Assembly: GCA_029560585.1 (NCBI GenBank)
Contig: JAKQKQ010000335.1
Location: 62,001-126,000 of the forward strand
Reading direction: 5' to 3'
Length of the DNA stretch: 64,000 bases
From: Verrucomicrobiota bacterium
GTDB taxonomy: Bacteria; Verrucomicrobiota; Verrucomicrobiia; JADLBR01
Each line of letters starts with the position of its first letter. The first letter of the stretch is position 1. Positions 1 to 64,000 of this stretch are shown in pieces. The notes below the pieces were generated by a model. That model worked only from the letters and a program-made list of their open reading frames with translations, searched no databases and had not been told where the DNA came from. A program made the translations under genes and the position numbers.

Positions 1-48
1 CAATCGCGTCCATTCCCGAGGTCGCGTGGCGCGGTTACGATTTGCAAG

Positions 49-3000
49 ATGGATGGCGGTGCCAAGGCTGTGCGTGCTTGGGAGGAGGAGGTTGTCCTGC
101 CGACCTACGAGCCATCCGCGCCCGACCGGAATCCGATGTTCTTGGAGAGGCGCGTGTACCAGGGCAGCAGTGGGCGCGTATATCCGCTTCCGTTCATTGA
201 TCGCATCGCTGAGGAAAAGGTGCCGAGGCGATGGCGTGCGGTATGGCTGGAGAACGAGTACCTCCGCGTCATGATTCTGCCCGAGATCGGGGGACGGATC
301 CACAGGATGGTGGATAAGACCAACGGGTATGATCTCATCTACTACCAGTCGGTGATAAAGCCGGCGCTGGTTGGGTTGGCGGGCCCATGGATCTCGGGGG
401 GTATCGAGTTCAACTGGCCGCAGCACCATCGGCCGGCGACGTTCATGCCGGTGGATTTCCAGATCGAGCGGCACGGGGACGGCGCGGCGACGGTCTGGTG
501 CTCGGACCATGATCCGATGGCGCGGATGAAAGGCATGCACGGCGTGTGCCTGCATCAGGGGCGGGCCATCGTGGAACTGAAGGTCCGTGCCTACAACCGC
601 ACCCCCCACGTCCAGACGTTTCTCTGGTGGGCTAATGTCGCCACCCGTGTCCACGAGGCCTACCAGTCATTCTTTCCACCCGACGTGCGCTATGTCGCCG
701 ATCACGCGCGGCGCGCGACCAGCGCGTACCCACTGTGCCGTGGGCGGTACTACGGTGTGGACTATGGGGGCCGGGCTCGTCGGGGCGTTCCGTTGTCGGA
801 AAGGCCCGCGAGGTTCATCCCGCCGCATTCCGGGAGCAAGGATGGGAATCGAACGGCGAAAGCGATGCCGGGTTCGGCAGGGACGGGGCCATCGATATTC
901 CAATCGGGCAATGGGGAGGGGGCCCCGATGTACGCGCCCAACGATCTTTCCTGGTACGCGAACATCCCCGTGCCGACCTCGTACATGTGCATGGGATCGG
1001 CGGAAGATTTCTTTGGCGGGTATGACCATGCGGCGGGCGCGGGGATCATCCATATTGCCAATCATCACATCTCTCCCGGCAAGAAGCAGTGGACCTGGGG
1101 CAATCATGAATTTGGCTACGCCTGGGACAGGAATCTGTCGGATGACGAGGGGCCATATATCGAGATCATGGCAGGGGTGTACACGGACAATCAGCCAGAT
1201 TTTTCGTTCCTGATGCCGGGCGAGACGAAATCGTGGAGCCAGTACTGGTATCCGATTCGAGGGACTGGGCCGGCGCAGGCCGCAAACCTGAATGGCGCCG
1301 CGAGCCTGAATGTCGGCTCGGCGCGGATTCGGGTGGGCGTTTCGGTGACCTCCGAGTGCGTCGGCGCGAAGGTGAGGCTCGAGCGCCCGGGAGGCGCGAC
1401 CATGGAGTGGGACGCGGATCTGGCGCCGGGGCGACCTTTTTTGGTCGAATGCCCACAACCCAAGAAACGATGGCCGAACACAGGGGTGACGCTCCGCGTT
1501 CTCGATCGGACCGGGAAAGAGATCCTTTCGCACGAGAGCAAGAAACGTGCAGCGGGGCGTGTGCCTCCCGGCGCCGAGGAACCGCCGTCGCCCAGGGCGG
1601 TGGCGAGCGCGGATGAGCTGTACCTGATCGGTCTCCACCTCGCGCAGTACCGGCATGCGACGCGCTGCCCCACGCACTATTGGCGAGAGGCGCTACGGCG
1701 CGATCCGGGGGATGCGCGCTGCAACAACGCGGTCGGGGCGTGGCATCTTCGGCGCGGTGAATTTCTGGAGGCCGAGGGATATCTCCGGGCGGCGATCGCG
1801 CGGCTGACTGCGCGAAACGCGAACCCTTACAATGGGGAGCCATACTATAACTTGGGTTTGTGCCTCAGGTACCTGATCGACCTTGCGCCCGCGTCCAGGG
1901 AGGATGGATCCTGTGACCTCTTTGATGAGGCCTATGCGGCGTTTTATAAGGCCACTTGGAACAACGCCTGGCGAGCCGCGGGATTCCACGCGCTCGCGGA
2001 AATGGACAGCGTCCGCCACGAGTGGGCGAAGGCGCTCGATCACATCGAGTGCGCACTGCGCATGAATACCGAAAATCTGCGCGCCCGGAATCTCATGGCG
2101 CTTGTCCTGCGCAAGTTGGGGCGCGATGCCGAGGCGCGCCAGGCCATCGAGGAGGCGCTCGCGATCGACCCGCTGGACGCTTGGGCCCGGCACTTGGCGG
2201 GCGATGGATTCCCGTGCGACCTCCAGACGGCGATCGACGTGGCGGTGGATTGCGGGCGGGCCGGGTTCTTCTCGGAGGCGGTCGCATTGCTCGAGGGTGC
2301 TTTGGTCGCCCGTGCCGGGTCGCGCGATGCCCGTGATCTCGGGGCGATCCCGATGGCCCACTATGCGATGGGGTGGTTTCGTGAACGGGCGGGGGATGGG
2401 GTTGGCGCCAGCGCGAGCTTTCGCGATGCCCGCGCCCAACCGACCGACTATTGTTTCCCCTCACGACTGGAGGAGATCGCGATATTGGAGGCCGCCATCC
2501 GCGCCGACCCGGCCGACCCGCGGGCTCGCTACTATCTCGGCTGCCTGCTGTACGACAGGCGGCGCCATCGGGAGGCGATTGGGGCGTGGGAGCGGGCGGC
2601 GAGGCTGGGGCCGACGTTCCCGACCGTGTGGCGCAATCTCGGGATCGGGTATTTCAATGTGATGCGCCGGCCCGCGCGGGCGCGGATGGCCTACGAGCGC
2701 GCGTTTCGCGCGGATCCCACGGATGCGCGCGTGCTCTATGAGCGCGACCAATTGTGGAAACGGCTGGGCGAAAGGCCGGACAGGCGGCTCGGAGAGCTGA
2801 TGCGGTATCCGGGGCTGATCGAGCGGCGCGACGATCTATCGATCGAATTGTGCGCGCTGTACAATCAAGTGGGCCGCCACGGGGACGCGGCAAAGCTTCT
2901 CGAGGGGGGGCGTTTTCAGCCATGGGAGGGGGGCGAGGGATTGGCCCTCGGGCAACACGTTCGAACCCGGTTGGCACTGGGCCGCAAGGCGCTTGAGTCG

Positions 3001-3759
3001 GGCGACGCCGCGGCGGCCCGCGGCCATTTTGAGGCGGCGCTGCATCCGCCGGCGAATCTCGGCGAGGCGCGTCACCTGCTCGCCAATTGCAGCGATATCC
3101 GGTATTGGCTGGGCGTGGCCCACGAAGGTTTGGGAGATCGCGCCGCGGCGCGAAAGGAGTGGGGCTTGGCCGCGGAATCCGTCGGCGACTTTCAGGACAT
3201 GAGTGTCCGCACGTTCTCCGAACTCACGTATTTTTCGGCGCTGGCTTGCGGACGACTGGGGCGCGGGGATCGCATGCGGCGCCTGCTGCGCGACCTGCTG
3301 GCGCACGCGCGCGGGTTGGCCGTGGCCGAGGCGAAGACCGACTATTTTGCGACCTCGCTGCCGACGATGCTGTTGTTCGACGATGACTTGCGGCGCCGGC
3401 AGGCTACGGCGGCGCTCTTTCTTCAGGCGCAGGCGCAGATGGGACTGGGCAGGCAGGGGGAGGCGCGACGTTTGCTGCGGCGTGTCTTGGCCATAGATCC
3501 AAACCATGGCATGGCCGCAGATTTATTGATGGGAATGGCGGGGTCGGTGGTTGGCTCGAGAATAGGAAGATCCTGTGGGCCTCGCGAGAGACGATGGCTG
3601 GCAGGTTCGGCCGCCCTCCAGAATCACTCTTCATGTGTCGTGGCGCCCCCCCACAGGCGGACAGGCTGGCTGGCGGGCACGAAATCTGGTGGCTGTAAGA
3701 TAACCGAGGGCCGTGGCCGAACCGGTAACGGTTTGACCCGAAGAAGGAGGCGGAGATGA
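49..3759 (+). CDS. DUF5107 / tetratricopeptide-repeat protein
   Basis: The N-terminal part (about residues 8-400) reads as a DUF5107 domain: it carries the segments PTYEPSAPDRNPMFLE and YQGSSGRVYPLP and is rich in aromatic residues like aldose-epimerase-like beta-sandwich proteins. From about residue 520 to 1165 the protein is built of TPR helices (for example ALRMNTENLRARNLMALVLR and LAIDPLDAWARHLAGD). No signal peptide is visible. DUF5107-TPR proteins usually occur beside glycoside hydrolases and are thought to bind or process sugars; the exact reaction is unknown. The reading frame is open back to base 1, but the methionine at 49 fits the usual start of the family. The last ~70 residues are low-complexity and cover the next gene's ribosome binding site. 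The stop overlaps the GH27 start (ATGA), suggesting coupling. Confidence 0.85.
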   Translation: MDGGAKAVRAWEEEVVLPTYEPSAPDRNPMFLERRVYQGSSGRVYPLPFIDRIAEEKVPRRWRAVWLENEYLRVMILPEIGGRIHRMVDKTNGYDLIYYQSVIKPALVGLAGPWISGGIEFNWPQHHRPATFMPVDFQIERHGDGAATVWCSDHDPMARMKGMHGVCLHQGRAIVELKVRAYNRTPHVQTFLWWANVATRVHEAYQSFFPPDVRYVADHARRATSAYPLCRGRYYGVDYGGRARRGVPLSERPARFIPPHSGSKDGNRTAKAMPGSAGTGPSIFQSGNGEGAPMYAPNDLSWYANIPVPTSYMCMGSAEDFFGGYDHAAGAGIIHIANHHISPGKKQWTWGNHEFGYAWDRNLSDDEGPYIEIMAGVYTDNQPDFSFLMPGETKSWSQYWYPIRGTGPAQAANLNGAASLNVGSARIRVGVSVTSECVGAKVRLERPGGATMEWDADLAPGRPFLVECPQPKKRWPNTGVTLRVLDRTGKEILSHESKKRAAGRVPPGAEEPPSPRAVASADELYLIGLHLAQYRHATRCPTHYWREALRRDPGDARCNNAVGAWHLRRGEFLEAEGYLRAAIARLTARNANPYNGEPYYNLGLCLRYLIDLAPASREDGSCDLFDEAYAAFYKATWNNAWRAAGFHALAEMDSVRHEWAKALDHIECALRMNTENLRARNLMALVLRKLGRDAEARQAIEEALAIDPLDAWARHLAGDGFPCDLQTAIDVAVDCGRAGFFSEAVALLEGALVARAGSRDARDLGAIPMAHYAMGWFRERAGDGVGASASFRDARAQPTDYCFPSRLEEIAILEAAIRADPADPRARYYLGCLLYDRRRHREAIGAWERAARLGPTFPTVWRNLGIGYFNVMRRPARARMAYERAFRADPTDARVLYERDQLWKRLGERPDRRLGELMRYPGLIERRDDLSIELCALYNQVGRHGDAAKLLEGGRFQPWEGGEGLALGQHVRTRLALGRKALESGDAAAARGHFEAALHPPANLGEARHLLANCSDIRYWLGVAHEGLGDRAAARKEWGLAAESVGDFQDMSVRTFSELTYFSALACGRLGRGDRMRRLLRDLLAHARGLAVAEAKTDYFATSLPTMLLFDDDLRRRQATAALFLQAQAQMGLGRQGEARRLLRRVLAIDPNHGMAADLLMGMAGSVVGSRIGRSCGPRERRWLAGSAALQNHSSCVVAPPHRRTGWLAGTKSGGCKITEGRGRTGNGLTRRRRRR
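3744..3750 (+). promoter_or_regulatory. Strong ribosome binding site for the GH27 gene
   Basis: AAGGAGG lies five bases before the ATG at 3756. It sits inside the last codons of the upstream DUF5107 reading frame, where it is read as a run of arginines, so the upstream tail is probably not conserved protein. Confidence 0.8.
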
Positions 3760-5810
3760 AAGTGAGAATCGGTGACGATGCTGCTGGCGCGGATGATCTC
3801 ATGGGTGCGGTGTCCGGCGGGCGCGGCGGAAGATGGCGGGACGCGGGCTGGATTCTGGCCCTTGCCCTGGGCGCGGCGTCGGCGCTTGGCGAAGAGACCG
3901 TCTGGCTGGACGGCATGGATCTGTCGCACATGAGACAGGGGTGGGGTAAGCCGCAGGTCAATCGGTCGATCCGCGAAAAGCCGCTTTCGATTGGGGGGAA
4001 GAAGTTTGAACGGGGCGTGGGCACGCACGCCGAGAGCAAGCTCTGGGCGGTGCTGCCGGGGAGCGCGGGCAGGTTCCTGGCATCGGTGGGCGTGGACGAT
4101 ACGGCGGGACAACAGGGCACCGTGGTGTTTCGGATCAGTGCGGATGGCCGGAAGCTCTTCGACTCGGGCGTGATGCGCTGTGGCGATTCGGCCAAGTCCG
4201 TCGATGTGGCCCTGGCGGGCGTGACGAACCTGTTCCTGTTGGTGTCCGATGCCGGCGATGGAAGGACATGTGATCACGGTGATTGGGCGGAGGCCCGTTT
4301 CATCATTGCCGGAGGAAAGCCAGTCACGGCTTCTGGGCCCCTTGCGCTGAAGGAAGAGGCCGTGATCCTGACGCCCAAAGCGGGCCCGGCGCCGCGAATC
4401 AATGGGCCATCCGTCCACGGCTGCCGTCCGGGCAATCCTTTCATCTATCGTGTCCCGACGACCGGCGAGCGGCCGATCACGTTTTCCGCGGAGGGGCTGC
4501 CCGATGGATTGGTGCTCGACGCGGCGCAGGGGATCGTGACCGGAACGATTCGCGACCGAGGCGAGTATGTGGTGACGCTCCGGGCGAAGAACGAAAAGGG
4601 GGCGGCGGAGCGCAGGCTGCGGATCCTCTGTGGCGACAAGATCGCGCTGACGCCGACGATGGGCTGGAACCACTGGTACGCGCACTATAATAGGATTACC
4701 GATAAGATGATGCGCGACGCCGCGGACATCATGGTGTCCAGCGGCATGGCCGACATTGGCTATCAGTACGTGAGCATCGACGATTGCTGGATGAATGCGC
4801 CCGAGCACGCGGACCCGAAACGCGTCGGGCCGTTGCGGGACGAGCGGGGCGACATTCTGCCCAACCAGCATTTCCCAGACATGAGGGGACTTACGGATTA
4901 CATCCACGCGAAGGGCCTGAAAGCCGGGATCTACACATCGCCGGGTCCGTTAACGTGCGCGAAGTTCGCGGGCAGCTATGGCCACGAGGAGCAGGACGCC
5001 CGGAAGTTCGCCGAGTGGGGCTTCGATCTTCTGAAGTACGACTGGTGCAGCTATGGCAAGATCGCCGCCGGGGACAAGAGCCTGGAGATGATGCAGAAGC
5101 CATATCGCCTGATGGGTGGCATCCTGAAGAGGGTGCCACGCGACATCGTGTTCAATCTCTGCCAGTACGGCATGGGGGAGGTCTGGAAGTGGGGCGAGGA
5201 GATCGGCGGGCACTCGTGGCGGACGGCGGGCGATCTTGGATTTGAGCTGGATCGCGTTTTTGAGGTGGCGCTCGCGAATGCGGAGCACCGCGAGTGGAAT
5301 CGCCCCGGCGCTTGGAATGACCCCGACTATATCCAGATTGGGTGGGTGGGCAATGCGAGAGGGATGGGCGAACCGAAGCCATTCCCGATCACGCCCAGCG
5401 AGCAGTATTCATTCATGTCTCTATGGTGCCTGATGGCCTCGCCGTTATTCTACAGCGGAGACATGACACGGCTCGACGAGTTCACTCTGAACGTGCTCTG
5501 CAACCCGGAGGTCATCGAGGTGAACCAGGATCCGCTGGGGCAGTGCGCGCGGGTGGTGATGCTGGGGGAAGAGCTGTTCGCGATGGTCAAGGATATGGCC
5601 GACGGCAGCAAGGCGGTTGGGCTCTTCAACCAGGGCCAATTTCCCGCCGAGGTCTGCGCGAAGTGGTCGGATCTTGGGCTGGCTGGTGAATGGCGTGCGC
5701 GCGACCTCTGGCGGCAGAAGGACATGGGCGTGCTGCCGGAGCAGTGCGCGACAAGGTTGGCGCGGCGGGGGTGTTTTATGATGAGGCTTTGGAAGGATGT
5801 CGGAAAGTGA
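3756..5810 (+). CDS. GH27 alpha-galactosidase with NPCBM domain
   Basis: Exported hydrolase of terminal alpha-galactosides. Order of parts in the 684 residues: basic N-terminus, hydrophobic export segment near 31-45 (WILALALGAASALG), NPCBM carbohydrate-binding module (~48-190, with FERGVGTHAES), a putative Ig-like domain (~208-290) and the GH27 barrel (~300-600). The barrel begins PTMGWNHW and carries the KYD nucleophile motif (D429) and the RTAGD acid/base motif (D493); a beta domain follows. The start is fixed by AAGGAGG five bases upstream. It lies between a DUF5107 protein and a sugar porter, which fits release and uptake of galactose. Alpha-N-acetylgalactosaminidase or another GH27 specificity cannot be excluded. 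Confidence 0.93.
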   Translation: MKVRIGDDAAGADDLMGAVSGGRGGRWRDAGWILALALGAASALGEETVWLDGMDLSHMRQGWGKPQVNRSIREKPLSIGGKKFERGVGTHAESKLWAVLPGSAGRFLASVGVDDTAGQQGTVVFRISADGRKLFDSGVMRCGDSAKSVDVALAGVTNLFLLVSDAGDGRTCDHGDWAEARFIIAGGKPVTASGPLALKEEAVILTPKAGPAPRINGPSVHGCRPGNPFIYRVPTTGERPITFSAEGLPDGLVLDAAQGIVTGTIRDRGEYVVTLRAKNEKGAAERRLRILCGDKIALTPTMGWNHWYAHYNRITDKMMRDAADIMVSSGMADIGYQYVSIDDCWMNAPEHADPKRVGPLRDERGDILPNQHFPDMRGLTDYIHAKGLKAGIYTSPGPLTCAKFAGSYGHEEQDARKFAEWGFDLLKYDWCSYGKIAAGDKSLEMMQKPYRLMGGILKRVPRDIVFNLCQYGMGEVWKWGEEIGGHSWRTAGDLGFELDRVFEVALANAEHREWNRPGAWNDPDYIQIGWVGNARGMGEPKPFPITPSEQYSFMSLWCLMASPLFYSGDMTRLDEFTLNVLCNPEVIEVNQDPLGQCARVVMLGEELFAMVKDMADGSKAVGLFNQGQFPAEVCAKWSDLGLAGEWRARDLWRQKDMGVLPEQCATRLARRGCFMMRLWKDVGK

Positions 5811-5907
5811 TATCTCCAACCGAGGCGCGGGGGCACGGGCCGAGGCTGTTTCGGAATTAGGTGAACACCGAAACCTCCGCGCCCCGGCGGGAGAGAAGAG
5901 CGGACAT

Positions 5908-7332
5908 ATGATCACGCAGCCATCGGCGACCGGACCAGGCGAGCAGAATGGCGCCCACTACAACATGTCTTTCATCTGGATCGTCTCGCTCGTGGCGGCG
6001 ATGGGTGGGCTCCTGTTTGGCTATGATTGGGTGGTCATCGGCGGGGCAAAGCCCTTCTTCGAGCGTTACTTCCAACTGACGGATCCGGCGCTAAGTGGCT
6101 GGGCGAACAGCTGCGCTTTGATCGGGTGCTTATTCGGCGCGCTGGCGGCTGGCGCGCTGAGCGACAGGTTTGGGCGCAAGCGGCTACTGATCGCGGCGGC
6201 GTTGCTGTTTGGGGTGACGTCGATCGGCAACGCGCTGGCCGAGAGCTTCTCGGTTTTCGTGGCGTGGCGGATACTTGGCGGGGTGGCCATCGGCCTGGCA
6301 TCGAATCTTTCGCCGATGTACATCGCGGAACTTGCTCCGGCCCACCTTCGCGGGCGACTGGTGGCAATAAATCAACTGACGATCGTGGTCGGTATCCTGT
6401 TGGCGCAATACATCAACTGGGCGCTGGTGAGGGGTCTGCCGCCTGACGCGACGGACGCTTTCATCGCGGGCTCGTGGTACGGGCGGCAGGGTTGGCGGTG
6501 GATGTTTGGCCTCACGGCGGTGCCCTCGATGCTGTTTTTCATCAGCATGTTCTTTGTTCCGGAGAGCCCGAGGTGGCTGGCAAAAAATGGGCGCGAGTCG
6601 GCCGCGCGCTACGTGCTGACGCGCGTGGGTGGCGAGACCTTCGCGGCGCGCGCGATCGCGGACATCGAGGCCACGCTCGTGAACGAGGTGGCGAAGGTGG
6701 ACTTTCGGGAACTGCTGGAGCCGAAGATGCGGCGGGTGCTGTGGCTCGGGGTGGGGCTGGCGGTGTTCCAGCAATGGTGCGGGATCAATGTCATCTTCAA
6801 CTATGCGGAGGAGATTTTCCGTGCCGCGGGCTACGATATAACGGACACGATCAAGAACATCGCTTGGACGGGCTCGGTGAATATGGTGTTCACGTTCGTC
6901 GCCCTTGGGACCGTGGACCGACTTGGGCGACGCCCCCTGATGTTGCTGGGGGCGGCGGGCCTCGCGGTGATCTACGTGGCGCTGGGCGGGTGTTATGCCG
7001 CGGGTGTCCGTGGCCTTCCGATGCTGGCGCTGGTGCTGGCGGCTATCGGCTGCTACGCGATGTCTTTGGCCCCCGTGACCTGGGTGGTGATCTCGGAGAT
7101 TTTCCCCAACCGCATCCGTGGGGCGGCGATGGCGGTGGCGGTCATGGCCCTCTGGATCGCGTGTTTCTTGCTGACATTCACGTTCCCCTCGATGAATCGC
7201 GCGTTTGGCGCGGCGGGGACCTTCTGGATCTATTCCGCGATTTGTGCTGGGGGTTTTCTTTTCCTCTGGCTCCGCCTGCCGGAGACCAAGGGCAAGACAC
7301 TGGAGCAGATCGAGCGGGAGTTGGTAAAATGA
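5908..7332 (+). CDS. MFS sugar porter
   Basis: Inner-membrane sugar/H+ symporter of the sugar-porter family, 474 residues. Diagnostic motifs are LLFGYDWVVIGG in the first helix, DRFGRKR in the loop between helices 2 and 3 (86-92), the central PESPRWL, the QQWCGINVIFNYAEEIF helix and the C-terminal PETKGKTLEQIE. The frame is open back to 5797 inside the GH27 gene, but the ATG at 5908 is preceded by GGGAGAG and starts just before the hydrophobic core, so it is preferred. Its position directly after the GH27 gene suggests import of the released galactose; xylose, arabinose or glucose are equally possible from sequence alone. Confidence 0.93.
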   Translation: MITQPSATGPGEQNGAHYNMSFIWIVSLVAAMGGLLFGYDWVVIGGAKPFFERYFQLTDPALSGWANSCALIGCLFGALAAGALSDRFGRKRLLIAAALLFGVTSIGNALAESFSVFVAWRILGGVAIGLASNLSPMYIAELAPAHLRGRLVAINQLTIVVGILLAQYINWALVRGLPPDATDAFIAGSWYGRQGWRWMFGLTAVPSMLFFISMFFVPESPRWLAKNGRESAARYVLTRVGGETFAARAIADIEATLVNEVAKVDFRELLEPKMRRVLWLGVGLAVFQQWCGINVIFNYAEEIFRAAGYDITDTIKNIAWTGSVNMVFTFVALGTVDRLGRRPLMLLGAAGLAVIYVALGGCYAAGVRGLPMLALVLAAIGCYAMSLAPVTWVVISEIFPNRIRGAAMAVAVMALWIACFLLTFTFPSMNRAFGAAGTFWIYSAICAGGFLFLWLRLPETKGKTLEQIERELVK

Positions 7333-7527
7333 CCGTGGGCGCGGGTCCAGGCAGCAGACGCGGCACGCAGTTTCTTGAAGCGGTACGCGACGTTTTTGGG
7401 GTTCGGTCTCCAGAGAGTGCTTCCCGCGAGCGCAGATGAAAAGCCGATCCATCATTTTGGCGCAGGTGTCCCGGTTCCCCGGGTCCCTGATGGCGCCGAT
7501 GGTTCAAACGAGGGCAAGAGACGTCTC

Positions 7528-10500
7528 ATGAAAACTATCCATGCGATCATAGAAATCATGCGAAGCCTGATCGTTGCCTTGCTGGCAACGTTGTCTTGGA
7601 GCGATGTCGCGGCGGCCGAGCAACCGGCAATCCCTCTGGCGGGCGAGTGGCGGTTCGCGCTGGACCGGGATGATCGGGGCGCCGCCGAGCGCTGGTACGC
7701 GCGCGAGCTGGACGGGAAGGTGAAGCTGCCGGGCTCGCTTGCGGTGCAACGCATCGGCGATGACGTTGGAACCAATACCGTTTGGACGGGCGGGATCAAC
7801 GATCGCTCGTGGTTCGAGGCACCCGAATACGCAAAGTATCGCGAGCCCGGCAACATAAAGATCCCGTTCTGGCTGCAGCCGGAGAAGGTCTTTGTTGGGG
7901 CGGTCTGGTATCAGCGGGATATGGAAGTGCCAGAGGCATGGCGAGGACAGCGCATGGTCCTGAAGCTGGAGAGGCCTCACTGGGAGACTACAGTGTGGAT
8001 CGATGACCGGCTGGCGGGTTCGCGAGACAGCCTATCGACGGCGCACGTTTACGATCTCAGCGATCTCTTGGCGCCGGGCAAGCATCGCCTGACGATTCGC
8101 GTGGATAATCGGATGATCGCGGAGGTGGGCATCAACGCCCACAGCGTCTCCGATCACACGCAAGGCAATTGGAACGGTATCGTGGGCGAGATCAGTCTTC
8201 GAATGACAGGCCCGGTGTGGATCGATGAGGTGCAGGTATTCCCGAACGCGGAGAGGAAATCCGCCCGAGTCGAGGTGCGCCTCGGCAATCGCACGGGGGC
8301 GGCGGCCGATGGCGAGGTGACGTTGCACGCGCGGACGCGCAACGTGGACACGGTTCATGACGCGGCCCCGGCCAGTTTCCCGGTAACGGTCCGAACTTCC
8401 GGGACCACCGTCTCATTGGACTACCCCCTTGGCGATGGGGCGCGGTCTTGGGATGAGTTTTCCCCGGCGATCTACCGCCTTGAGGTGGCATGGGAAAGCG
8501 CGGGTGGCGGATCGGATGGCCGGTCGGTGGACTTTGGTCTGCGGGAGGTGAATACCGAGGGCACGCAGATCACGGTCAACGGGCGAAAGGTATTCCTGCG
8601 CGGGACGCTGGAGTGCTGCATCTTTCCTCTGACGGGACATCCGCCCACGGATGTCGAAAGCTGGAAGAGGATCATCCGGATCTGCCAGGCGCACGGCCTG
8701 AACCACATCCGATTCCATTCCCACTGTCCGCCGGAGGCGGCATTCACGGCCGCCGATGAAATGGGCTTTTACTATCACGTGGAGGTGGCCGCGTGGGTGA
8801 ATCAGGGCGCGACGATTGGCGATGGGAAACCGATCGATGCCTGGCTCTACGACGAATCCGAGCGCATCCGGCGCACCTATGGCAATCACCCTTCGTTTCT
8901 TCTGCTGGCGTATGGGAATGAGCCCGCGGGGAAAAACCATGCGGCGTGGCTCGCGGAATGGGTGAATCGTCACAGGGCCGAGGACCCGAGGCGCCTCTAC
9001 ACATCGGGCGCGGGTTGGCCGGAGATTCCCGAGAGCCAATACCATGTCACGCCCAAGCCGCGCATCCAGTCATGGGGTGGCGGGCTGCGCTCGCGCATCA
9101 ACGCCAAACCACCAGAGACCGTGACCGACTACCGCGATTTCGTCGCGTCGCACCCGCAGCCCGTCATCAGTCACGAGATCGGGCAGTGGTGCGTGTACCC
9201 CAACTTAGACGAGATCGCGAAGTACACGGGCCACCTAAAGGCGAAGAACTTCGAGATATTCCGCGAGACGCTCTCGGCCCGCGGCATGGGTCCGCAGGCG
9301 CACGACTTCCTTATCGCGTCGGGGAAACTCCAGGCGCTTTGTTACAAGGAGGAGATCGAGTCGGCGCTGCGAACGCCGGGCATGGCCGGATTCCAGTTGC
9401 TCGACCTGCACGATTTTCCCGGACAGGGCACGGCGCTGGTGGGCGTGCTGGACCCGTTCTGGGATTCCAAGGGATATATCGCCCCCAAGGAGTTTCGGCG
9501 GTTCTGCGGGCCGACGGTTCCTTTGGCGCGGCTGCGGAAACGGGTCTTCACGGTGACCGAGACGTTGGACGCCGGGTTGGAGCTGGCGCACTTCGGTGCC
9601 GGCCCCTTGGAGAACTGCGCGGTCATCTGGAACCTGGTGGACGATGGCGGCAAATCGGTCGCGACGGGGCATTTCGAGGCGCGGGGCATTCCGACGGGCC
9701 GCTTGAGCACTATTGGCGAAATCGGGATCGACCTGAAGCAGGTGACCGCCCCAGCGCGCTACAAGCTCGTCGTGGCCGTTGGACAGACCCAGGGTCTCTC
9801 GGCCATCGAGATCGCGCGCAACGACTGGGATGTCTGGGTCTACCCGGAGTCCATCACATCGCCCGAACCCGGCGATGTACACATCACGTGCGCGTTCGAC
9901 GAGGCGGCGCGGGCGAAACTGGATACTGGGGGGCGTGTGTTGCTGTTGGTCCCGCCACAGCGCGTGCGGGGGGACGGACTGGGGCCAGTGAAGATCGGTT
10001 TCTCGCCGATCTTTTGGAACACCGCATGGACCAAGCGCCAGGCGCCGCATACCCTGGGCATCCTCTGTGATCCGAAGCATCCGGCGCTGGCACAGTTCCC
10101 ATCCGATTTCCACACGAACTGGCAATGGTGGGAACTGGTGACGCGATCAAATCCATTCATCCTCAACGAACTACCTCGGGAATTGCGGCCCGTCGTGCAG
10201 GTCATCGATGACTGGGTGACTAACCGCAGATTGGCCCTGGCGTTTGAGGCGAGGGTCGGCAAGGGGAAACTCCTCGCATGCGGGATCGATCTTGGCACAG
10301 ATCTTGGCGCGCGCCCGGTGGCGCGGCAGATGAGGCAAAGTCTGCTGGCGTATGCGGCAAGTGGCGATTTCGCGCCAAAGGTTGCCCTGACGGCTGAGCA
10401 AGTCGCCTCGCTGATGCGTGAGCCCTCGAAAATGGAGGCCGCGGGCGGGTCGATTCTGCGGTGCGATAGTCAGGCCGACAACTATCCCGCGACAAACCTG

Positions 10501-10860
10501 ATCGATGGTGATCCCGAGACCTTCTGGCACACGTCGTGGGGGGACCGCTGGTCGCAGGGATCGAAATACCCACACGAGGTAGTGATCGCGTTTGACAAAC
10601 CGACCGCCGTCGCCGCCGTGACGCTGACGCCGCGCCAGGATCAAGGGTCGGGAAGGGTGGCCACATTCGAGGTGTACGTCAGTGACGATGCCGACGCTTG
10701 GGGCGAACCGGCGGCGAGAGGCACCTTCGAGCCCGGCGCTAAACCCGTGACCGTCGCACTGTCGCGATCATCATCCGCGCGGTTCCTGCGCGTGGTCTTG
10801 TGTTCACCACAGAACCCCAAGCAGTACTTCGCCGCTCTGGCTGAGATTGCCATCGAATGA
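7528..10860 (+). CDS. GH2-family glycosidase with C-terminal discoidin domain
   Basis: Secreted enzyme of about 1110 residues. After a signal peptide (ending SDVAAAEQPA) come a GH2 jelly-roll (about 35-200), an Ig-like sandwich (205-310) and a TIM barrel. The barrel shows the GH2 acid/base motif AYGNEP (E465) and nucleophile motif SHEIGQ (E550). An extended beta region follows, then an F5/8 type C (discoidin) module from about 975 to the end (NLIDGDPETFWHTSW). This is consistent with a beta-galactosidase, beta-glucuronidase or related beta-glycosidase; specificity cannot be fixed. The frame opens at 7375, but the methionine at 7528 precedes the signal sequence; a second one at 7558 is also possible. 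It follows the MFS gene in the same direction after a 195-base gap. Confidence 0.88.
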   Translation: MKTIHAIIEIMRSLIVALLATLSWSDVAAAEQPAIPLAGEWRFALDRDDRGAAERWYARELDGKVKLPGSLAVQRIGDDVGTNTVWTGGINDRSWFEAPEYAKYREPGNIKIPFWLQPEKVFVGAVWYQRDMEVPEAWRGQRMVLKLERPHWETTVWIDDRLAGSRDSLSTAHVYDLSDLLAPGKHRLTIRVDNRMIAEVGINAHSVSDHTQGNWNGIVGEISLRMTGPVWIDEVQVFPNAERKSARVEVRLGNRTGAAADGEVTLHARTRNVDTVHDAAPASFPVTVRTSGTTVSLDYPLGDGARSWDEFSPAIYRLEVAWESAGGGSDGRSVDFGLREVNTEGTQITVNGRKVFLRGTLECCIFPLTGHPPTDVESWKRIIRICQAHGLNHIRFHSHCPPEAAFTAADEMGFYYHVEVAAWVNQGATIGDGKPIDAWLYDESERIRRTYGNHPSFLLLAYGNEPAGKNHAAWLAEWVNRHRAEDPRRLYTSGAGWPEIPESQYHVTPKPRIQSWGGGLRSRINAKPPETVTDYRDFVASHPQPVISHEIGQWCVYPNLDEIAKYTGHLKAKNFEIFRETLSARGMGPQAHDFLIASGKLQALCYKEEIESALRTPGMAGFQLLDLHDFPGQGTALVGVLDPFWDSKGYIAPKEFRRFCGPTVPLARLRKRVFTVTETLDAGLELAHFGAGPLENCAVIWNLVDDGGKSVATGHFEARGIPTGRLSTIGEIGIDLKQVTAPARYKLVVAVGQTQGLSAIEIARNDWDVWVYPESITSPEPGDVHITCAFDEAARAKLDTGGRVLLLVPPQRVRGDGLGPVKIGFSPIFWNTAWTKRQAPHTLGILCDPKHPALAQFPSDFHTNWQWWELVTRSNPFILNELPRELRPVVQVIDDWVTNRRLALAFEARVGKGKLLACGIDLGTDLGARPVARQMRQSLLAYAASGDFAPKVALTAEQVASLMREPSKMEAAGGSILRCDSQADNYPATNLIDGDPETFWHTSWGDRWSQGSKYPHEVVIAFDKPTAVAAVTLTPRQDQGSGRVATFEVYVSDDADAWGEPAARGTFEPGAKPVTVALSRSSSARFLRVVLCSPQNPKQYFAALAEIAIE

Positions 10861-11166
10861 TGGGCGCCCGTTGCCGCCTGACACAGGCGGCCCACAAGTT
10901 TTGTGGGGCGTCTCTGCGACGCCAAACGCGTGCGGAGTTTCGGGTTAGCGCTACCCCCGGTTCGCGCTTCGCGCGCTGTCGCCGCCCCGATCCAGGGCGC
11001 TGCCACCGCAATCGAAAACCTTCCCAGCCTGGATCCTGGGTCGGGGCACGATCCGCGCGAAGTCCAGAGACGCTCGCCCGCTGGCACCAGATGTTGCCGC
11101 AAGCCGAGCTTACGGGCGGGAATGCCCGCCCCGCGCCCGCAAATGCCGCCTCAAGTCTCTTGCTGT
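10861..11166. repeat. Convergent intergenic region with hairpins and dispersed repeat
   Basis: No gene seen. The region separates two convergent genes. It contains three abutting hairpins (10874-10923), one copy of a 61-base dispersed repeat (10998-11058, second copy 14203-14263) and a GGGCGGG/CCCGCCC hairpin (11114-11131). A role as bidirectional terminator is inferred; there is no long T-run. Confidence 0.6.
10874..10923 (+). terminator. Three abutting hairpins after the GH2 gene
   Basis: CCGCCTG-aca-CAGGCGG (10874-10890) is directly followed by CCCACAA-gtt-TTGTGGG (10891-10907) and GGCGTC-tctgc-GACGCC (10907-10923). All stems are perfect. They start 13 bases after the GH2 stop codon, so transcript ending or 3'-end protection is likely, although no T-tract follows. 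Confidence 0.5.
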
Positions 11167-11937
11167 TCAGTCCGGCATCTCATGATCGACCGAGATGGGA
11201 GATTCGGATGCTGGGGTCGGCTGGGGCGGGGAGTCGATGGTGTCAGCGACTTGGACGGTCTGTGGTGGAGGGATCGACAGGGGCTTGAGGTTGATTTGCT
11301 CGGCGGCACGATGGGCAAATATCTCGGGATAATCCGGTGCATCGAGTTCAGGGACTCGAACCGGTTTACCCCACCGGTCAGTCATTTCTTGGGCCCGTTT
11401 GATCAGGTGGTCATACCAGACGCGCATCTTGGATTTCGGATCCAGGAGGGGCGGATACATCGCGACGGCCCGGTCCCAGCTGGTCTTTTGATCTTGGCGG
11501 ATCATCTGCGCTTTCTTGGCTTCCAGTTCCGCCATCTTGGCCTCGTATTCCATCTTGGCCTTTTCTTCTTTGAGGCGGAGTTCCTCCTCCATGAGGCGGA
11601 CCTTGGCCCATTCGGCATCCGCGAGGTCGCGCATGGCGGAATCGCCGTAATAGTATCCGCCATAGTAGCCGTAGCCAGGGACGACCACGATCTTCCGTGG
11701 GCGATCATGTCGTCCGCAATCATCGCCTCGAGGTGGGGGTTCCAACGGCTGTATGGTGGTAGATCCCCCGCGGCGCAACCCGCCTTGCAGATTGCCACCG
11801 AGCGTCCCCTGTTGCGTCGGGGGGGACTGGATGGACATGCCCCCTGAGATCTTTGCCTGGGGGATGGCCGACGGGTTATCGGCATAGGCAAGCATGACCG
11901 CTGCCCCCGCAACAACAATTGCCGCCAACCGTTTCAT
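11167..11937 (-). CDS. Exported coiled-coil protein of unknown function
   Basis: Not assigned to a family. The 256-residue product begins with a signal peptide (MKRLAAIVVAGAAVMLAYA) and a Gly/Pro-rich stretch. A tyrosine-rich patch GYGYYGGYYYG follows, then a charged helix of about 45 residues rich in E, K, A and M (AEWAKVRLMEEELRLKEEKA onward) that should form a coiled coil, and a Pro-rich tail. The start is chosen because GAGGAG lies a short distance upstream of the ATG at 11937; an earlier ATG at 11952 contains that ribosome binding site. Divergent from the DUF1080-like gene. It may be a periplasmic structural protein; that is a guess. Confidence 0.7.
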   Translation of the reverse strand: MKRLAAIVVAGAAVMLAYADNPSAIPQAKISGGMSIQSPPTQQGTLGGNLQGGLRRGGSTTIQPLEPPPRGDDCGRHDRPRKIVVVPGYGYYGGYYYGDSAMRDLADAEWAKVRLMEEELRLKEEKAKMEYEAKMAELEAKKAQMIRQDQKTSWDRAVAMYPPLLDPKSKMRVWYDHLIKRAQEMTDRWGKPVRVPELDAPDYPEIFAHRAAEQINLKPLSIPPPQTVQVADTIDSPPQPTPASESPISVDHEMPD

Positions 11938-11985
11938 GGGCCAACTCCTCATAATTCCCGGGCTGCGTCCGGCCCCGCTTATTAT

Positions 11986-12014
11986 TAGATACACCCCATG
12001 GCCTTTCGATTCAA
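11986..12014 (-). promoter_or_regulatory. Sigma70-type promoter for the coiled-coil protein gene
   Basis: On the minus strand TTGAAT (12014-12009) and TATCTA (11991-11986) are separated by exactly 17 bases. The -10 box lies about 50 bases upstream of the start codon at 11937. Confidence 0.5.
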
Positions 12015-12078
12015 ACCATAGAAAGAGATGGCGTTCCGGAAGTGAAAAGTCAGACTGAACTAAAAGACGGAGGGCAGC

Positions 12079-12813
12079 ATGAGAGAGTTCCATGTTTCAG
12101 CGGCGATCGTTGGGTTCATCATGTTGGGCCACAGCGTGTTGACGGCAGCGGGGCAGTCGCCATCCCCCGTGAGATTGCCAATGGAGCAGGATTTCGGCGG
12201 GATCGGATTGCCTGCCGGATGGGAGCCCGGCGGCAGACCGAACAGCTTCCGGGTGATTGAGGGCGCGCTTGAGGGGAAATGTGCTGCGGACGACAACCAC
12301 GGGCCGTCGATTGGTGTCCCGGTGGTTGGCCACGATCTGGCGGTCGAGTTTGAGGCGCAGTTTATCAAGGCCGGCGCGCTGCTATTCCTGATCGATGGCG
12401 ACAGTCAGTTTGGTGGGCAGGCGCACTTGCTCAGGGTGGGGTTGAGCGGATCGTCGCTCAACATCGCGCAGGATCGTGGGAGCCCCGCGTCGAAGCAGGC
12501 ACAGCACGAGGCACGGGTGGCGGCCCAGAAGGCGGGGAAGACCGTCGCGGCACCCACGCCGGAACAGCTTGCCGATCCCGCGTTCTACCGCACGGAGGCG
12601 CTCGGTCGGCAAGCCGCCAAACTCACTGACGGCCGAAGGCATCGAGTCCGCGTGGGGTTGCGCGGCAACGATGTGACGGTGCGGCTGGATGAGGCGCCGC
12701 CAGTGCGTGCGAAGGGCACAGTCCTTGATGTCAAGAAGACCCGCATCGTGTTCTTGGTTGGTCAAGCGGGAGTCGTGAGAATCGATAACGTCAAAGTGCG
12801 CGAGGTAAACTGA
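12079..12813 (+). CDS. Secreted DUF1080/LamG-like protein
   Basis: A 244-residue protein with signal peptide (residues 1-25, ending LTAAGQS). The body reads as a concanavalin-like beta-sandwich of the DUF1080 (3-keto-disaccharide hydrolase) or LamG type: FGGIGLPAGWEPGG at the front, LAVEFEAQFI in the centre, and the closing strands RIVFLVGQAGVVRIDNVKV, which resemble the final strands of DUF1080 proteins. GGAGGG lies just upstream of the ATG. Only 14 bases separate it from the following Gfo/Idh/MocA gene, which has its own GAGGAGG. This pairing is common where secreted sugars are oxidised to 3-keto forms and then cleaved. The catalytic role is inferred. Confidence 0.65.
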   Translation: MREFHVSAAIVGFIMLGHSVLTAAGQSPSPVRLPMEQDFGGIGLPAGWEPGGRPNSFRVIEGALEGKCAADDNHGPSIGVPVVGHDLAVEFEAQFIKAGALLFLIDGDSQFGGQAHLLRVGLSGSSLNIAQDRGSPASKQAQHEARVAAQKAGKTVAAPTPEQLADPAFYRTEALGRQAAKLTDGRRHRVRVGLRGNDVTVRLDEAPPVRAKGTVLDVKKTRIVFLVGQAGVVRIDNVKVREVN

Positions 12814-12827
12814 GAGGAGGAGGACGG

Positions 12828-14108
12828 ATGAGTATCACGAGGCGTGGGTTTATCGGTATGGCGACCGCCGGCGCTCTTGCGTCGGCCAAAGGGCTGCGCG
12901 CGCAGGGGGGTGACAGGGCGTTGAGGATGGGGGTGATTGGTGTCGGGTGGTATGGGATGGTCGACGCCAGGGCAGCGCTGAAATGCGGCGGGGCGGAAAT
13001 CGTGGCGATCAGCGACGTCGATAGCGCGCACATCGATGCGGCGGCCGCGGAACTGGAAAAGCTACAGGGCAAGAGGCCGGCGACCTTCAAGCTTTACGAA
13101 GAGATGCTGGGCGCGGGTGGCGTGGATGCGGTGATCATCGCCACCCCGCCACACTGGCACGCTCTCCAGGCGATCGCCGCGGTCAAGAGGGGACTGGATG
13201 TCTATCTTGAGAAGCCGATCGCCTACGATGTGCGAGAGGGGCAGGCGATCGTCGATGCCGTCAGACGGAGCGGCCGAATCGTGCAGGTTGGATTTCAGCG
13301 CAGGCAGGCCGAGGGCTATCGTCAGGCCGCGGAGTTCATCCGATCGGGCGGGATCGGAAAGATCGTCCAGGTGGACGCCCATATCCACTACAAGGCCGGG
13401 ACGTTGGATCCGTCGCCGAAGGATCCACCGGCAACGTTGGACTGGGATCTCTGGTGTGGCCCGGGGCCGAAGCTCCCGTACAGCGATCAGGTCGGCCACA
13501 AGAATTGGCGCCTTGAGAAGACCTCGGGCCACGGCCATCTCGTGGACTGGGGCATTCATCTCATCGACACCGTGCGGCTGATGACAGGCGCCTCGGTCCC
13601 GAAGCGCTTCGTCGCCGCCGGCGAACTGCTGAAGTTCAAGGGCATCATCACGACCCCGGACACGATGACCGCCCACTTCGAATTTGAGGAATTTCCCCTT
13701 GTCTGGCGCCATCGCCTTTGGGGTGCCACGGAATATGATCCCGCGCTGAGCAACGGCATCCTGTTCTACGGGGAGAGTGGGACGGTGTTCGCCACGGACA
13801 AGAAGTGGGTCGTGGTGAGGGCGAAGGACAAGGACGTCGCGCGCGAGGAGCACGAGACGGCGGGTGACGCGGGCAAGGCACACATGGAGGATTTCCTCAC
13901 CGCAGTGCGCGAACGGCGGGCGCCCGCGTGCCCGATCGAGGAGGGCTTTAAATCCACGGCCACGGTCCAGTTGGCGATGATCGCGTACGAGACCGGTGCG
14001 CCGGTGGAATGGGATGAGGCCTCAAAACAGATCAGGGGTAATGACGGGGGCGCGAGGCTGCTGAAACGCGAATACCGCAAACCCTGGGTGCATCCGTTTG
14101 GGGCCTGA
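12828..14108 (+). CDS. Tat-exported Gfo/Idh/MocA oxidoreductase (copy 1)
   Basis: NAD(P)-dependent sugar oxidoreductase, 426 residues. It begins with a twin-arginine signal (ITRRGFIGMATAG) and a Rossmann motif GVIGVGWYG. The family's EKP motif is present (VYLEKPIAYD, about residue 127). The C-terminal substrate domain includes GHLVDWGIHLIDTVR, where the His/Asp residues typical of the catalytic site lie. Export with bound cofactor is the known behaviour of Tat members of the family, as in glucose-fructose oxidoreductase. The tight spacing to the DUF1080-like gene suggests both act on the same sugar, which is not known. The GAGGAGG ribosome binding site supports the start. Confidence 0.92.
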   Translation: MSITRRGFIGMATAGALASAKGLRAQGGDRALRMGVIGVGWYGMVDARAALKCGGAEIVAISDVDSAHIDAAAAELEKLQGKRPATFKLYEEMLGAGGVDAVIIATPPHWHALQAIAAVKRGLDVYLEKPIAYDVREGQAIVDAVRRSGRIVQVGFQRRQAEGYRQAAEFIRSGGIGKIVQVDAHIHYKAGTLDPSPKDPPATLDWDLWCGPGPKLPYSDQVGHKNWRLEKTSGHGHLVDWGIHLIDTVRLMTGASVPKRFVAAGELLKFKGIITTPDTMTAHFEFEEFPLVWRHRLWGATEYDPALSNGILFYGESGTVFATDKKWVVVRAKDKDVAREEHETAGDAGKAHMEDFLTAVRERRAPACPIEEGFKSTATVQLAMIAYETGAPVEWDEASKQIRGNDGGARLLKREYRKPWVHPFGA

Positions 14109-14176
14109 TACGGACGGATCGACCTGATCGAGAACGCGCCGCATCAGTCATGCTGAAACTTCTGGGGGCGGGGCCG

Positions 14177-14223
14177 TTTTGGACTGCGGTGGCAGAGCGA
14201 AGCGGCGCCACCGCAGTCCAAAA
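14177..14223. terminator. Bidirectional terminator-like 17-bp inverted repeat
   Basis: The arms TTTTGGACTGCGGTGGC (14177-14193) and its exact reverse complement (14207-14223) flank a 13-base loop. The structure starts and ends with T/A runs, so it gives a hairpin followed by four U on either strand. It sits between two convergent genes. Confidence 0.65.
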
Positions 14224-14263
14224 CCCTCCCGGCCCGAATCTTGGGTCGGGGCACGAGCCGCGC
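14203..14263 (+). repeat. 61-base dispersed repeat, copy 2
   Basis: By eye about 51 of 61 bases agree with 10998-11058, including the shared TGGGTCGGGGCACGA. Both copies lie in convergent intergenic gaps, and copy 2 contains the right arm of the 17-bp inverted repeat. Confidence 0.65.
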
Positions 14264-14293
14264 CCGCGATCAGCGCCCGAAGTTTCTGGGGAG

Positions 14294-16780
14294 CTACTGT
14301 GGGATTTCCAATTCCCGCGGGACGGTCAATTCCTTGCAGCGCCATGTCAGGCTCGGATCGCCGAAGCCGTGGAAGATGCGGGTGCGATGATCGTCGCAAC
14401 GTATGGCGAACAAGACGGGCTTCGGGTACATGCGACCGGACCAACTTTTTGCGTGGAAGGCCACGAACCGTGGGGATTCGATCAGGATTCCAAACGGCGG
14501 GAGGGTCACCTCGCCGCCGATTATCGAGTTGGCGCGATACTCGGCGGCCCCGAAGTTGACGGTCACGGTGGCGACCGTGGCCTCACCCTCGGCATAGGTG
14601 GCGCGCCGGACCCCTCGGTCTGGGGTGAGGAAGTCGAGCCGCGTCAGGCGTGCGTGCGATGTTGCTTCGGCAAGGGGGCCGAGAATCTCGTGGGTGTTCT
14701 TCAAGAACCTGTCGGTCAGGCACAGGCCCTCGGCCCAGCCGCCGTCGGCTCGGGCGAAACAGCCCATGTCACCAATGATCGCGGGCGTTTCCGTGCTTTC
14801 GAGGGCGATGGTTGGCGCGAGGCGCAGGCGGCCCACCCGTACGCGCCGATCGGCACCAGAGCCCGGCAGTTTGGCGCGCTCGGCACCATGGCTGTTTCGG
14901 CATAGGCCGACAAATACGTCCGCCGTGCCCGCGGTGTACTTTTCAGGCACGGTGACATCGAAAGGTCCTTCTTCGATCACCTCGCCCGTGCGCCAACCCG
15001 ACACGGGGCGAGCCGGAACATGGTCATTCTGGAACGGGACCGGCTCACCTTTGCCAAAGTGGACAAACGTGCGCCAGTCTCCCTCGCAATCGGCCTCGAC
15101 CCGCCAGCGGTACTTGATCCGAAACTTGCGTGGCCCGATGGGCTCGACCGAGGCGATGCTCGGTCGCGCTTTCACCTCCGGCGTTGGGACAGCGGCGGGC
15201 CCTTTCCAATACAGATGGTTCGGGAATGAGTGATAGTTGAGCGTCCGGGCGCAGAGCGCGTGATGGGCCACGTACTCCGCGGCCCCCTCGGGGTCGTATC
15301 CGTATTTTCCGAAGACGACCTCGCAGTCGTGATACACCATCTCGAACAATGGGACGACGGTCGCGCCGAGCGACGAGGCGTCGAGGTTGTGGAAATAGCG
15401 ACCGCTGACCCCGCTGAGGCCCTCGAAGAAATCGCTGTGTGGGATCGCCCATTCGCGGCCGCACTCCGAGCCGAACAGCCCGAAGACGTCGCGCGAGTAG
15501 TCGGCGAGTTTCTGCTTCCACCGGATATCGTCGGCCCGGGCCAGGGGGTGCTTCGCGTCGAAGCATTCCTGCGGGTCGACGGCGAATGTCGTGTCGATGA
15601 AGTAGGCCTGCGGCCCGAAGAGACGGCGCACCTCCGGGAGATTCTGTGGGCGGCTCGCGAGCCGCACGGTCTCGGGCGCGCAGACGAGCCACGCCCGGCC
15701 ACCGAGCCACCGACCGCCGGCCATGGGTGAGCCATCGGCCTTTTTCTGTATGCATCCGGGATCCCACGACTTGGCATCGCGGTACATGTCCTGATAATTG
15801 TCGTGGAAACACGCGAGGTATCCGAGCGCCTTGATGCGCCGCGTCGCTTCGCCGAGGGCCGCGTTGCCCCCGCATTCCGAGTTTGCGGGTAGGGCGTCCG
15901 GGTGGCGGCAGTCGTATCCGCCCTCGGTCCAGCCGCCCAGAATGAACAGGCAGCGATCGAAGCCGATGTCGCGCTTGAGGTGTTCGGCGATCTGTGCCGC
16001 CTCATCGAAGGTCCAGTGCACAGTCACGCTCTCATCCGCGGTGCTCTCCTCGTTGCGGCGACGGTTCAGGCAGGTCCAGAGCTTTGCGTTGGACGCGCCC
16101 AGGAGCTTTTCTGTCTCGGCATTCCGCTTTGCCTTCTCGCGCAATGTGATTGCGAGGCCCTTCGCCGTGGCGACCTGCCGGTAGGCCGCGGCCAGTGTGT
16201 TCCAATCGCCCTTGCCCAGCGCCGTGAGGGTGACCGATGTTGGGGTCAGACCTTTTGCGTGCGGTGGTCTTCGGACATGGACGGAGCAGGCGAGCCCGTC
16301 TTTCGTTTTCGCAAGTTCCGGGGCGACGTAGGGATCATCCCAAGTCATCAGCAGCGCGGCGCCACCCTTGAGGAAACCGAGCATATTCAAGTGGCATCCC
16401 TCGTAGCCGGAAGTCGGGAAACGCCGCGAGAATTCGGCGGGGCCGTTGGCCGGAATGAGCAGGCCCTCTCGGACAGGCACGAGCGCAAAACCGCCATCGG
16501 CGGGAGTGATCGACAGCGCGTGATCGAGGAGCCTCACGGACTCTTTTTCTGGTGGCGTCGCGTCGATGATGATGCTGGTGCCGTCGGGGGCGAGGCGCGC
16601 GTCCGGGACTTTGCCTAGTTCCCATGTGACGCCAGCCCGCTGGTCGATCAGGCGCGTGTCTCCCGTCGTGGCATCCTTGGCGAGCCTCGCCCCGTCGTTT
16701 TCCGCGGCGGCCGCGAGGGCCGAGACCGCGATGAGTGCAAACGGCCAAAGGGTTCTACATGGGCCGAGATGGTTTTTCAT
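14294..16780 (-). CDS. DUF5696-like putative glycoside hydrolase
   Basis: An 828-residue exported protein (signal peptide ending near SALAAAAEND). An N-terminal beta-sandwich (~30-250) is followed by a TIM-barrel region with FILGGWTEGGYDCRHPDA and CFHDNYQDMYRDAKSWDP, a pattern seen in DUF5696 proteins, which are distantly related to GH101-like barrels. Conserved acids such as D in FIDTTF and E in GSECGREW are candidates for catalysis. A C-terminal beta region follows. The gene starts 27 bases after galE on the same strand, so the two are likely co-transcribed and may share a galactose or galactosamine substrate. The enzymatic activity is inferred, not shown. Confidence 0.65.
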   Translation of the reverse strand: MKNHLGPCRTLWPFALIAVSALAAAAENDGARLAKDATTGDTRLIDQRAGVTWELGKVPDARLAPDGTSIIIDATPPEKESVRLLDHALSITPADGGFALVPVREGLLIPANGPAEFSRRFPTSGYEGCHLNMLGFLKGGAALLMTWDDPYVAPELAKTKDGLACSVHVRRPPHAKGLTPTSVTLTALGKGDWNTLAAAYRQVATAKGLAITLREKAKRNAETEKLLGASNAKLWTCLNRRRNEESTADESVTVHWTFDEAAQIAEHLKRDIGFDRCLFILGGWTEGGYDCRHPDALPANSECGGNAALGEATRRIKALGYLACFHDNYQDMYRDAKSWDPGCIQKKADGSPMAGGRWLGGRAWLVCAPETVRLASRPQNLPEVRRLFGPQAYFIDTTFAVDPQECFDAKHPLARADDIRWKQKLADYSRDVFGLFGSECGREWAIPHSDFFEGLSGVSGRYFHNLDASSLGATVVPLFEMVYHDCEVVFGKYGYDPEGAAEYVAHHALCARTLNYHSFPNHLYWKGPAAVPTPEVKARPSIASVEPIGPRKFRIKYRWRVEADCEGDWRTFVHFGKGEPVPFQNDHVPARPVSGWRTGEVIEEGPFDVTVPEKYTAGTADVFVGLCRNSHGAERAKLPGSGADRRVRVGRLRLAPTIALESTETPAIIGDMGCFARADGGWAEGLCLTDRFLKNTHEILGPLAEATSHARLTRLDFLTPDRGVRRATYAEGEATVATVTVNFGAAEYRANSIIGGEVTLPPFGILIESPRFVAFHAKSWSGRMYPKPVLFAIRCDDHRTRIFHGFGDPSLTWRCKELTVPRELEIPQ

Positions 16781-16807
16781 GATGGGTCGTCTGATGCCTT
16801 GGGACAG

Positions 16808-17779
16808 TCAATCGGCGTACCCGTTCGGGTGTGCCTGATGCCAGCGCCAAGCAGAGGCGATGATGTCTCCGAGAGCGTCGAATTTCGGGTGCCAGCCGAG
16901 TTCGCGGCGGAGTTTGTCGGCTGCGGCGACCAATCGCGGCGGGTCGCCCGGGCGAGCCGGCTTTTCCACCACGGGGATAGGATGGCCGGTTATCCTGCGG
17001 GCGGCCTCGATAACCTGTTTCACCGAATAGCCTGTCCCCGTGCCGATGTTGTAAGAGGCGCTGCAGGGTGCCCGCAGCGCCAACTCGTGGGCCTGGGCCA
17101 GGTCGATGATGTGGATGAAATCGCGGATGCACGTGCCATCGGGGGTTGGGTGAGCGGTGCCGTACAGCTCCGCGTGCGGACTTTGTCCGAGCGCCACGCG
17201 GAGGACATTCGGGATGAGGTGAGTTTCGATGCGGTGGTATTCGCCGAAACTCCCCGATGCGCCAGCTGCGTTGAAGTAGCGCAGATTGACATGGCGTAGG
17301 CCGTGGAGGCGATCATACCAATCCAACACGCGCTCGAACATCAGCTTCGATTCCCCGTAGGGGTTGATGGGATGCTGTGGCAGGGACTCATCCATCGGTA
17401 TCCGTTCCGGCACACCGTAGGTCGCGCAGGTCGAAGAAAAGATGAACACCTTCACGCCCGAGGCGATCGCGGCATCCGCGAGGTTGACGCCGCCACCGAC
17501 GTTGTTCCGGAAATACTTCGATGGGTCGCGCATCGATTCGGCGACCAGCGCGTTCGCGGCAAAATGCATGACCGCCTCCGGCGCGGCGTCGCGCACCGCG
17601 GCGAGAATCCCCCCGCGGTCGTTCAGGTCGCCCTCGACGAATCGCGCCCGCTCGTCAACCGCGGAGCGGTGCCCCTCGGTCAGGTTGTCGAAAACGACAA
17701 GCTCGTGCCCGTGGTCCAGCAGGTATTCCGCGCAGATGCTGCCAATGTAGCCCGCGCCTCCAGTCAGAAAGATCCTCAT
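16808..17779 (-). CDS. galE: UDP-glucose 4-epimerase
   Basis: Interconverts UDP-galactose and UDP-glucose in the Leloir pathway. The 323-residue cytoplasmic protein has the NAD-binding motif TGGAGYIGS (6-14), the SSTCATYG segment with the catalytic Thr/Ser around 116-122, the YxxxK pair Y141/K145 in NPYGESK, and NLRYFNAAGA. Length and motifs are complete for an extended SDR GalE. It precedes a DUF5696-like glycosidase by 27 bases on the same strand. No GalK or GalT lies in the window, so galactose activation must be encoded elsewhere. Confidence 0.95.
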   Translation of the reverse strand: MRIFLTGGAGYIGSICAEYLLDHGHELVVFDNLTEGHRSAVDERARFVEGDLNDRGGILAAVRDAAPEAVMHFAANALVAESMRDPSKYFRNNVGGGVNLADAAIASGVKVFIFSSTCATYGVPERIPMDESLPQHPINPYGESKLMFERVLDWYDRLHGLRHVNLRYFNAAGASGSFGEYHRIETHLIPNVLRVALGQSPHAELYGTAHPTPDGTCIRDFIHIIDLAQAHELALRAPCSASYNIGTGTGYSVKQVIEAARRITGHPIPVVEKPARPGDPPRLVAAADKLRRELGWHPKFDALGDIIASAWRWHQAHPNGYAD

Positions 17780-18006
17780 GCGGCGGGATTATGCCCATTG
17801 CGGCGGGGCCGTGAAACCGAAAGTGGGGCGCCATCATGACGGGATTTCCTCCCGCCCTTGTGGCCTCGAGCCACGAGAATCGGCACCGGGCAACACTCCT
17901 CTCAATGAAGTTGAGGCCGGTCCTCGGTCCCGCCCCTTGGAAATTTCAAGAATCGAGGGCTGACCCCGAACGCACCCCGAACGCCGGAGAGTTGACCCCC
18001 AACGCA

Positions 18007-19290
18007 CTACTTGCCGAGGCACCAGAGGGCCTTGTGGGTGCGAATGAAGACGCGCCCGCCGGAGATGACGGGGGAGGAATCGGTGTCCTCACCGAGGGAA
18101 TTGACGGCGATTTGCTCGAACTTCGGTGAGGCGCGGAAGACGAAGACGTCACCTTTCTTGTTGGGGAGGAAGATGCGATCGTCGGCAAGAACCATCGATG
18201 ACCATGAATTGGCCTGTCGCGCATCGCTGCGGAGGCGCTGTCGCCACATTGTGTTCCCGGTCTTGATGTCGAGGCAGGCGGTTTCGGCGGCGATGGTGTG
18301 GTAGAATAGATAGCCATTCCGGATGATGCCCGAGCCGACACCACCATCGTGCCGGACGAAATGCCAGAGGCGCCGCGATTCGGTCACGTCACCCTCACCG
18401 CCAGGGCGCACCGCGAGAGAGTTTCCAGAATAGGCCCCGAGGGCCACGATCGTGCCGTCGCCGAAGAAGGGGGAAGTGTAGATCAGTGGGCTCAGGCCGC
18501 GGCAGCACCATCGCTGTTTGCCGGTCGCGGGATCGAACCCGATGACTTGCGTGGGGAATGCCATGACCAATTCATCGCGCCCGTTGGCGGCGATCACGAT
18601 GGGCGTGCTCCAGGTCCCGTCGACGGCGCCCTTCTCACGTCCTTTGAAGCCGTCGGTCCGGTCGCGGGTATCCCACAGCGGTTCCTTCCATTCCCACGCC
18701 AGGGCCCCCGTCTTCTTATTGAGCGCGACCAACCGCGATCCGGGGCCGGGCCCGTGATAGACGATGGCGAGGTCCTTGTATATCACTGGCGACGAGGCGT
18801 GTCCCCAGATGTGATCGATCGGCCCGAGATCGCGGTTCCACAGTTTCTTGCCCTGGAAGTCGTACGCGCAGATGCCGGCCGAGGCAAACGACACGACGAC
18901 GCGCTCGCCGTCGGTGACCGGCGAGGCCGAGCAACAGGGATTCGAGTTGTGGGTGCGCTCGGGTGTCGCGTAGGTGACGCCGCTCTTCCAGAGGAGTTTG
19001 CCGTCGGCGCGGTCGAAGCACATGAGGCCCCGAAAATTCTCGGCCTCGATCGGCTGGGTCACGAACACGCGGTCGTCCCAGATGGCCGGCGTTGAATTCC
19101 CGCGATTGGGCAGGGGCGTTCGCCAGACGACGTTCTTTTCGGGTCCCCATTCGGTGGGAACATCCGCCTCGGTCGTTTTGCCCGACCCGGCGATGTCGGC
19201 GCGCCACGACGGCCAGTTCGCGCAGTGCGAGGGCAGGTGGGTTAAGAGCAGGAGGGATGGCATCATGTTGAGAAGGGTTCGGGCGCGCAT
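18007..19290 (-). CDS. Exported PQQ-binding-like beta-propeller protein
   Basis: A 427-residue protein with an N-terminal signal and repeated beta-propeller blades of the PQQ-like type: NWPSWRADIAGSGKTTEA at the front, then recurring DGKLLWK, GKKLWNRDLG, TGKQRWCC and TGNTMWRQRL units at 40-60 residue intervals. No cytochrome motif or full PQQ dehydrogenase active site is visible, so a binding or scaffold role is more likely than oxidation of an alcohol. The frame opens at 19479, but the ATG at 19290 is preceded by GGAGG and directly by the signal sequence. Divergent from the sulfatase gene over 132 bases. Confidence 0.88.
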   Translation of the reverse strand: MRARTLLNMMPSLLLLTHLPSHCANWPSWRADIAGSGKTTEADVPTEWGPEKNVVWRTPLPNRGNSTPAIWDDRVFVTQPIEAENFRGLMCFDRADGKLLWKSGVTYATPERTHNSNPCCSASPVTDGERVVVSFASAGICAYDFQGKKLWNRDLGPIDHIWGHASSPVIYKDLAIVYHGPGPGSRLVALNKKTGALAWEWKEPLWDTRDRTDGFKGREKGAVDGTWSTPIVIAANGRDELVMAFPTQVIGFDPATGKQRWCCRGLSPLIYTSPFFGDGTIVALGAYSGNSLAVRPGGEGDVTESRRLWHFVRHDGGVGSGIIRNGYLFYHTIAAETACLDIKTGNTMWRQRLRSDARQANSWSSMVLADDRIFLPNKKGDVFVFRASPKFEQIAVNSLGEDTDSSPVISGGRVFIRTHKALWCLGK

Positions 19291-19422
19291 GGTCGTATCC
19301 TCCGTTGGATCGCTGATGCGGGCGCAGTATGCAGCGAAATCGTGTGCTGGCAATCGGGGTTTGGGGGGCAAGGGGCTAGCGCGTTGCCAGCCCGGCATGA
19401 TCATGGTAGAAGGGAAGGCACC

Positions 19423-20802
19423 ATGCGGCATCTCCTGTTCTTTCTCCTCGCGGAATCGTTGCTGTCTGGCGCCGTCCATGCCGCGCCCCCGAACATCCTA
19501 TTCCTGCTGACGGATGATCAGCGGTTTGACGCGGTGGGGGCACTGGGGCACCCGGTGCTCAAGACCCCGAACATCGACTCGCTGGCCCGTTCGGGCCACG
19601 TGTTCCGCAACGCGTACACGCTCGGGGCGAATGTTGGGGCGGTCTGCACCCCGAGCCGGAACATGCTGCAGATTGGAAAGGCCTATTTCCGGTACGAGGG
19701 GATCCACGCGAAACCCGATGGCCACACCATGCCGGAGGTGTTCAACGCCGCGGGATACGAGACGTACTACTATGGCAAGAAGGGCAATACCGCGCCCTTG
19801 GTCGAGGCGAAGTTCGAGCACTCGCAGGCCCTGGCCAACAATGACCTCGAGCATGTGGGCGGTGAGCCCGGAAAATGCATCGTCGATGCCGCGATCGAGT
19901 TCCTCAGATCGCGGGACCGAAAGCGGCCGTTGTTCATGCAGCTCGCCTGGCCGAACCCGCACGACCCGAGGACCGCGGCCGAAAAATACATGGCGATGTA
20001 TCGGCGGGACGAGATACCGCTGCCCAAGAACTACATGCCGCAGCACCCGTTCGATAATGGCGAGATGGCCGTCCGCGATGAGAGGCTCGCGCCTTGGCCG
20101 CGAAGCGAGGACGAGATCCGCCGCCACCTGCACGAGTACTATGCGACGATCTCGGGCCTCGATTTTCATATCGGCCGGTTGCTGGCAGTTCTGAAGGAGG
20201 TTGGGCTGGCGGAGAACACGATCATCATTTTCGCGTCGGACAATGGGCTGGCCATCGGCAGCCACGGGCTGATGGGCAAGCAGAACGTTTATGAGGATGG
20301 CCTCAAGGTGCCGCTTATCTTTTCGGGCCCCGGCATCCCGAAGGGTGAGAGTGCCGCGCTCGTCTATCTGCTCGACCTGTTTCCGACCTTCTGTGATCTC
20401 GCGGGCCTTCCGGCGCCCGAGGGCATCGATGGCCGGAGCCTGAAACCGGTCATCGTCGGCACGGCCAAGGGCGTCCGCGACACGCTGTTCCTATCCTACA
20501 AGAACGTGCAGCGCGCATTGCGCGACGACCGGTGGAAACTCATCCGCTATCCCCTGATCAACAGGGCGCAGCTCTTCGACCTCGCGTCCGATCCCTACGA
20601 AATGCGCGATCTCGCCGGTGATCTGGCACAGGCCGATCGCATCGCGAAGATGATGGGCGCGCTGCGCGAATGGCAGCAGCGCCTCGGGGATCCCGACCCG
20701 CTCGAGGTCGCGGATACCAAGACCGGCGCCTGGACGCCGCCGGGGCCGGAGGAGCCCAAGGCCAAGCGCCCCAGGAAAGCCAAGGGATCGGGGGGGCAGT
20801 AG
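19423..20802 (+). CDS. Type I (formylglycine) sulfatase, copy 1
   Basis: Exported hydrolase of sulfate esters. It has a signal peptide (to about residue 25) and the metal-binding LLTDDQR near the front. The sulfatase signature CTPSR has C75 as the residue converted to formylglycine. IIIFASDNGLAIGSHGLMGKQNVYEDG follows as the second signature. At 459 residues it is of usual length; the tail is basic (KAKRPRKAKGSGG). The ATG at 19423 follows AGGGAAGG. It stands 73 bases before a GH29 fucosidase in the same direction, pointing to sulfated fucose-containing glycans as substrate. No maturase (SUMF1 or anSME) is in the window. Confidence 0.93.
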   Translation: MRHLLFFLLAESLLSGAVHAAPPNILFLLTDDQRFDAVGALGHPVLKTPNIDSLARSGHVFRNAYTLGANVGAVCTPSRNMLQIGKAYFRYEGIHAKPDGHTMPEVFNAAGYETYYYGKKGNTAPLVEAKFEHSQALANNDLEHVGGEPGKCIVDAAIEFLRSRDRKRPLFMQLAWPNPHDPRTAAEKYMAMYRRDEIPLPKNYMPQHPFDNGEMAVRDERLAPWPRSEDEIRRHLHEYYATISGLDFHIGRLLAVLKEVGLAENTIIIFASDNGLAIGSHGLMGKQNVYEDGLKVPLIFSGPGIPKGESAALVYLLDLFPTFCDLAGLPAPEGIDGRSLKPVIVGTAKGVRDTLFLSYKNVQRALRDDRWKLIRYPLINRAQLFDLASDPYEMRDLAGDLAQADRIAKMMGALREWQQRLGDPDPLEVADTKTGAWTPPGPEEPKAKRPRKAKGSGGQ

Positions 20803-20875
20803 TCACCGTAGTCACCGGCGCCGTTGCACCGGTCTGGGACTTCCCTCTTGGACGGCGGACTGTTAGCGTGGCGGC

Positions 20876-22270
20876 ATGAAGCGCAGATCTTTTCTGAAGA
20901 CGGCCGCGGCCGCCGCGGCGATGCCATCCGTCGCGCCGCTGATCGCAGTTGCCGCATCGACCGAAAAGCGGGCGACCGTGCCGGGGCGCATCGCGCGTTT
21001 TGGCGACGGGCGCGACTGGTTCTTCGATCGGCGTTTTGGGATGTTCGTTCACTGGGGGCTGTACGCGATCCCGGGATTTCACGAGCAGCACCAGTGGCGC
21101 AAGAGGGTGCCGCGCGCCGAATATGTGAAGCTCGCGGCCCAGTGGAACCCCGTGAAGTACGATCCGGACGCATGGCTCGATCTCCTCGAGCGCACGGGGA
21201 TGAAGTACATCTGCCTGACAACCAAACACCACGACGGCTTCTGTCTCTGGGACACCAAACAGACCACCTACAACACCATGAACACGCCCTTTGGCAAGGA
21301 CGTGCTGAGGATGCTCGCGGACGCGTGCCACCGGCGCGGGATTCCGCTCTGCCTCTATTATTCGATCGCGGACTGGCACCAGCCGAACTATCCCAATCAG
21401 GGTCGGCACCACGAGCTCGCCGGCCCCGAGCCGGGGGACCAGCCGGACTGGGGAAAGTATCTGGACTTCCTCAGGGCGCAGGTCCGGGAGCTGTGCACGA
21501 ATTACGGGGAACTGCACGGTTTCTGGTGGGACATGAATGTGCCGCAGCACAAGGATCCCTCGATCAGCGCCATGATCCGGCAGCTTCAACCCAAGGCCGT
21601 CATCAACAATCGCGGTTTCGACGATGGCGACTTCGGGACGCCCGAGCGCGACTACGACAAGAAGTCGGGTGATGCCGCGGCGTTTGATCGTCCGACGGAG
21701 GCCTGCCAATCGGTCGGCGCGGAGAGCTGGGGTTACCGCAAGGACGAGGACTACTATACCGACCGGCACATCATCCGAAGCATCGACCGCTATCTGGCGC
21801 GCGACGCGAACTATCTCCTCAACGTCGGCCCCATGCCCGACGGCACCATCGCGCCGGAGGCCGTCGCGATACTCGACCGCGTCGGCGCATGGTACGAGAA
21901 GGTCAAGGAATCATTCGAGGGCGCCGAGCCCGCATCGAAACTGGTCCAGAATCCGGGCGTGACGCTCACGCGCCGCGGCAACGACCTCTACGTTCACCTG
22001 TCGGTCGATCCGCCAACCGATGCCGTGAAGCTCAAGCCTTTTCGCGTCGCGCCGAAGCGTGCGACGTTGCTCAACGATGGCCGCCCCGTGGAAGTCGCCC
22101 TCGACATGGTCCCGAGCGACCACGTCGAACAAAAGGGTTACCTGCGCCTGCGCAAACTTCCGACAAACGAGATGGCCAACACGGTCCTCGTGGCCAAATT
22201 GGAGTTCGATCGTCCCGTCGAGGCCGCCGCGGGCGCCGTCGGCGCCGATGACGACATGCGGCGGAGGTGA
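20876..22270 (+). CDS. GH29 alpha-L-fucosidase
   Basis: Exported 464-residue enzyme with a twin-arginine-like start (MKRRSFLKTAAAA). GH29 features are RFGMFVHWGLYAIPGF, MKYICLTTKHHDGFCLWDT, YYSIADWHQP, and the nucleophile strand GFWWDMN (D219). The acid/base residue of GH29 is not strictly conserved and cannot be pointed out with certainty. The barrel runs to about 340, followed by a short beta-sandwich. Hydrolysis of alpha-L-fucosides is the family activity; some members act on galactosides. Coupling with the upstream sulfatase suggests action on sulfated fucans or fucosylated glycans. Confidence 0.93.
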   Translation: MKRRSFLKTAAAAAAMPSVAPLIAVAASTEKRATVPGRIARFGDGRDWFFDRRFGMFVHWGLYAIPGFHEQHQWRKRVPRAEYVKLAAQWNPVKYDPDAWLDLLERTGMKYICLTTKHHDGFCLWDTKQTTYNTMNTPFGKDVLRMLADACHRRGIPLCLYYSIADWHQPNYPNQGRHHELAGPEPGDQPDWGKYLDFLRAQVRELCTNYGELHGFWWDMNVPQHKDPSISAMIRQLQPKAVINNRGFDDGDFGTPERDYDKKSGDAAAFDRPTEACQSVGAESWGYRKDEDYYTDRHIIRSIDRYLARDANYLLNVGPMPDGTIAPEAVAILDRVGAWYEKVKESFEGAEPASKLVQNPGVTLTRRGNDLYVHLSVDPPTDAVKLKPFRVAPKRATLLNDGRPVEVALDMVPSDHVEQKGYLRLRKLPTNEMANTVLVAKLEFDRPVEAAAGAVGADDDMRRR

Positions 22271-22399
22271 CAGGCTTCCCCGGCGAGAATCGTTTTTTCA
22301 CGAAGAGCGCCGAGGACGCGGGACGCCGTGGGTCTTTGCGATCTGCGTGCCCCGTGTGGGACAACTTGCGGGTGATTCGCGGGGTCCACTTCCGGGCGA

Positions 22400-22428
22400 T
22401 TGACCTCCGGGGGCGATGCTGCTATAGC
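22400..22428 (+). promoter_or_regulatory. Sigma70-type promoter for the HNH gene
   Basis: TTGACC (22400-22405) and TATAGC (22423-22428) are separated by 17 bases. The predicted transcript start is about 20 bases before the ATG at 22457. This is the best-matching promoter in the window. Confidence 0.65.
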
Positions 22429-22456
22429 CAACACTTCCGATCGTGGAGGTCGGGCC

Positions 22457-23053
22457 ATGAGCGACAATGTGCTTGTGTTGAACCGGTTGTGGCAGGCGGT
22501 GAATGTCTGTTCCGTTCGCCGGGCGTTTACTTTGCTCTGTGCTGGGCACGCGCAGGTGGTCGAGACCAACAGCGTGGGATATCAGACGTTTGGTTTCCGC
22601 GAGTGGCAAGATGTGTCGCGCCAGTACGATGGGCACGATGTGGTGCGGACCATCTCGTTCAAGATCCGGATTCCCAAGGTGATCGTGCTGCTGTTCTACG
22701 ACCGGTTTCCGAAGAAGGAGGTCAAGTTCACGCGGCAGAACGTGTTCGAGCGCGATAAGAGCACCTGCCAGTACTGCGGTCGGGGCTTTGAACGCAAGGA
22801 GTTGAATCTAGATCACGTGGTGCCGCGGGATCGCGGCGGGAGGATGAGCTGGGAGAATATCGTGTGCTCTTGCGTGGAGTGCAACACGCGCAAGGGCAAT
22901 CGGACGCCGGAGGAGGCGGGGATGAGGCTGATCCGGCGACCCCGACGTCCAAAATGGCGACCGTCGCTGGTGGTCTCGTTCTCCAAGCACATGGACGAGT
23001 CGTGGCGGACGTTCCTGGATATCTCGTACTGGAACGTCGAGCTTGGGGAGTGA
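22457..23053 (+). CDS. Stand-alone HNH endonuclease
   Basis: A 198-residue cytoplasmic protein. An N-terminal domain beginning NVLVLNRLWQAVNVC, found with many bacterial HNH proteins, is followed by the nuclease fold. Zinc pairs C104-x2-C107 and C139-x2-C142 hold the fold; LDHVVPRDRGG gives the catalytic His (H120), and N134 and the RKGNRTPEEAGM helix complete the motif. The frame opens at 22400, but GGAGG just before the ATG at 22457 and the promoter at 22400 support the later start. Neighbours are unrelated sugar genes, so it seems a single-gene unit. Its cellular role is unknown; no methylase, toxin partner or intron is visible nearby. Confidence 0.9.
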   Translation: MSDNVLVLNRLWQAVNVCSVRRAFTLLCAGHAQVVETNSVGYQTFGFREWQDVSRQYDGHDVVRTISFKIRIPKVIVLLFYDRFPKKEVKFTRQNVFERDKSTCQYCGRGFERKELNLDHVVPRDRGGRMSWENIVCSCVECNTRKGNRTPEEAGMRLIRRPRRPKWRPSLVVSFSKHMDESWRTFLDISYWNVELGE

Positions 23054-23066
23054 GCTGATGCGAGGG

Positions 23067-23099
23067 TCGCGGCCGATCGCCCCAGGCGATTGGCCGCGA
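23067..23099 (+). terminator. Terminator-like hairpin after the HNH gene
   Basis: Fifteen-base arms TCGCGGCCGATCGCC (23067-23081) and GGCGATTGGCCGCGA (23085-23099) pair completely apart from one G-U, around a 3-base loop. It starts 14 bases after the stop. No T-run follows. Confidence 0.5.
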
Positions 23100-23181
23100 A
23101 ACGCGAATGCGTTCGGCGGGGGATCAGTCGCAGGTTTCAGTTGATCGGGCGCTGGCATGACGTCTACGCTTCCGGTCACGC

Positions 23182-24525
23182 ATGAAACGCCGTCACTTCC
23201 TCAGGGCGGCCGCCGGTTGCGCGGCGGCCATCGGTTTTCCGACAATCATCCCGGCCACGGCATTGGGCCGCGACGGTCGGGTTGCGCCATCGAACCGGAT
23301 CGCGATGGGGTTCATCGGCCTCGGGGGCCGCGGGACCTCGAACATGAAGGTCCTCTCGGGTGATCCGGGCGTACAGCCGGTGGCGCTCTGCGATGTCGAT
23401 CGGGCATCGAAGGAGACCGAGCGCAGGGGCCTGCTCCAGGCTAAGAAGGCGCTGCTGGATTCCCTCAAAGAGCAGGGTCGGTCGTTGGCAGAGGGTGACT
23501 TGACGCTGTACGGGGATTTCCGCGAACTGGTGGCCCGGGCCGACATCGATGCGGTCTCCATCGCCACGCCCGACCACTGGCATGGGCTGACGACGATGGC
23601 GGCGCTGAAGTCGGGCAAGGACGTATACTGCGAGAAGCCGTTGGCCAATAGCATCCGCGAGGGCCGCGCGGTATGTGACGCGGCGCGGCGATATGGCCGG
23701 GTGGTCCAGACCGGAAGCCACGAGCGTTCCAACGACTCGGTGCGCTACGCCTGTGAGCTGGTGCGCAATGGTCGGATCGGGAAGGTCAAGGCGATCCGCG
23801 TGAACCTGCCGACTGACGATGCCGGTTTCCAGCGGCTGCGGGAGGCCAAACCGCCGCAGCCCGCGATGCCGACCCCCGAGGGCTTTGATCTGGAGATGTG
23901 GCTGGGGCCCTCGCCGTGGGCCCCCTACCACCCCGAGCGCTGTGGCCCGAAGTGGCGATATAACCTGGACACGGGAGGTGGCGAGATCACCGACCGCGGC
24001 GCCCACGTGCTGGATCTGGTGCAGTACATCGCGGGCTGCGATGACACGGGCCCCGTGGAACTGAACGCTGAGGGAAAGCAGATGGATGACGGCATCCACA
24101 ACTGTTTCTTGGATTTCAAATTCGAGTTCCGTTATCCGAACGGCATCCCCGTGACGGGCGCGAGCGAGGGCAACCGCGGATTTAAGATCGAAGGCGAGAC
24201 GGGCTGGATCTTTGTGAACATCCACGGCGGTCGCCTAGAGGCCTCGTCGCCGGACCTGCTCAAGGAACGCATTGGCCCAGGCGAGATTCATGAGCGGCGC
24301 ACTCCCGGGCATCACCAGGACTTCCTCGAGTGCGTCCGCGCCCGGCGGCGTCCCGTGGCGTTCCATGAGATCGGTCACCGAACCGCCACTGTCTGCCACC
24401 TCATCAACATCGCGCTGCTGACGGGGCGCAAGATCGCCTGGGACCCAAAGGCCGAGCAGATCACCAACGATGCATGCCTGAACCGCATGGTCGAGAAACC
24501 CATGCGGGCGCCATGGAGGATCTGA
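23182..24525 (+). CDS. Tat-exported Gfo/Idh/MocA oxidoreductase (copy 2)
   Basis: A 447-residue member of the family. It starts with KRRHFLRAAAGCAAA, a Tat-type signal, followed by the Rossmann motif GFIGLGGRGTS and EKP in VYCEKPLANS. The second domain carries GPSPWAPYHPERC and GGEITDRGAHVLDLVQY, the latter with the Asp/His typical of this subgroup. Substrate unknown; the subgroup (copies 2-4 here) is the one common in planctomycetes and verrucomicrobia, where dozens of paralogues occur. No close operon partner: 128 bases from the HNH gene and 235 from the barrel protein. Confidence 0.92.
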   Translation: MKRRHFLRAAAGCAAAIGFPTIIPATALGRDGRVAPSNRIAMGFIGLGGRGTSNMKVLSGDPGVQPVALCDVDRASKETERRGLLQAKKALLDSLKEQGRSLAEGDLTLYGDFRELVARADIDAVSIATPDHWHGLTTMAALKSGKDVYCEKPLANSIREGRAVCDAARRYGRVVQTGSHERSNDSVRYACELVRNGRIGKVKAIRVNLPTDDAGFQRLREAKPPQPAMPTPEGFDLEMWLGPSPWAPYHPERCGPKWRYNLDTGGGEITDRGAHVLDLVQYIAGCDDTGPVELNAEGKQMDDGIHNCFLDFKFEFRYPNGIPVTGASEGNRGFKIEGETGWIFVNIHGGRLEASSPDLLKERIGPGEIHERRTPGHHQDFLECVRARRRPVAFHEIGHRTATVCHLINIALLTGRKIAWDPKAEQITNDACLNRMVEKPMRAPWRI

Positions 24526-24706
24526 GAGGGAACCGCACGGTTCGATCCATCCTGTCCGCGATCCGGCCCTCAGGCTGCATTTCCCACCCGAACGCGTCAA
24601 ATATGCGGCTGTTTTTTGGGGGTCAGAAGGGAGAACCCTGGTTCCCACAATGGGTTAGGACTGAAGAACGAGCGTTCGATGTGCCGGACAAAAGGATTTT
24701 AGGGGC

Positions 24707-24734
24707 TTGACGAGGGTTCTTTTTTTGGTAGGCT
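24707..24734 (+). promoter_or_regulatory. Sigma70-type promoter for the small barrel gene
   Basis: TTGACG (24707-24712) and TAGGCT (24729-24734) lie 16 bases apart, with a T-rich spacer. The predicted start point, near 24741, leaves a 20-base leader containing AAGGAG. Confidence 0.65.
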
Positions 24735-24747
24735 GAGCCATTAACAC

Positions 24748-24753
24748 AAGGAG
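24748..24753 (+). promoter_or_regulatory. Ribosome binding site that decides the barrel-protein start
   Basis: AAGGAG is one base before the ATG at 24755 but seven before the ATG at 24761. Translation should therefore begin at 24761, giving MKKVLITAV. Confidence 0.7.
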
Positions 24754-24760
24754 AATGAAT

Positions 24761-25300
24761 ATGAAGAAAGTACTGATCACTGCAGTGAGCGCGTTTGCAG
24801 GCGTTGCGCTTTGGGCTGGCGGCGTCGCTCCCGAATCAAAGGTCGTTGAGAAGATGGTTGAGCAACCGGCGCCTTGCGAGTGCTTCCGGGCTGGCGAAAT
24901 CCAGTTGGATGTCTTCGGCGCATGGGCGGCTTCCACTGCCAACAACGATATTCTTGAGAACAACGGTTGGGGCGGTGGCATCGGTGCCAACTACTTCATC
25001 ACCAAGTATTTCGGTATTGGTGCTGAGGGGTACTGGCTCGCCGTTGACAGCACCCTCCACGGTGTTTCGGGCAGCGTGATTGCCCGTCTGCCGTTCGAGA
25101 GCGGACCCTGCTGGGCGCCCTACGTTTTCGTGGGCGGCGGTGGCCTGTTTGATGGTTCCAGCATGGGCACCGCGCATGCGGGCGCTGGCTTTGATATCCG
25201 GCTGACCAAGAAGATCGGCCTGATCATCGACAGCCGATTCAACTTCGGTGGGCTCGACGAGTACACGTTGACCCGCGCTGGCCTGCGCTTCTCGTTCTGA
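24761..25300 (+). CDS. Small outer-membrane beta-barrel protein
   Basis: A 179-residue protein with signal peptide (MKKVLITAVSAFAGVALWAG) and about eight amphipathic strands alternating with turns. It ends in the strand AGLRFSF with a terminal Phe, the usual signal for outer-membrane insertion. Segments such as GGGIGANYFITKYFGIGAEG and GAGFDIRLTKKIGLIIDSRF resemble OmpA/OmpW-like porin-family barrels. A CEC pair (residues 39-41) lies at the mature N-terminus. It stands alone between a good promoter and a strong terminator, so it is probably well expressed and independently regulated. Function unknown; structural or adhesion roles are possible. Confidence 0.8.
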   Translation: MKKVLITAVSAFAGVALWAGGVAPESKVVEKMVEQPAPCECFRAGEIQLDVFGAWAASTANNDILENNGWGGGIGANYFITKYFGIGAEGYWLAVDSTLHGVSGSVIARLPFESGPCWAPYVFVGGGGLFDGSSMGTAHAGAGFDIRLTKKIGLIIDSRFNFGGLDEYTLTRAGLRFSF

Positions 25301-25328
25301 TCGCAGAGCGCTAGGTTTGCATTCAAAA

Positions 25329-25357
25329 GCGCCGGGGGTGACCCCGGCGCTTTTTTT
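25329..25357 (+). terminator. Rho-independent terminator
   Basis: GCGCCGGGG (25329-25337), loop GTGA, CCCCGGCGC (25342-25350), then seven T (25351-25357). The stem is perfect. This is the clearest terminator in the window and ends the small barrel transcript. Confidence 0.95.
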
Positions 25358-25445
25358 GTATTTGGCGCGCTTGGGGGAGCATGAAAACCGCGCTGTGAAA
25401 AATGTGGGCTAGACGCTCGGTGGGGCCGCCGATATAAGAGGCGAC

Positions 25446-27173
25446 ATGGCTAGCGTCCCGCCGCGACAAGCCCGTTTGACTTCAAGCGCAGCATGCGTCT
25501 CGGTCCTCATGTCTTTTTTGTGCTGGATTCCCGGCCACGCCCAAGAGGCGGGGGGCGGTGGCACAAACATGTTTCAGAATGCAGACATGAGCCGCGCCGT
25601 ACCCATGGAGGTGCTGTGGGACGGGGTGGATAGCAAGAGCAAGCTGCGGGTGCCGACCTACAGCCGCATTGCGGCGACCATGAGCGGGAAGGTGACGGGT
25701 GTGCCCATGCCGGCGTCGCCGGCGATAGGCGACGTCACCGGCGACCAATTGCCCGACCTGGTCGTTGGCGATGGGCTGGGCTACATCTGGGTGTTCAAGA
25801 ACGTGGGCACGAAGGAGGCGCCGAAATTCACCGGCGGGGAGATCCTGCCGGTCTGGCTCTTCCACGAAGAGCGTTGGGGCGGATATCAGCTGCACGCGGG
25901 TTGGGAGCGAGAAAACCCCCGCTATGTCCCGCGTGTCCACCTGACCGACTGGGATGGCAACCGAGAGCCGGAGTTGGTTGTGGGCACATTCTTTGGCGAG
26001 ATCTATCACGTGCCGCTGAACATCAGCGGCGGCCAGGTGTCCGTGCCCAACGGCACCGCGGCGCAGTCCGAGATCGGGGTCCGCCAGCAGGGCGAGTTTT
26101 GGGGGAACTTCTTCACGCCATTTGTCTGGGACTGGAACGGCGACGGGGCCAAGGATCTCCTCATAGGCGAGGGCACCTACGCGTGCAACGCGGTCTATCT
26201 GCTGTTCAACACCGGCAGCAACTCAGGCCCGAAGTTCAAGGCGGATGAGCGGAAGGTGCTGGTGTGGGGCGATGGGCGCGAGCAGCTCAAGCCAGCGATC
26301 GTCGACTGGGACAACGACGGAAACGCCGACCTTCTCGTCTGCGACTACAATGGCGGCATCACCATCCACCTCAACAAGGGCGGCAACAAGGACCTCAAGG
26401 AACCCCTCCCATCCCAGGGCATCGACTTGCAGATCGGGAGCCAGAAGAGTTTTGGGACGCTCTGCTGTCCGGCGATCGGCGATCTCAATGGCGACGGGCT
26501 CTTCGATATCGTGATCGGAAAATCCGATGGGACCCTGAGCTATGCGTATAACAGGGGGAAGGCCGGGGCGCCGAAGTTCGACAAGCTCGAGCAATTCGCC
26601 GGCGCGGACATTTATCCGGCGACCAAGCGCCCGGTGTACTGGACCGACAACCTCATGCGCTCAGGCACGCCCTACTACGTGGTGGAGCAGTTCAACGATC
26701 CGACCAACACCGCGGGACCCGGCCGCAGCGGCGGGGACTGCGTCCGGCTGCGCTTCGTCACGCCCCAGCAGACCGTCGCGAAGGGGAAGTTCCCGCCCGT
26801 CGGCAGCAGCGAGAAGGACTTTGTCAACATCATGCGGTACGAGCAGAGCAGCAAGCTCTACGTGGGCAAGAAGTACGAGATCAGTTTCTGGATCCGCCGG
26901 GAGGGCTTCACGTCCTGCGACTGGTACATCTGGGGCGAAGAGTGGGAGAAGGGGAAGACCCGCCGCGGTGAGGAGATCCAATGGTACGGCAAGAAGCGGC
27001 TCTCCGTCCACCAGGAGCGCGAAAATGTGGCTGGCGGCGGCTGGCGGTTCATCAAGAAGACATTCGTGCTGCCGGGCAAGATCAAGGGCAATGACGTGAA
27101 CCACATCTTCTGGATTCTCACGAATGGCACGGGTGAGGTGTACGTCGACGACATCAGCTTCAAGGAGGTCTGA
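25446..27173 (+). CDS. FG-GAP/VCBS beta-propeller exported protein (paralogue 1)
   Basis: A 575-residue exported protein (signal ending PGHAQEA). Propeller blades of the FG-GAP type show calcium-binding loops DVTGDQLPDLVVGD, DWDGNREPELVVG, DWNGDGAKDLLIGEG, DWDNDGNADLLVCD and DLNGDGLFDIVIGK between about residues 95 and 365. The C-terminal third (about 395-575) reads as a CBM4/9-like jelly roll ending GTGEVYVDDISFKEV. It probably binds a surface or polysaccharide; no enzymatic residues are recognised. A tandem paralogue of nearly the same length follows after 67 bases. TATAAG at 25433-25438 is very close to the ATG, so a nearly leaderless transcript is possible. Confidence 0.85.
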   Translation: MASVPPRQARLTSSAACVSVLMSFLCWIPGHAQEAGGGGTNMFQNADMSRAVPMEVLWDGVDSKSKLRVPTYSRIAATMSGKVTGVPMPASPAIGDVTGDQLPDLVVGDGLGYIWVFKNVGTKEAPKFTGGEILPVWLFHEERWGGYQLHAGWERENPRYVPRVHLTDWDGNREPELVVGTFFGEIYHVPLNISGGQVSVPNGTAAQSEIGVRQQGEFWGNFFTPFVWDWNGDGAKDLLIGEGTYACNAVYLLFNTGSNSGPKFKADERKVLVWGDGREQLKPAIVDWDNDGNADLLVCDYNGGITIHLNKGGNKDLKEPLPSQGIDLQIGSQKSFGTLCCPAIGDLNGDGLFDIVIGKSDGTLSYAYNRGKAGAPKFDKLEQFAGADIYPATKRPVYWTDNLMRSGTPYYVVEQFNDPTNTAGPGRSGGDCVRLRFVTPQQTVAKGKFPPVGSSEKDFVNIMRYEQSSKLYVGKKYEISFWIRREGFTSCDWYIWGEEWEKGKTRRGEEIQWYGKKRLSVHQERENVAGGGWRFIKKTFVLPGKIKGNDVNHIFWILTNGTGEVYVDDISFKEV

Positions 27174-27240
27174 CGGTCTTTGGGGACAGGGGTGGCCGTC
27201 TTTTACTGGACGGGACGGCGGTCGCGGTTAGTGTTTTTCC

Positions 27241-28956
27241 GTGAATCTGATGCGAGGTTCAGCCGGGCGCGCCGCGCTTGCGCCCTTGGTCGCCCTGGGT
27301 CTGCTGATTCCGCGGGGCACCGCCGTCGCCCAGCAAGGGGGCGGCAGCAACATGGTCAACAACGCGGACATGGGCCGGGCGATCCCCGTCGAGGTCCTTT
27401 GGGAGGGCGTTGATAGCAAAGGCAACCTCCGCGTTCCAACCGGGAGCCGCATCACCGCGACATCTAGCGGCAATGTGACTTCCGTCCCGATGCCGGCGTC
27501 CCCGTCGATCGGCGACGTGACGGGCGATCAGCTGCCCGACCTCGTCGTCGGCGATGGCCTGGGCTACATCTGGGTCTTTAAGAACTCTGGGGCCAAGGAG
27601 GCACCGAAGTTTACGCAGGGCGAGATTCTGCCCATGTGGCTGTACTCGGAGGAGCGGTGGGGCGGCTATAAGATCCACGAGCCGTGGGAGCGCGACAACC
27701 CGCGCTACGTGCCCCGCGTTTTTCTCACCGACTGGGACGGCAATCGCGAACCGGAGGTCGTGGTCGGGACCTTCTATGGCGAGATCTTCCGCGTGCCCCT
27801 GAACATCAGCGGGGGCCGGATCGCCGTTCCCGGCAGCCGCGCGACGGAGTTTGAGATCAACATCCGGCAGCAGGGCGAGTTCTGGGGCAACCTGTTCACG
27901 CCCTGCGTCTGGGACTGGAACGGTGATGGCCTGAAAGACCTCATCATTGGCGAGGGCACGTACGCGTGCAATGCCGTCTATCTTCTCCTCAATACCGGAA
28001 GCAATTCGGGCCCGAGGTTCAAGGCGGAGGAGCGCAAGGTGATGGTGTGGGGCGATGGGCGCGAGCAGCTCAAGCCGATCGTCATCGATTGGGACAACGA
28101 CGGGACCGCGGACCTCCTGGTCTGCGATTACAAGGGCGAGATCACCGTCCACCTCAATAAGGGCGGCCACAAGGACATGAAAGAGCCACTGCCATCCGAA
28201 GGCAGCCCGGTGGCGGTCGCTGGCCAGAAGTCGATTGGCCAGCTCGCGTGTCCCGCCCTGGGCGACCTCAATGGGGACGGGCTGCCGGATCTCGTCGTCG
28301 GGAAAACGGATGGCACCCTGCATCTCGCGCTGAACACCGGCAAGGCGGGCGCGTTCAAATTCGACAAGATCGAGCCCATCAAGGGTGCCGACATCTATCC
28401 GGCCACGAAGAAGGTGGTGTATTGGAATGACTCCTCTCTTCGCCCAGGCGTGCCGTACCACGTGGTGGAGCAATTCAACGACCCGGCCAACACCGCGGGT
28501 CCCAACCGGAGCGGGGGGGATTGCCTCAGGCTCTACTACGTGGAGCCCAAGCAGGTCGTCGCCAGCGGCAAGTTCCCCGAAGTGGGGGCCAAGATCAAGG
28601 ACTTCAAGAACATCCTGCGCTACGATGGGAGCTTCAAGATGTTCGTTGGGAAGAAATACGAGTTGACCTTCTGGGTGCGACGCAGCGGGTTTCAGGCGTG
28701 CGAGTGGTACACGTGGGCCAACGAATGGGAGCAGGAGAAGACGCGTCGTGGTGAGGAGGCGCAGTGGTACGGCAAGAAGCTCCTCTCATCCCACCACAAA
28801 CGCGAGGAGATCACTCCGGGCAACTGGAAACAGATCAAATACACGTTCACCCTCGAGGGCAAGATCAAGGGCAACGAGATGATCCACAACCTCTGGTTCC
28901 TCACCGACGGCAAGGGTGAACTCTACGTCGACGACATCAGCTACCGCGAGCTCTGA
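27241..28956 (+). CDS. FG-GAP/VCBS beta-propeller exported protein (paralogue 2)
   Basis: A 571-residue paralogue of the preceding gene, colinear along its whole length. The same blades appear (DVTGDQLPDLVVGD, DWDGNREPEVVVG, DWNGDGLKDLIIGEG, DWDNDGTADLLVCD, DLNGDGLPDLVVGK), as does the same jelly-roll end (GKGELYVDDISYREL). The signal peptide is different in sequence. Translation starts at the GTG at 27241 or the ATG at 27250; no good ribosome binding site is visible. The most variable part is the jelly roll, where carbohydrate recognition may differ. Probably secreted or surface-attached; function otherwise unknown. Confidence 0.85.
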   Translation: MNLMRGSAGRAALAPLVALGLLIPRGTAVAQQGGGSNMVNNADMGRAIPVEVLWEGVDSKGNLRVPTGSRITATSSGNVTSVPMPASPSIGDVTGDQLPDLVVGDGLGYIWVFKNSGAKEAPKFTQGEILPMWLYSEERWGGYKIHEPWERDNPRYVPRVFLTDWDGNREPEVVVGTFYGEIFRVPLNISGGRIAVPGSRATEFEINIRQQGEFWGNLFTPCVWDWNGDGLKDLIIGEGTYACNAVYLLLNTGSNSGPRFKAEERKVMVWGDGREQLKPIVIDWDNDGTADLLVCDYKGEITVHLNKGGHKDMKEPLPSEGSPVAVAGQKSIGQLACPALGDLNGDGLPDLVVGKTDGTLHLALNTGKAGAFKFDKIEPIKGADIYPATKKVVYWNDSSLRPGVPYHVVEQFNDPANTAGPNRSGGDCLRLYYVEPKQVVASGKFPEVGAKIKDFKNILRYDGSFKMFVGKKYELTFWVRRSGFQACEWYTWANEWEQEKTRRGEEAQWYGKKLLSSHHKREEITPGNWKQIKYTFTLEGKIKGNEMIHNLWFLTDGKGELYVDDISYREL

Positions 28957-28976
28957 GCCTGAAACTTCCCCCGTGG

Positions 28977-28996
28977 CGCAGGCAATCCTGCCTGCG
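28977..28996 (+). terminator. Terminator-like hairpin after the FG-GAP pair
   Basis: CGCAGGCA-atcc-TGCCTGCG is a perfect eight-base stem 20 bases after the stop of paralogue 2, without a T-run. Confidence 0.5.
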
Positions 28997-29011
28997 TCGG
29001 CGGCGGGGCTA

Positions 29012-29120
29012 GCTCGAATGCTCAGATCCCGGGCAGTAGCAGCCTGTTTGCAGGCGATCCCACGTCCCATTTTCACCCCCGGTGGTGCACTGCCGGGGCA
29101 TGGGATGCAGCCAGAGACTC
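29012..29120 (+). repeat. REP-like dispersed repeat, copy A
   Basis: Shares with 59029-59181 the succession CTCGAA, CAGAT-CCGGGCAGTAG, AGCCTG-TTGCAGGCGAT, TTTT-A-CCCCGGT, GGGGCATGGGAT and CCAGA-ACT-C. Two further partial copies lie in reverse at 46211-46279 and 63711-63770. All are intergenic. Confidence 0.7.
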
Positions 29121-29224
29121 TAGGCCGCGCCACATCTGTGTCGATGCCGCCCATCGCGCGGCATCGAACCTAACCCGGCGTGAGCGAGCCGTCTCCGCAG
29201 GGAGGACCTGTGGCCGCGCGGCCC

Positions 29225-30577
29225 TCAGCCGTTGAGCGTCCAGCCATCCCGGTATTTTTTCGTGATATACTGCTCGGCCTCGGGGCAGTTGGTGGCCTTG
29301 AGGCTCTGGGCGTCCCACTGGAGTTTCTTTCCGGTGCGGTAGGCCACGAGGGCGAGGAGGTTGTGTTCGACCTCGGCCCCGGAGTAATCAAAGTTGCACC
29401 CCGTGGGCGAACCGGTCTTGCACGCCTGGACCCACTCCTGCTGGTGGCTGACCGGCATCGGGATCAGATCTTCGGGTTTCGGCGACTTGTAGTGCGTCAT
29501 GTCGCCGCTGGGCAGCAGGAGCCTCCAGCCATAGTCGCACATGACGAAGCCCTTGTCGCCTTTGAAAACCAGGCCCTTGAAGAGCGGGTCCTTGCCCTCG
29601 GCGCCTCGGACGTCGCCCTCTGTCGGCTCGGGTTCTTGGTGGAAGATCTTGGATGGCATGCCGGGCTTCTTGCCCCCGTCATACCAGTACACTTTGACGG
29701 CGGGGCGCCAGTCGTTGGCGGGGTGGTCCCAGACGGCGGTTAGCCACGTGGGGCACGTGTCGCTATTGACCGGCGTCCCCTGCGCCTCGCAGCTGGTGGG
29801 AAACCGCAGATCCAGTGCCCAGAACGCCCAGTCCATCATGTGGCTGCCCATGTCGCCGATCTGGCCGCTCCCGAAATCCCAGAACCGGTTCCATTTGAGG
29901 CAGCCGCGGATGTACCCGGAATTGTAGGGGTGCATCTGCGAGGGGCCGATCCAGAGATCCCAGTTGAGATTGGCGGGCGCCTCCCCCTCGGCGGGGTAGT
30001 AGCTGCCGCCCTCGGGACGCCGGCTGCACCACACGCGCACCTCCTTCGGCACGCCAATCGCACCGCCCCGGATCATCTCGACCACGCGTCGGGCATTCTC
30101 CGTCGAGTGCATCTGCGTGCCCATCTGGGTCGCGATCTTGCCCTTATACTTGAGGTAGGTCTCGCGGACCATCCGTGCCTCGTGGACCGAGTTGGCCAGC
30201 GGTTTCTCGCTGTAGACATGCTTGCCGCGATTCATGGCCCAGATGTTCACGAATGCGTGGGTATGGTCGGTCGTGGAGCACACCACAGCATCTATATCCT
30301 TTTGCTCAAGACACTTGCGCCAATCGGAGTAGGTCTTGGCCCCGGGGTATTCTTTGGCGGTGTCGGCCAGGATCGTCGAATCCACATCGCAGAGTGCCAC
30401 GACGTTCTCGCCGGTGATCTCTTTAAAATGGGCCTTGGCTCGTCCCCCGACGCCGATGAAGGCAATATTGAGTTTCTCGTTCGGGGAATTGCCCTTGGCG
30501 AGAAGGCCCGACTTGAGAATAAGGGGGCCCGTTGCTGCTGCGGCATAGGTCTTGAGGAATTGACGGCGGGTTTTCAT
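29225..30577 (-). CDS. Tat-exported Gfo/Idh/MocA oxidoreductase (copy 3)
   Basis: A 450-residue member with a Tat signal (MKTRRQFLKTYAAAATG). EKP is present in VYSEKPLANS, followed by MGTQMHSTENARRVVEMI and a second domain with FGSGQIGDMGSHMMDWAFW. The dinucleotide loop reads GVGGRA, with Ala where the third Gly of GxGxxG is expected; this is tolerated in some members. It stands alone, flanked by dispersed repeat A and by the AT-rich region before the cytochrome island. The substrate is unknown, probably a sugar derivative. Confidence 0.92.
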   Translation of the reverse strand: MKTRRQFLKTYAAAATGPLILKSGLLAKGNSPNEKLNIAFIGVGGRAKAHFKEITGENVVALCDVDSTILADTAKEYPGAKTYSDWRKCLEQKDIDAVVCSTTDHTHAFVNIWAMNRGKHVYSEKPLANSVHEARMVRETYLKYKGKIATQMGTQMHSTENARRVVEMIRGGAIGVPKEVRVWCSRRPEGGSYYPAEGEAPANLNWDLWIGPSQMHPYNSGYIRGCLKWNRFWDFGSGQIGDMGSHMMDWAFWALDLRFPTSCEAQGTPVNSDTCPTWLTAVWDHPANDWRPAVKVYWYDGGKKPGMPSKIFHQEPEPTEGDVRGAEGKDPLFKGLVFKGDKGFVMCDYGWRLLLPSGDMTHYKSPKPEDLIPMPVSHQQEWVQACKTGSPTGCNFDYSGAEVEHNLLALVAYRTGKKLQWDAQSLKATNCPEAEQYITKKYRDGWTLNG

Positions 30578-31080
30578 GACTGTCCCTTCAGGGTTGGGGT
30601 TTGGCCCGGCACGCGCAAAGGCGCGCCAGGGCGGTGCGTTCTGCGCGCAACCGCCCGAGCGGGCGGCTGCGCCGATTTTCAGGATGGGCTGATGATCGCA
30701 CCATCATTCCTCATTGTGAGAACGCCCGCGCCCGCTGTCGATGGAATTTCGCTGTGGCCCCACGCCCGCTATCGACCGCGGACGACGACATCATCGCGAA
30801 GCACGTGGATCGTTCGGGGTCCGAGAATTTAGTAGAAACAATATCAAATCATTAGATCTACTTATTCGGAAAAACCAGGCGCAACCCCTCACGGCGTCGG
30901 ACGACCGACCCGGATAAAATCGCTCGTATATTCTCAACGGACAATCGAATTAGTGCATAAGTTATTGTTATGAACAGATAAGATTCTCCATGAACAAGAC
31001 TGATATATGTAGCGTGGGCGCAACGGCTTTTGGATTGGGGAGGGGGGGCTGAAAGGGGCATTGGGGGCGACTGTTGCCTA
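30578..31080. other. Gene-free region with an AT-rich block
   Basis: No convincing gene. The first ~240 bases are GC-rich and contain short inverted repeats. About 30825-31020 is clearly richer in A+T than anything else nearby (ATAAGTTATTGTTATGAACA and similar). It lies between a divergent oxidoreductase gene and the cytochrome island, so it may hold regulator sites or an upstream activating element; no known operator is recognised. Confidence 0.5.
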
Positions 31081-31110
31081 TTGACCGGCGTAGGGGGAGC
31101 ACCCTAGCGT
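31081..31110 (+). promoter_or_regulatory. Candidate promoter of the cytochrome island
   Basis: TTGACC (31081-31086) and TAGCGT (31105-31110) are 18 bases apart, similar in form to the better promoter at 24707. It lies about 100 bases before the first cytochrome gene. Confidence 0.45.
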
Positions 31111-31134
31111 GATCGCGTCGGTGAAAACCAAACC

Positions 31135-31180
31135 AAGGAGAAACAACCTGACGCGGGTGTCAGAATCTGAGTGACACTCG
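31135..31180 (+). promoter_or_regulatory. Leader with displaced Shine-Dalgarno and hairpin
   Basis: AAGGAG at 31135-31140 lies about 70 bases before the cytochrome ATG and is separated from it by an in-frame TGA (31149). Between them GTGTCA-gaatctgag-TGACAC forms a perfect six-base stem (31158-31178). Eight bases after AAGGAG a CTG opens a nine-codon frame that ends at TGA 31172-31174. This could be a regulatory leader or an evolutionary remnant. Confidence 0.35.
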
Positions 31181-31211
31181 GACGGGTAGAGATTGCACCG
31201 ATCTTCCAAGT

Positions 31212-32033
31212 ATGAAAAAGACTATAGAGCCCCCACGTTGGTCCCGGGCCACGGCCTGGTTCAAGAAACATTCGGACAAGATGCCGGCGCTGCTTGTGGC
31301 CTTGGGTGCCCCGGCGGCGCTGATCTCGTGCGCGACGCTGCAGCACGCGATCGTGGCGCCCCCCAATCAGATTCCGGGAGCGGAATTCGTTGGGAGCGCC
31401 GCGTGCGAGGACTGCCACGCGGACGTGTCGGCCAAGTTCAAGAACGCGACGCACTCGCGGCTGAAGGCGCAGGGCGACAAGGCGAAGAACATTGGCTGCG
31501 AGTCCTGCCACGGTCCGGGCAGCAAGCACGTCGAGGCCGGCGGCGGGCGCGGTTCCATCGTGAATCCGCGGCGCTCGCCCGACGTGTGCTTCCAGTGCCA
31601 CTTGGACAAGCGGGGTGAGTTCAGCCTCCCGTACACGCACCCGGTGCTGTCGGGCAAGGTGAGCTGCACCGATTGCCACGACCCGCACAAGGGCAACGCG
31701 ATCCCGGCGGGCGGCACGGAGCTGGCCACCGAATTCGACACCTGCGGCAAGTGCCACACGGCCCAGCGTGGTCCGTTCGTGTTCGAGCACGAGGCCGTCC
31801 GCGAGGGCTGCGGCACCTGCCACAAGGTGCACGGCTCGGTGAACCCGAAGATGCTGAAGGCGCGCAACGCAAACCTGTGCCTGCAGTGCCACTTCCAACA
31901 GCAGACGGTCCCCGGCCAGATCTGGATTGGAGGCCGCGACCACTCGAGCTTCTTGAGCCGCGGTACCTGCTGGAGCGCCGGCTGTCACGAGGCCATCCAC
32001 GGCTCGCAGATCGGCTCGTCACTGCGCTTTTAA
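31212..32033 (+). CDS. Eight-heme DmsE/MtrA-like cytochrome c lipoprotein
   Basis: Likely hands electrons through the outer membrane. The 273-residue protein has seven CXXCH sites (C65, C96, C126, C152, C178, C200, C223) and one CX4CH (C253-H259). AQRGPFVFEHEAVREGCGTCHKVHGS is typical of the DmsE/MtrA family, whose members usually carry ten hemes; Geobacter OmaB has eight. A lipobox LISC (37-40) predicts lipid anchoring. No ribosome binding site lies next to the ATG, but an AAGGAG lies 70 bases upstream. The next gene, 22 bases on, encodes a large outer-membrane barrel, matching the porin-cytochrome pairing mtrAB/ombB-omaB. Acting on a soluble substrate is an alternative. Confidence 0.88.
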   Translation: MKKTIEPPRWSRATAWFKKHSDKMPALLVALGAPAALISCATLQHAIVAPPNQIPGAEFVGSAACEDCHADVSAKFKNATHSRLKAQGDKAKNIGCESCHGPGSKHVEAGGGRGSIVNPRRSPDVCFQCHLDKRGEFSLPYTHPVLSGKVSCTDCHDPHKGNAIPAGGTELATEFDTCGKCHTAQRGPFVFEHEAVREGCGTCHKVHGSVNPKMLKARNANLCLQCHFQQQTVPGQIWIGGRDHSSFLSRGTCWSAGCHEAIHGSQIGSSLRF

Positions 32034-32055
32034 CTGAAGAGTAGGAGATACAGCT

Positions 32056-34392
32056 ATGACTAAGCAAATTTTCCTGATGAAACGGTGGATGCTCGCTGCG
32101 GTATTCGCGGGGCTCGGCCTCTGGGCCGGTCCTGCGTTCGCGGGCTCGGAACCGGCTCCGGCCACGTCGGAGAAGGCGGTCACCTCGGAGAAGGGGGCGG
32201 AGACGCCCGTCACCGAGGAGGAGGCCCTGAACAATTGGGTCGAGCTCGGCATGGGCTACAACTGGGTCAACGGCGACGGCGCCCAGTTCCAGCAACGCAT
32301 GGGCCTGCCGCGCGACTCGTTCTATGGCGGGATCGAGGACCTGCACATGGAGGGCGCGCTGGGCAAGGGTCAGTTGACGCTCGACGGGCGGGCGATCTTC
32401 GACAACGGGGATTACCTCGCAAACATCAAGTACACGCATCCCGACTGGGGCTACGTGAACTTCGGATTCCAGGAGTTCCGGACGTATTACGACGGGAGCG
32501 CTGGGTTCTTCCCCTCGGAGGACTATACCGCCGTCGGCAACACGCGGACGGACAAGTGGTTCGACGGATTCGATGACGAGATGTACATCGAGCGGGGCTC
32601 CCTGTGGTTTGAAGGGGGGCTGCTGTTGCCCGACATGCCGCAGATCGTGTTCCGCTACGAGCACAACTGGCGCCACGGCCGGAAGGACTCCACCAGCTGG
32701 GGTGACAGCGCCTACACGGGGGGCTATTACAACCACCTGGGCGCCGTCTCGACGTACGGTGCGCGCGCCTTCGTGCCGTCGTACTGGGACATCAACGAGT
32801 CGCGTGACATCTTCGACATCAAGCTCACGCACACCATCGGCAACACCGACTTCGGGATCGGCGGTCGCCTCGAGTTGCTCGACCAGGACAACGGCCTGTA
32901 CGAGCGGCGGAGCCCGCACGCGATCGGCACCTCCCCCAAGGGCGCGAACACCAACATCGACCGCAAGATAACGCAGAAGGAGGGCCTGGACGCGGACCTC
33001 TGGAACGTCCACACATTCACCGACACGAAGCTGAACGACCAGTTCACGCTCACCAGCGGCTTCTCGTATACGGCGATGGACACCGACGTGTTCGGGAGCC
33101 GCATCATCGGTGACCACTACGACGACGAGTACGACCGTTACTTCCAGCGGCGGCAGCAGCGCGATGAGGGTTTCCACGACCTCGTCGGCGGTGCCTTCCT
33201 GAAGCAGTACGTGGGCAACATGAGCCTGATGTACACACCCTTCGAGCACCTGGTCATCGTCCCGTCTGTCCGGGTCGAGGCCCAGGACCGCGATGGCATG
33301 GTCAACTTCATCGAGACGAACTTCGACAGCTCTAAGAATGGATTCCGGGAGTTGGCGAGCGATCTGCGCAACATGCAGAACCGGCAGGACTTCGAGGTGA
33401 CCGAGGGACTCGAGATTCGTTACACGGGCATCCCCGATTGGGTCTTCTACATCGCCGGTGAATGGTCCGAGGGCACGACGCAACTCAAGGAGAGCGAATA
33501 CTTGCTCCGCGAGGGCATCGACGACCACTGGGAAGTCCCGGGCTACAACGAGGCGACCGAATTGTACCGGGACACCAACTCGGATCGTTCGCTTCAGAAG
33601 TACACCGCCGGGGTGAACTGGTACCCGCTGAATCAGGTGAACATCGGCGCGCAGTACTATTATAAGGAGAAGGACATCGACTATGATTTCCTCACGGACT
33701 GGGAGACCTACACGGTCAATGGCACCGGGGATCTCTATCCGTCCTTCATCCGCGAGCAGGACTTCCAGACGCACGATCTCAATGTGCGCCTGACCTTGCG
33801 CCCGTGCTCGTTCCTGACGGCCGTGACGCGGTATGATCTGCAGCACACCACCATCGACACCCGTGGGGATTTCGCCCGGTCGAGCGGCGTCAACGACACC
33901 GCCCGCGCGCTGGATTCGATGGAGAGCGCCCAGTTCGACAGCCACATCATCAGCGAGAGCATCACGATCGTGCCGTGCCAGCACGTCTACATCCAGGGCA
34001 ACGGGAGCTACTGCTTCGATGAGCTTGAGACCCCGATCTACGGTCGTGAGCTCCCGGCGGATTCCGGCTACACGACCCTCGTCGGGCAGTCGCGGAACAG
34101 CTACTGGACCGTCAACGCGCTGCTGGGCATCCTGCTGGACGAGAAGACCAACCTGCAGTTCCAGTACGACTACTACCTGTCCAACGACTACGTGAACAAC
34201 TACTTCGCGACGATGCCGTACGGTGCCGAGAGCGAAGAGAGCCGCGTCATGGCGACGCTGAACCGGCAGATCACGCGCAACCTGAGCGTGACCCTCCGGT
34301 ATGGCTTCGTCGACTTCAAGGACGTGCCGTCGGGCGGGTACAACGGATACAACGCGCACATGGCGTACGCCGGCATGAAGTTCAGCTTCTGA
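32056..34392 (+). CDS. MtrB/OmbB-like outer-membrane beta-barrel
   Basis: A 778-residue protein with signal peptide (ending AGPAFAGSEP), many alternating amphipathic strands with long acidic loops, and a final strand AHMAYAGMKFSF ending in Phe. Size and context match the large 26-28-strand porins (MtrB, PioB, OmbB) that sheath a multiheme cytochrome across the outer membrane. Sequence identity with MtrB itself cannot be judged here, and the MtrB N-terminal CXXC is not seen. TAGGAG precedes the ATG. It directly follows the eight-heme lipoprotein gene and should be its partner. A generic porin is the alternative. Confidence 0.8.
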   Translation: MTKQIFLMKRWMLAAVFAGLGLWAGPAFAGSEPAPATSEKAVTSEKGAETPVTEEEALNNWVELGMGYNWVNGDGAQFQQRMGLPRDSFYGGIEDLHMEGALGKGQLTLDGRAIFDNGDYLANIKYTHPDWGYVNFGFQEFRTYYDGSAGFFPSEDYTAVGNTRTDKWFDGFDDEMYIERGSLWFEGGLLLPDMPQIVFRYEHNWRHGRKDSTSWGDSAYTGGYYNHLGAVSTYGARAFVPSYWDINESRDIFDIKLTHTIGNTDFGIGGRLELLDQDNGLYERRSPHAIGTSPKGANTNIDRKITQKEGLDADLWNVHTFTDTKLNDQFTLTSGFSYTAMDTDVFGSRIIGDHYDDEYDRYFQRRQQRDEGFHDLVGGAFLKQYVGNMSLMYTPFEHLVIVPSVRVEAQDRDGMVNFIETNFDSSKNGFRELASDLRNMQNRQDFEVTEGLEIRYTGIPDWVFYIAGEWSEGTTQLKESEYLLREGIDDHWEVPGYNEATELYRDTNSDRSLQKYTAGVNWYPLNQVNIGAQYYYKEKDIDYDFLTDWETYTVNGTGDLYPSFIREQDFQTHDLNVRLTLRPCSFLTAVTRYDLQHTTIDTRGDFARSSGVNDTARALDSMESAQFDSHIISESITIVPCQHVYIQGNGSYCFDELETPIYGRELPADSGYTTLVGQSRNSYWTVNALLGILLDEKTNLQFQYDYYLSNDYVNNYFATMPYGAESEESRVMATLNRQITRNLSVTLRYGFVDFKDVPSGGYNGYNAHMAYAGMKFSF

Positions 34393-34405
34393 AGCAACGG
34401 GGGCG

Positions 34406-34451
34406 CTCCCGCGTCCAAACGCCGGACCTGAAGGGTCGGCCAACGCGGGAG
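34406..34451 (+). other. Two-tier hairpin between porin and cytochrome genes
   Basis: The outer arms CTCCCGCGT (34406-34414) and ACGCGGGAG (34443-34451) are perfect. An inner imperfect stem GCCGGACC-tgaa-GGGTCGGC occupies 34421-34440. There is no T-run, so partial termination or RNA processing that sets the ratio of porin to cytochrome is more likely than full termination. Confidence 0.5.
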
Positions 34452-34517
34452 TCCCCGGGGCTGGCGACCTTAGGGTGGGTTGCAGTGTTGGAATAGAAAC
34501 AGAAGGAGAGCAGACAG

Positions 34518-34832
34518 ATGAAGAAAGTGCTTATCGTTGGTGTGGCCGCATGGTTCGCGGCCGCGATGTCGAGTTTCGGGGCAGACGGCGCGGCGCTCTG
34601 GAAGTCGCATTGCGCCAAGTGCCACGGGGCAGATGGAGCGGGCGGGACCGCCATGGGCAAGAAGCTCAAGTGCAAGGACTACAGCAAGGAGGCTGTCTCC
34701 GATGACGCGATCGCGAAGGCGATCAAGGATGGCGTCAAGGAGGGCGGCAAGGTCGTGATGAAGCCGACCGCGGGCGTGTCTGACGACGACGTCAAGGCCC
34801 TGGTCGCGCACATGAAGTCCCTCAAGAAGTAA
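34518..34832 (+). CDS. Small monoheme class I cytochrome c (copy 1)
   Basis: A 104-residue periplasmic electron carrier. The signal peptide runs to about MSSFGA, the heme site is CAKCH (32-36), and the distal Met is probably in KVVMKPTAG. The fold is that of short cytochromes c6/c5-type. AAGGAG lies upstream of the ATG. A second copy (37867-38181) with the same leader and signal peptide lies beyond the FeS/NrfD genes. This copy has an extra Cys in KLKCKDY where copy 2 has Met. Likely carries electrons from the quinone-oxidising modules to the eight-heme lipoprotein. Confidence 0.92.
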   Translation: MKKVLIVGVAAWFAAAMSSFGADGAALWKSHCAKCHGADGAGGTAMGKKLKCKDYSKEAVSDDAIAKAIKDGVKEGGKVVMKPTAGVSDDDVKALVAHMKSLKK

Positions 34833-34846
34833 AGGCATTCCCGGAA

Positions 34847-34874
34847 CCCCGGGGTGGCACAAGCCACCCCGGGG
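34847..34874 (+). terminator. Terminator-like hairpin after cytochrome copy 1
   Basis: CCCCGGGGTGGC-acaa-GCCACCCCGGGG is a perfect 12-base stem starting 15 bases after the stop. There is no T-run. It may protect the short cytochrome message. Confidence 0.6.
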
Positions 34875-35083
34875 AATCCCGGCCCTCTGAAGCATGCATG
34901 ACGGCAGGCAGCGGATTAGCAAGCTTCGGCCCAAGTCATGGGGCGTCAGGTCGGGTGGGGGGTTGAGCGCATTCGTATTGGCCGCAGTTGGGGTAGCGCC
35001 CCCCATCGGCGGTTTTTCTTTTCGGGGGGGCGTTCGGCCCAAACCCGAGAAGCTCCTAGACCGCACGGAGAAATGAGGGGCGC

Positions 35084-35659
35084 ATGGCCGGATTCCCTTT
35101 GAAGATCCCTCCCCAAATCAACAGGCTCATCCTGCTGACCCTCGGCATCGTGGGCTCCTATCTCATCGCCCGCTACTTTCTGACGCCGGCCACGTTTGGC
35201 CAATACGGGTGGTACCGGGGCGCGGCGCTGGAGGAAATTGCGTCCAGGACGCCGGTGTACGCCGGAAAACTGGCCTGCGACGAATGTCACTCCGAGAAGC
35301 TTGAGATGCTGGCCAAGGGCAAGCACCAGACGCTGTCTTGCGAGGGATGCCACGGGGTGAGTTCGCAGCATGCGGCGAATCCGGACATCCTCCCGGTCAA
35401 GATGGCGGGCAGCCACTGCATTCGCTGCCACGAGCAGAATGACTCGCGGCCTACATGGTACAAGCAGATCGTCGTCAAGGATCACTACGCCGGCAAGTGC
35501 CGCGAATGCCACATGCCCCACAATCCCACGGAGGTTCCCGAAGAACCGCAGCCGGCGGATCAGGCCGCGAAAGAAGAAAAGCAAAAGCCCGAGTCACCAG
35601 AGAAGAAGCCGGGCGCGGTCGAGAAGGCGGGCAAGGCCGAGAAGGCGGAGGTGCCATGA
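35084..35659 (+). CDS. Membrane-anchored tetraheme cytochrome c
   Basis: A 191-residue protein with one N-terminal membrane helix (about 14-33) and four CXXCH sites (C65, C86, C112, C139). A Lys/Glu/Pro-rich tail of some 40 residues without predicted structure follows. Its stop overlaps the start of the iron-sulfur subunit (ATGA at 35656), and NrfD follows, so the three probably form one inner-membrane complex of the CISM type that exchanges electrons between the quinone pool and cytochromes. NapC/NirH-like tetrahemes or the cytochrome subunits of Geobacter Cbc complexes are the nearest known types. Confidence 0.88.
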   Translation: MAGFPLKIPPQINRLILLTLGIVGSYLIARYFLTPATFGQYGWYRGAALEEIASRTPVYAGKLACDECHSEKLEMLAKGKHQTLSCEGCHGVSSQHAANPDILPVKMAGSHCIRCHEQNDSRPTWYKQIVVKDHYAGKCRECHMPHNPTEVPEEPQPADQAAKEEKQKPESPEKKPGAVEKAGKAEKAEVP

Positions 35660-36468
35660 GCAAGTCGTTCTCGAGGCGTGGCGTGCTTGGGTCCCTCGGA
35701 GGCATCGTGGGGGGCCTGCTGTCGCTTCCGGTGGCCCGGCACGTGAAGGCGGCGGTCCAGCGCGTGTTCGCCTCGGCGGGCGCCCCGGAGGGGTACGATG
35801 CCACCAAGCACTGGTGGCTGATGGTCATCGACATCGATCGGTGCATCGGCTGCGGGCTGTGCGCCGAGGCCTGCAAGAACGAGAACCACGTGCCCAAGGT
35901 GCCGACCTACTTCCGCACCTGGATCGAGCGCTACATCATCAAGAAACCGCGGCCCGGCACGACCGAGACGCGGGGGGAGACGCTGGTCGATTCGCCCAAT
36001 GGCGGCATCGACGGCTTCCCGCCCTCGCTGGTGCCCCGCGAGGAGATCCTGAAATCGTTCTTCGTGCCGAAGCTCTGCAACCTGTGCCACCAGTCACCGT
36101 GCACGCAGGCGTGCCCCGTCGGCGCAACCTTCGATGCCCCGGACGGTGCGGTCCTGATCGACCCGAACTACTGCATCGGATGCGGCTTCTGCATCCAGGC
36201 CTGCCCGTACGGTTGCCGATATTTCAATCCCGAGACCAAGACGGCCGACAAGTGTTCGCTCTGTTACCATCGGATCACGCGGGGCCTGAAGCCCGCGTGC
36301 GTTGAGATCTGCCCGACGGGGGCACGGATCTTTGGTGACTTGAAGAATCCGGTGCCCGACGATCCGATCCTGCGCTTTGTCCGGGACAAGAAGGTCCAGA
36401 CGTTGAAGCCCCACTTGGGGACGGAGCCTCGCGTGCTCTACGCGGGGATGGACAAGGAGGTCCGGTAG
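35656..36468 (+). CDS. Tat-exported iron-sulfur subunit with four [4Fe-4S] motifs
   Basis: A 270-residue ferredoxin-type protein of the NrfC/HybA/DmsB family. The Tat signal SRRGVLGSLGG is followed by four cysteine clusters: CIGCGLCAEAC (63-73), CNLCHQSPCTQAC (141-153), CIGCGFCIQAC (173-183) and CSLC with CVEIC (200-219). Export places the clusters in the periplasm next to the tetraheme cytochrome. The frame is open from 35455, but the ATG at 35656 overlaps the previous stop and starts the Tat signal. One base separates its stop from the NrfD gene. No catalytic molybdenum subunit is nearby. Confidence 0.93.
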   Translation: MSKSFSRRGVLGSLGGIVGGLLSLPVARHVKAAVQRVFASAGAPEGYDATKHWWLMVIDIDRCIGCGLCAEACKNENHVPKVPTYFRTWIERYIIKKPRPGTTETRGETLVDSPNGGIDGFPPSLVPREEILKSFFVPKLCNLCHQSPCTQACPVGATFDAPDGAVLIDPNYCIGCGFCIQACPYGCRYFNPETKTADKCSLCYHRITRGLKPACVEICPTGARIFGDLKNPVPDDPILRFVRDKKVQTLKPHLGTEPRVLYAGMDKEVR

Positions 36469-36469
36469 C

Positions 36470-37705
36470 ATGTTCCCCGCACTCGCCACCTTGGTCGAAG
36501 GCGTGCCCCACTTCGATGGCTTCGTCTACCCGAACGAGTTGCTGCTCCTCTGGAGCGTCCTCATCGTGATCTACCCCTACGTGACGGGGTTGGTCGCCGG
36601 CGCCTTCATCTTGGCCTCGCTGGTCCGCGTGTTCGAGGTGAAGGCCCTGGAACCCGTGTATCGACTCTCGCTGCTGACCGCCCTCTCGTTCCTTCTGGTG
36701 GCGCCGATGCCGTTGCTGCTCCACCTCGGGCACCCCGAGCGCTGCCTGCAGATCATGATGACGCCGCACCTGAGTTCGCCCATGGCGATGTTCGGGTTCG
36801 TGTACGCATGGTACCTCATGGCCGTGCTGCTTCTGGAACTGTGGTTCGACTATCGGAAGGATTTCGTGGAGTGGTCCAGGAGCGAGGTTGGTCTCAAGGG
36901 CATCATGTACCGCATATTCACCTTGGGCGTGGAGGACGTCTCCGAGCCCTCGGTGCGACTGGACGCGCGCCTGGGAAGGATCATCACCGTGATCGGCATC
37001 CCGTCGGCCTTCCTGCTCCACGGTTACGTCGGTTTCATTTTTGGTTCGATCAAGGCGAACCCGTGGTGGGGCAACGTGCTGATGCCAATCATCTTTATAT
37101 TCTCGGCGATGGTCTCGGGCATCGCGCTCTGCGTGTGCCTCTACATGGCGATCAACTGGGGGCGCCGCATCCCGCAGGATATCGTTTGCATCGACATGAT
37201 GGGCAAGTTCCTGTTTTACGCGCTGGTCATCGACGCCGGCCTGGAGGGGCTCGACTGGGTCCACCGCCTGTACGCGGCCGACGAGTCCATCCACATCCTC
37301 AAGACGCTGGCCTCGGGCAAGCTGTTCTACACCCTGCTTGTAGGGCAGGCCTGCATGGGCACGGTGGTGCCGTTTTTGCTGCTGGGGGCCGTGCAACTGT
37401 TCCGAAAGAAGATCCCCACGCTGGCGAGGGAGAGGATGTACTTTGTCAGCGCCGCGCTGGTGGTGCTCGGCGTGTTCGCGATGCGGTGGAACGTGGTGAT
37501 CGGCGGCCAGCTCTTCTCGAAGAGCCTCCGCGGATTCACAAGCCACAAGATGGAGTTGGCCGGGCAAGAGGGGTGGCTCGTGGGGCTCGGCCTCATCATT
37601 TTGCCGTTCGTCATACTGACCGTGCTGCTGAAGTATTTCTTGCCCGCTAATGCGGTGCTCCCGCCCCGCGGCGAAACATCGGCCGCCCCCGGACACGCGG
37701 TCTAG
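36470..37705 (+). CDS. NrfD/PsrC-type quinone-interacting membrane subunit
   Basis: A 411-residue protein with about nine or ten membrane helices. Features of the NrfD family include GLVAGAFILASL in an early helix, LLLHLGHPERCLQIM with the conserved His/Glu area, and charged residues at the periplasmic ends of helices. It oxidises or reduces menaquinol in the membrane and passes electrons to the iron-sulfur subunit. It starts one base after the iron-sulfur gene. With the tetraheme it makes a three-subunit complex. The family also has proton-coupled members in alternative complex III and Psr; the direction cannot be told. Confidence 0.93.
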   Translation: MFPALATLVEGVPHFDGFVYPNELLLLWSVLIVIYPYVTGLVAGAFILASLVRVFEVKALEPVYRLSLLTALSFLLVAPMPLLLHLGHPERCLQIMMTPHLSSPMAMFGFVYAWYLMAVLLLELWFDYRKDFVEWSRSEVGLKGIMYRIFTLGVEDVSEPSVRLDARLGRIITVIGIPSAFLLHGYVGFIFGSIKANPWWGNVLMPIIFIFSAMVSGIALCVCLYMAINWGRRIPQDIVCIDMMGKFLFYALVIDAGLEGLDWVHRLYAADESIHILKTLASGKLFYTLLVGQACMGTVVPFLLLGAVQLFRKKIPTLARERMYFVSAALVVLGVFAMRWNVVIGGQLFSKSLRGFTSHKMELAGQEGWLVGLGLIILPFVILTVLLKYFLPANAVLPPRGETSAAPGHAV

Positions 37706-37866
37706 TTCCGTGGCCGAATGACAAGTGATCGTTGAAGTAACGGTCCCCCCAGCTTCGCCCAAATTGCCAGACTCAAGAAACCCTGTGGCAAAGGTCCAGA
37801 TGTGGGCTAGTGACTTCATACTGTGGTCGGTTGGTGAAATCAGAACAGAAGGAGAGAACAAGACAA

Positions 37867-38181
37867 ATGAAGAAGGTGCTTATTGTTGGTGTGGCCGCAT
37901 GGTTCGCGGCATCTATCTCCGCTTTTGGCGCGAGCGGGGCGGATATCTGGAAGGCGAATTGCGCGAAGTGCCATGGGGCGGATGGCGCAGGCAAGACCGC
38001 CATGGGCAAGAAGCTCAAGATGAAAGACTACTCGGCAGAGGCCGTCTCCGAGGAGGCCGTTGCCAAGGCGATCAAGGATGGCGTCAAGGAAGGTGGCAAA
38101 GTCGTGATGAAACCGATCGCGGGCCTGTCCGATGACGACGTCAAGGCCGTCGCCGCGCACATGAAGTCCCTGAAGAAATAA
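37867..38181 (+). CDS. Small monoheme class I cytochrome c (copy 2)
   Basis: A 104-residue carrier, near-identical in design to copy 1: the same signal peptide start (MKKVLIVGVAAWFAA), CAKCH heme site and KVVMKPIAG distal region. Even the untranslated leader with ACAGAAGGAGAG is shared, so the duplication included the ribosome binding site and is recent. The frame opens at 37810, but the ribosome binding site and signal peptide fix the start at 37867. It lies after NrfD, separated by 161 bases, and may serve as the acceptor of that complex, with copy 1 serving the outer-membrane conduit. Confidence 0.92.
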   Translation: MKKVLIVGVAAWFAASISAFGASGADIWKANCAKCHGADGAGKTAMGKKLKMKDYSAEAVSEEAVAKAIKDGVKEGGKVVMKPIAGLSDDDVKAVAAHMKSLKK

Positions 38182-38201
38182 GCGGGGACCTAGGGTATTC
38201 C

Positions 38202-38243
38202 AGCCGCCGGCGCGGCACCAGCCGCGCCGACGGCTGTGTTTTT
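38202..38243 (+). terminator. Terminator after cytochrome copy 2
   Basis: AGCCGCCGGCGCGGC-acca-GCCGCGCCGACGGCT has one mismatch in a 15-base stem, and is followed by GTGTTTTT. A likely rho-independent terminator. Confidence 0.75.
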
Positions 38244-38306
38244 GACGGGCGCGCGAGGCGCTTGCGCGGGGCACGAGTTGGCGCAATATAACCCTTTCTT
38301 TACACT

Positions 38307-39050
38307 ATGGTGACGAAGCTGATTGGATGGCGCATCCCGGTGTCGTGTGTTCCCATTGCTCCGGCGGTGGTGGCGCTGTGCCTGCTGGCGGGTTGTGGCG
38401 AGGAACCGATCCGCAGTTACCGGATTGCCAAAGAGCAACCTGAGGAGGCCGCCCCCCAGTCAACGGAGTCACGGCAGATGCCCCCGGGCCATCCGCCAAT
38501 GGGGGCGCAGCAGGGACTGCCACCCGATCATCCGCCGGTAGGCCAGGTCACGCCGGGACAGGCCCTGCCACCGGATCATCCGCCCATCGGCGGTGCCCCC
38601 GGCCCGCAGCGGGAGGCCGCTGCCGCGGCGCCGGCGCTGGCATGGGACGCGCCGCCCACCTGGATCCAGAAGCCCGCCGGCGGGATGCGCGTCGCGAGCT
38701 TCGATGTGCCCGGCGCGGGAGATGCCAAGGGCGACCTTTCGATCATCGTTCTGGGTGGAGGCGCGGGCGGCCTGCTGCCCAACGTCAATCGCTGGCGCGG
38801 ACAGATTGATGCGGAGCCCTGGACCCAAGAGGTGATGGATCGCGAGTTTCAGAAAATCCAGTGCCCGGCCGGCACGATCCTGTTCGTGGACCTGCGGAAG
38901 CAGCCGCCCGCGAAAAGGATCCTTGCCGGGATCCTTGAACGCGAGGGCCAGAGCTGGTTCTTCAAGCTCGTCGGCGACGACGCGGCTCTCGAGGGCGCGA
39001 AGCCCGCCTTCGTTGAGTTCTTGAAAACGGTCAGGGGCGCGAAGCCATGA
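38307..39050 (+). CDS. Lipoprotein with PPDHPP repeats beside ResB
   Basis: A 247-residue lipoprotein (lipobox LLAGC near residue 30). After a charged linker come three short repeats, MPPGHPPMG, LPPDHPPVG and LPPDHPPIG, each with a His between prolines. A folded domain of about 150 residues follows (TWIQKPAGGMRVASFDVPG to the end). The gene overlaps resB by ATGA, so it is probably made together with the cytochrome c maturation system. The function is not known; heme or metal binding by the His repeats is conceivable. Confidence 0.8.
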   Translation: MVTKLIGWRIPVSCVPIAPAVVALCLLAGCGEEPIRSYRIAKEQPEEAAPQSTESRQMPPGHPPMGAQQGLPPDHPPVGQVTPGQALPPDHPPIGGAPGPQREAAAAAPALAWDAPPTWIQKPAGGMRVASFDVPGAGDAKGDLSIIVLGGGAGGLLPNVNRWRGQIDAEPWTQEVMDREFQKIQCPAGTILFVDLRKQPPAKRILAGILEREGQSWFFKLVGDDAALEGAKPAFVEFLKTVRGAKP

Positions 39051-40228
39051 ATCTGCAGAGGATATTCAAGCTGCTCGCCGACCTGCGACTGACCATCTTC
39101 TGCCTGGGGCTGCTGATCGTGCTCGTGGCGCTGTGCACGGTCGCGCAGGTGAAGCTCGGGGTTTTCGAGGCGGTCGAGAAGTACATGCGGGGATTCTTCG
39201 TATGGTGGCATCCGGCGGGATTGCCGTTTGCGCTCCCGGTGTTCCCCGGCGGCGCGACCGCGGGCTTGTTGCTGCTCTTGAACTTGCTGGCCAGCTTCGT
39301 GGTGCGGTTGCGGCCCGTCAGGGAGCAGATCGGCCTGTGGCTGATCCACGCGGGACTTGTGATCTTTGTTCTGGCGGAGTTCGCCACGGGCATGTTCGCG
39401 ATCGAGACGCTCATGCAGATCCAGGAGGGCCAGTCGCGGAACTACACCGAGAGCCGTGACCGCATCGAGTTGGCGGTCGTCGATACCACCGACTCTCAAT
39501 CCGATGCCGTGACCGCGATCCCGGTCTCGCGGCTTGGGATCGGCAGGCCCATCACGCCCCCGGGCGTGCCCTTTTCACTCACCGTCAAAGGATATTTCGA
39601 GAATGCGGCCGTGACCGAGCGCACCGCCGAGGCCCCGATGGCCGTGAACATGGCCACCGCCGGATCGGGCGCGGCCCGCTCCGTCTTCCCGCAAGAGACC
39701 GCCACTGGCGATGACAAGGCGAACAACAATCCCGCCTGTTTCTTGGAGATCACCCAGGGCGAAAAGAGCCTGGGAGTCTGGCTCGTCACGACGCTCGCCG
39801 CGCAACCGGAGACGCTGGAGGTGGGCGGCAGGAAGTTCGCGATCTCCCTGCGCCACGAGCGGCACTACCTGCCATTTCGCATCACCCTGAAAGATTTCCG
39901 CCACGACGTGTATCCGGGGACGGAGATCCCGAAGAATTTCTCCAGCCTGGTTCACCTGAGCGATCCCGCGGCGGGCGAGGATCGCGAAGTCCTCATTTAT
40001 ATGAACAGCCCATTGCGGCACGGCGGCAAGGCATTCTATCAGTCCGGATATCGGGAGGATACCATATCCATCCTCCAGGTCGTGGATAACCCGGGATGGC
40101 TGTTGCCCTACGTCGCATTCGTCGTCGTCGGCGTGGGCATGCTGGTCCAGTTTCTTGGGCACTTTATCGGATTTGTCCCGCGTGTCCACGGCGGGCGCGC
40201 GGCGGGTGGTGGCGCGACGGTCGCATGA
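39047..40228 (+). CDS. resB: ResB-like cytochrome c maturation protein
   Basis: A 393-residue inner-membrane protein of System II heme ligation. The N-terminus (LLADLRLTIFCLGLLIVLVALCTVAQ) is the typical first ResB/Ccs1 helix. Helices near 60-80 and 90-110 follow, then a long periplasmic domain and a final helix (LLPYVAFVVVGVGMLVQFLG). With CcsA it transfers heme to apocytochromes in the periplasm. ATGA overlap with the upstream lipoprotein gene; CcsA starts 13 bases after its stop. The presence within the cytochrome island fits the high demand for c-heme there (at least 21 heme sites). Confidence 0.9.
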   Translation: MNLQRIFKLLADLRLTIFCLGLLIVLVALCTVAQVKLGVFEAVEKYMRGFFVWWHPAGLPFALPVFPGGATAGLLLLLNLLASFVVRLRPVREQIGLWLIHAGLVIFVLAEFATGMFAIETLMQIQEGQSRNYTESRDRIELAVVDTTDSQSDAVTAIPVSRLGIGRPITPPGVPFSLTVKGYFENAAVTERTAEAPMAVNMATAGSGAARSVFPQETATGDDKANNNPACFLEITQGEKSLGVWLVTTLAAQPETLEVGGRKFAISLRHERHYLPFRITLKDFRHDVYPGTEIPKNFSSLVHLSDPAAGEDREVLIYMNSPLRHGGKAFYQSGYREDTISILQVVDNPGWLLPYVAFVVVGVGMLVQFLGHFIGFVPRVHGGRAAGGGATVA

Positions 40229-40241
40229 CGGGAAAGGGCCT

Positions 40242-42077
40242 ATGAGGAAGTGGATTCCGTGGATTGTGCTCGGCCTGGCTGCGCTCTATGCCCTTGCCGG
40301 ATTTTCTCGGCCCAAGTATTCGACGGATTTTGATTGGGTGGCGGTGGGCGAATTGCCCGTCCTGCAAGGGGGGCGGCTTAAGCCCCTGGACACAGTCGCG
40401 CGCAACGCGCTGCTCACGTTCCGGGGCAAGCAGACCCTGAGATCTGCCGAGGGGAAGACATCGGCCCTCGAGTGGTTGCTGCGGGTGCTCGCCGACCCCT
40501 CCAGGGCCGACAAGGACAAGGTGTTTGTGATCCATGATCCCGACGTCCTTGGCCTCCTCGGCTTCCAGATGAAGGACAAATATTTCAGTTTCGAGGACCT
40601 CGGGCCGCATCTCGAGCGCATCCGCGATCAGGCCGAGCGCGCATCGAGGATCGAATCCCGTGAGCGAAGTCGGTTTCAGGGCGCCGTGCTGAACCTGCAT
40701 GAGAGGCTGATGTCCTATCAGATGCTCCGCCACACGATCCAGGATCCCCAGAGCGCGTCGTTCACTTCAGACATCAAAGCTTTTCTTGTTCAGTTGGCGA
40801 CGGGCCGCGAGGCGCTGCGCGCCAGCAAGGGCAATCTCTCGGGGGACAACCCCGCGATCGCGGCGCTGGCCGGATCATTCAGCCGCTTCCAGTTTATGGC
40901 GCAGGCGGGCTATTTCCGTTTCTTGCCCCCGCTTCCTGGCGAGGGCCAGGAGCAGTGGCGCAACATGGGCGAGGGGCTCCTGGTGTCCTTGACTTCGGGC
41001 AAGATACATCCGCTCGCAGAGCACTACGCCGCGCTGGTGGAGGCGTTCCGTAAGAACGACAAAGCGGGCTTTGGGACAGAGCTGGGCGCCATCCGCGGGT
41101 ATCTGGCGACCGACCAGTCGGGTTTGTTGCGGCAGATGGGGAATGAATTCATCTTCAACCAATCCGCGCCGTTCTATCGCGGCATGGTCCTGTACGTGAC
41201 AGCATTCTTGCTGGTGTGCGTCTCGTGGCTCCGCTGGACCGAACCGCTGGGCAGGTCGGCGTACCGGGTGCTGCTGGTGGCGTTCGCCGTTCATACCGCC
41301 GGTCTAATCGCGCGGATCGTCCTCCAGGGGCGACCGCCAGTGACGAACCTCTACTCCTCGGCGGTGTTCGTCGGGTGGGCCGCGGTCCTCATGGCGGTCG
41401 TCATCGAGGCCTTGTTCAGGAGGGGCTTTGCGCTGGCGGCAGCCGCCGTCACCGGTTTCGTGACCCTCATCATCGCGCATCACCTCTCGAGCACCGGGGA
41501 CACGATGGAGATGATGCGCGCGGTGCTGGATTCCAACTTCTGGCTGGGCACGCACGTGGTCACCATCACGATCGGCTACTCGGCCACATTTCTCGCGGGC
41601 GGCCTGGCCCACATCTACATTCTCCGGGGTGTCTTCAGCCGAACGTTTTCGGCAGATGCCGCCAAATCGGTGGCCCAGATGGTGTACGGGGTCGTCTGTT
41701 TTAGCCTCCTCTTCACGTTCGTCGGCACGGTGCTTGGCGGCATTTGGGCGGACCAGTCGTGGGGGCGATTCTGGGGCTGGGACCCGAAGGAGAATGGCGC
41801 CCTGCTGATCGTTCTCTGGGATGCGATCGCGCTCCATGCGCGCTCGGGAAATCTGGTCGGCGAAAAGGGTTTCATGGTGATGGCCGTTTTCGGGAACATC
41901 ATCACCGCCATTTCATGGTTCGGCGTCAACATGCTGGGTATCGGGCTTCACTCGTATGGCTTCATGGACGCTGCGCTTTTCTGGCTCGTGGCGTTCATCC
42001 TAGTTCAGTGGGCGGTCATGTTCGTCGGGAGCCTGCCAGATCGCCAGTGGCGGAGCGCCCTGGGGACCGGCCGATGA
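40242..42077 (+). CDS. ccsA: CcsA/ResC-type cytochrome c assembly protein
   Basis: A 611-residue membrane protein with an N-terminal soluble extension (about 30-300, helical) and a C-terminal heme-handling domain of six or more helices. The tryptophan-rich signature WGRFWGWDPKEN (507-518) binds heme; the conserved His residues lie in VTNLYSSAVF-adjacent helices and GIGLHSYGF. Extended N-termini of this kind occur in many non-proteobacterial CcsA proteins. The methionine at 40242 follows GGGAAAGGG; the frame is open from 40155 inside resB. Confidence 0.92.
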   Translation: MRKWIPWIVLGLAALYALAGFSRPKYSTDFDWVAVGELPVLQGGRLKPLDTVARNALLTFRGKQTLRSAEGKTSALEWLLRVLADPSRADKDKVFVIHDPDVLGLLGFQMKDKYFSFEDLGPHLERIRDQAERASRIESRERSRFQGAVLNLHERLMSYQMLRHTIQDPQSASFTSDIKAFLVQLATGREALRASKGNLSGDNPAIAALAGSFSRFQFMAQAGYFRFLPPLPGEGQEQWRNMGEGLLVSLTSGKIHPLAEHYAALVEAFRKNDKAGFGTELGAIRGYLATDQSGLLRQMGNEFIFNQSAPFYRGMVLYVTAFLLVCVSWLRWTEPLGRSAYRVLLVAFAVHTAGLIARIVLQGRPPVTNLYSSAVFVGWAAVLMAVVIEALFRRGFALAAAAVTGFVTLIIAHHLSSTGDTMEMMRAVLDSNFWLGTHVVTITIGYSATFLAGGLAHIYILRGVFSRTFSADAAKSVAQMVYGVVCFSLLFTFVGTVLGGIWADQSWGRFWGWDPKENGALLIVLWDAIALHARSGNLVGEKGFMVMAVFGNIITAISWFGVNMLGIGLHSYGFMDAALFWLVAFILVQWAVMFVGSLPDRQWRSALGTGR

Positions 42078-42292
42078 AGATGCCGCGGCGCCATCCCGAT
42101 CCTTGCCGGAAAGGGCTCGGTCGCAGGCGTTTGCCCTTGACCCGTGCTAGCTGCCCCATAACCTCTCCTAATGATTTTTCTGGCCAAAATGCGGATGTCG
42201 CAGGGACCCGCAGCTAGTATGGCCAGCGTTGCGCGCCCGCTTGGACTGCCTTGCGACATCCGGCCAAGGCGAGATCCACCCTCGTTGATTCT

Positions 42293-43768
<1,476 letters not shown>

Positions 43769-43892
43769 GGGATGCCGCGGCTGCCTGCGGCTGGCAGGGA
43801 CTCGCGGGGATGAGCACTCGGCGTCGCCGCGTCGCGGGTTGGTGGGCGGGATTGTCCGGCTCGCGGTGTCGGGCGCGGCGCGAATCTTTGGA

Positions 43893-44831
43893 TCAGAAGG
43901 CGAGCCCGATCTTCTCGCCCACGCCCCGGATGTACTTGGCGGCCGCCGCATAGTCCTCGGCCGTCTTCAGGTGCTCGATCATCAGGGGCGGCCGATGCGG
44001 CAGGGACGCGAGGCCCTTGAGGTAGGCGGCGTAATCCACCTGGCCCAGGCCGGGCCCGACCTCTACGAAGTGGACGTTCATCTCCACCTCCCATGAGAGA
44101 TCTTTCGCGTGGCAAGAGACGATGTGGGGGCCGAGCTTTTCGAAGCACTCGCGGAGCAGGTCGGCATTTTTATAGAAGCGCTCGGGCGAGTTGATGAGAT
44201 TGCAGGGATCGAGGTGAACACCGAAGGCCGGGCGGTCCACCGCCTTGAGCATACGCAGGTAGCTGTCGGGGCTGTCGGGCAGTGACCAGCCCATCATCTC
44301 GTAGCAGAGCTTGGCGCGCTTCGGTTTGACGGCATCGATGATCTTGCGGGCATTCTCGACGGTGGCGTCGAAGAATGCCTGGGTGAGGTTGCGGGGGTCT
44401 GGGCCATACCAGATTTTCTCGTTGAAGGACCCGGCGATATCGACGCAGCAAAGGGCGCCTATCTCGTCAGCCAGGGCCAGGCCCGATGTCACCTTCTCTA
44501 GATTCTCTTTCCTTTTTGCGGGATCCGCATCGAGGAGATTCAGCCAGCGGCCGACCTCGGAGATGATGATGTCGTTCTTGGTGAAGGCGTCCCGGATGGC
44601 CCGTATGCGATCGGTCTCGGTGATATCGACTTTAGGGCAGTAGGCGGCGCGGTAGCCCAGGGCGACGTGGGCCCGGGCGAGTTCCTCGGGGTCTTGGGTT
44701 TTTGCGAATGTGGGTGCGCCCAATCGGAGGCGCTTGTCGGGCGGCGTCTCGCAAAGGCCGAGGGCCGTCGCTGCTAGCGAACCCGAAGCGGCGACGAGGA
44801 ATTGACGGCGGGTGGCGATGTTGCGGCTCAT
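43893..44831 (-). CDS. Exported xylose-isomerase-like TIM-barrel protein
   Basis: A 312-residue protein of the sugar phosphate isomerase/epimerase (AP endonuclease 2-like) fold. It carries a Tat signal (ATRRQFLVAASGSLAATALG) and the barrel motifs CYEMMGWSLPDS, FGVHLDPCNLINS, SCHAKDLS and HFVEVGPGLGQVDYAAYLK, which provide the metal-binding Glu, Asp, His and Glu. Such proteins act on keto- or inositol-type sugars together with Gfo/Idh/MocA dehydrogenases. It is not adjacent to one here. Confidence 0.9.
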   Translation of the reverse strand: MSRNIATRRQFLVAASGSLAATALGLCETPPDKRLRLGAPTFAKTQDPEELARAHVALGYRAAYCPKVDITETDRIRAIRDAFTKNDIIISEVGRWLNLLDADPAKRKENLEKVTSGLALADEIGALCCVDIAGSFNEKIWYGPDPRNLTQAFFDATVENARKIIDAVKPKRAKLCYEMMGWSLPDSPDSYLRMLKAVDRPAFGVHLDPCNLINSPERFYKNADLLRECFEKLGPHIVSCHAKDLSWEVEMNVHFVEVGPGLGQVDYAAYLKGLASLPHRPPLMIEHLKTAEDYAAAAKYIRGVGEKIGLAF

Positions 44832-44876
44832 GGTTGGGGAGAAGTGTACCAGCCAGTGGCCGCGCTTCCAGCGCTT

Positions 44877-44920
44877 AGCCCGGATATTTCACAGCCTTTC
44901 GGCTGCGAAATATCCGGGCT
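44877..44920. other. Perfect long inverted repeat
   Basis: AGCCCGGATATTTC (44877-44890) and GAAATATCCGGGCT (44907-44920) are exact reverse complements. The 16 bases between contain a nested CAGCC/GGCTG stem. It lies in the 5' region between two divergent genes, so it is unlikely to be a terminator for either and may be an operator or a mobile repeat. Confidence 0.6.
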
Positions 44921-45076
44921 CTGGGAAAACCGCGCCATGAAAGCCATTTATTTGGAGAGGTCGGGCAATGACTTCTCCCCGGCGGACCGCAATCGACCCT
45001 TGAGAGGGCCCGAGACGGGGGGCAGCATGATGCCATGGTTCGACACCGCGGGTGGCCGACTCTCCAACGGGCTCCG

Positions 45077-46213
45077 ATGGGGAACTGGGGCTGGCTCGCT
45101 TTCGCCATCATATTGGGAGGATGTGCGCCGACCCAGCGGCGGGTTGACGCCGACATATCTCGAACCAAGGCGTTCTGCGTGGATTTCAACTGGGGCGTCG
45201 GCGGAGTGAACGGTTTCGCGCCCCCGGGCATGTGGGCCGATGCGGATCCGGCGCGGCACGTGGCGTGGTACGCGGCATTGGGGGCGAATGTGATCCAGAC
45301 CTTCGCGGTCTCTTGCAATGGTTATGCGTGGTACAAGAGCGGCAAGGTGCCATCGCAGCCGGGCCTGAAATACGACTTCCTCCGCGAGGTGGTGCGGCTC
45401 GGCCACGACCGCGGGATGCTCGTCATGGGCTACTTTTGCATTTCGGCCAACACGCGGTGGGGCGCCGAGCACCCGCACCAGACTTACGGGACACCGAGCG
45501 CACACCATCTTCCCTTTACCGACGAGTACCTCGACTACCTGGGCATGGCCATCGATGATGCGTTTCGCACGACGGGCATCGACGGCACGATGATCGATTG
45601 GGTTTGGTGCCCCACGGACGAGGTGAGACAGAAACAGAATAGGGGGAAATGGCTCGACGCCGAGAAACGATTGTACCTCCAGCTCACGGGAAAGCCGTTT
45701 CCCGGAGAAGATCGTCTCACGCCCGCGGAGAGGCTTGCGTACGAGCGCCTGGCGATCGACCGATGCTGGGGGCGCATCCGCGCCGCCGCGAAACGCGCCA
45801 AACCCGATTGTGTCCTTTGGTTCTCCTGCAACAAGGTCCAGGACCCGACCGTCGCCAATTCGTCGCTGTTCCGCGAGATCGACTGGCTGATGAATGAGGC
45901 GCCAGACCTCGAAGCGCTAGGGCGGACCCGCGGGATGGTGGGGCCAGGCGCTCGCATCGTGCAGTGCGTGGTGGGTTGGGGCGACAGGCATGACGCCCGT
46001 GCGGTGGTGACAGACCCGGCATGGTCGGGCCTCGATCTCTACGGGTTCGCCAAGCCGGGCCCCGATTCGTTACCGCTTCCCGTCGCGGAATACCTCGGCA
46101 AGCCAATCGACGCCTTCAGGGGCAATGATCGCAATATCGCGGTCCTGGCACGATTCTTTAACGGCAGAACGGTCGAACGCGCGACACCTCCTGGGAACAA
46201 GAGCGGAACCTAG
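45077..46213 (+). CDS. Lipoprotein with TIM-barrel glycosidase-like fold
   Basis: A 378-residue lipoprotein (lipobox ILGGC) of unrecognised family. The mature part resembles GH29/GH42-type barrels: CVDFNWGVGGVNGFAPPGMW, ARHVAWYAALGANVIQTFAV, FLREVVRLGHDRGMLVMGYF, GIDGTMIDWVWCP and VLWFSCNKV. The D in TMIDW would be the nucleophile if the GH29 likeness is right. The last ~15 residues run into dispersed repeat D and are probably not conserved. No ribosome binding site is seen at the ATG at 45077; the frame opens at 45035. Function uncertain. Confidence 0.7.
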   Translation: MGNWGWLAFAIILGGCAPTQRRVDADISRTKAFCVDFNWGVGGVNGFAPPGMWADADPARHVAWYAALGANVIQTFAVSCNGYAWYKSGKVPSQPGLKYDFLREVVRLGHDRGMLVMGYFCISANTRWGAEHPHQTYGTPSAHHLPFTDEYLDYLGMAIDDAFRTTGIDGTMIDWVWCPTDEVRQKQNRGKWLDAEKRLYLQLTGKPFPGEDRLTPAERLAYERLAIDRCWGRIRAAAKRAKPDCVLWFSCNKVQDPTVANSSLFREIDWLMNEAPDLEALGRTRGMVGPGARIVQCVVGWGDRHDARAVVTDPAWSGLDLYGFAKPGPDSLPLPVAEYLGKPIDAFRGNDRNIAVLARFFNGRTVERATPPGNKSGT

Positions 46214-46279
46214 GGGCGCGCTTGCGCGCGATTCGAATCGCCGACAGGCGACCTCCTGCAACTCGCCTGCCCAGAATCC
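46211..46279 (-). repeat. REP-like dispersed repeat, copy D
   Basis: Reverse-orientation partial copy: TAGG-GCGCGCTTGCGCGCGA and TTCGAATCGCC match the reverse complement of 59070-59103. Contains the palindrome GCGCGCTTGCGCGC (46216-46229). It lies between two convergent genes. Confidence 0.6.
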
Positions 46280-48235
46280 TCAATTCAGGCTTTCGAGGAA
46301 TTCGGCAATTCGGCAACGCAGTTCCCAGACGGCCGTGTTGGATGGTGCGTTGACGGGGGAAGGTTTCTCAGTCTTCTCGGAATCGCTGTGGGGTGGTGGT
46401 CGCGCGATGGCATCTGCGGCCGCCAACAATTCTCGGGCGGACTTTTCCCTGGGTGAGCCGGCAACCAGGGTTGTGGTCGCCTGTTTGAGGAGCCAGAGAT
46501 ACTCATAGTCCTCACATCCCTCCCGCATCATCTCCCAGCGCACCGAAGGCAGGAAATCGTGGGTTAGGGGATCTGGGTAAAAAAGCGTCATCGCACCCCA
46601 CCAGATGGGCGCCTGTGGCGTTGGGGCGGCGAACACCGCGCCCTCCCAAGCGCGATCTATCGCGGCGAGCGTTTCAGAGTTGACCCATCCCGAGGCACCG
46701 GTACTCCAGGCCAACCATCCGTACGTCCTCGAGCTGACGACAGGGTAGTCGATGATGGCGCGGTAATTATCGATGAAGGTGACGAAGTCGCCCGAGGCGA
46801 CCCGATCGCGAATTCGCCCCATGTCATCGAAAGTCCTCAGGCACCAGTGATCGATCTTGCCAACGAGTTCGGGTGTCGGGTCGGCGGTCACGAATGTCCT
46901 GAGCTCTGGGGCGGAGGCTCGGACCAGATCGCAGAATTCGCCGATGACCCTGTAGTTGTTTGCGGGTGTGTCGAGTTTTCGGGGCTCCCCTTCGGTATGG
47001 TACGTGTACGGTTCGTCCATCGTGGTGACGAAGACTCTGCCGGTCCAACCGTGACGGCGGACGATCTCATTCATTTGACGCAGGTACGCGCCAAATGCCT
47101 TTTTGAACTCGGGCCGCAGATGGCCCGCCTCATCGGCGATGAAAACTGGGGAGGCCGCAGGCCACCGCTGCTTGGCGACCGCTGGAAAGTGCCACAGGAA
47201 ATAAAGTCCTTGGAGCGGTCCCTGGGTCTTCTTGCGCTCTGACCAGAGCGGCCACACGGGCAACAAGAGCGCCGGGGCATGGAGTCGATCGAGGCAATGG
47301 GCCGCCATTTCCTCCCACGCGGAAGCGTCCAATTTGATCTCGCCGCCCTCGAGCACCTGGAGCGCCGGGGCCGGGATGAGGGGGTCGGGGGCGCTCCTGA
47401 CCTCGGCGGCCAGCTCGCATAGGCCACGCACACCGTCGGGTGTCAGCCAACCGTCCGGAAGCTTTTCGACAGCCATGTGCGTGATATTTCGCAACGGAGA
47501 TGGCTGCGGCAGAGAAAAGCGGTGGACGCGGACCTCAATTGGAAGGCGGGGCGTGGGGCTCGCTTTACGTATCCATTCCTGAGTGCGGAAATCCATGGAC
47601 AGCTCGCCACGATAGATACCGGGGCGCGTCTCGGGTGGGACGTCAACGGTCACCCAGAACGCGAGGTTTCGATCGGGCCGCAGAAAGCCCCTGCTGTCGG
47701 TTGTCAGGATATCGGGGCAGTCGCCGATTCGGCCGACGAATGATCCGGGCGTCTGAACGCCTTTCCCGCTGGCGGTGTCCACCGCGACATAGGCGATGCG
47801 CCGCACGGAGATTCGGGAGGCCGGGATAACCTGACCCGCGTCGCCCTTCAGCTCGCCGATGACGGGACCCACCCCGGACATCGCGACCTCGCCCCGGGCG
47901 ACCAGCAAGAATGGCTCTTTCTCGCCCCGCGCGGCAGTGATTCGGAGCGTGTCCAGTCTGGGTTCCGTGGCGAGCTTGTCTTCGGCCCTGATTGTTTCTG
48001 GTGGATACTGCGCCCATACGGTCAACCAGCGACCGGAGCTAACCACGCCGCGCGCCGGAGCCGGCGGCGCGATCGTCGGGCCGACGTCGGATGATTGCGC
48101 GATCGCGGTTGAACACAGCGCGACAACCGCGCGCACAACGCGCCACGGACAATGATCGTGCCTTTGCGCATCGCAGTGTTTGGAGGTCCCCCGCGGGTTA
48201 AGGAGGGTGCCCCGGCTGTTTTCGGGTGGGATCAT
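46280..48235 (-). CDS. DUF4091 / GH123-like protein
   Basis: A 651-residue exported protein. After a short hydrophobic segment (VVRAVVALCSTAIAQS) comes a beta-sandwich (about 60-260, FWVTVDVPPETRPGIYRGEL). A TIM barrel of the DUF4091 type follows, with the Asp-Glu pair in VTTMDEPYTYH, as in GH123 N-acetyl-beta-galactosaminidases that use substrate-assisted catalysis. LREGCEDYEYLWLLKQ-like text near the end is also typical. The frame is open from 48295, but the ATG at 48235 overlaps the previous stop by ATGA. An N-acetylhexosaminidase activity is inferred. Confidence 0.8.
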   Translation of the reverse strand: MIPPENSRGTLLNPRGTSKHCDAQRHDHCPWRVVRAVVALCSTAIAQSSDVGPTIAPPAPARGVVSSGRWLTVWAQYPPETIRAEDKLATEPRLDTLRITAARGEKEPFLLVARGEVAMSGVGPVIGELKGDAGQVIPASRISVRRIAYVAVDTASGKGVQTPGSFVGRIGDCPDILTTDSRGFLRPDRNLAFWVTVDVPPETRPGIYRGELSMDFRTQEWIRKASPTPRLPIEVRVHRFSLPQPSPLRNITHMAVEKLPDGWLTPDGVRGLCELAAEVRSAPDPLIPAPALQVLEGGEIKLDASAWEEMAAHCLDRLHAPALLLPVWPLWSERKKTQGPLQGLYFLWHFPAVAKQRWPAASPVFIADEAGHLRPEFKKAFGAYLRQMNEIVRRHGWTGRVFVTTMDEPYTYHTEGEPRKLDTPANNYRVIGEFCDLVRASAPELRTFVTADPTPELVGKIDHWCLRTFDDMGRIRDRVASGDFVTFIDNYRAIIDYPVVSSRTYGWLAWSTGASGWVNSETLAAIDRAWEGAVFAAPTPQAPIWWGAMTLFYPDPLTHDFLPSVRWEMMREGCEDYEYLWLLKQATTTLVAGSPREKSARELLAAADAIARPPPHSDSEKTEKPSPVNAPSNTAVWELRCRIAEFLESLN

Positions 48236-49824
48236 GGGCCCTCGAGTAAAACGAGTCCGCGCTCGCTTTCGGGTCGCGCAATGGAAATGCCGCACTTGTG
48301 GCCGATGCCTTTGATGGCCTTGTCACGGCCCACCAGTATTCTCCCGTCAGCGAGTCCGGCGATGCCATAGGCCGCGTCGAATTCCCATTTTCCCGTGAGG
48401 CGGAATGCATCGTCGGCGCGGAGGAGGATGCGCGGTTCTCCATAACAGCCGAACCACCATCCGTCTGCCGCATGCGCGACCGTCTGTATCCCCATCAGCG
48501 TGTAGCCGCCATCCAAGATATGACGCTTCTTGAAAAAGAATCCCTCGTCGTACTCATAGACGTAGTTCTCTGGCGTGTCTTTGGGCAGGCCGCCCACGAC
48601 GACGAATCTTCCATTGTGGTAGGCGATGCCTCCGGCCCCGTGGACGGCCTCGGGCGTCCTGTGCCGCGCGAGTTCTTGGAGGTTCTCGGCATCGTAGATG
48701 TAGACCCATGAGTCGGCGCTGCCGGCGGGGCGATTGAACCGTCCCAGATTCACGGCGACGTAGACCTTTCCGTCGTGATAGCAGAGGTCGCCGTGATGTC
48801 TCTGTACGCTGACCCGCCCAAGCTCGTGTCCCCGGAGATCGGTTTTCACCAGGGCATCAGTCCAGCTCCAATATATGGATTTGAGGCCGTCGGTGCAGAT
48901 GCCCTGGACGTGAGAGGTGGACGTTCCTTCGAAATCCGTCGCGCGGAATTCGCGGGCCGCCATAAATGCGATCAGGTCTCTGGGGCGGTCCGTATAGATG
49001 CGGTCAATGCCGAGCCCAAGGTATCGTGCCCAGTCCGCCTCGCGATTGGCCGTCCACACGCCGGCGGAGAGGCCGGCGCCATGAATCGTTGAAATGCTCT
49101 GCGGTGTTGCGCCATTCGTATTGAGCACGATGGCCTCGAATCCGCACTCGCGCGCCGTCCGGATATCGCGTTGCGCATCCAGCGTGACGAGGTCCCAGAA
49201 CACGGGGATTTCGGGGGCCAGACGTTTCACCTCGCTCATGTAGGCGAGTTTCCCGTCATTGAATCCGATCCAGGGTTCGGCACTGAGGCGCCTCGCGGTC
49301 TCCAAGGCCTCTGTAACGCATGGCATCTTTGGCTGAATCGATACGCGCGTGCGGCGCTGCGACATCACGAGTCGGAGGACCTCCTCCAGGCGGGGAATCC
49401 GGTGCGGGGGGCACTCGGCCAAAGTCTTCCCCTTCAACCGGCGAAAACCCGTGGCCACATCCACCGCCAAGAGTTCCTCATAACTGGACTTTGCGACGTC
49501 CAGACTCCGGTCTCCGACGCGCGCCGTCGTGGGATCATGGATGACGGCGAGTTTGCCATCGCGGGTGCGATAGATGTCGCATTCGATCCAATCGGCCCCC
49601 GCAGCAATGGCGTCCTGGAAAGCCGGAAGGGTGTTCTCTGGAAACTCGGCCGAATTGCCGCGATGCGCGGTGACGCCATTGGTCAAGAATCCCATCGCGC
49701 CGCGGCTGTCGTGGGATGAGGGTGACATGCGCGCGGCGCGCCCTGGGCTTGGCTTGGGCTGGCAGGCGGCGAAGAGGGCGAAGGTTGCCGTGAGGGCAAT
49801 CGAGATTCTGGCCGCGCATCTCAT
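48232..49824 (-). CDS. GDPD lipoprotein fused to a propeller-like domain
   Basis: A 530-residue lipoprotein (lipobox FAAC, C21). Residues 50-290 form a glycerophosphodiester phosphodiesterase with HRGNSAEFPENT (H54, E63), ECDI (E81, D83) and HDPTT (H96), the metal and catalytic residues of the family. Residues 300-530 read as a beta-propeller-like domain with repeated strands (VQRHHGDLCYHDGKVYVAVN, GGIAYHNGRFVVVGGL, GIAGLADGRILVGRD). It should hydrolyse glycerophosphodiesters at the membrane; the second half may bind a substrate or partner. Translationally coupled to the DUF4091 gene. Confidence 0.88.
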   Translation of the reverse strand: MRCAARISIALTATFALFAACQPKPSPGRAARMSPSSHDSRGAMGFLTNGVTAHRGNSAEFPENTLPAFQDAIAAGADWIECDIYRTRDGKLAVIHDPTTARVGDRSLDVAKSSYEELLAVDVATGFRRLKGKTLAECPPHRIPRLEEVLRLVMSQRRTRVSIQPKMPCVTEALETARRLSAEPWIGFNDGKLAYMSEVKRLAPEIPVFWDLVTLDAQRDIRTARECGFEAIVLNTNGATPQSISTIHGAGLSAGVWTANREADWARYLGLGIDRIYTDRPRDLIAFMAAREFRATDFEGTSTSHVQGICTDGLKSIYWSWTDALVKTDLRGHELGRVSVQRHHGDLCYHDGKVYVAVNLGRFNRPAGSADSWVYIYDAENLQELARHRTPEAVHGAGGIAYHNGRFVVVGGLPKDTPENYVYEYDEGFFFKKRHILDGGYTLMGIQTVAHAADGWWFGCYGEPRILLRADDAFRLTGKWEFDAAYGIAGLADGRILVGRDKAIKGIGHKCGISIARPESERGLVLLEGP

Positions 49825-50066
49825 GGGACATCAGGATAACTTAGGGGTGCAGGCTGCCGCAAATAATCGTTTGTGGGACTTTGGGAGGCCGGCGTCCCTC
49901 CCGGGCCCAACGTGGCTGTTGTGTGGATTCTTCGACGGTCTATTCGGGTATGGGACGTGCCCGGACTGCCTTCTGCATTGGCATTACATGCCCGCCAGCC
50001 GGGTATGAATCTCGGGCGGTATTGCTTCGGGCGCGGCTCGTGTTCAGAATGAGAGGCGGGTTAAGC

Positions 50067-50072
50067 AAGGAG
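50067..50072 (+). promoter_or_regulatory. Ribosome binding site of sulfatase copy 2
   Basis: AAGGAG lies 10 bases before the ATG at 50083, slightly wider than usual, and supports that start. The 258-base gap upstream holds no gene. Confidence 0.6.
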
Positions 50073-50082
50073 ACATTTCGAT

Positions 50083-51594
50083 ATGGCAGCACGAACACTA
50101 TTTTCCTGCGCGCTCATTGCGGCGGCTTCGGCCCTTACTGCCGTGGCCGGTGGGCCGAACGTGGTCTTCTTTCTGGCAGATGATCTCGGCTGGCGTGACC
50201 TGGGAGCCTGGGGCAGCACGTTTTACGAGACACCCAATGCGGATCGACTCGCGCGGGAGGGCATGCGGTTCACCGCGGGTTACGCCGCCTGCCCGGTTTG
50301 CAGTCCGACGCGCGCGAGCATCCAGGCGGGCAAACACCCTGCGCGACTGGCGACCACCGACTATTTCGGTGCCGCACAGCCCGACAAATGGGCGCGCAAC
50401 ACAAAATTGCTGCCGGCCCCCTACGAGGAACAGTTGCCGCTCGGGGAGACGACGATTGCCGAGGCTTTCAAGGAGGGCGGTTACGCGACATTCTTCGCCG
50501 GCAAATGGCATCTTGGGCCGGAGGGTCTCTGGCCCGAGAACCAGGGGTATGACATCAACAAGGGGGGATGCAAGGCGGGGGCCCCGATGCCACCAGGGCG
50601 GTATTTTTCCCCCTATGGCAACCCCCGGTTGGAGGACGGACCCAAGGGCGAGCATCTGCCGGATCGGCTTGCGAGCGAGACCGTGAAGTTCATCGAGTCG
50701 TCCAAGGACCGACCATTCTTCGCGTTTATGGCGTTTTATTCGGTGCACACGCCTCTGATGGCGCGACCCGATCTGAAGGCGAAGTACGAGGAGAAGGCGA
50801 AAGCTCTGAAAGCCGATGGTCCAGCGTGGTTGCCGGAGGGGAGTCGCATGGCACGCCAGATTCAAGATCACGCGGTTTATGCGGGGATGGTCGAGGCGAT
50901 GGATCAGGCCATTGGCAAGGTGCTCGGGGCGCTGGATCGGTTCGGTCTGGCGGAGAAGACCGTGGTCTGTTTCATGTCGGACAACGGTGGGCTGAGCACA
51001 TCGGAGGGGTCGCCGACCAGCAACCTGCCGTTGCGCGGGGGGAAGGGGTGGCTTTATGAGGGTGGCATCCGAGAACCGTTCATGATCAAATGGCCGGGGG
51101 TCGTGCGGCCCGGCGGGATATGTGAGGTGCCGGTCGTCAGCACGGATTTTTACCCGACGCTGCTGGAGATCGCGGGACTGCCGCCGCGCCCGCAGCAGCA
51201 CCTCGATGGCATGAGCCTGGTGCCGCTCTTGCGAGGGTCGGGCGTTCTGGCCCGCGACGCGATCTTTTGGCACTACCCGCACTACGGCAATCAGGGTGGC
51301 GCGCCCGGCGGCGCGATCCGCGGCGGCGATTGGAAACTCATCGAATGGTATGAGGACGGGAAGCACGAACTATTCAACGTGCGGGATGACATTGGCGAGA
51401 AGCGGGATCTGGCGGCGGAACATCCCGACAGGGTCAAAGATCTGGCCGCAAGGCTGAAGGCATGGCGCGAGGCCACTGGCGCGCGGATGCCCTCTTCAAA
51501 CCCGACGTATGATCCGTCGGGGCCGGATGGTCGAGGCGACAAGCAGCCTGCCAGGAAAGGGAAACAGAAGCAGGGCAAGGCAAAGGCGGGCTGA
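50083..51594 (+). CDS. Type I (formylglycine) sulfatase, copy 2
   Basis: A 503-residue exported sulfatase. Signal peptide to about residue 23; metal motif FLADDLGWRD; signature CSPTRAS with C73 as the formylglycine precursor; GKWHLGPEG as second signature; FMSDNGG later. A Lys/Gln/Gly-rich tail closes it. Unlike copy 1 it lies with KDPG aldolase (65 bases on) and a sugar-acid kinase, which points to desulfation of a glycan whose monomers enter an Entner-Doudoroff-like route. Confidence 0.93.
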   Translation: MAARTLFSCALIAAASALTAVAGGPNVVFFLADDLGWRDLGAWGSTFYETPNADRLAREGMRFTAGYAACPVCSPTRASIQAGKHPARLATTDYFGAAQPDKWARNTKLLPAPYEEQLPLGETTIAEAFKEGGYATFFAGKWHLGPEGLWPENQGYDINKGGCKAGAPMPPGRYFSPYGNPRLEDGPKGEHLPDRLASETVKFIESSKDRPFFAFMAFYSVHTPLMARPDLKAKYEEKAKALKADGPAWLPEGSRMARQIQDHAVYAGMVEAMDQAIGKVLGALDRFGLAEKTVVCFMSDNGGLSTSEGSPTSNLPLRGGKGWLYEGGIREPFMIKWPGVVRPGGICEVPVVSTDFYPTLLEIAGLPPRPQQHLDGMSLVPLLRGSGVLARDAIFWHYPHYGNQGGAPGGAIRGGDWKLIEWYEDGKHELFNVRDDIGEKRDLAAEHPDRVKDLAARLKAWREATGARMPSSNPTYDPSGPDGRGDKQPARKGKQKQGKAKAG

Positions 51595-51659
51595 GAATAT
51601 CCGGACAGAAAAACTGCTCAACAGGCGGGTCGGGCTGCGCTAGGTTCCAGACCACAGAT

Positions 51660-52322
51660 ATGAACTTTCCCGCGTCCCTATTTGAACAGATCTGCCGCAA
51701 CCCGATCATTGCCGTCCTGACGCTTGAGGATCCCGGCGCTGCGCCCGACCTCGCGCGGGCATTGCTGGCGGGTGGCGTGCGGGGGGTGGAACTGACACTG
51801 CGGACGCCCGCCGCGCTCGAAAGCCTGAAGCGGTTGAAGGAGGCGGCGCCGGAGTTGATCTTGGGCGCGGGCACGGTCCTGACGCCGGCGCAAGTGAAGC
51901 AGGTCAAGGATGTGGGCGTGGCGTTCGCCGTTTCGCCCGGCCTGAATCCGCGGGTTGTGCGCGCGGCCCAGGAGGCTGGGGTGCCCTTTGCGCCGGGGAT
52001 ATGCACGCCGTCGGACATCGAGGGCGCGCTCGAACTCGGCTGCACGCTGTTGAAGTACTTTCCCGCGGAGACGAGCGGGGGTCTGAAGCACCTCAAGAAC
52101 ATGGCGGCGCCGTACATGCACCTCGGGGTGGGGTTCATCCCGCTCGGCGGCCTGAACGAGGCAAACATGCTGGATTACTTGGGCGACTCCCTGATCCCCG
52201 CCATCGGTGGCTCGTGGATCGCCCCGAGAGATAAGATCGCCGCGCGCGATTGGGCCGCCATCGAGGGCAATGCCCGCCGCGCCGTCGAGAAGTGGAAAAT
52301 GCTGCCGAAGGCGAAGGCCTGA
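51660..52322 (+). CDS. eda: KDPG/KHG aldolase
   Basis: Cleaves 2-keto-3-deoxy-6-phosphogluconate to pyruvate and glyceraldehyde 3-phosphate. The 220-residue cytoplasmic class I aldolase has E44 in GVELTLRTP and the Schiff-base lysine K132 in TLLKYFPAE. GICTPSDIEGAL and GVGFIPLGGL complete the phosphate site. No clear ribosome binding site. Followed by a PfkB kinase in the same direction, the normal partner for 2-keto-3-deoxygluconate use. Confidence 0.94.
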   Translation: MNFPASLFEQICRNPIIAVLTLEDPGAAPDLARALLAGGVRGVELTLRTPAALESLKRLKEAAPELILGAGTVLTPAQVKQVKDVGVAFAVSPGLNPRVVRAAQEAGVPFAPGICTPSDIEGALELGCTLLKYFPAETSGGLKHLKNMAAPYMHLGVGFIPLGGLNEANMLDYLGDSLIPAIGGSWIAPRDKIAARDWAAIEGNARRAVEKWKMLPKAKA

Positions 52323-52345
52323 GGGCTGACTCGAGGAGAAGTGCC

Positions 52346-53440
52346 ATGGGATGTCTTGTCGTTGGTTTTGGAGAAATCATGGGGCGATTGAACCCGCCCG
52401 GGTTCATGCGATTTCGCCAGGCCCTGCCGGGTTCGCTCGAAATGACATTCGCGGGTGCGGAGGCAAACGTATGCGCATCGATCGCGATGCTCGGCGGCGA
52501 GGCGCGCTACGTGACCGCGCTGCCGAAGCACGCGATCGCCGACGCGTGCGTCGACCGCCTCCGCGGTCTGGGGATCGACTGTTCCTGCATCGCGCGAGTG
52601 GGCAAGGGGCGGCTAGGCCTTTACTTTGTGGAGAAGGGCGCCAACCAGCGGCCCAGCGTGGTCATCTACGACCGCGACGCCTCGTCCATCGCGATGGCCG
52701 AGCCATCGACCTACGATTGGGAGTCGGTGTTCTCGGGGGCAGATTGGCTGCATATCTCGGGCATCACGCCGGCCCTGTCCAAGGCGGCGGCGGAGTCTGC
52801 CGCGGGGGCCGTCGCGGCCGCCAAACACAATGGGTGCAAGGTCTCCTGCGACCTGAATTTTCGCAAGAAACTCTGGAATTGGGAACCGGGCACCGAGCCA
52901 CGGGCGCTGGCCCAGCGCACGATGCGCGGCATCCTGCCCGACGTGGATGTGGTCATCGCCAATGAGGAGGACGCCCATGATGTGCTCGGCATTCAGGCGG
53001 GCCAGACGGATGTGAATTCTGGGAAACTGGAGATCGACAAATACCCGCACGTGGCACGCGAGATCGTGAAGCAATTTCCGAAGGTATCGAGGGTGGCGAT
53101 TACGCTGCGCGAGAGCATCTCGGCCACGCACAACAACTGGGGCGCGATGCTGTACGACGCCGTCAAAGACGAGGCCTGTTTTGCGCCGATGCGCGACGGC
53201 GCGTATGTGTCCCACGAGATCCGCGCCATCGTGGATCGCGTCGGCGGCGGCGATGCCTTCGCTGCCGGGCTGATCTTCGCGCTGAATGCGCCGGAGCTGG
53301 CGGAATCGCAGAAGGCGGTGTCGTTTGCCGTCGCGGCCTCCTGCCTGGCGCACTCCGTGGAGGGCGACTTCAACTTCTGTGCCCGTGCCGAGGTCGAGGC
53401 CCTTATGAAGGGTTCGGGCAGCGGTCGCGTGCAGAGGTAG
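52346..53440 (+). CDS. kdgK: PfkB-family 2-keto-3-deoxygluconate kinase
   Basis: A 364-residue ribokinase-fold kinase. It has the N-terminal GFGEIMGRLNPPG typical of KDG kinases, FAGAEANVCASIAMLGG, and the C-terminal PfkB signature DRVGGGDAFAAGL with the catalytic Asp. Phosphorylation of KDG supplies the aldolase encoded 23 bases upstream. GAGGAG precedes the ATG at 52346; the frame is open from 52250. Other sugar kinases of the family cannot be excluded, but the context supports KDG. Confidence 0.88.
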   Translation: MGCLVVGFGEIMGRLNPPGFMRFRQALPGSLEMTFAGAEANVCASIAMLGGEARYVTALPKHAIADACVDRLRGLGIDCSCIARVGKGRLGLYFVEKGANQRPSVVIYDRDASSIAMAEPSTYDWESVFSGADWLHISGITPALSKAAAESAAGAVAAAKHNGCKVSCDLNFRKKLWNWEPGTEPRALAQRTMRGILPDVDVVIANEEDAHDVLGIQAGQTDVNSGKLEIDKYPHVAREIVKQFPKVSRVAITLRESISATHNNWGAMLYDAVKDEACFAPMRDGAYVSHEIRAIVDRVGGGDAFAAGLIFALNAPELAESQKAVSFAVAASCLAHSVEGDFNFCARAEVEALMKGSGSGRVQR

Positions 53441-53518
53441 ATCGCACCCGTCAGCGGCCCGTGAGCATCAAGACCCGTTCGTTCACGTTCTGGGCTGCGG
53501 CCGTCGGCCGCTCTCAAT

Positions 53519-54973
53519 CTATCGCACCACGAAGGGCTCGCGATAGGCGCGCGACAGGTACTTGTTGGCCTTGGCCTCGTCGCTGATGAAGGGCCAACCC
53601 TTGAAGCGTTCTCCGGACGGGTCGAAATCGAGCTGGGGGCCGACGTGCCAAGGTTCCTTGGCAAAGTCGACTTTCCAATCGGCGAGTTGTTTTCCGAATC
53701 GCTCGGCGGCATCGCGCCCGGTGTCGCCGATCTTGGCTGCCTGGGCGTCGAGTTGTGCCTTGTCTGCGTTGCTGCCGATGCGATACGAAATGTTCGCCAT
53801 GTGGGCGAGGGCGCTGGATTTGAAGGCCTTCTCGATCGGGGCGCGCAACTCGGACTCGTTGCGCGAGCGCACGGCGCGTATGAAACAATCGAGGTGGTCC
53901 TTGCCCGAATCGCCGGGGAACTTCTGAATCTTTTCGCCCTTGGGGTCGAAGGCGTCACCGCCGCCGCGGCCGCCGCGGAATTCTCCGCCCTCGTACTCGA
54001 GGACGATGCCCACGCGGATGCCCCGGAACGCGGGCGCAGCATTCAGGTCGGGCTTGAGCCACAGGTCGCAGACCTCGAACACCATGGGCGCGCGACCGCC
54101 GCCCTCGAACGTCGCGAACTGCATGTTGGCCGTCTGGCCGACGTCTTGCCACCCGAAGCGCCCGCCGAAACTCTGGACGCTGGCCGGGAGACCCGGATCA
54201 CCGAGCGCCCACTGGCAGAGGTCCAGTTCGTGGGGTCCCTGGTTGCCGATGTCGCCGTTGCCGGTGTTCCAGAACCAGTGCCAGTCGTAGTGGAATTTGG
54301 GGCGATAGAGGACCTCGTCCTGTGCGGGGCCGAGCCACAGGTTGTAATCCACCGTGGTGGGCGGTTTCAAAGGCGTGTCCTGTTTGCCAATGCTCTCTCG
54401 GTTCCGGTAGCAGAAACCGCGCACGCGTTTGAGTTTCCCGAGGTGACCCTCCTTGAGCCAGGCGAAGGCCGCGAGCAGGCCCGTGTCCGACCGATTCTGG
54501 AACCCGCCCTGGACGATGCGGTTGCAGCGCTTGGCGGCATCGACCATGCGCCGTCCCTCGAAAATGTTGTGGCAGACGGGCTTTTCGACATAGACATCCT
54601 TGCCCGCCTCGCACGCCATGATGGTCATGAGGGCATGCCAGTGATTTGGGCTGGCGATGACGACCGCATCGACGTCCTTGCGGTCGAGGAGCTGCCGGAA
54701 GTCCTGATGGCGACCGACCTGCAAGCCGTTGGCGGTCTTCTCGACCTGTTGGGCCACTTTGTCGAGCGTGGCGGAATCGGCATCCGAAAGTGCGACCACG
54801 CGCACTCCCGGGACGGCCATGAACTGTTTGCAGAGCATGCTGCCGCGGCCACCGATGCCGATGCAACCGAGACGGATGTCGTCGTTGGCGCCGAGCACCC
54901 GGCGGGGCAGTACGGTGGAGGCGGCTGCGAGGGTGGAGACGCGGAGGAAAGCGCGGCGGGACAGGATACTCAT
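53519..54973 (-). CDS. Tat-exported Gfo/Idh/MocA oxidoreductase (copy 4)
   Basis: A 484-residue member with Tat signal (LSRRAFLRVSTLAAAS), Rossmann motif GCIGIGGRGSM, and EKP in VYVEKPVCHN. The second domain has FWNTGNGDIGNQGPHELDLCQWALG. The frame is open to 55297, but the methionine at 54973 starts the Tat signal. It follows the double-FAD oxidoreductase gene after 61 bases on the same strand, so the two may oxidise related substrates. Confidence 0.92.
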   Translation of the reverse strand: MSILSRRAFLRVSTLAAASTVLPRRVLGANDDIRLGCIGIGGRGSMLCKQFMAVPGVRVVALSDADSATLDKVAQQVEKTANGLQVGRHQDFRQLLDRKDVDAVVIASPNHWHALMTIMACEAGKDVYVEKPVCHNIFEGRRMVDAAKRCNRIVQGGFQNRSDTGLLAAFAWLKEGHLGKLKRVRGFCYRNRESIGKQDTPLKPPTTVDYNLWLGPAQDEVLYRPKFHYDWHWFWNTGNGDIGNQGPHELDLCQWALGDPGLPASVQSFGGRFGWQDVGQTANMQFATFEGGGRAPMVFEVCDLWLKPDLNAAPAFRGIRVGIVLEYEGGEFRGGRGGGDAFDPKGEKIQKFPGDSGKDHLDCFIRAVRSRNESELRAPIEKAFKSSALAHMANISYRIGSNADKAQLDAQAAKIGDTGRDAAERFGKQLADWKVDFAKEPWHVGPQLDFDPSGERFKGWPFISDEAKANKYLSRAYREPFVVR

Positions 54974-55034
54974 CCCGGCATTTGAGGCATTGTTGGGGCG
55001 CACCGCAATCAAAGAATTTGAAAATCGCGTTTGG

Positions 55035-58000
55035 CTATTTTCGGGAGAGGACGGCCTGGGCGTGGCGGGCGAAATGGCCGCGGAGGTCGCTGGCGTAGGT
55101 GCGCAGGGTTTTTTCGCCGAGGCCGTCTTGGTCGCCGCAGCGGTAGAGGGCGCGGGCGAGGCTGAGCTCGCGGAGCGAGTCGCTTCGGGTGCTGACGGAA
55201 CTGGTGCCGCCTTTGGATGCGCCGTCGGCGGCCTGCGCCTTTTGGACGGTGGCATGGTCCTGACCGGCGATGCCGGGTTTCTTGAGGGCCTCGGCAAGGG
55301 CGGGGGCGGCGGAGGGATCGCCGATTAGCTCAAGGGCCAAGGCGGTCGCGCGATGGTGGGAGAACTCAGAATCGGAGGTGAGGAGCTGGAGTTTTTCGAC
55401 GATCGCGGGGATCGCCCGCTTGTCCCGCGTCCGGCCCAGCGCGATGATGATTTTGTCGAGATGGCTGAGCGCCTCGCCGAACTGGCCGCCGCCGCGATAG
55501 CGCCAGCCGCCGTCCCATGCGGTCTGGCTCTTGACCTCGGCGATGAGGGTATCGAGGCCGGAGGTGTCGCCGAGGATGGCGAGTGATTGAGCGAGGGAGA
55601 GTTTCCCCGCGGGGTCGGTGGCCTCGGCGTAAGCCTTGCGAAGGACGGGGAGGGCCGCGTCTGGGTTGGCGAGGATGACGGCGGCATTCTCGGGGGTCGG
55701 ATGGCCGGTCGCGGTGGCGGCGACGGCGGCGTCGACGCGCTCCTGCGGGAGCGGGAAGGAGTCTTTTTGTTCCATGACTTCGGGTGGGAGGTTTCCGATT
55801 TCGACCAGGTGCCGCTGGAGTTCGCGGATGACGACATCGCGGGTGCCGCCCTCTGACGAGGCGACGAGGGCCGCGGCAACACCGAGGCCGTAGCCCTGAT
55901 TCTGGAGGTCGGCCTGCATTCGGACGAGCGGGAGGGCGTCACGGTGTGCGCTGAGGCCGAGTCCGCCGACGAGGATGCCGTCAAGGCCCTGCGGGAGGGA
56001 GCAGCGATAGGGCACGTCGACATAACAGCCAACCTTCTCGGGATGGCTGATCTCGAGCAGCGGGTCGGTGGTATAGCCGTGCGTATCGAAATTGCTGTAC
56101 GCCCGGAACAGGGTGTCCGGATAGGAGCGGCCGAGCAGCTCGTCGCGGATGGTGAGGGTGAATTCCCCGACGATGCGGCGGCGCTCGCGCGTGTCGATGA
56201 AGGGTTGCTGGTCAAAGGCGGCGGGGTACTTGAGCTTCGAATAGACGAAGACGTGCCACATATCGAGCATGTCGGTCTCATCAACGATAGTGAAATCGGT
56301 GTTGGTGTAGTCCTGCCCGAGCCAGCGCGGAGGGAGGCCGGTGCCCTGGACGGCGAGCTCGGTCTCGTCGGTGTCGATGACCTTGGCGCCGGCCGCCGCG
56401 GCGATGTCGGCATTGCCAGTGGTATCGATAACGCATTTGGCGAGGACCACGCCGCGCCCGTAGGGGGTGGCGACGATGGCGCCGGTCACGCGACCGTCCT
56501 TGACCAGGGCGCCGCAGCCGGTGGAGCCGAACCAGATATCGGCGCCGGCCTTGCGAAGTTCGCGCCGGTACCACTCGGCCTTGTCCTCGGGTTCCCATGA
56601 TTTTTCACCGGGGATCGAGGCGGTGAAACCGATGCGATTGCCCCAGTAGTACTTGCTGATTAGGCCCACGGTGCCGACGCCGCCGAGCATGTGCTGGTAT
56701 TCGACGACGAGGGTCCTGGAGCCTCGTCGGGCGGCGGAGATGCCCGCGGGTGCGCCGGCGGTCCCGCCGCCGATGACGACGACATCGTACCTGCCAAGGA
56801 CAGGCAACCCGCGCTCGGGTTGCGGGATGGTGCGGCAGTTCTCTGTCGGCCGTGTGCCATGGAGGAGTTCTTTCACATCGCCGGGGACGTTGGCCTTGCC
56901 GTCGGCGGCTCGAACGTGTGGGGATTCGGGTGCGGGCGTGCCGCGCGCTGCCTCGGCGGCGGCCGTGCCGACGCGCTCGCCTAGCCGTATGAGATTGGAT
57001 GGCCTGGCGAGCCGAGCCGCACACTCGGGGGTGACGTCAGCGCGGGGCCCCAGCAGGAGAATACTGTTGGTTTTTTTGGGGCGCAGGGCATCGAGTGGGA
57101 TGTCCTCTGGGAGGGATGCGGAATTATCGGCTGTTGCCACGCAGCGAATGGGATCCGGGCTCACCTCGAAGAGCCATTCTGCGGCAGACTGCTGGCCCGT
57201 CTGGAAGGTCATGTCGCGGGCGAGCAGGTCGGCCGCGGCGCGGGCATTCCAGTCGGCACCGGAGATCGGCAGGCGCAGGGTGTACTCCGTGACGGTGAAT
57301 GGGTCGGGGCTGTGGCGCCCGACATAGGGGGGGTCGATCGCCCTGGATTTCACGCCTTCCGGCGGCGTGGGCACGCCGCCGATCACGGTGCGGCAGAAAG
57401 TCCGATCGCCTTTGGCGCGCGTGCGCGGGGAGGCGCCCGCGAGGCGCGCGAGAAGGGCGGGCTCGGTGGCATCGATCAGGATTTTGGCGAGGACCGCCTG
57501 ACGCCCCGCGCGGTTGGAAATGACAAATCCGCAGGGTTTGCCCTTCGCATCGACAATGATGTCGGTGGGATAAGAGGCGTAGAGGAATTCGACGCCCGCG
57601 TCGAGGAGGGCGCGGTCGAGGGCCATCTTGACGTGGAGGGGGCGGGGCGCTCGGTGACGGCTGGGTTCCTCCGGCGAGGTGGCTGGCTTGGTGACCTCAA
57701 TTTCTCCGAGCAGAATGCGGTCGGCGTCATCGGCCTTTTCGACAAACACCTTGAGGCGTTCCGCGGTGATGCCGAGTTTCACGGTGAGAACGGCGAACCC
57801 TTCGCTGGGGTCGTTGTTCTGAACCCTGGCGACCTCGCGCCAGATACGGTTCTCCTCGACGAAGACGGTCATGTTCGCCACCTTGAAGGCGATCTTAGGC
57901 TCGCTCGCGTCGCGATGGAACGCGATGAGGCGGACCTTGTCGATGGGCTGCGGTTCGTCGAGATCGATGGTGATTTCCACGCTGCCGTCGAACTGTACGC

Positions 58001-58445
58001 TCTCGGTGTTGGGCTTATCCCATTTTCCATCGGCGAGAAGGCTCGCCGGTTTGCGGTCGAGGTGCGGGGCCTCCGAGGGTATGTCGGTCGTGTACGTGAA
58101 TGGGATGCGGTTGGGGTCGGGTCCGCCGGCGCCCGCCTCCGGGTCGGCGTAGATGGCCTTGGCAAGCGGATGCTCGGGGGTCTCGTCGTTCTCGAGCCAC
58201 GTGCGCAACGTCGCCGTCATGTCTTCCCCAAGGTAGGGGCGGGGGGCACAGAGGAAGACCTTCGCGCCGGAGCGGGTGGCGGCAACGGCCGCGGCCACGG
58301 CCCCCGAAGTGCCGCCGGCTATCGCGACGTCGCACTCCGCCGCGATCGGGATCTCTCGCGCAGATTCGCGGACGGTATCCGCGTGGCCTGGGGAGGCGAT
58401 GAGCAGAAGGGCGGCGAGGGTGGCGGCGGGGTGGGGCGTGCGCAT
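55035..58445 (-). CDS. Double FAD-dependent oxidoreductase with HEAT-like tail
   Basis: An 1136-residue exported protein (signal peptide ending PGHADTV). Two FAD-dependent oxidoreductase modules of the family that includes planctomycete/lentisphaera exported enzymes are joined. Module 1 (about 35-500) has the dinucleotide loop AGGTSG, with Ala for the first Gly, and an inserted discoidin-like beta domain (about 125-245). Module 2 (about 550-885) has an intact GGGTAG and ends GLDGILVGGLGLSAHRDALP. The last 250 residues form helical repeats of HEAT type. AAGGAG precedes the ATG. The substrate is unknown. Confidence 0.88.
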   Translation of the reverse strand: MRTPHPAATLAALLLIASPGHADTVRESAREIPIAAECDVAIAGGTSGAVAAAVAATRSGAKVFLCAPRPYLGEDMTATLRTWLENDETPEHPLAKAIYADPEAGAGGPDPNRIPFTYTTDIPSEAPHLDRKPASLLADGKWDKPNTESVQFDGSVEITIDLDEPQPIDKVRLIAFHRDASEPKIAFKVANMTVFVEENRIWREVARVQNNDPSEGFAVLTVKLGITAERLKVFVEKADDADRILLGEIEVTKPATSPEEPSRHRAPRPLHVKMALDRALLDAGVEFLYASYPTDIIVDAKGKPCGFVISNRAGRQAVLAKILIDATEPALLARLAGASPRTRAKGDRTFCRTVIGGVPTPPEGVKSRAIDPPYVGRHSPDPFTVTEYTLRLPISGADWNARAAADLLARDMTFQTGQQSAAEWLFEVSPDPIRCVATADNSASLPEDIPLDALRPKKTNSILLLGPRADVTPECAARLARPSNLIRLGERVGTAAAEAARGTPAPESPHVRAADGKANVPGDVKELLHGTRPTENCRTIPQPERGLPVLGRYDVVVIGGGTAGAPAGISAARRGSRTLVVEYQHMLGGVGTVGLISKYYWGNRIGFTASIPGEKSWEPEDKAEWYRRELRKAGADIWFGSTGCGALVKDGRVTGAIVATPYGRGVVLAKCVIDTTGNADIAAAAGAKVIDTDETELAVQGTGLPPRWLGQDYTNTDFTIVDETDMLDMWHVFVYSKLKYPAAFDQQPFIDTRERRRIVGEFTLTIRDELLGRSYPDTLFRAYSNFDTHGYTTDPLLEISHPEKVGCYVDVPYRCSLPQGLDGILVGGLGLSAHRDALPLVRMQADLQNQGYGLGVAAALVASSEGGTRDVVIRELQRHLVEIGNLPPEVMEQKDSFPLPQERVDAAVAATATGHPTPENAAVILANPDAALPVLRKAYAEATDPAGKLSLAQSLAILGDTSGLDTLIAEVKSQTAWDGGWRYRGGGQFGEALSHLDKIIIALGRTRDKRAIPAIVEKLQLLTSDSEFSHHRATALALELIGDPSAAPALAEALKKPGIAGQDHATVQKAQAADGASKGGTSSVSTRSDSLRELSLARALYRCGDQDGLGEKTLRTYASDLRGHFARHAQAVLSRK

Positions 58446-58705
58446 GAATAATCTCCTTGGGCTGAGCCTAGGTGGGGGGGCGCTAATGAAAAAGACAAAA
58501 GCGTCGACGCCGGTGGGTCCGGGTGGATGGGGTGACTATTGCGGGGACGTGGAGCGGTGGCGCGTTTCCCGGGGAAGTGGACTACCTGTGGGCGGAAGCG
58601 GGTTTCGGTGCCTAAGACAGTGAACAGGCCTCTTTCGCTGAGAATTTCGCCGGGTATGGGGTGTGGCCGCTTGACGGTGGGCGGCCCGAGTACGAAATTT
58701 TACAT
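58446..58705. other. Intergenic region, no gene seen
   Basis: 260 bases between divergent genes. It contains TTGACG at 58671-58676, but no convincing -10 box at the usual distance. No hairpin of note. Confidence 0.4.
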
Positions 58706-58999
58706 ATGGCCATTCAGATTGAATATCCGACCGAGGGCGAGGCTCCTAAGGCGCACGTCGATGCACTACGTCGCCATGATGAGAAGATTCGAGCGGTCTT
58801 GCTGGCCAGCGGTCAGCAGAAGTTCAGGTGGAAGAGAGACTTGTCCGTGCAACGCCGGCCTTACTATCGACTGATCCGGAGCAGTGACGGGAGAGAACTA
58901 TTTGAGCAGGCGCTGGCATATTTTAAGAGCCAAGATCCAGAGATCGTCGCGCAGGAGGTTTCTGCTTCCGTGCACACGATAGAAGAAAAGGAAGAGTAG
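58706..58999 (+). CDS. Small conserved-looking hypothetical protein
   Basis: A 97-residue, charged, soluble protein without signal peptide or membrane segment; family not recognised. It looks real because its composition is balanced (YPTEGEAPKAHVDALRRHDE) and unlike the Arg/Pro-rich shadow frames of this genome. No ribosome binding site lies before the ATG at 58706; the frame opens at 58661. It is isolated between repeats. Confidence 0.5.
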   Translation: MAIQIEYPTEGEAPKAHVDALRRHDEKIRAVLLASGQQKFRWKRDLSVQRRPYYRLIRSSDGRELFEQALAYFKSQDPEIVAQEVSASVHTIEEKEE

Positions 59000-59028
59000 G
59001 CGTGCCGAATTGATCGGTCAGGGGACTG

Positions 59029-59181
59029 GCTCGAAGATTCAGATGCCGGGCAGTAGAAGCCTGCTTGCAGGCGATTCGAGTCGCGCGCAAGCGCGCTCCT
59101 ACGGCTCATTTTTATCCCCGGTCGTGCCCCGAATGCCCGCCGTCGGGGGCGTTTGGGGCATGGGATCTGGCCAGAAACTTC
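59029..59181 (+). repeat. REP-like dispersed repeat, copy B
   Basis: The fullest copy. It has two adjoining palindromes, GCCTGCTTGCAGGC (59059-59072) and GCGCGCAAGCGCGC (59083-59096), then a TTTTTATCCCCGGT segment and GGGGCATGGGAT. Related to 29012-29120 and, in reverse, to 46211-46279 and 63711-63770. Confidence 0.7.
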
Positions 59182-59203
59182 ACGCCGTGCCCAAGACCGT
59201 GAA

Positions 59204-59268
59204 GCGGACAATCCTGTCCCCGACCCACTGTGCGGCAACGTCTTGTGACTGCGGGCAGGATTGTCCGC
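59204..59268. repeat. Thirteen-base inverted repeat
   Basis: GCGGACAATCCTG (59204-59216) and CAGGATTGTCCGC (59256-59268) are exact reverse complements around 39 bases. It sits downstream of the epimerase gene, and could fold in RNA from either strand. Confidence 0.55.
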
Positions 59269-59363
59269 ACCATGTCGCGGGAGCCTCCACATGAATGATG
59301 CGGCGGCCTTGCCCATTGGTTGTTGAATGGTGTTTAGGGGGCGTTGAAGTCGATTGTCGGACG

Positions 59364-60479
59364 TTATGGAATGCCCCGCGGCCGTGGGGATGGGGAACCG
59401 GGTTGTGATTCGGGGGTCTCAAGGGGAGAAGCCGGGTTCGGGGGGTCCCAGACGAGGGTGGTGGACCCGGCGCCGAGGCCTGGAGTGTCGGGAAGGTGCA
59501 GGGTTCCGCCTTCCAAGCGGGGGCCAGCGAACGGGTCATCGCGCAGCAGCCATGCGCCATCGAGATCGGCGAAGTCGGTCTGCTGGGCGACCACTGCGCC
59601 GGCGGAAATGAGGAGACTGCTTTCGAGCATGCAGCCGACCATGAGTCTGAGGCCGAGTTCGCGTCCGCGTCGGAGCATCCCAAGGGCCGGCGTGAGGCCA
59701 CCGCACTTAACGAGCTTGATGTTAAAGCCGGAGAAGTGGCCGGGCATCCGTTCCACGTCCTCGGTCGCGACGCAGCTTTCATCGGCGAGGATGGGCAGCG
59801 CGGATGCGGCGAGTATGGCGGGCATGCGGGCGTGCTGGGAGGGGGGCAGGGGTTGTTCGATGAAAGCGACGCCGAGGGCTGCGAGTTCTTGCGAAAGTGC
59901 CGGGATGTTGGCGCCGCCCCAGGCGCAGTTGGCGTCCACCGCGAGGCGCGCCGTGGTCCGCGCCCGCACAAAGCGGACGGTTGAAAGATCGGCGGCGGCA
60001 TCGGATTTGATCTTTATCAGGGGACAGGAACGAAGTTCTGAGACTTTGCGCTCGAGTTCCTCGGGCGTCGAGAGTCCGATCGTGCAGAACGTGGGCACGG
60101 GGTGGGGTTTCGCGCCAAGGGCGAGTTCCGCGACGCTCCGGCCCTCGAGGTGCCCCAGCCAGTCCCAGAGCGCGAGGTCCATGGCGCATTGCGCGGCGCG
60201 GGACGGCGCAAGCATCGGCCACGACTCGGCCCAGATCCGCCCGATATCGGAGGCGGATCGGACCACCTGCCCGCAGAGCCAGTCCGCGGCGTGGTGAAGC
60301 CTGGCGAGAACACTATCGGAAGATTCACCGTATACGGCATTTGGGGAAGCTTCGCCACAACCGGTGATGCCGGCATCCCGGACGCGGACGAACACATTCC
60401 TCACCTCGGAGCGGTCCCCGTGGCTGACCCTGAAGGGAGATCGCGGATGCAACGGATGGATAACGGCGTCGAAGTTCAC
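59364..60479 (-). CDS. Dipeptide epimerase of the enolase superfamily
   Basis: A 371-residue cytoplasmic enzyme resembling L-Ala-D/L-Glu epimerases (YcjG/YkfB). Catalytic lysines lie in KIKSD (K156, K158) and NIKLVKCGG (K255/K258). Metal ligands are D182 (VDANCAW), E208 (FIEQP) and D233 (ADES). It inverts the glutamate of the dipeptide released from murein. The divergent neighbour, 26 bases away, is an MpaA-like peptidase, the same pairing as E. coli ycjG and mpaA, so recycling of murein peptides is well supported. The C-terminal Pro-rich tail is unusual. Confidence 0.88.
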   Translation of the reverse strand: MNFDAVIHPLHPRSPFRVSHGDRSEVRNVFVRVRDAGITGCGEASPNAVYGESSDSVLARLHHAADWLCGQVVRSASDIGRIWAESWPMLAPSRAAQCAMDLALWDWLGHLEGRSVAELALGAKPHPVPTFCTIGLSTPEELERKVSELRSCPLIKIKSDAAADLSTVRFVRARTTARLAVDANCAWGGANIPALSQELAALGVAFIEQPLPPSQHARMPAILAASALPILADESCVATEDVERMPGHFSGFNIKLVKCGGLTPALGMLRRGRELGLRLMVGCMLESSLLISAGAVVAQQTDFADLDGAWLLRDDPFAGPRLEGGTLHLPDTPGLGAGSTTLVWDPPNPASPLETPESQPGSPSPRPRGIP

Positions 60480-60505
60480 GGGCGTGGGTCGAGCGGATCA
60501 GCCGC

Positions 60506-61372
60506 GTGTCGAAATCTGGGCCAAAACGCGTAGATTCCAAGCGTGTGAATCGGGCTGTTTGTGCAACGAGTCGGCCGATCGGCAAATCCGTGGAAGGTCG
60601 AGAGATCGTGACCCATGCGAACTTTGACCTCGCGGGTGGGGCGCCGACGGGGGCGACCCTGCTGATCGGCGGGATGCATGGCGATGAGAAGGCGACGGTG
60701 TTCCTGGTCGAGGCGTTTCGACAGTGCTTTCTTTCGGAGCCTGGCTTAGTTCCGCCGACGGCGGCGCTGCCACTGGCGAATCCAGACGGTTTCGAGATCG
60801 GGTCCCGGTACAACGCGCGCGGCGTCGATATCAACCGGAACTGCGAATACAACTGGCACGCCGAGAGCGAGGAACCGCCCGGCCCCGAGCCCTGGTCCGA
60901 GCCCGAGACCCGCGCGCTGAGGGACTTCATCCTCCGACTGCGGCCTTCGAAGATCGTGAGTCTGCATTGGGCGCTGTCGGAGATTGATGCGGATGGACCC
61001 CAGTCCACGGACTTGGCCAAGGTCATGTGGGGTGCGATGGGCGAGAGCGATCGGCGCCCGTATCGCGTCCGCATATCCGAACTGGGCCGTGGCCTTCGCC
61101 GGTTGGAGCACACGTACGAGATCTGCCCGGGCTCGCTCGGTCAGTGGTGCGGCTACGGGCTGCGTTACGAGGGCGGCGGGGCGCCCGCGATGATCACCCT
61201 CGAACTGCCTTACGATCCCGCTGCGGAATCGCGCCCCACGCCGTTGCCCGACGGACATCTGGACCGCGTCCGCAGCGCGTGGGGGCGGGACCCCGCAGCC
61301 TATCTGGCCGCGGTCGAGGGACCGGTGCACAAGATGCTGCTGGCGGCGTGCCGGTTTGCCCGGTGCGTGTAG
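60506..61372 (+). CDS. MpaA-like M14 murein peptide amidase
   Basis: A 288-residue zinc peptidase. Ligands are H58 and E61 in GGMHGDE and H154 in SLHWALS. NPDGFEIGSRYNARGVDINRN is the M14 substrate segment, and E233 (TLELPY) is the catalytic Glu. The N-terminal IGKSVEGREI is typical. It should cleave gamma-D-Glu-diaminopimelate bonds of murein tripeptide, producing L-Ala-D-Glu for the adjacent epimerase. Translation begins at the GTG at 60506 or at the GTG at 60545; neither has a good ribosome binding site. Confidence 0.85.
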   Translation: MSKSGPKRVDSKRVNRAVCATSRPIGKSVEGREIVTHANFDLAGGAPTGATLLIGGMHGDEKATVFLVEAFRQCFLSEPGLVPPTAALPLANPDGFEIGSRYNARGVDINRNCEYNWHAESEEPPGPEPWSEPETRALRDFILRLRPSKIVSLHWALSEIDADGPQSTDLAKVMWGAMGESDRRPYRVRISELGRGLRRLEHTYEICPGSLGQWCGYGLRYEGGGAPAMITLELPYDPAAESRPTPLPDGHLDRVRSAWGRDPAAYLAAVEGPVHKMLLAACRFARCV

Positions 61373-61495
61373 CGGACGGCCGTGGCGGTTCGGGATGGTG
61401 GTGTGCCTTGCGCAAAACCGGGAAACGCCCCACAACGGACACTCGACATCCAACGTGCAAAGGCGGGAGCGAAATGAACGGTGTGGCGGCCAGGA

Positions 61496-62728
61496 TCACC
61501 TGACGATCTTTTCGGCGGTGGGTGTTGGCGTTCGGGCCATCGACTCGGCCGAGGGGGTTTCATGCGGTTGGGGGTCCGAAATGGTTCCTCGCTCGCGAGC
61601 GGGCGTGGTGCCGGCGAGCCTGAAATCGGTCGTGGCGCCCGGTTCGGCCGCCATCATCGCCATGAACTTCGTCACGCCTCGCGCAACGGCGTTCGCGACT
61701 TTCTCGCGATAGCTTTCTTCCGCGATCAGGGCCGAGTCGGTCGGGTGGCTGAGGAAACCCGCTTCGACGAGGATGGCGGGCATCTCTGTGTCGCGCAGGA
61801 CCTCGAAGCGCGCCCATTTGACGCCGCGGTCACCTTCCGGAGAATGGTGCTTGCACAATTCCTGCTGGACCATGTTGGCCAGGAGCAGGCTCTCCGGATC
61901 AAAGTCGTTTCCGGGACAGCGGCGTTTGTCTCCCCTGGAGAACTTCCCATCCGAACCCGTCGAGGCGGCGCCCTGCGGCGTGAGGGCATAGGTTTCCACA
62001 CCGTGGGACGTCGTCCGGCCCATGTTGTAGTGGATGCTGACAAAGAGGCGATTCTTATACTTGTTAGCGATGCAGCTCCGGGCGCTGAGACCGACAAATC
62101 GGTCGCTTGCCCGCGTCATCGCAACATCGACGCCCTGGGCTTCGAGAATGCGCTTCAACTCTTTGGCCGTCCCGAGGGTCGCCGTTTTCTCCGCGATGCC
62201 GTTGCGGCCCACGGCGCCGCGATTGTATCCGCCGTGTCCGGCGTCGATCACCACTCCTTCGAACTTCCGTCCTTTGACCGCCCGCCGCCCCTTCAGCAGT
62301 ACTTCGAGCAGCGCCACCCCGTCGACTTGGGAAAGCATCAGACCGTTCCCCTCGACCCGGCGCAGGGGAAAGCTGAGCCAATGACGCGCATCGTTGAAAA
62401 AGAACTGCAGGCTATCGACCTGGAACACCAGATTCCCGGAGGGGCCCGTCACCCGAAAGTAATCCTTGCTCTGGAGCGCATCGAGGCCGCCCGATGAACC
62501 CACCGTCGAGAAAACGGGCACCTCCTGCGGATGGCTCGATGTCGTCTTTCCACTGAGCTTCTCGAGGCCGCCCAGATCGTTTCGCGCGCAAAACTCATCG
62601 AAACCGATGTAGTCCACACCGCTGACACGGGCTTGTTTGCCCGCGTCCTCCGCGCGCGCAGAGCCGGACAGCATCGCCACCGCCAGCACCGCGCCCACTC
62701 GTTGCCAAAGGGCTGAATGCGAATGCAT
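61496..62728 (-). CDS. N-acetylmuramoyl-L-alanine amidase (Amidase_3)
   Basis: A 410-residue exported zinc amidase that cuts the glycan-peptide bond of peptidoglycan. After a signal peptide (ending SGSARAEDAG) and a ~130-residue N-terminal domain, the catalytic domain shows VIDAGHGGYNRG (zinc His), LFVSIHYN (second His) and the catalytic Glu in AILVEAGFLSHP. The C-terminal 60 residues are Pro/Thr-rich. The ATG at 62728 has no ribosome binding site; a TTG start at 62764 is possible. Convergent with the MpaA-like gene. Confidence 0.92.
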   Translation of the reverse strand: MHSHSALWQRVGAVLAVAMLSGSARAEDAGKQARVSGVDYIGFDEFCARNDLGGLEKLSGKTTSSHPQEVPVFSTVGSSGGLDALQSKDYFRVTGPSGNLVFQVDSLQFFFNDARHWLSFPLRRVEGNGLMLSQVDGVALLEVLLKGRRAVKGRKFEGVVIDAGHGGYNRGAVGRNGIAEKTATLGTAKELKRILEAQGVDVAMTRASDRFVGLSARSCIANKYKNRLFVSIHYNMGRTTSHGVETYALTPQGAASTGSDGKFSRGDKRRCPGNDFDPESLLLANMVQQELCKHHSPEGDRGVKWARFEVLRDTEMPAILVEAGFLSHPTDSALIAEESYREKVANAVARGVTKFMAMMAAEPGATTDFRLAGTTPARERGTISDPQPHETPSAESMARTPTPTAEKIVR

Positions 62729-62736
62729 AAAATACA

Positions 62737-62764
62737 AATCTAGCACAAGATTGGCTTTCGCCAA
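62737..62764 (-). promoter_or_regulatory. Candidate promoter for the amidase
   Basis: On the minus strand TTGGCG (62764-62759) and TAGATT (62742-62737) are 16 bases apart. The predicted transcript start lies nearly at the ATG at 62728, consistent with the missing ribosome binding site (near-leaderless). Confidence 0.35.
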
Positions 62765-62855
62765 CTATTAGCAGAGTCGCCGAAAGCGGGGGCAGGCTTT
62801 TGGTTCGCCCGACCGAAGCCGTTGGGGTCCAGGCTCTAGCCTGTTTCGTGTCCGA

Positions 62856-62873
62856 TTCAGCCTAAAGGCTGAA
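62856..62873. terminator. Small perfect hairpin between amidase and SDR genes
   Basis: TTCAGCC-taaa-GGCTGAA, a seven-base stem. It lies downstream of the SDR gene on the minus strand and could end its transcript; no T-run follows on that strand. Confidence 0.35.
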
Positions 62874-62992
62874 CTCCAACAGGTTGCTGTCGAATGACCA
62901 AAAGCCCTGAAAGTGGGGGGGTGCCGTCGTGATTGGGTCGGGTTTCGTTCGGCGAGGACGCGGGGGATCTGTTCTCGGCGGATGAACCGGGC

Positions 62993-63676
62993 CTAGAAGT
63001 TATTCTCCACCATGGGGCGGAAGGTGATTTCGTGGACGACGGCGTCGTCAGGGGCGGCGATACAGTTGAGGATGAGGGTTGCGACGGACTCGGGTTGGAG
63101 ATACTCCGGCCGCGGCTGGGCGCGAAAGGCGGTGTTGACGCCGCCGGGGTAGACGCCGGTGACTTTGACGCCGACAAGGCGGGCCTCCTTGATGAGGCAG
63201 CCGTTGAAAGCATGCAGGGCGTTTTTCATGGTGGTATAGACAGAGAAGTTCTCCGCGCGGAAATGGACGACGGAGGAAATGATATTGACGATGTGGCCGG
63301 AGCGTCGGGCGCCCATGTCGCGTAGCGCCTCGCGGGCGAGGAGCATGGGGGCGCGGAGGTTGAGGGCGTAGGATGCGTCGATGTCTTCGGCGGTGACGTC
63401 GGACAGCGGGATCTTGGCCTTGTTGAAGCCCGCGTTGTTAATGAGGATGTCAATATGGCCGAGGGTCTCGCGTGCGGCGCCATAGAGGCGCGGGGCCGCC
63501 TCGGATGGAGAGAGGTCGAGCGCGAGGCCGGGGCAGCGGAGTTCGTCGCGCAATTCGAGGAGTTTCTTTTCATTGCGGCCGGTGATGAATATGGGGAATC
63601 CGGCCGCGTGGAGATGGCGGGCTAGCGCTTGGCCGATGCCTCCGGTGGCGCCGGTGATGAGTGCCGATCGTGTCAT
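62993..63676 (-). CDS. Short-chain dehydrogenase/reductase
   Basis: A 227-residue classical SDR. NAD(P)-binding TGATGGIG near the start (ALITGATGGIGQALARHL), NNAG, catalytic Ser in IISSVVHF and the YTTMK pair (Tyr and Lys) are present. It should reduce or oxidise a carbonyl/alcohol; substrate unknown. The frame is open from 63724 into repeat C, but the ATG at 63676 begins the fold. No operon partner on this strand except the upstream GH95 fragment. Confidence 0.92.
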   Translation of the reverse strand: MTRSALITGATGGIGQALARHLHAAGFPIFITGRNEKKLLELRDELRCPGLALDLSPSEAAPRLYGAARETLGHIDILINNAGFNKAKIPLSDVTAEDIDASYALNLRAPMLLAREALRDMGARRSGHIVNIISSVVHFRAENFSVYTTMKNALHAFNGCLIKEARLVGVKVTGVYPGGVNTAFRAQPRPEYLQPESVATLILNCIAAPDDAVVHEITFRPMVENNF

Positions 63677-63710
63677 GCTCAATCTGTAGCAACCTTTTTG
63701 GGCAGATCCG

Positions 63711-63770
63711 AGGATCGACTTCAAGCAGGCCCCTACTGCCCGGCATCTGGAGCGCCCGAAGTTTCAGGTC
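63711..63770 (-). repeat. REP-like dispersed repeat, copy C
   Basis: Reverse-orientation copy with CTACTGCCCGGCATCTG and AAGCAGGC, matching the reverse complement of 59037-59068. It fills the gap between the GH95 end and the SDR start. Confidence 0.65.
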
Positions 63771-64000
63771 AGCGCTGTCTGGCGAGTTCGCCGTTCAGCC
63801 GGATGACCTCGCCGGGTTGCGAGTCCAAGGTGATCACGCGGTCGCGGTAGCGGATCTTGCGGGGGTTTCCGAGGAGCGAGCGGAGGGTGGCGGTGGATAG
63901 GCGGCCGTCCTTCCAGGCGAGGGCGACATCGAATGCGCCGCGGGCGCGGAGTCCGGTGGCGGAACCGTTGGGCCATGCGGTGGGCAGGGCGGGCAGCAAT
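63769..64000 (-). CDS. GH95-type alpha-L-fucosidase, C-terminal fragment
   Basis: Only the last 76 residues are in the window; the gene continues beyond base 64000. [20 protein letters not shown] and [19 protein letters not shown] match the closing beta domain of GH95 alpha-L-fucosidases (GLRARGGFEVD-type strand, then the NPxKVRY strand). The catalytic domain cannot be seen. Together with the GH29 and sulfatase genes it supports fucan breakdown. Confidence 0.75.

Follow-up and report, generated by a model that had tools for sequence, protein, structure and literature searches.

An octaheme MtrA relative with a lipobox and its adjoining barrel: a probable outer-membrane electron conduit of Verrucomicrobiota

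MtrA is a wire-like cytochrome by which some bacteria send respiratory electrons across their outer membrane. In the crystal structure of MtrCAB, the N-terminus of MtrA protrudes on the periplasmic side and heme A10 faces MtrC. The MtrA wire is 80 Å long and spans a membrane of about 40 Å, and its N-terminal half is the mobile part, making few contacts with MtrB (PMC7198977). According to Shi et al. 2014, Mtr cytochromes had yielded no atypical heme motif (PMC4245776). In Geobacter, the OmaB-OmbB-OmcB (Pcc) system combines a porin with a periplasmic eight-heme cytochrome (PMC4245776), and the OmaB system is reported to share no sequence similarity with Mtr (PMC6148476, PMC4245776). Another arrangement was described by He et al. 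2017, who found a porin beside a cytochrome whose eight heme sites are conserved, in humic-bog Verrucomicrobia and in Opitutus terrae. They regarded the cytochrome as periplasmic and the system as non-homologous to those of Shewanella and Geobacter, and proposed that it serves extracellular electron transfer to humic substances; their text mentions neither a lipobox nor a CX4CH motif (PMC5615132). Verrucomicrobia are not mentioned by Baker et al. 2022 in their account of the spread of Mtr (PMC8805035).

Here we describe a cytochrome gene, octA, and its neighbours in a 64,000-nucleotide stretch of DNA from a Verrucomicrobiota bacterium, the whole of which we call the window. By description, the OctA-barrel pair is very probably the porin/octaheme system of He et al. 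2017. OctA resembles OmaB in having eight hemes and a porin partner, the two being likened by published description alone.

An octaheme relative of MtrA with a lipobox

The features of octA and the gene that follows it are:

31212-32033, + strand: OctA (our name), predicted lipoprotein and octaheme cytochrome c, MtrA/DmsE superfamily (sequence, profiles, alignment and model)
31212-31331, + strand: signal peptide with the lipobox LISC; codon of Cys40 at 31329-31331
31968-31988, + strand: CX4CH heme site CWSAGCH, residues 253-259, aligned with MtrA heme 10
32056-34392, + strand: putative outer-membrane beta-barrel with an MtrB-like fold, 778 aa (model and gene adjacency)

Translation of 31212-32033 gave a protein of 273 aa with CXXCH motifs at residues 65, 96, 126, 152, 178, 200 and 223, which bears out the eight heme sites of the original prediction (seven CXXCH and one CX4CH near the C-terminus). 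The lipobox LISC occupies residues 37-40. The predicted RGPFVFEH core is present at residues 186-193 but is not universal in the family, where His193 alone is invariant, P188 being more than 90% conserved. Across 101 aligned relatives, C40 and all heme Cys and His residues other than C253 were invariant, and C253, which opens the CX4CH, was nearly so, with a single exception (L107). Exactly eight further histidines were invariant: H81, H106, H143, H159, H193, H207, H244 and H263. Together with the eight proximal histidines they make up the number needed for eight bis-His hemes. The prediction had been made to depend on the CX4CH being kept in relatives, and we found seven CXXCH and one CX4CH in every complete family member except L107, which has eight CXXCH, with CXXCH as its last site, and retains the lipobox. 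The combination of CX4CH and lipobox is not peculiar to one gene.

The N-terminus of OctA has a basic part, then a hydrophobic stretch, then Cys40. The lipobox Cys was found in 111/111 distinct relatives, preceded by S in 100, A in 6 and G in 5; none of the 111 has Asp at +2, and 24 residues separate the Cys from the first heme site in 94 of them. An alternative in-frame ATG lies at codon 24 (31281), so that both plausible starts (31212 and 31281) are upstream of the lipobox; a start after Cys40, which would have counted against the prediction, would lose the lipobox and leave no export signal. The predicted LISC lipobox at Cys40 is thus confirmed by the translation and by the invariant Cys of the relatives. 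The genome also encodes LspA, the lipoprotein signal peptidase, and LolA. With this lipobox after a hydrophobic stretch, OctA is a predicted bacterial lipoprotein.

The closest PDB sequence to OctA was 6r2q_A (E 9.8e-27 when OctA alone was the query, 6e-45 when the family profile was used), its sole strong PDB relative; this chain is MtrA of Shewanella baltica, the molecule name in the sequence file being wrong. An AlphaFold model of OctA (single chain without heme, mean pLDDT 81) gave only one significant Foldseek match, again 6r2q_A (E 1.6e-9), and VIA-align superposed the two with a Z of 11.4 over 181 residues, the next structure scoring 6.5. OctA has both the MtrA fold in its model and significant similarity across the C-terminal six hemes, on which its place in the superfamily is based. 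When OctA was aligned with three kinds of decaheme, hemes 1-2 and 5-10 were represented and the segment of hemes 3-4 was missing, and its CX4CH fell on MtrA heme 10 by way of a two-residue insertion. The structural alignment begins at MtrA residue 132, as if OctA hemes 1-2 occupied the places of MtrA hemes 3-4. The two missing internal hemes may thus correspond to MtrA hemes 3-4, as the sequence suggests, although the structural alignment differs.

OctA scored 163.6 bits against the DmsE family (TIGR03508), below the curated cut-off of 192.2, with the match strongest over the counterparts of hemes 5-10; it is an octaheme, whereas that family has ten CXXCH. Against the GSU2203 family (NF041028), a decaheme family, it scored 163, the cut-off being 325. 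Both models match all 101 aligned OctA members. Since OctA falls below the DmsE cut-off, we place it in a sister octaheme branch rather than treat it as an odd DmsE. The predicted kinship with MtrA and DmsE, with eight hemes rather than ten, therefore holds at the level of sequence.

A genome-contig search returned at least 378 relatives. Among the best 80 of these, nearly all carried Verrucomicrobiota names; the odd labels (Klebsiella, Dechloromonas and Omnitrophota) probably belong to misnamed or mis-binned MAGs. OctA was matched in 22 of 57 sampled relative genomes, and a genome of the same genus has a copy that is 86% identical. A plasmid search gave distant multiheme relatives only. In the tree, the octahemes clustered together, separate from five decahemes (support 100/99); L107 lay outside all CX4CH members (100/97), its long branch making this basal place unsure. 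Provided that the placement holds, the lipobox and the eight-heme form would be older than the CX4CH, and L107 is possibly an intermediate form. The gene of L107 (446-1496), a lipobox octaheme with eight plain CXXCH, shares its contig with a CX4CH paralogue, L094, in genome G039. Across Verrucomicrobiota, this shortened, predicted lipid-anchored MtrA variant is almost unchanged.

The adjoining barrel and the proposed conduit

Of the 130 loci in which 0.9 kb or more follows octA, 129 have the barrel gene next, on the same strand. Its AlphaFold model (single chain, pLDDT 84.3) has 26 long strands, and the top structural match was MtrB, 6r2q_B (Z 19.9, 558 residues, rmsd 3.7), followed by FecA (Z 17.1, 433 residues, rmsd 5.3). 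Identity with MtrB in the structural alignment is 12%. No curated family matched the window's own barrel, and the GSU2204 family (NF041027), whose cytochrome partner is the decaheme GSU2203, was matched by 9 of 60 barrel family members (best E 9.6e-9). A profile of the barrel family detected the gene beside one decaheme, L185 (E 2e-4), and did not reliably detect those at other decaheme loci. Sequence thus hints only weakly at homology between this barrel and MtrB. With Shewanella MtrAB (6r2q) the locus shares a homologous cytochrome, the top fold match for both partners, 26 strands and the same gene pairing. It differs in that MtrA carries ten hemes at CXXCH motifs and lacks a lipobox, while OctA, a predicted lipoprotein, has eight heme sites of which the last is a CX4CH.

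Taken together, sequence and models suggest that OctA and the barrel form an outer-membrane electron conduit of the MtrAB type, with the cytochrome tethered by a lipid at its periplasmic end; we put the probability of this reading at about 75%. Signal peptidase II would cut before Cys40, OctA would be lipidated, and the Lol pathway would sort it to the outer membrane's inner leaflet, as the family's lack of Asp at +2 suggests. The lipid would then hold the periplasmic N-terminal end of the wire at the mouth of the barrel. Such an anchor, with lipidation and leaflet both predicted, is well motivated by analogy, because the N-terminus of MtrA protrudes periplasmically (PMC7198977) and the anchor of OctA is N-terminal; it would fasten exactly the part of the wire whose counterpart in MtrA is loose. 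The C-terminal half of OctA would plug the barrel, so that electrons could cross the outer membrane inside the 26 strands, and the CX4CH heme would occupy the surface exit, in the place of MtrA heme 10. Ten hemes over 80 Å correspond to about 9 Å per step, so that eight hemes would reach roughly 62 Å and still cross the membrane.

Unlike Shewanella MtrAB, the octA cluster in the window has no MtrC-like gene. Elsewhere in the genome, the MtrC/MtrF-like domain PF22113 gave three weak matches, none linked to octA: a 784-aa exported nine-heme protein (L177 4372-6723, genome contig C98), a 588-aa eight-heme protein and a 226-aa five-heme protein. In other loci, exported proteins with nine hemes, roughly 560-790 aa long, adjoin octA, upstream in L064, L074, L075 and L081 and downstream in L023, and several of them carry PF22113. 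These neighbours may be candidate surface partners in part of the family. A more speculative reading, which we consider possible though on the doubtful side, is that of a phylum-specific wire that has no obligatory surface cytochrome, is shortened and held at one end by its lipid, and feeds soluble acceptors or exchangeable partners through the CX4CH heme.

Downstream genes and the direction of electron flow

Downstream of the barrel lie the following genes:

34518-34832, + strand: exported monoheme cytochrome c, small (104 aa)
35084-35659, + strand: tetraheme cytochrome c with a membrane anchor, 191 aa, CXXCH motifs at residues 65, 86, 112 and 139
35656-36468, + strand: TtrB/DsrO/NrfC-type 4Fe-4S protein whose N-terminus is twin-arginine-like
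36470-37705, + strand: NrfD-type integral membrane quinol/quinone oxidoreductase (Pfam NrfD, E 6e-38)
37867-38181, + strand: another monoheme cytochrome c, sharing 83% identity with the first (34518-34832)
38307-39050, + strand: predicted lipoprotein (LLAGC) of no family, accompanying ResB-CcsA in relatives
39047-40228, + strand: ResB, System II cytochrome c biogenesis, the sole ResB found in the genome
40155-42077, + strand: cytochrome c synthase subunit of the CcsA/CcsB type, its real start probably farther on, near 40230
42251-43768, + strand: ImcH-like membrane-anchored heptaheme, putative quinol oxidase, 505 aa (likened to ImcH by published description)

The two monoheme cytochromes flank the tetraheme, 4Fe-4S and NrfD genes. 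The lipoprotein, ResB and/or CcsA genes also occur near octA in nine other loci (L014, L015, L022, L026, L030, L043, L053, L054 and L068). We considered whether ResB-CcsA might be a synthase dedicated to the CX4CH and rejected the idea: no second ResB was found in the genome, which is 95.7% complete, and just one further CcsA-like match turned up, a weak one. The c-type cytochromes in general are therefore probably served by this pair. A promoter scan gave no more than expected by chance. Elsewhere in the window, two tandem genes (25446-27173 and 27241-28956) encode exported proteins with FG-GAP-like repeats that are 69% identical.

The heptaheme has a CX3CH at residue 151 followed by six CXXCH, and hydrophobic segments at 27-61, 66-95 and 118-140. 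ImcH is described as a protein of 495-519 aa with three transmembrane helices, an atypical CX3CH and six CX2CH (PMC6295460), and the heptaheme fits this in length, hydrophobic N-terminal segments and motifs, Geobacter ImcH being compared by description only. No mtrAB adjoining imcH was found in the 2018 survey (PMC6295460). Of the 59 relative loci whose downstream sequence runs to 5.5 kb or more, 24 carry ImcH-like genes, which means that the inner-membrane partner varies.

In the proposed route, quinol electrons would enter through the ImcH-like heptaheme, the NrfD/4Fe-4S/tetraheme module or both, reach OctA by way of the small monoheme cytochromes, and end on an acceptor outside the cell, for example Fe(III) or humic substances. 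We infer the outward direction from ImcH, whose only implicated role to date is quinol oxidation (PMC6295460).

Alternative readings and implications

Flow in the opposite direction also has to be considered. The Mto and Pio systems show that MtrA-type conduits operate both ways, and NrfD modules are able to reduce quinone, so that the conduit could, like MtoAB and PioAB, draw electrons inwards from a donor outside the cell, Fe(II) for example. Given the exclusive link of ImcH to quinol oxidation so far (PMC6295460), we consider the inward direction unlikely. Another reading dispenses with the conduit. OctA could be a lipoprotein of the inner membrane, or one facing the periplasm, that serves a periplasmic reductase. 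The NrfD/NrfC-like and tetraheme subunits of the cluster would suit such a role, and neither a reductase nor a surface cytochrome adjoins octA in the window. This reading is nevertheless very improbable, given a barrel directly downstream in 129/130 loci, the structural match of both proteins to MtrA and MtrB and the lack of Asp at +2, although the E. coli +2 rule may not apply in this phylum.

Two further readings concern the unusual features of OctA itself. The hydropathy peak spans residues 23-44, and He et al. 2017 predicted the octahemes of the Verrucomicrobia system to be periplasmic (PMC5615132); both would agree with an uncleaved anchor or an ordinary signal peptide in which the Cys is incidental, OctA being a plain periplasmic subunit. 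We judge this very unlikely, since the Cys is invariant in the 111 sequences, always preceded by S, A or G, and follows an uncharged stretch while the sequence farther upstream is variable, and since LspA and LolA are both encoded. CX4CH is rarer than CXXCH, and OctA might be a heptaheme whose last site has decayed and holds no heme. C258 and H259 are invariant, however, with C253 nearly so, the other invariant histidines number eight rather than seven, and CX3-4CH motifs are cited as confirmed covalent heme sites in Shi et al. 2014 (PMC4245776), which makes a decayed site extremely improbable.

For the MtrAB-type conduit, what is new relative to He et al. 2017 is the homology to MtrAB, the predicted lipid anchor, the CX4CH exit heme and the linkage to an ImcH-like gene, the function being predicted. 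For the Mtr family, the open-licence papers found describe neither lipid anchoring of the buried cytochrome nor an atypical heme where electrons leave at the surface. A Verrucomicrobia system once called novel and unrelated is now tied to MtrAB, the best understood outer-membrane wire, so that its structure and behaviour become predictable and testable. Furthermore, the presence of an ImcH-like putative quinol oxidase in the octA cluster suggests a complete route from quinol to the outside. The spread of the variant across Verrucomicrobiota suggests an overlooked, widespread respiration onto extracellular substances, and since these bacteria are common in soils and humic waters, it could amount to a large unmeasured share of anaerobic respiration.
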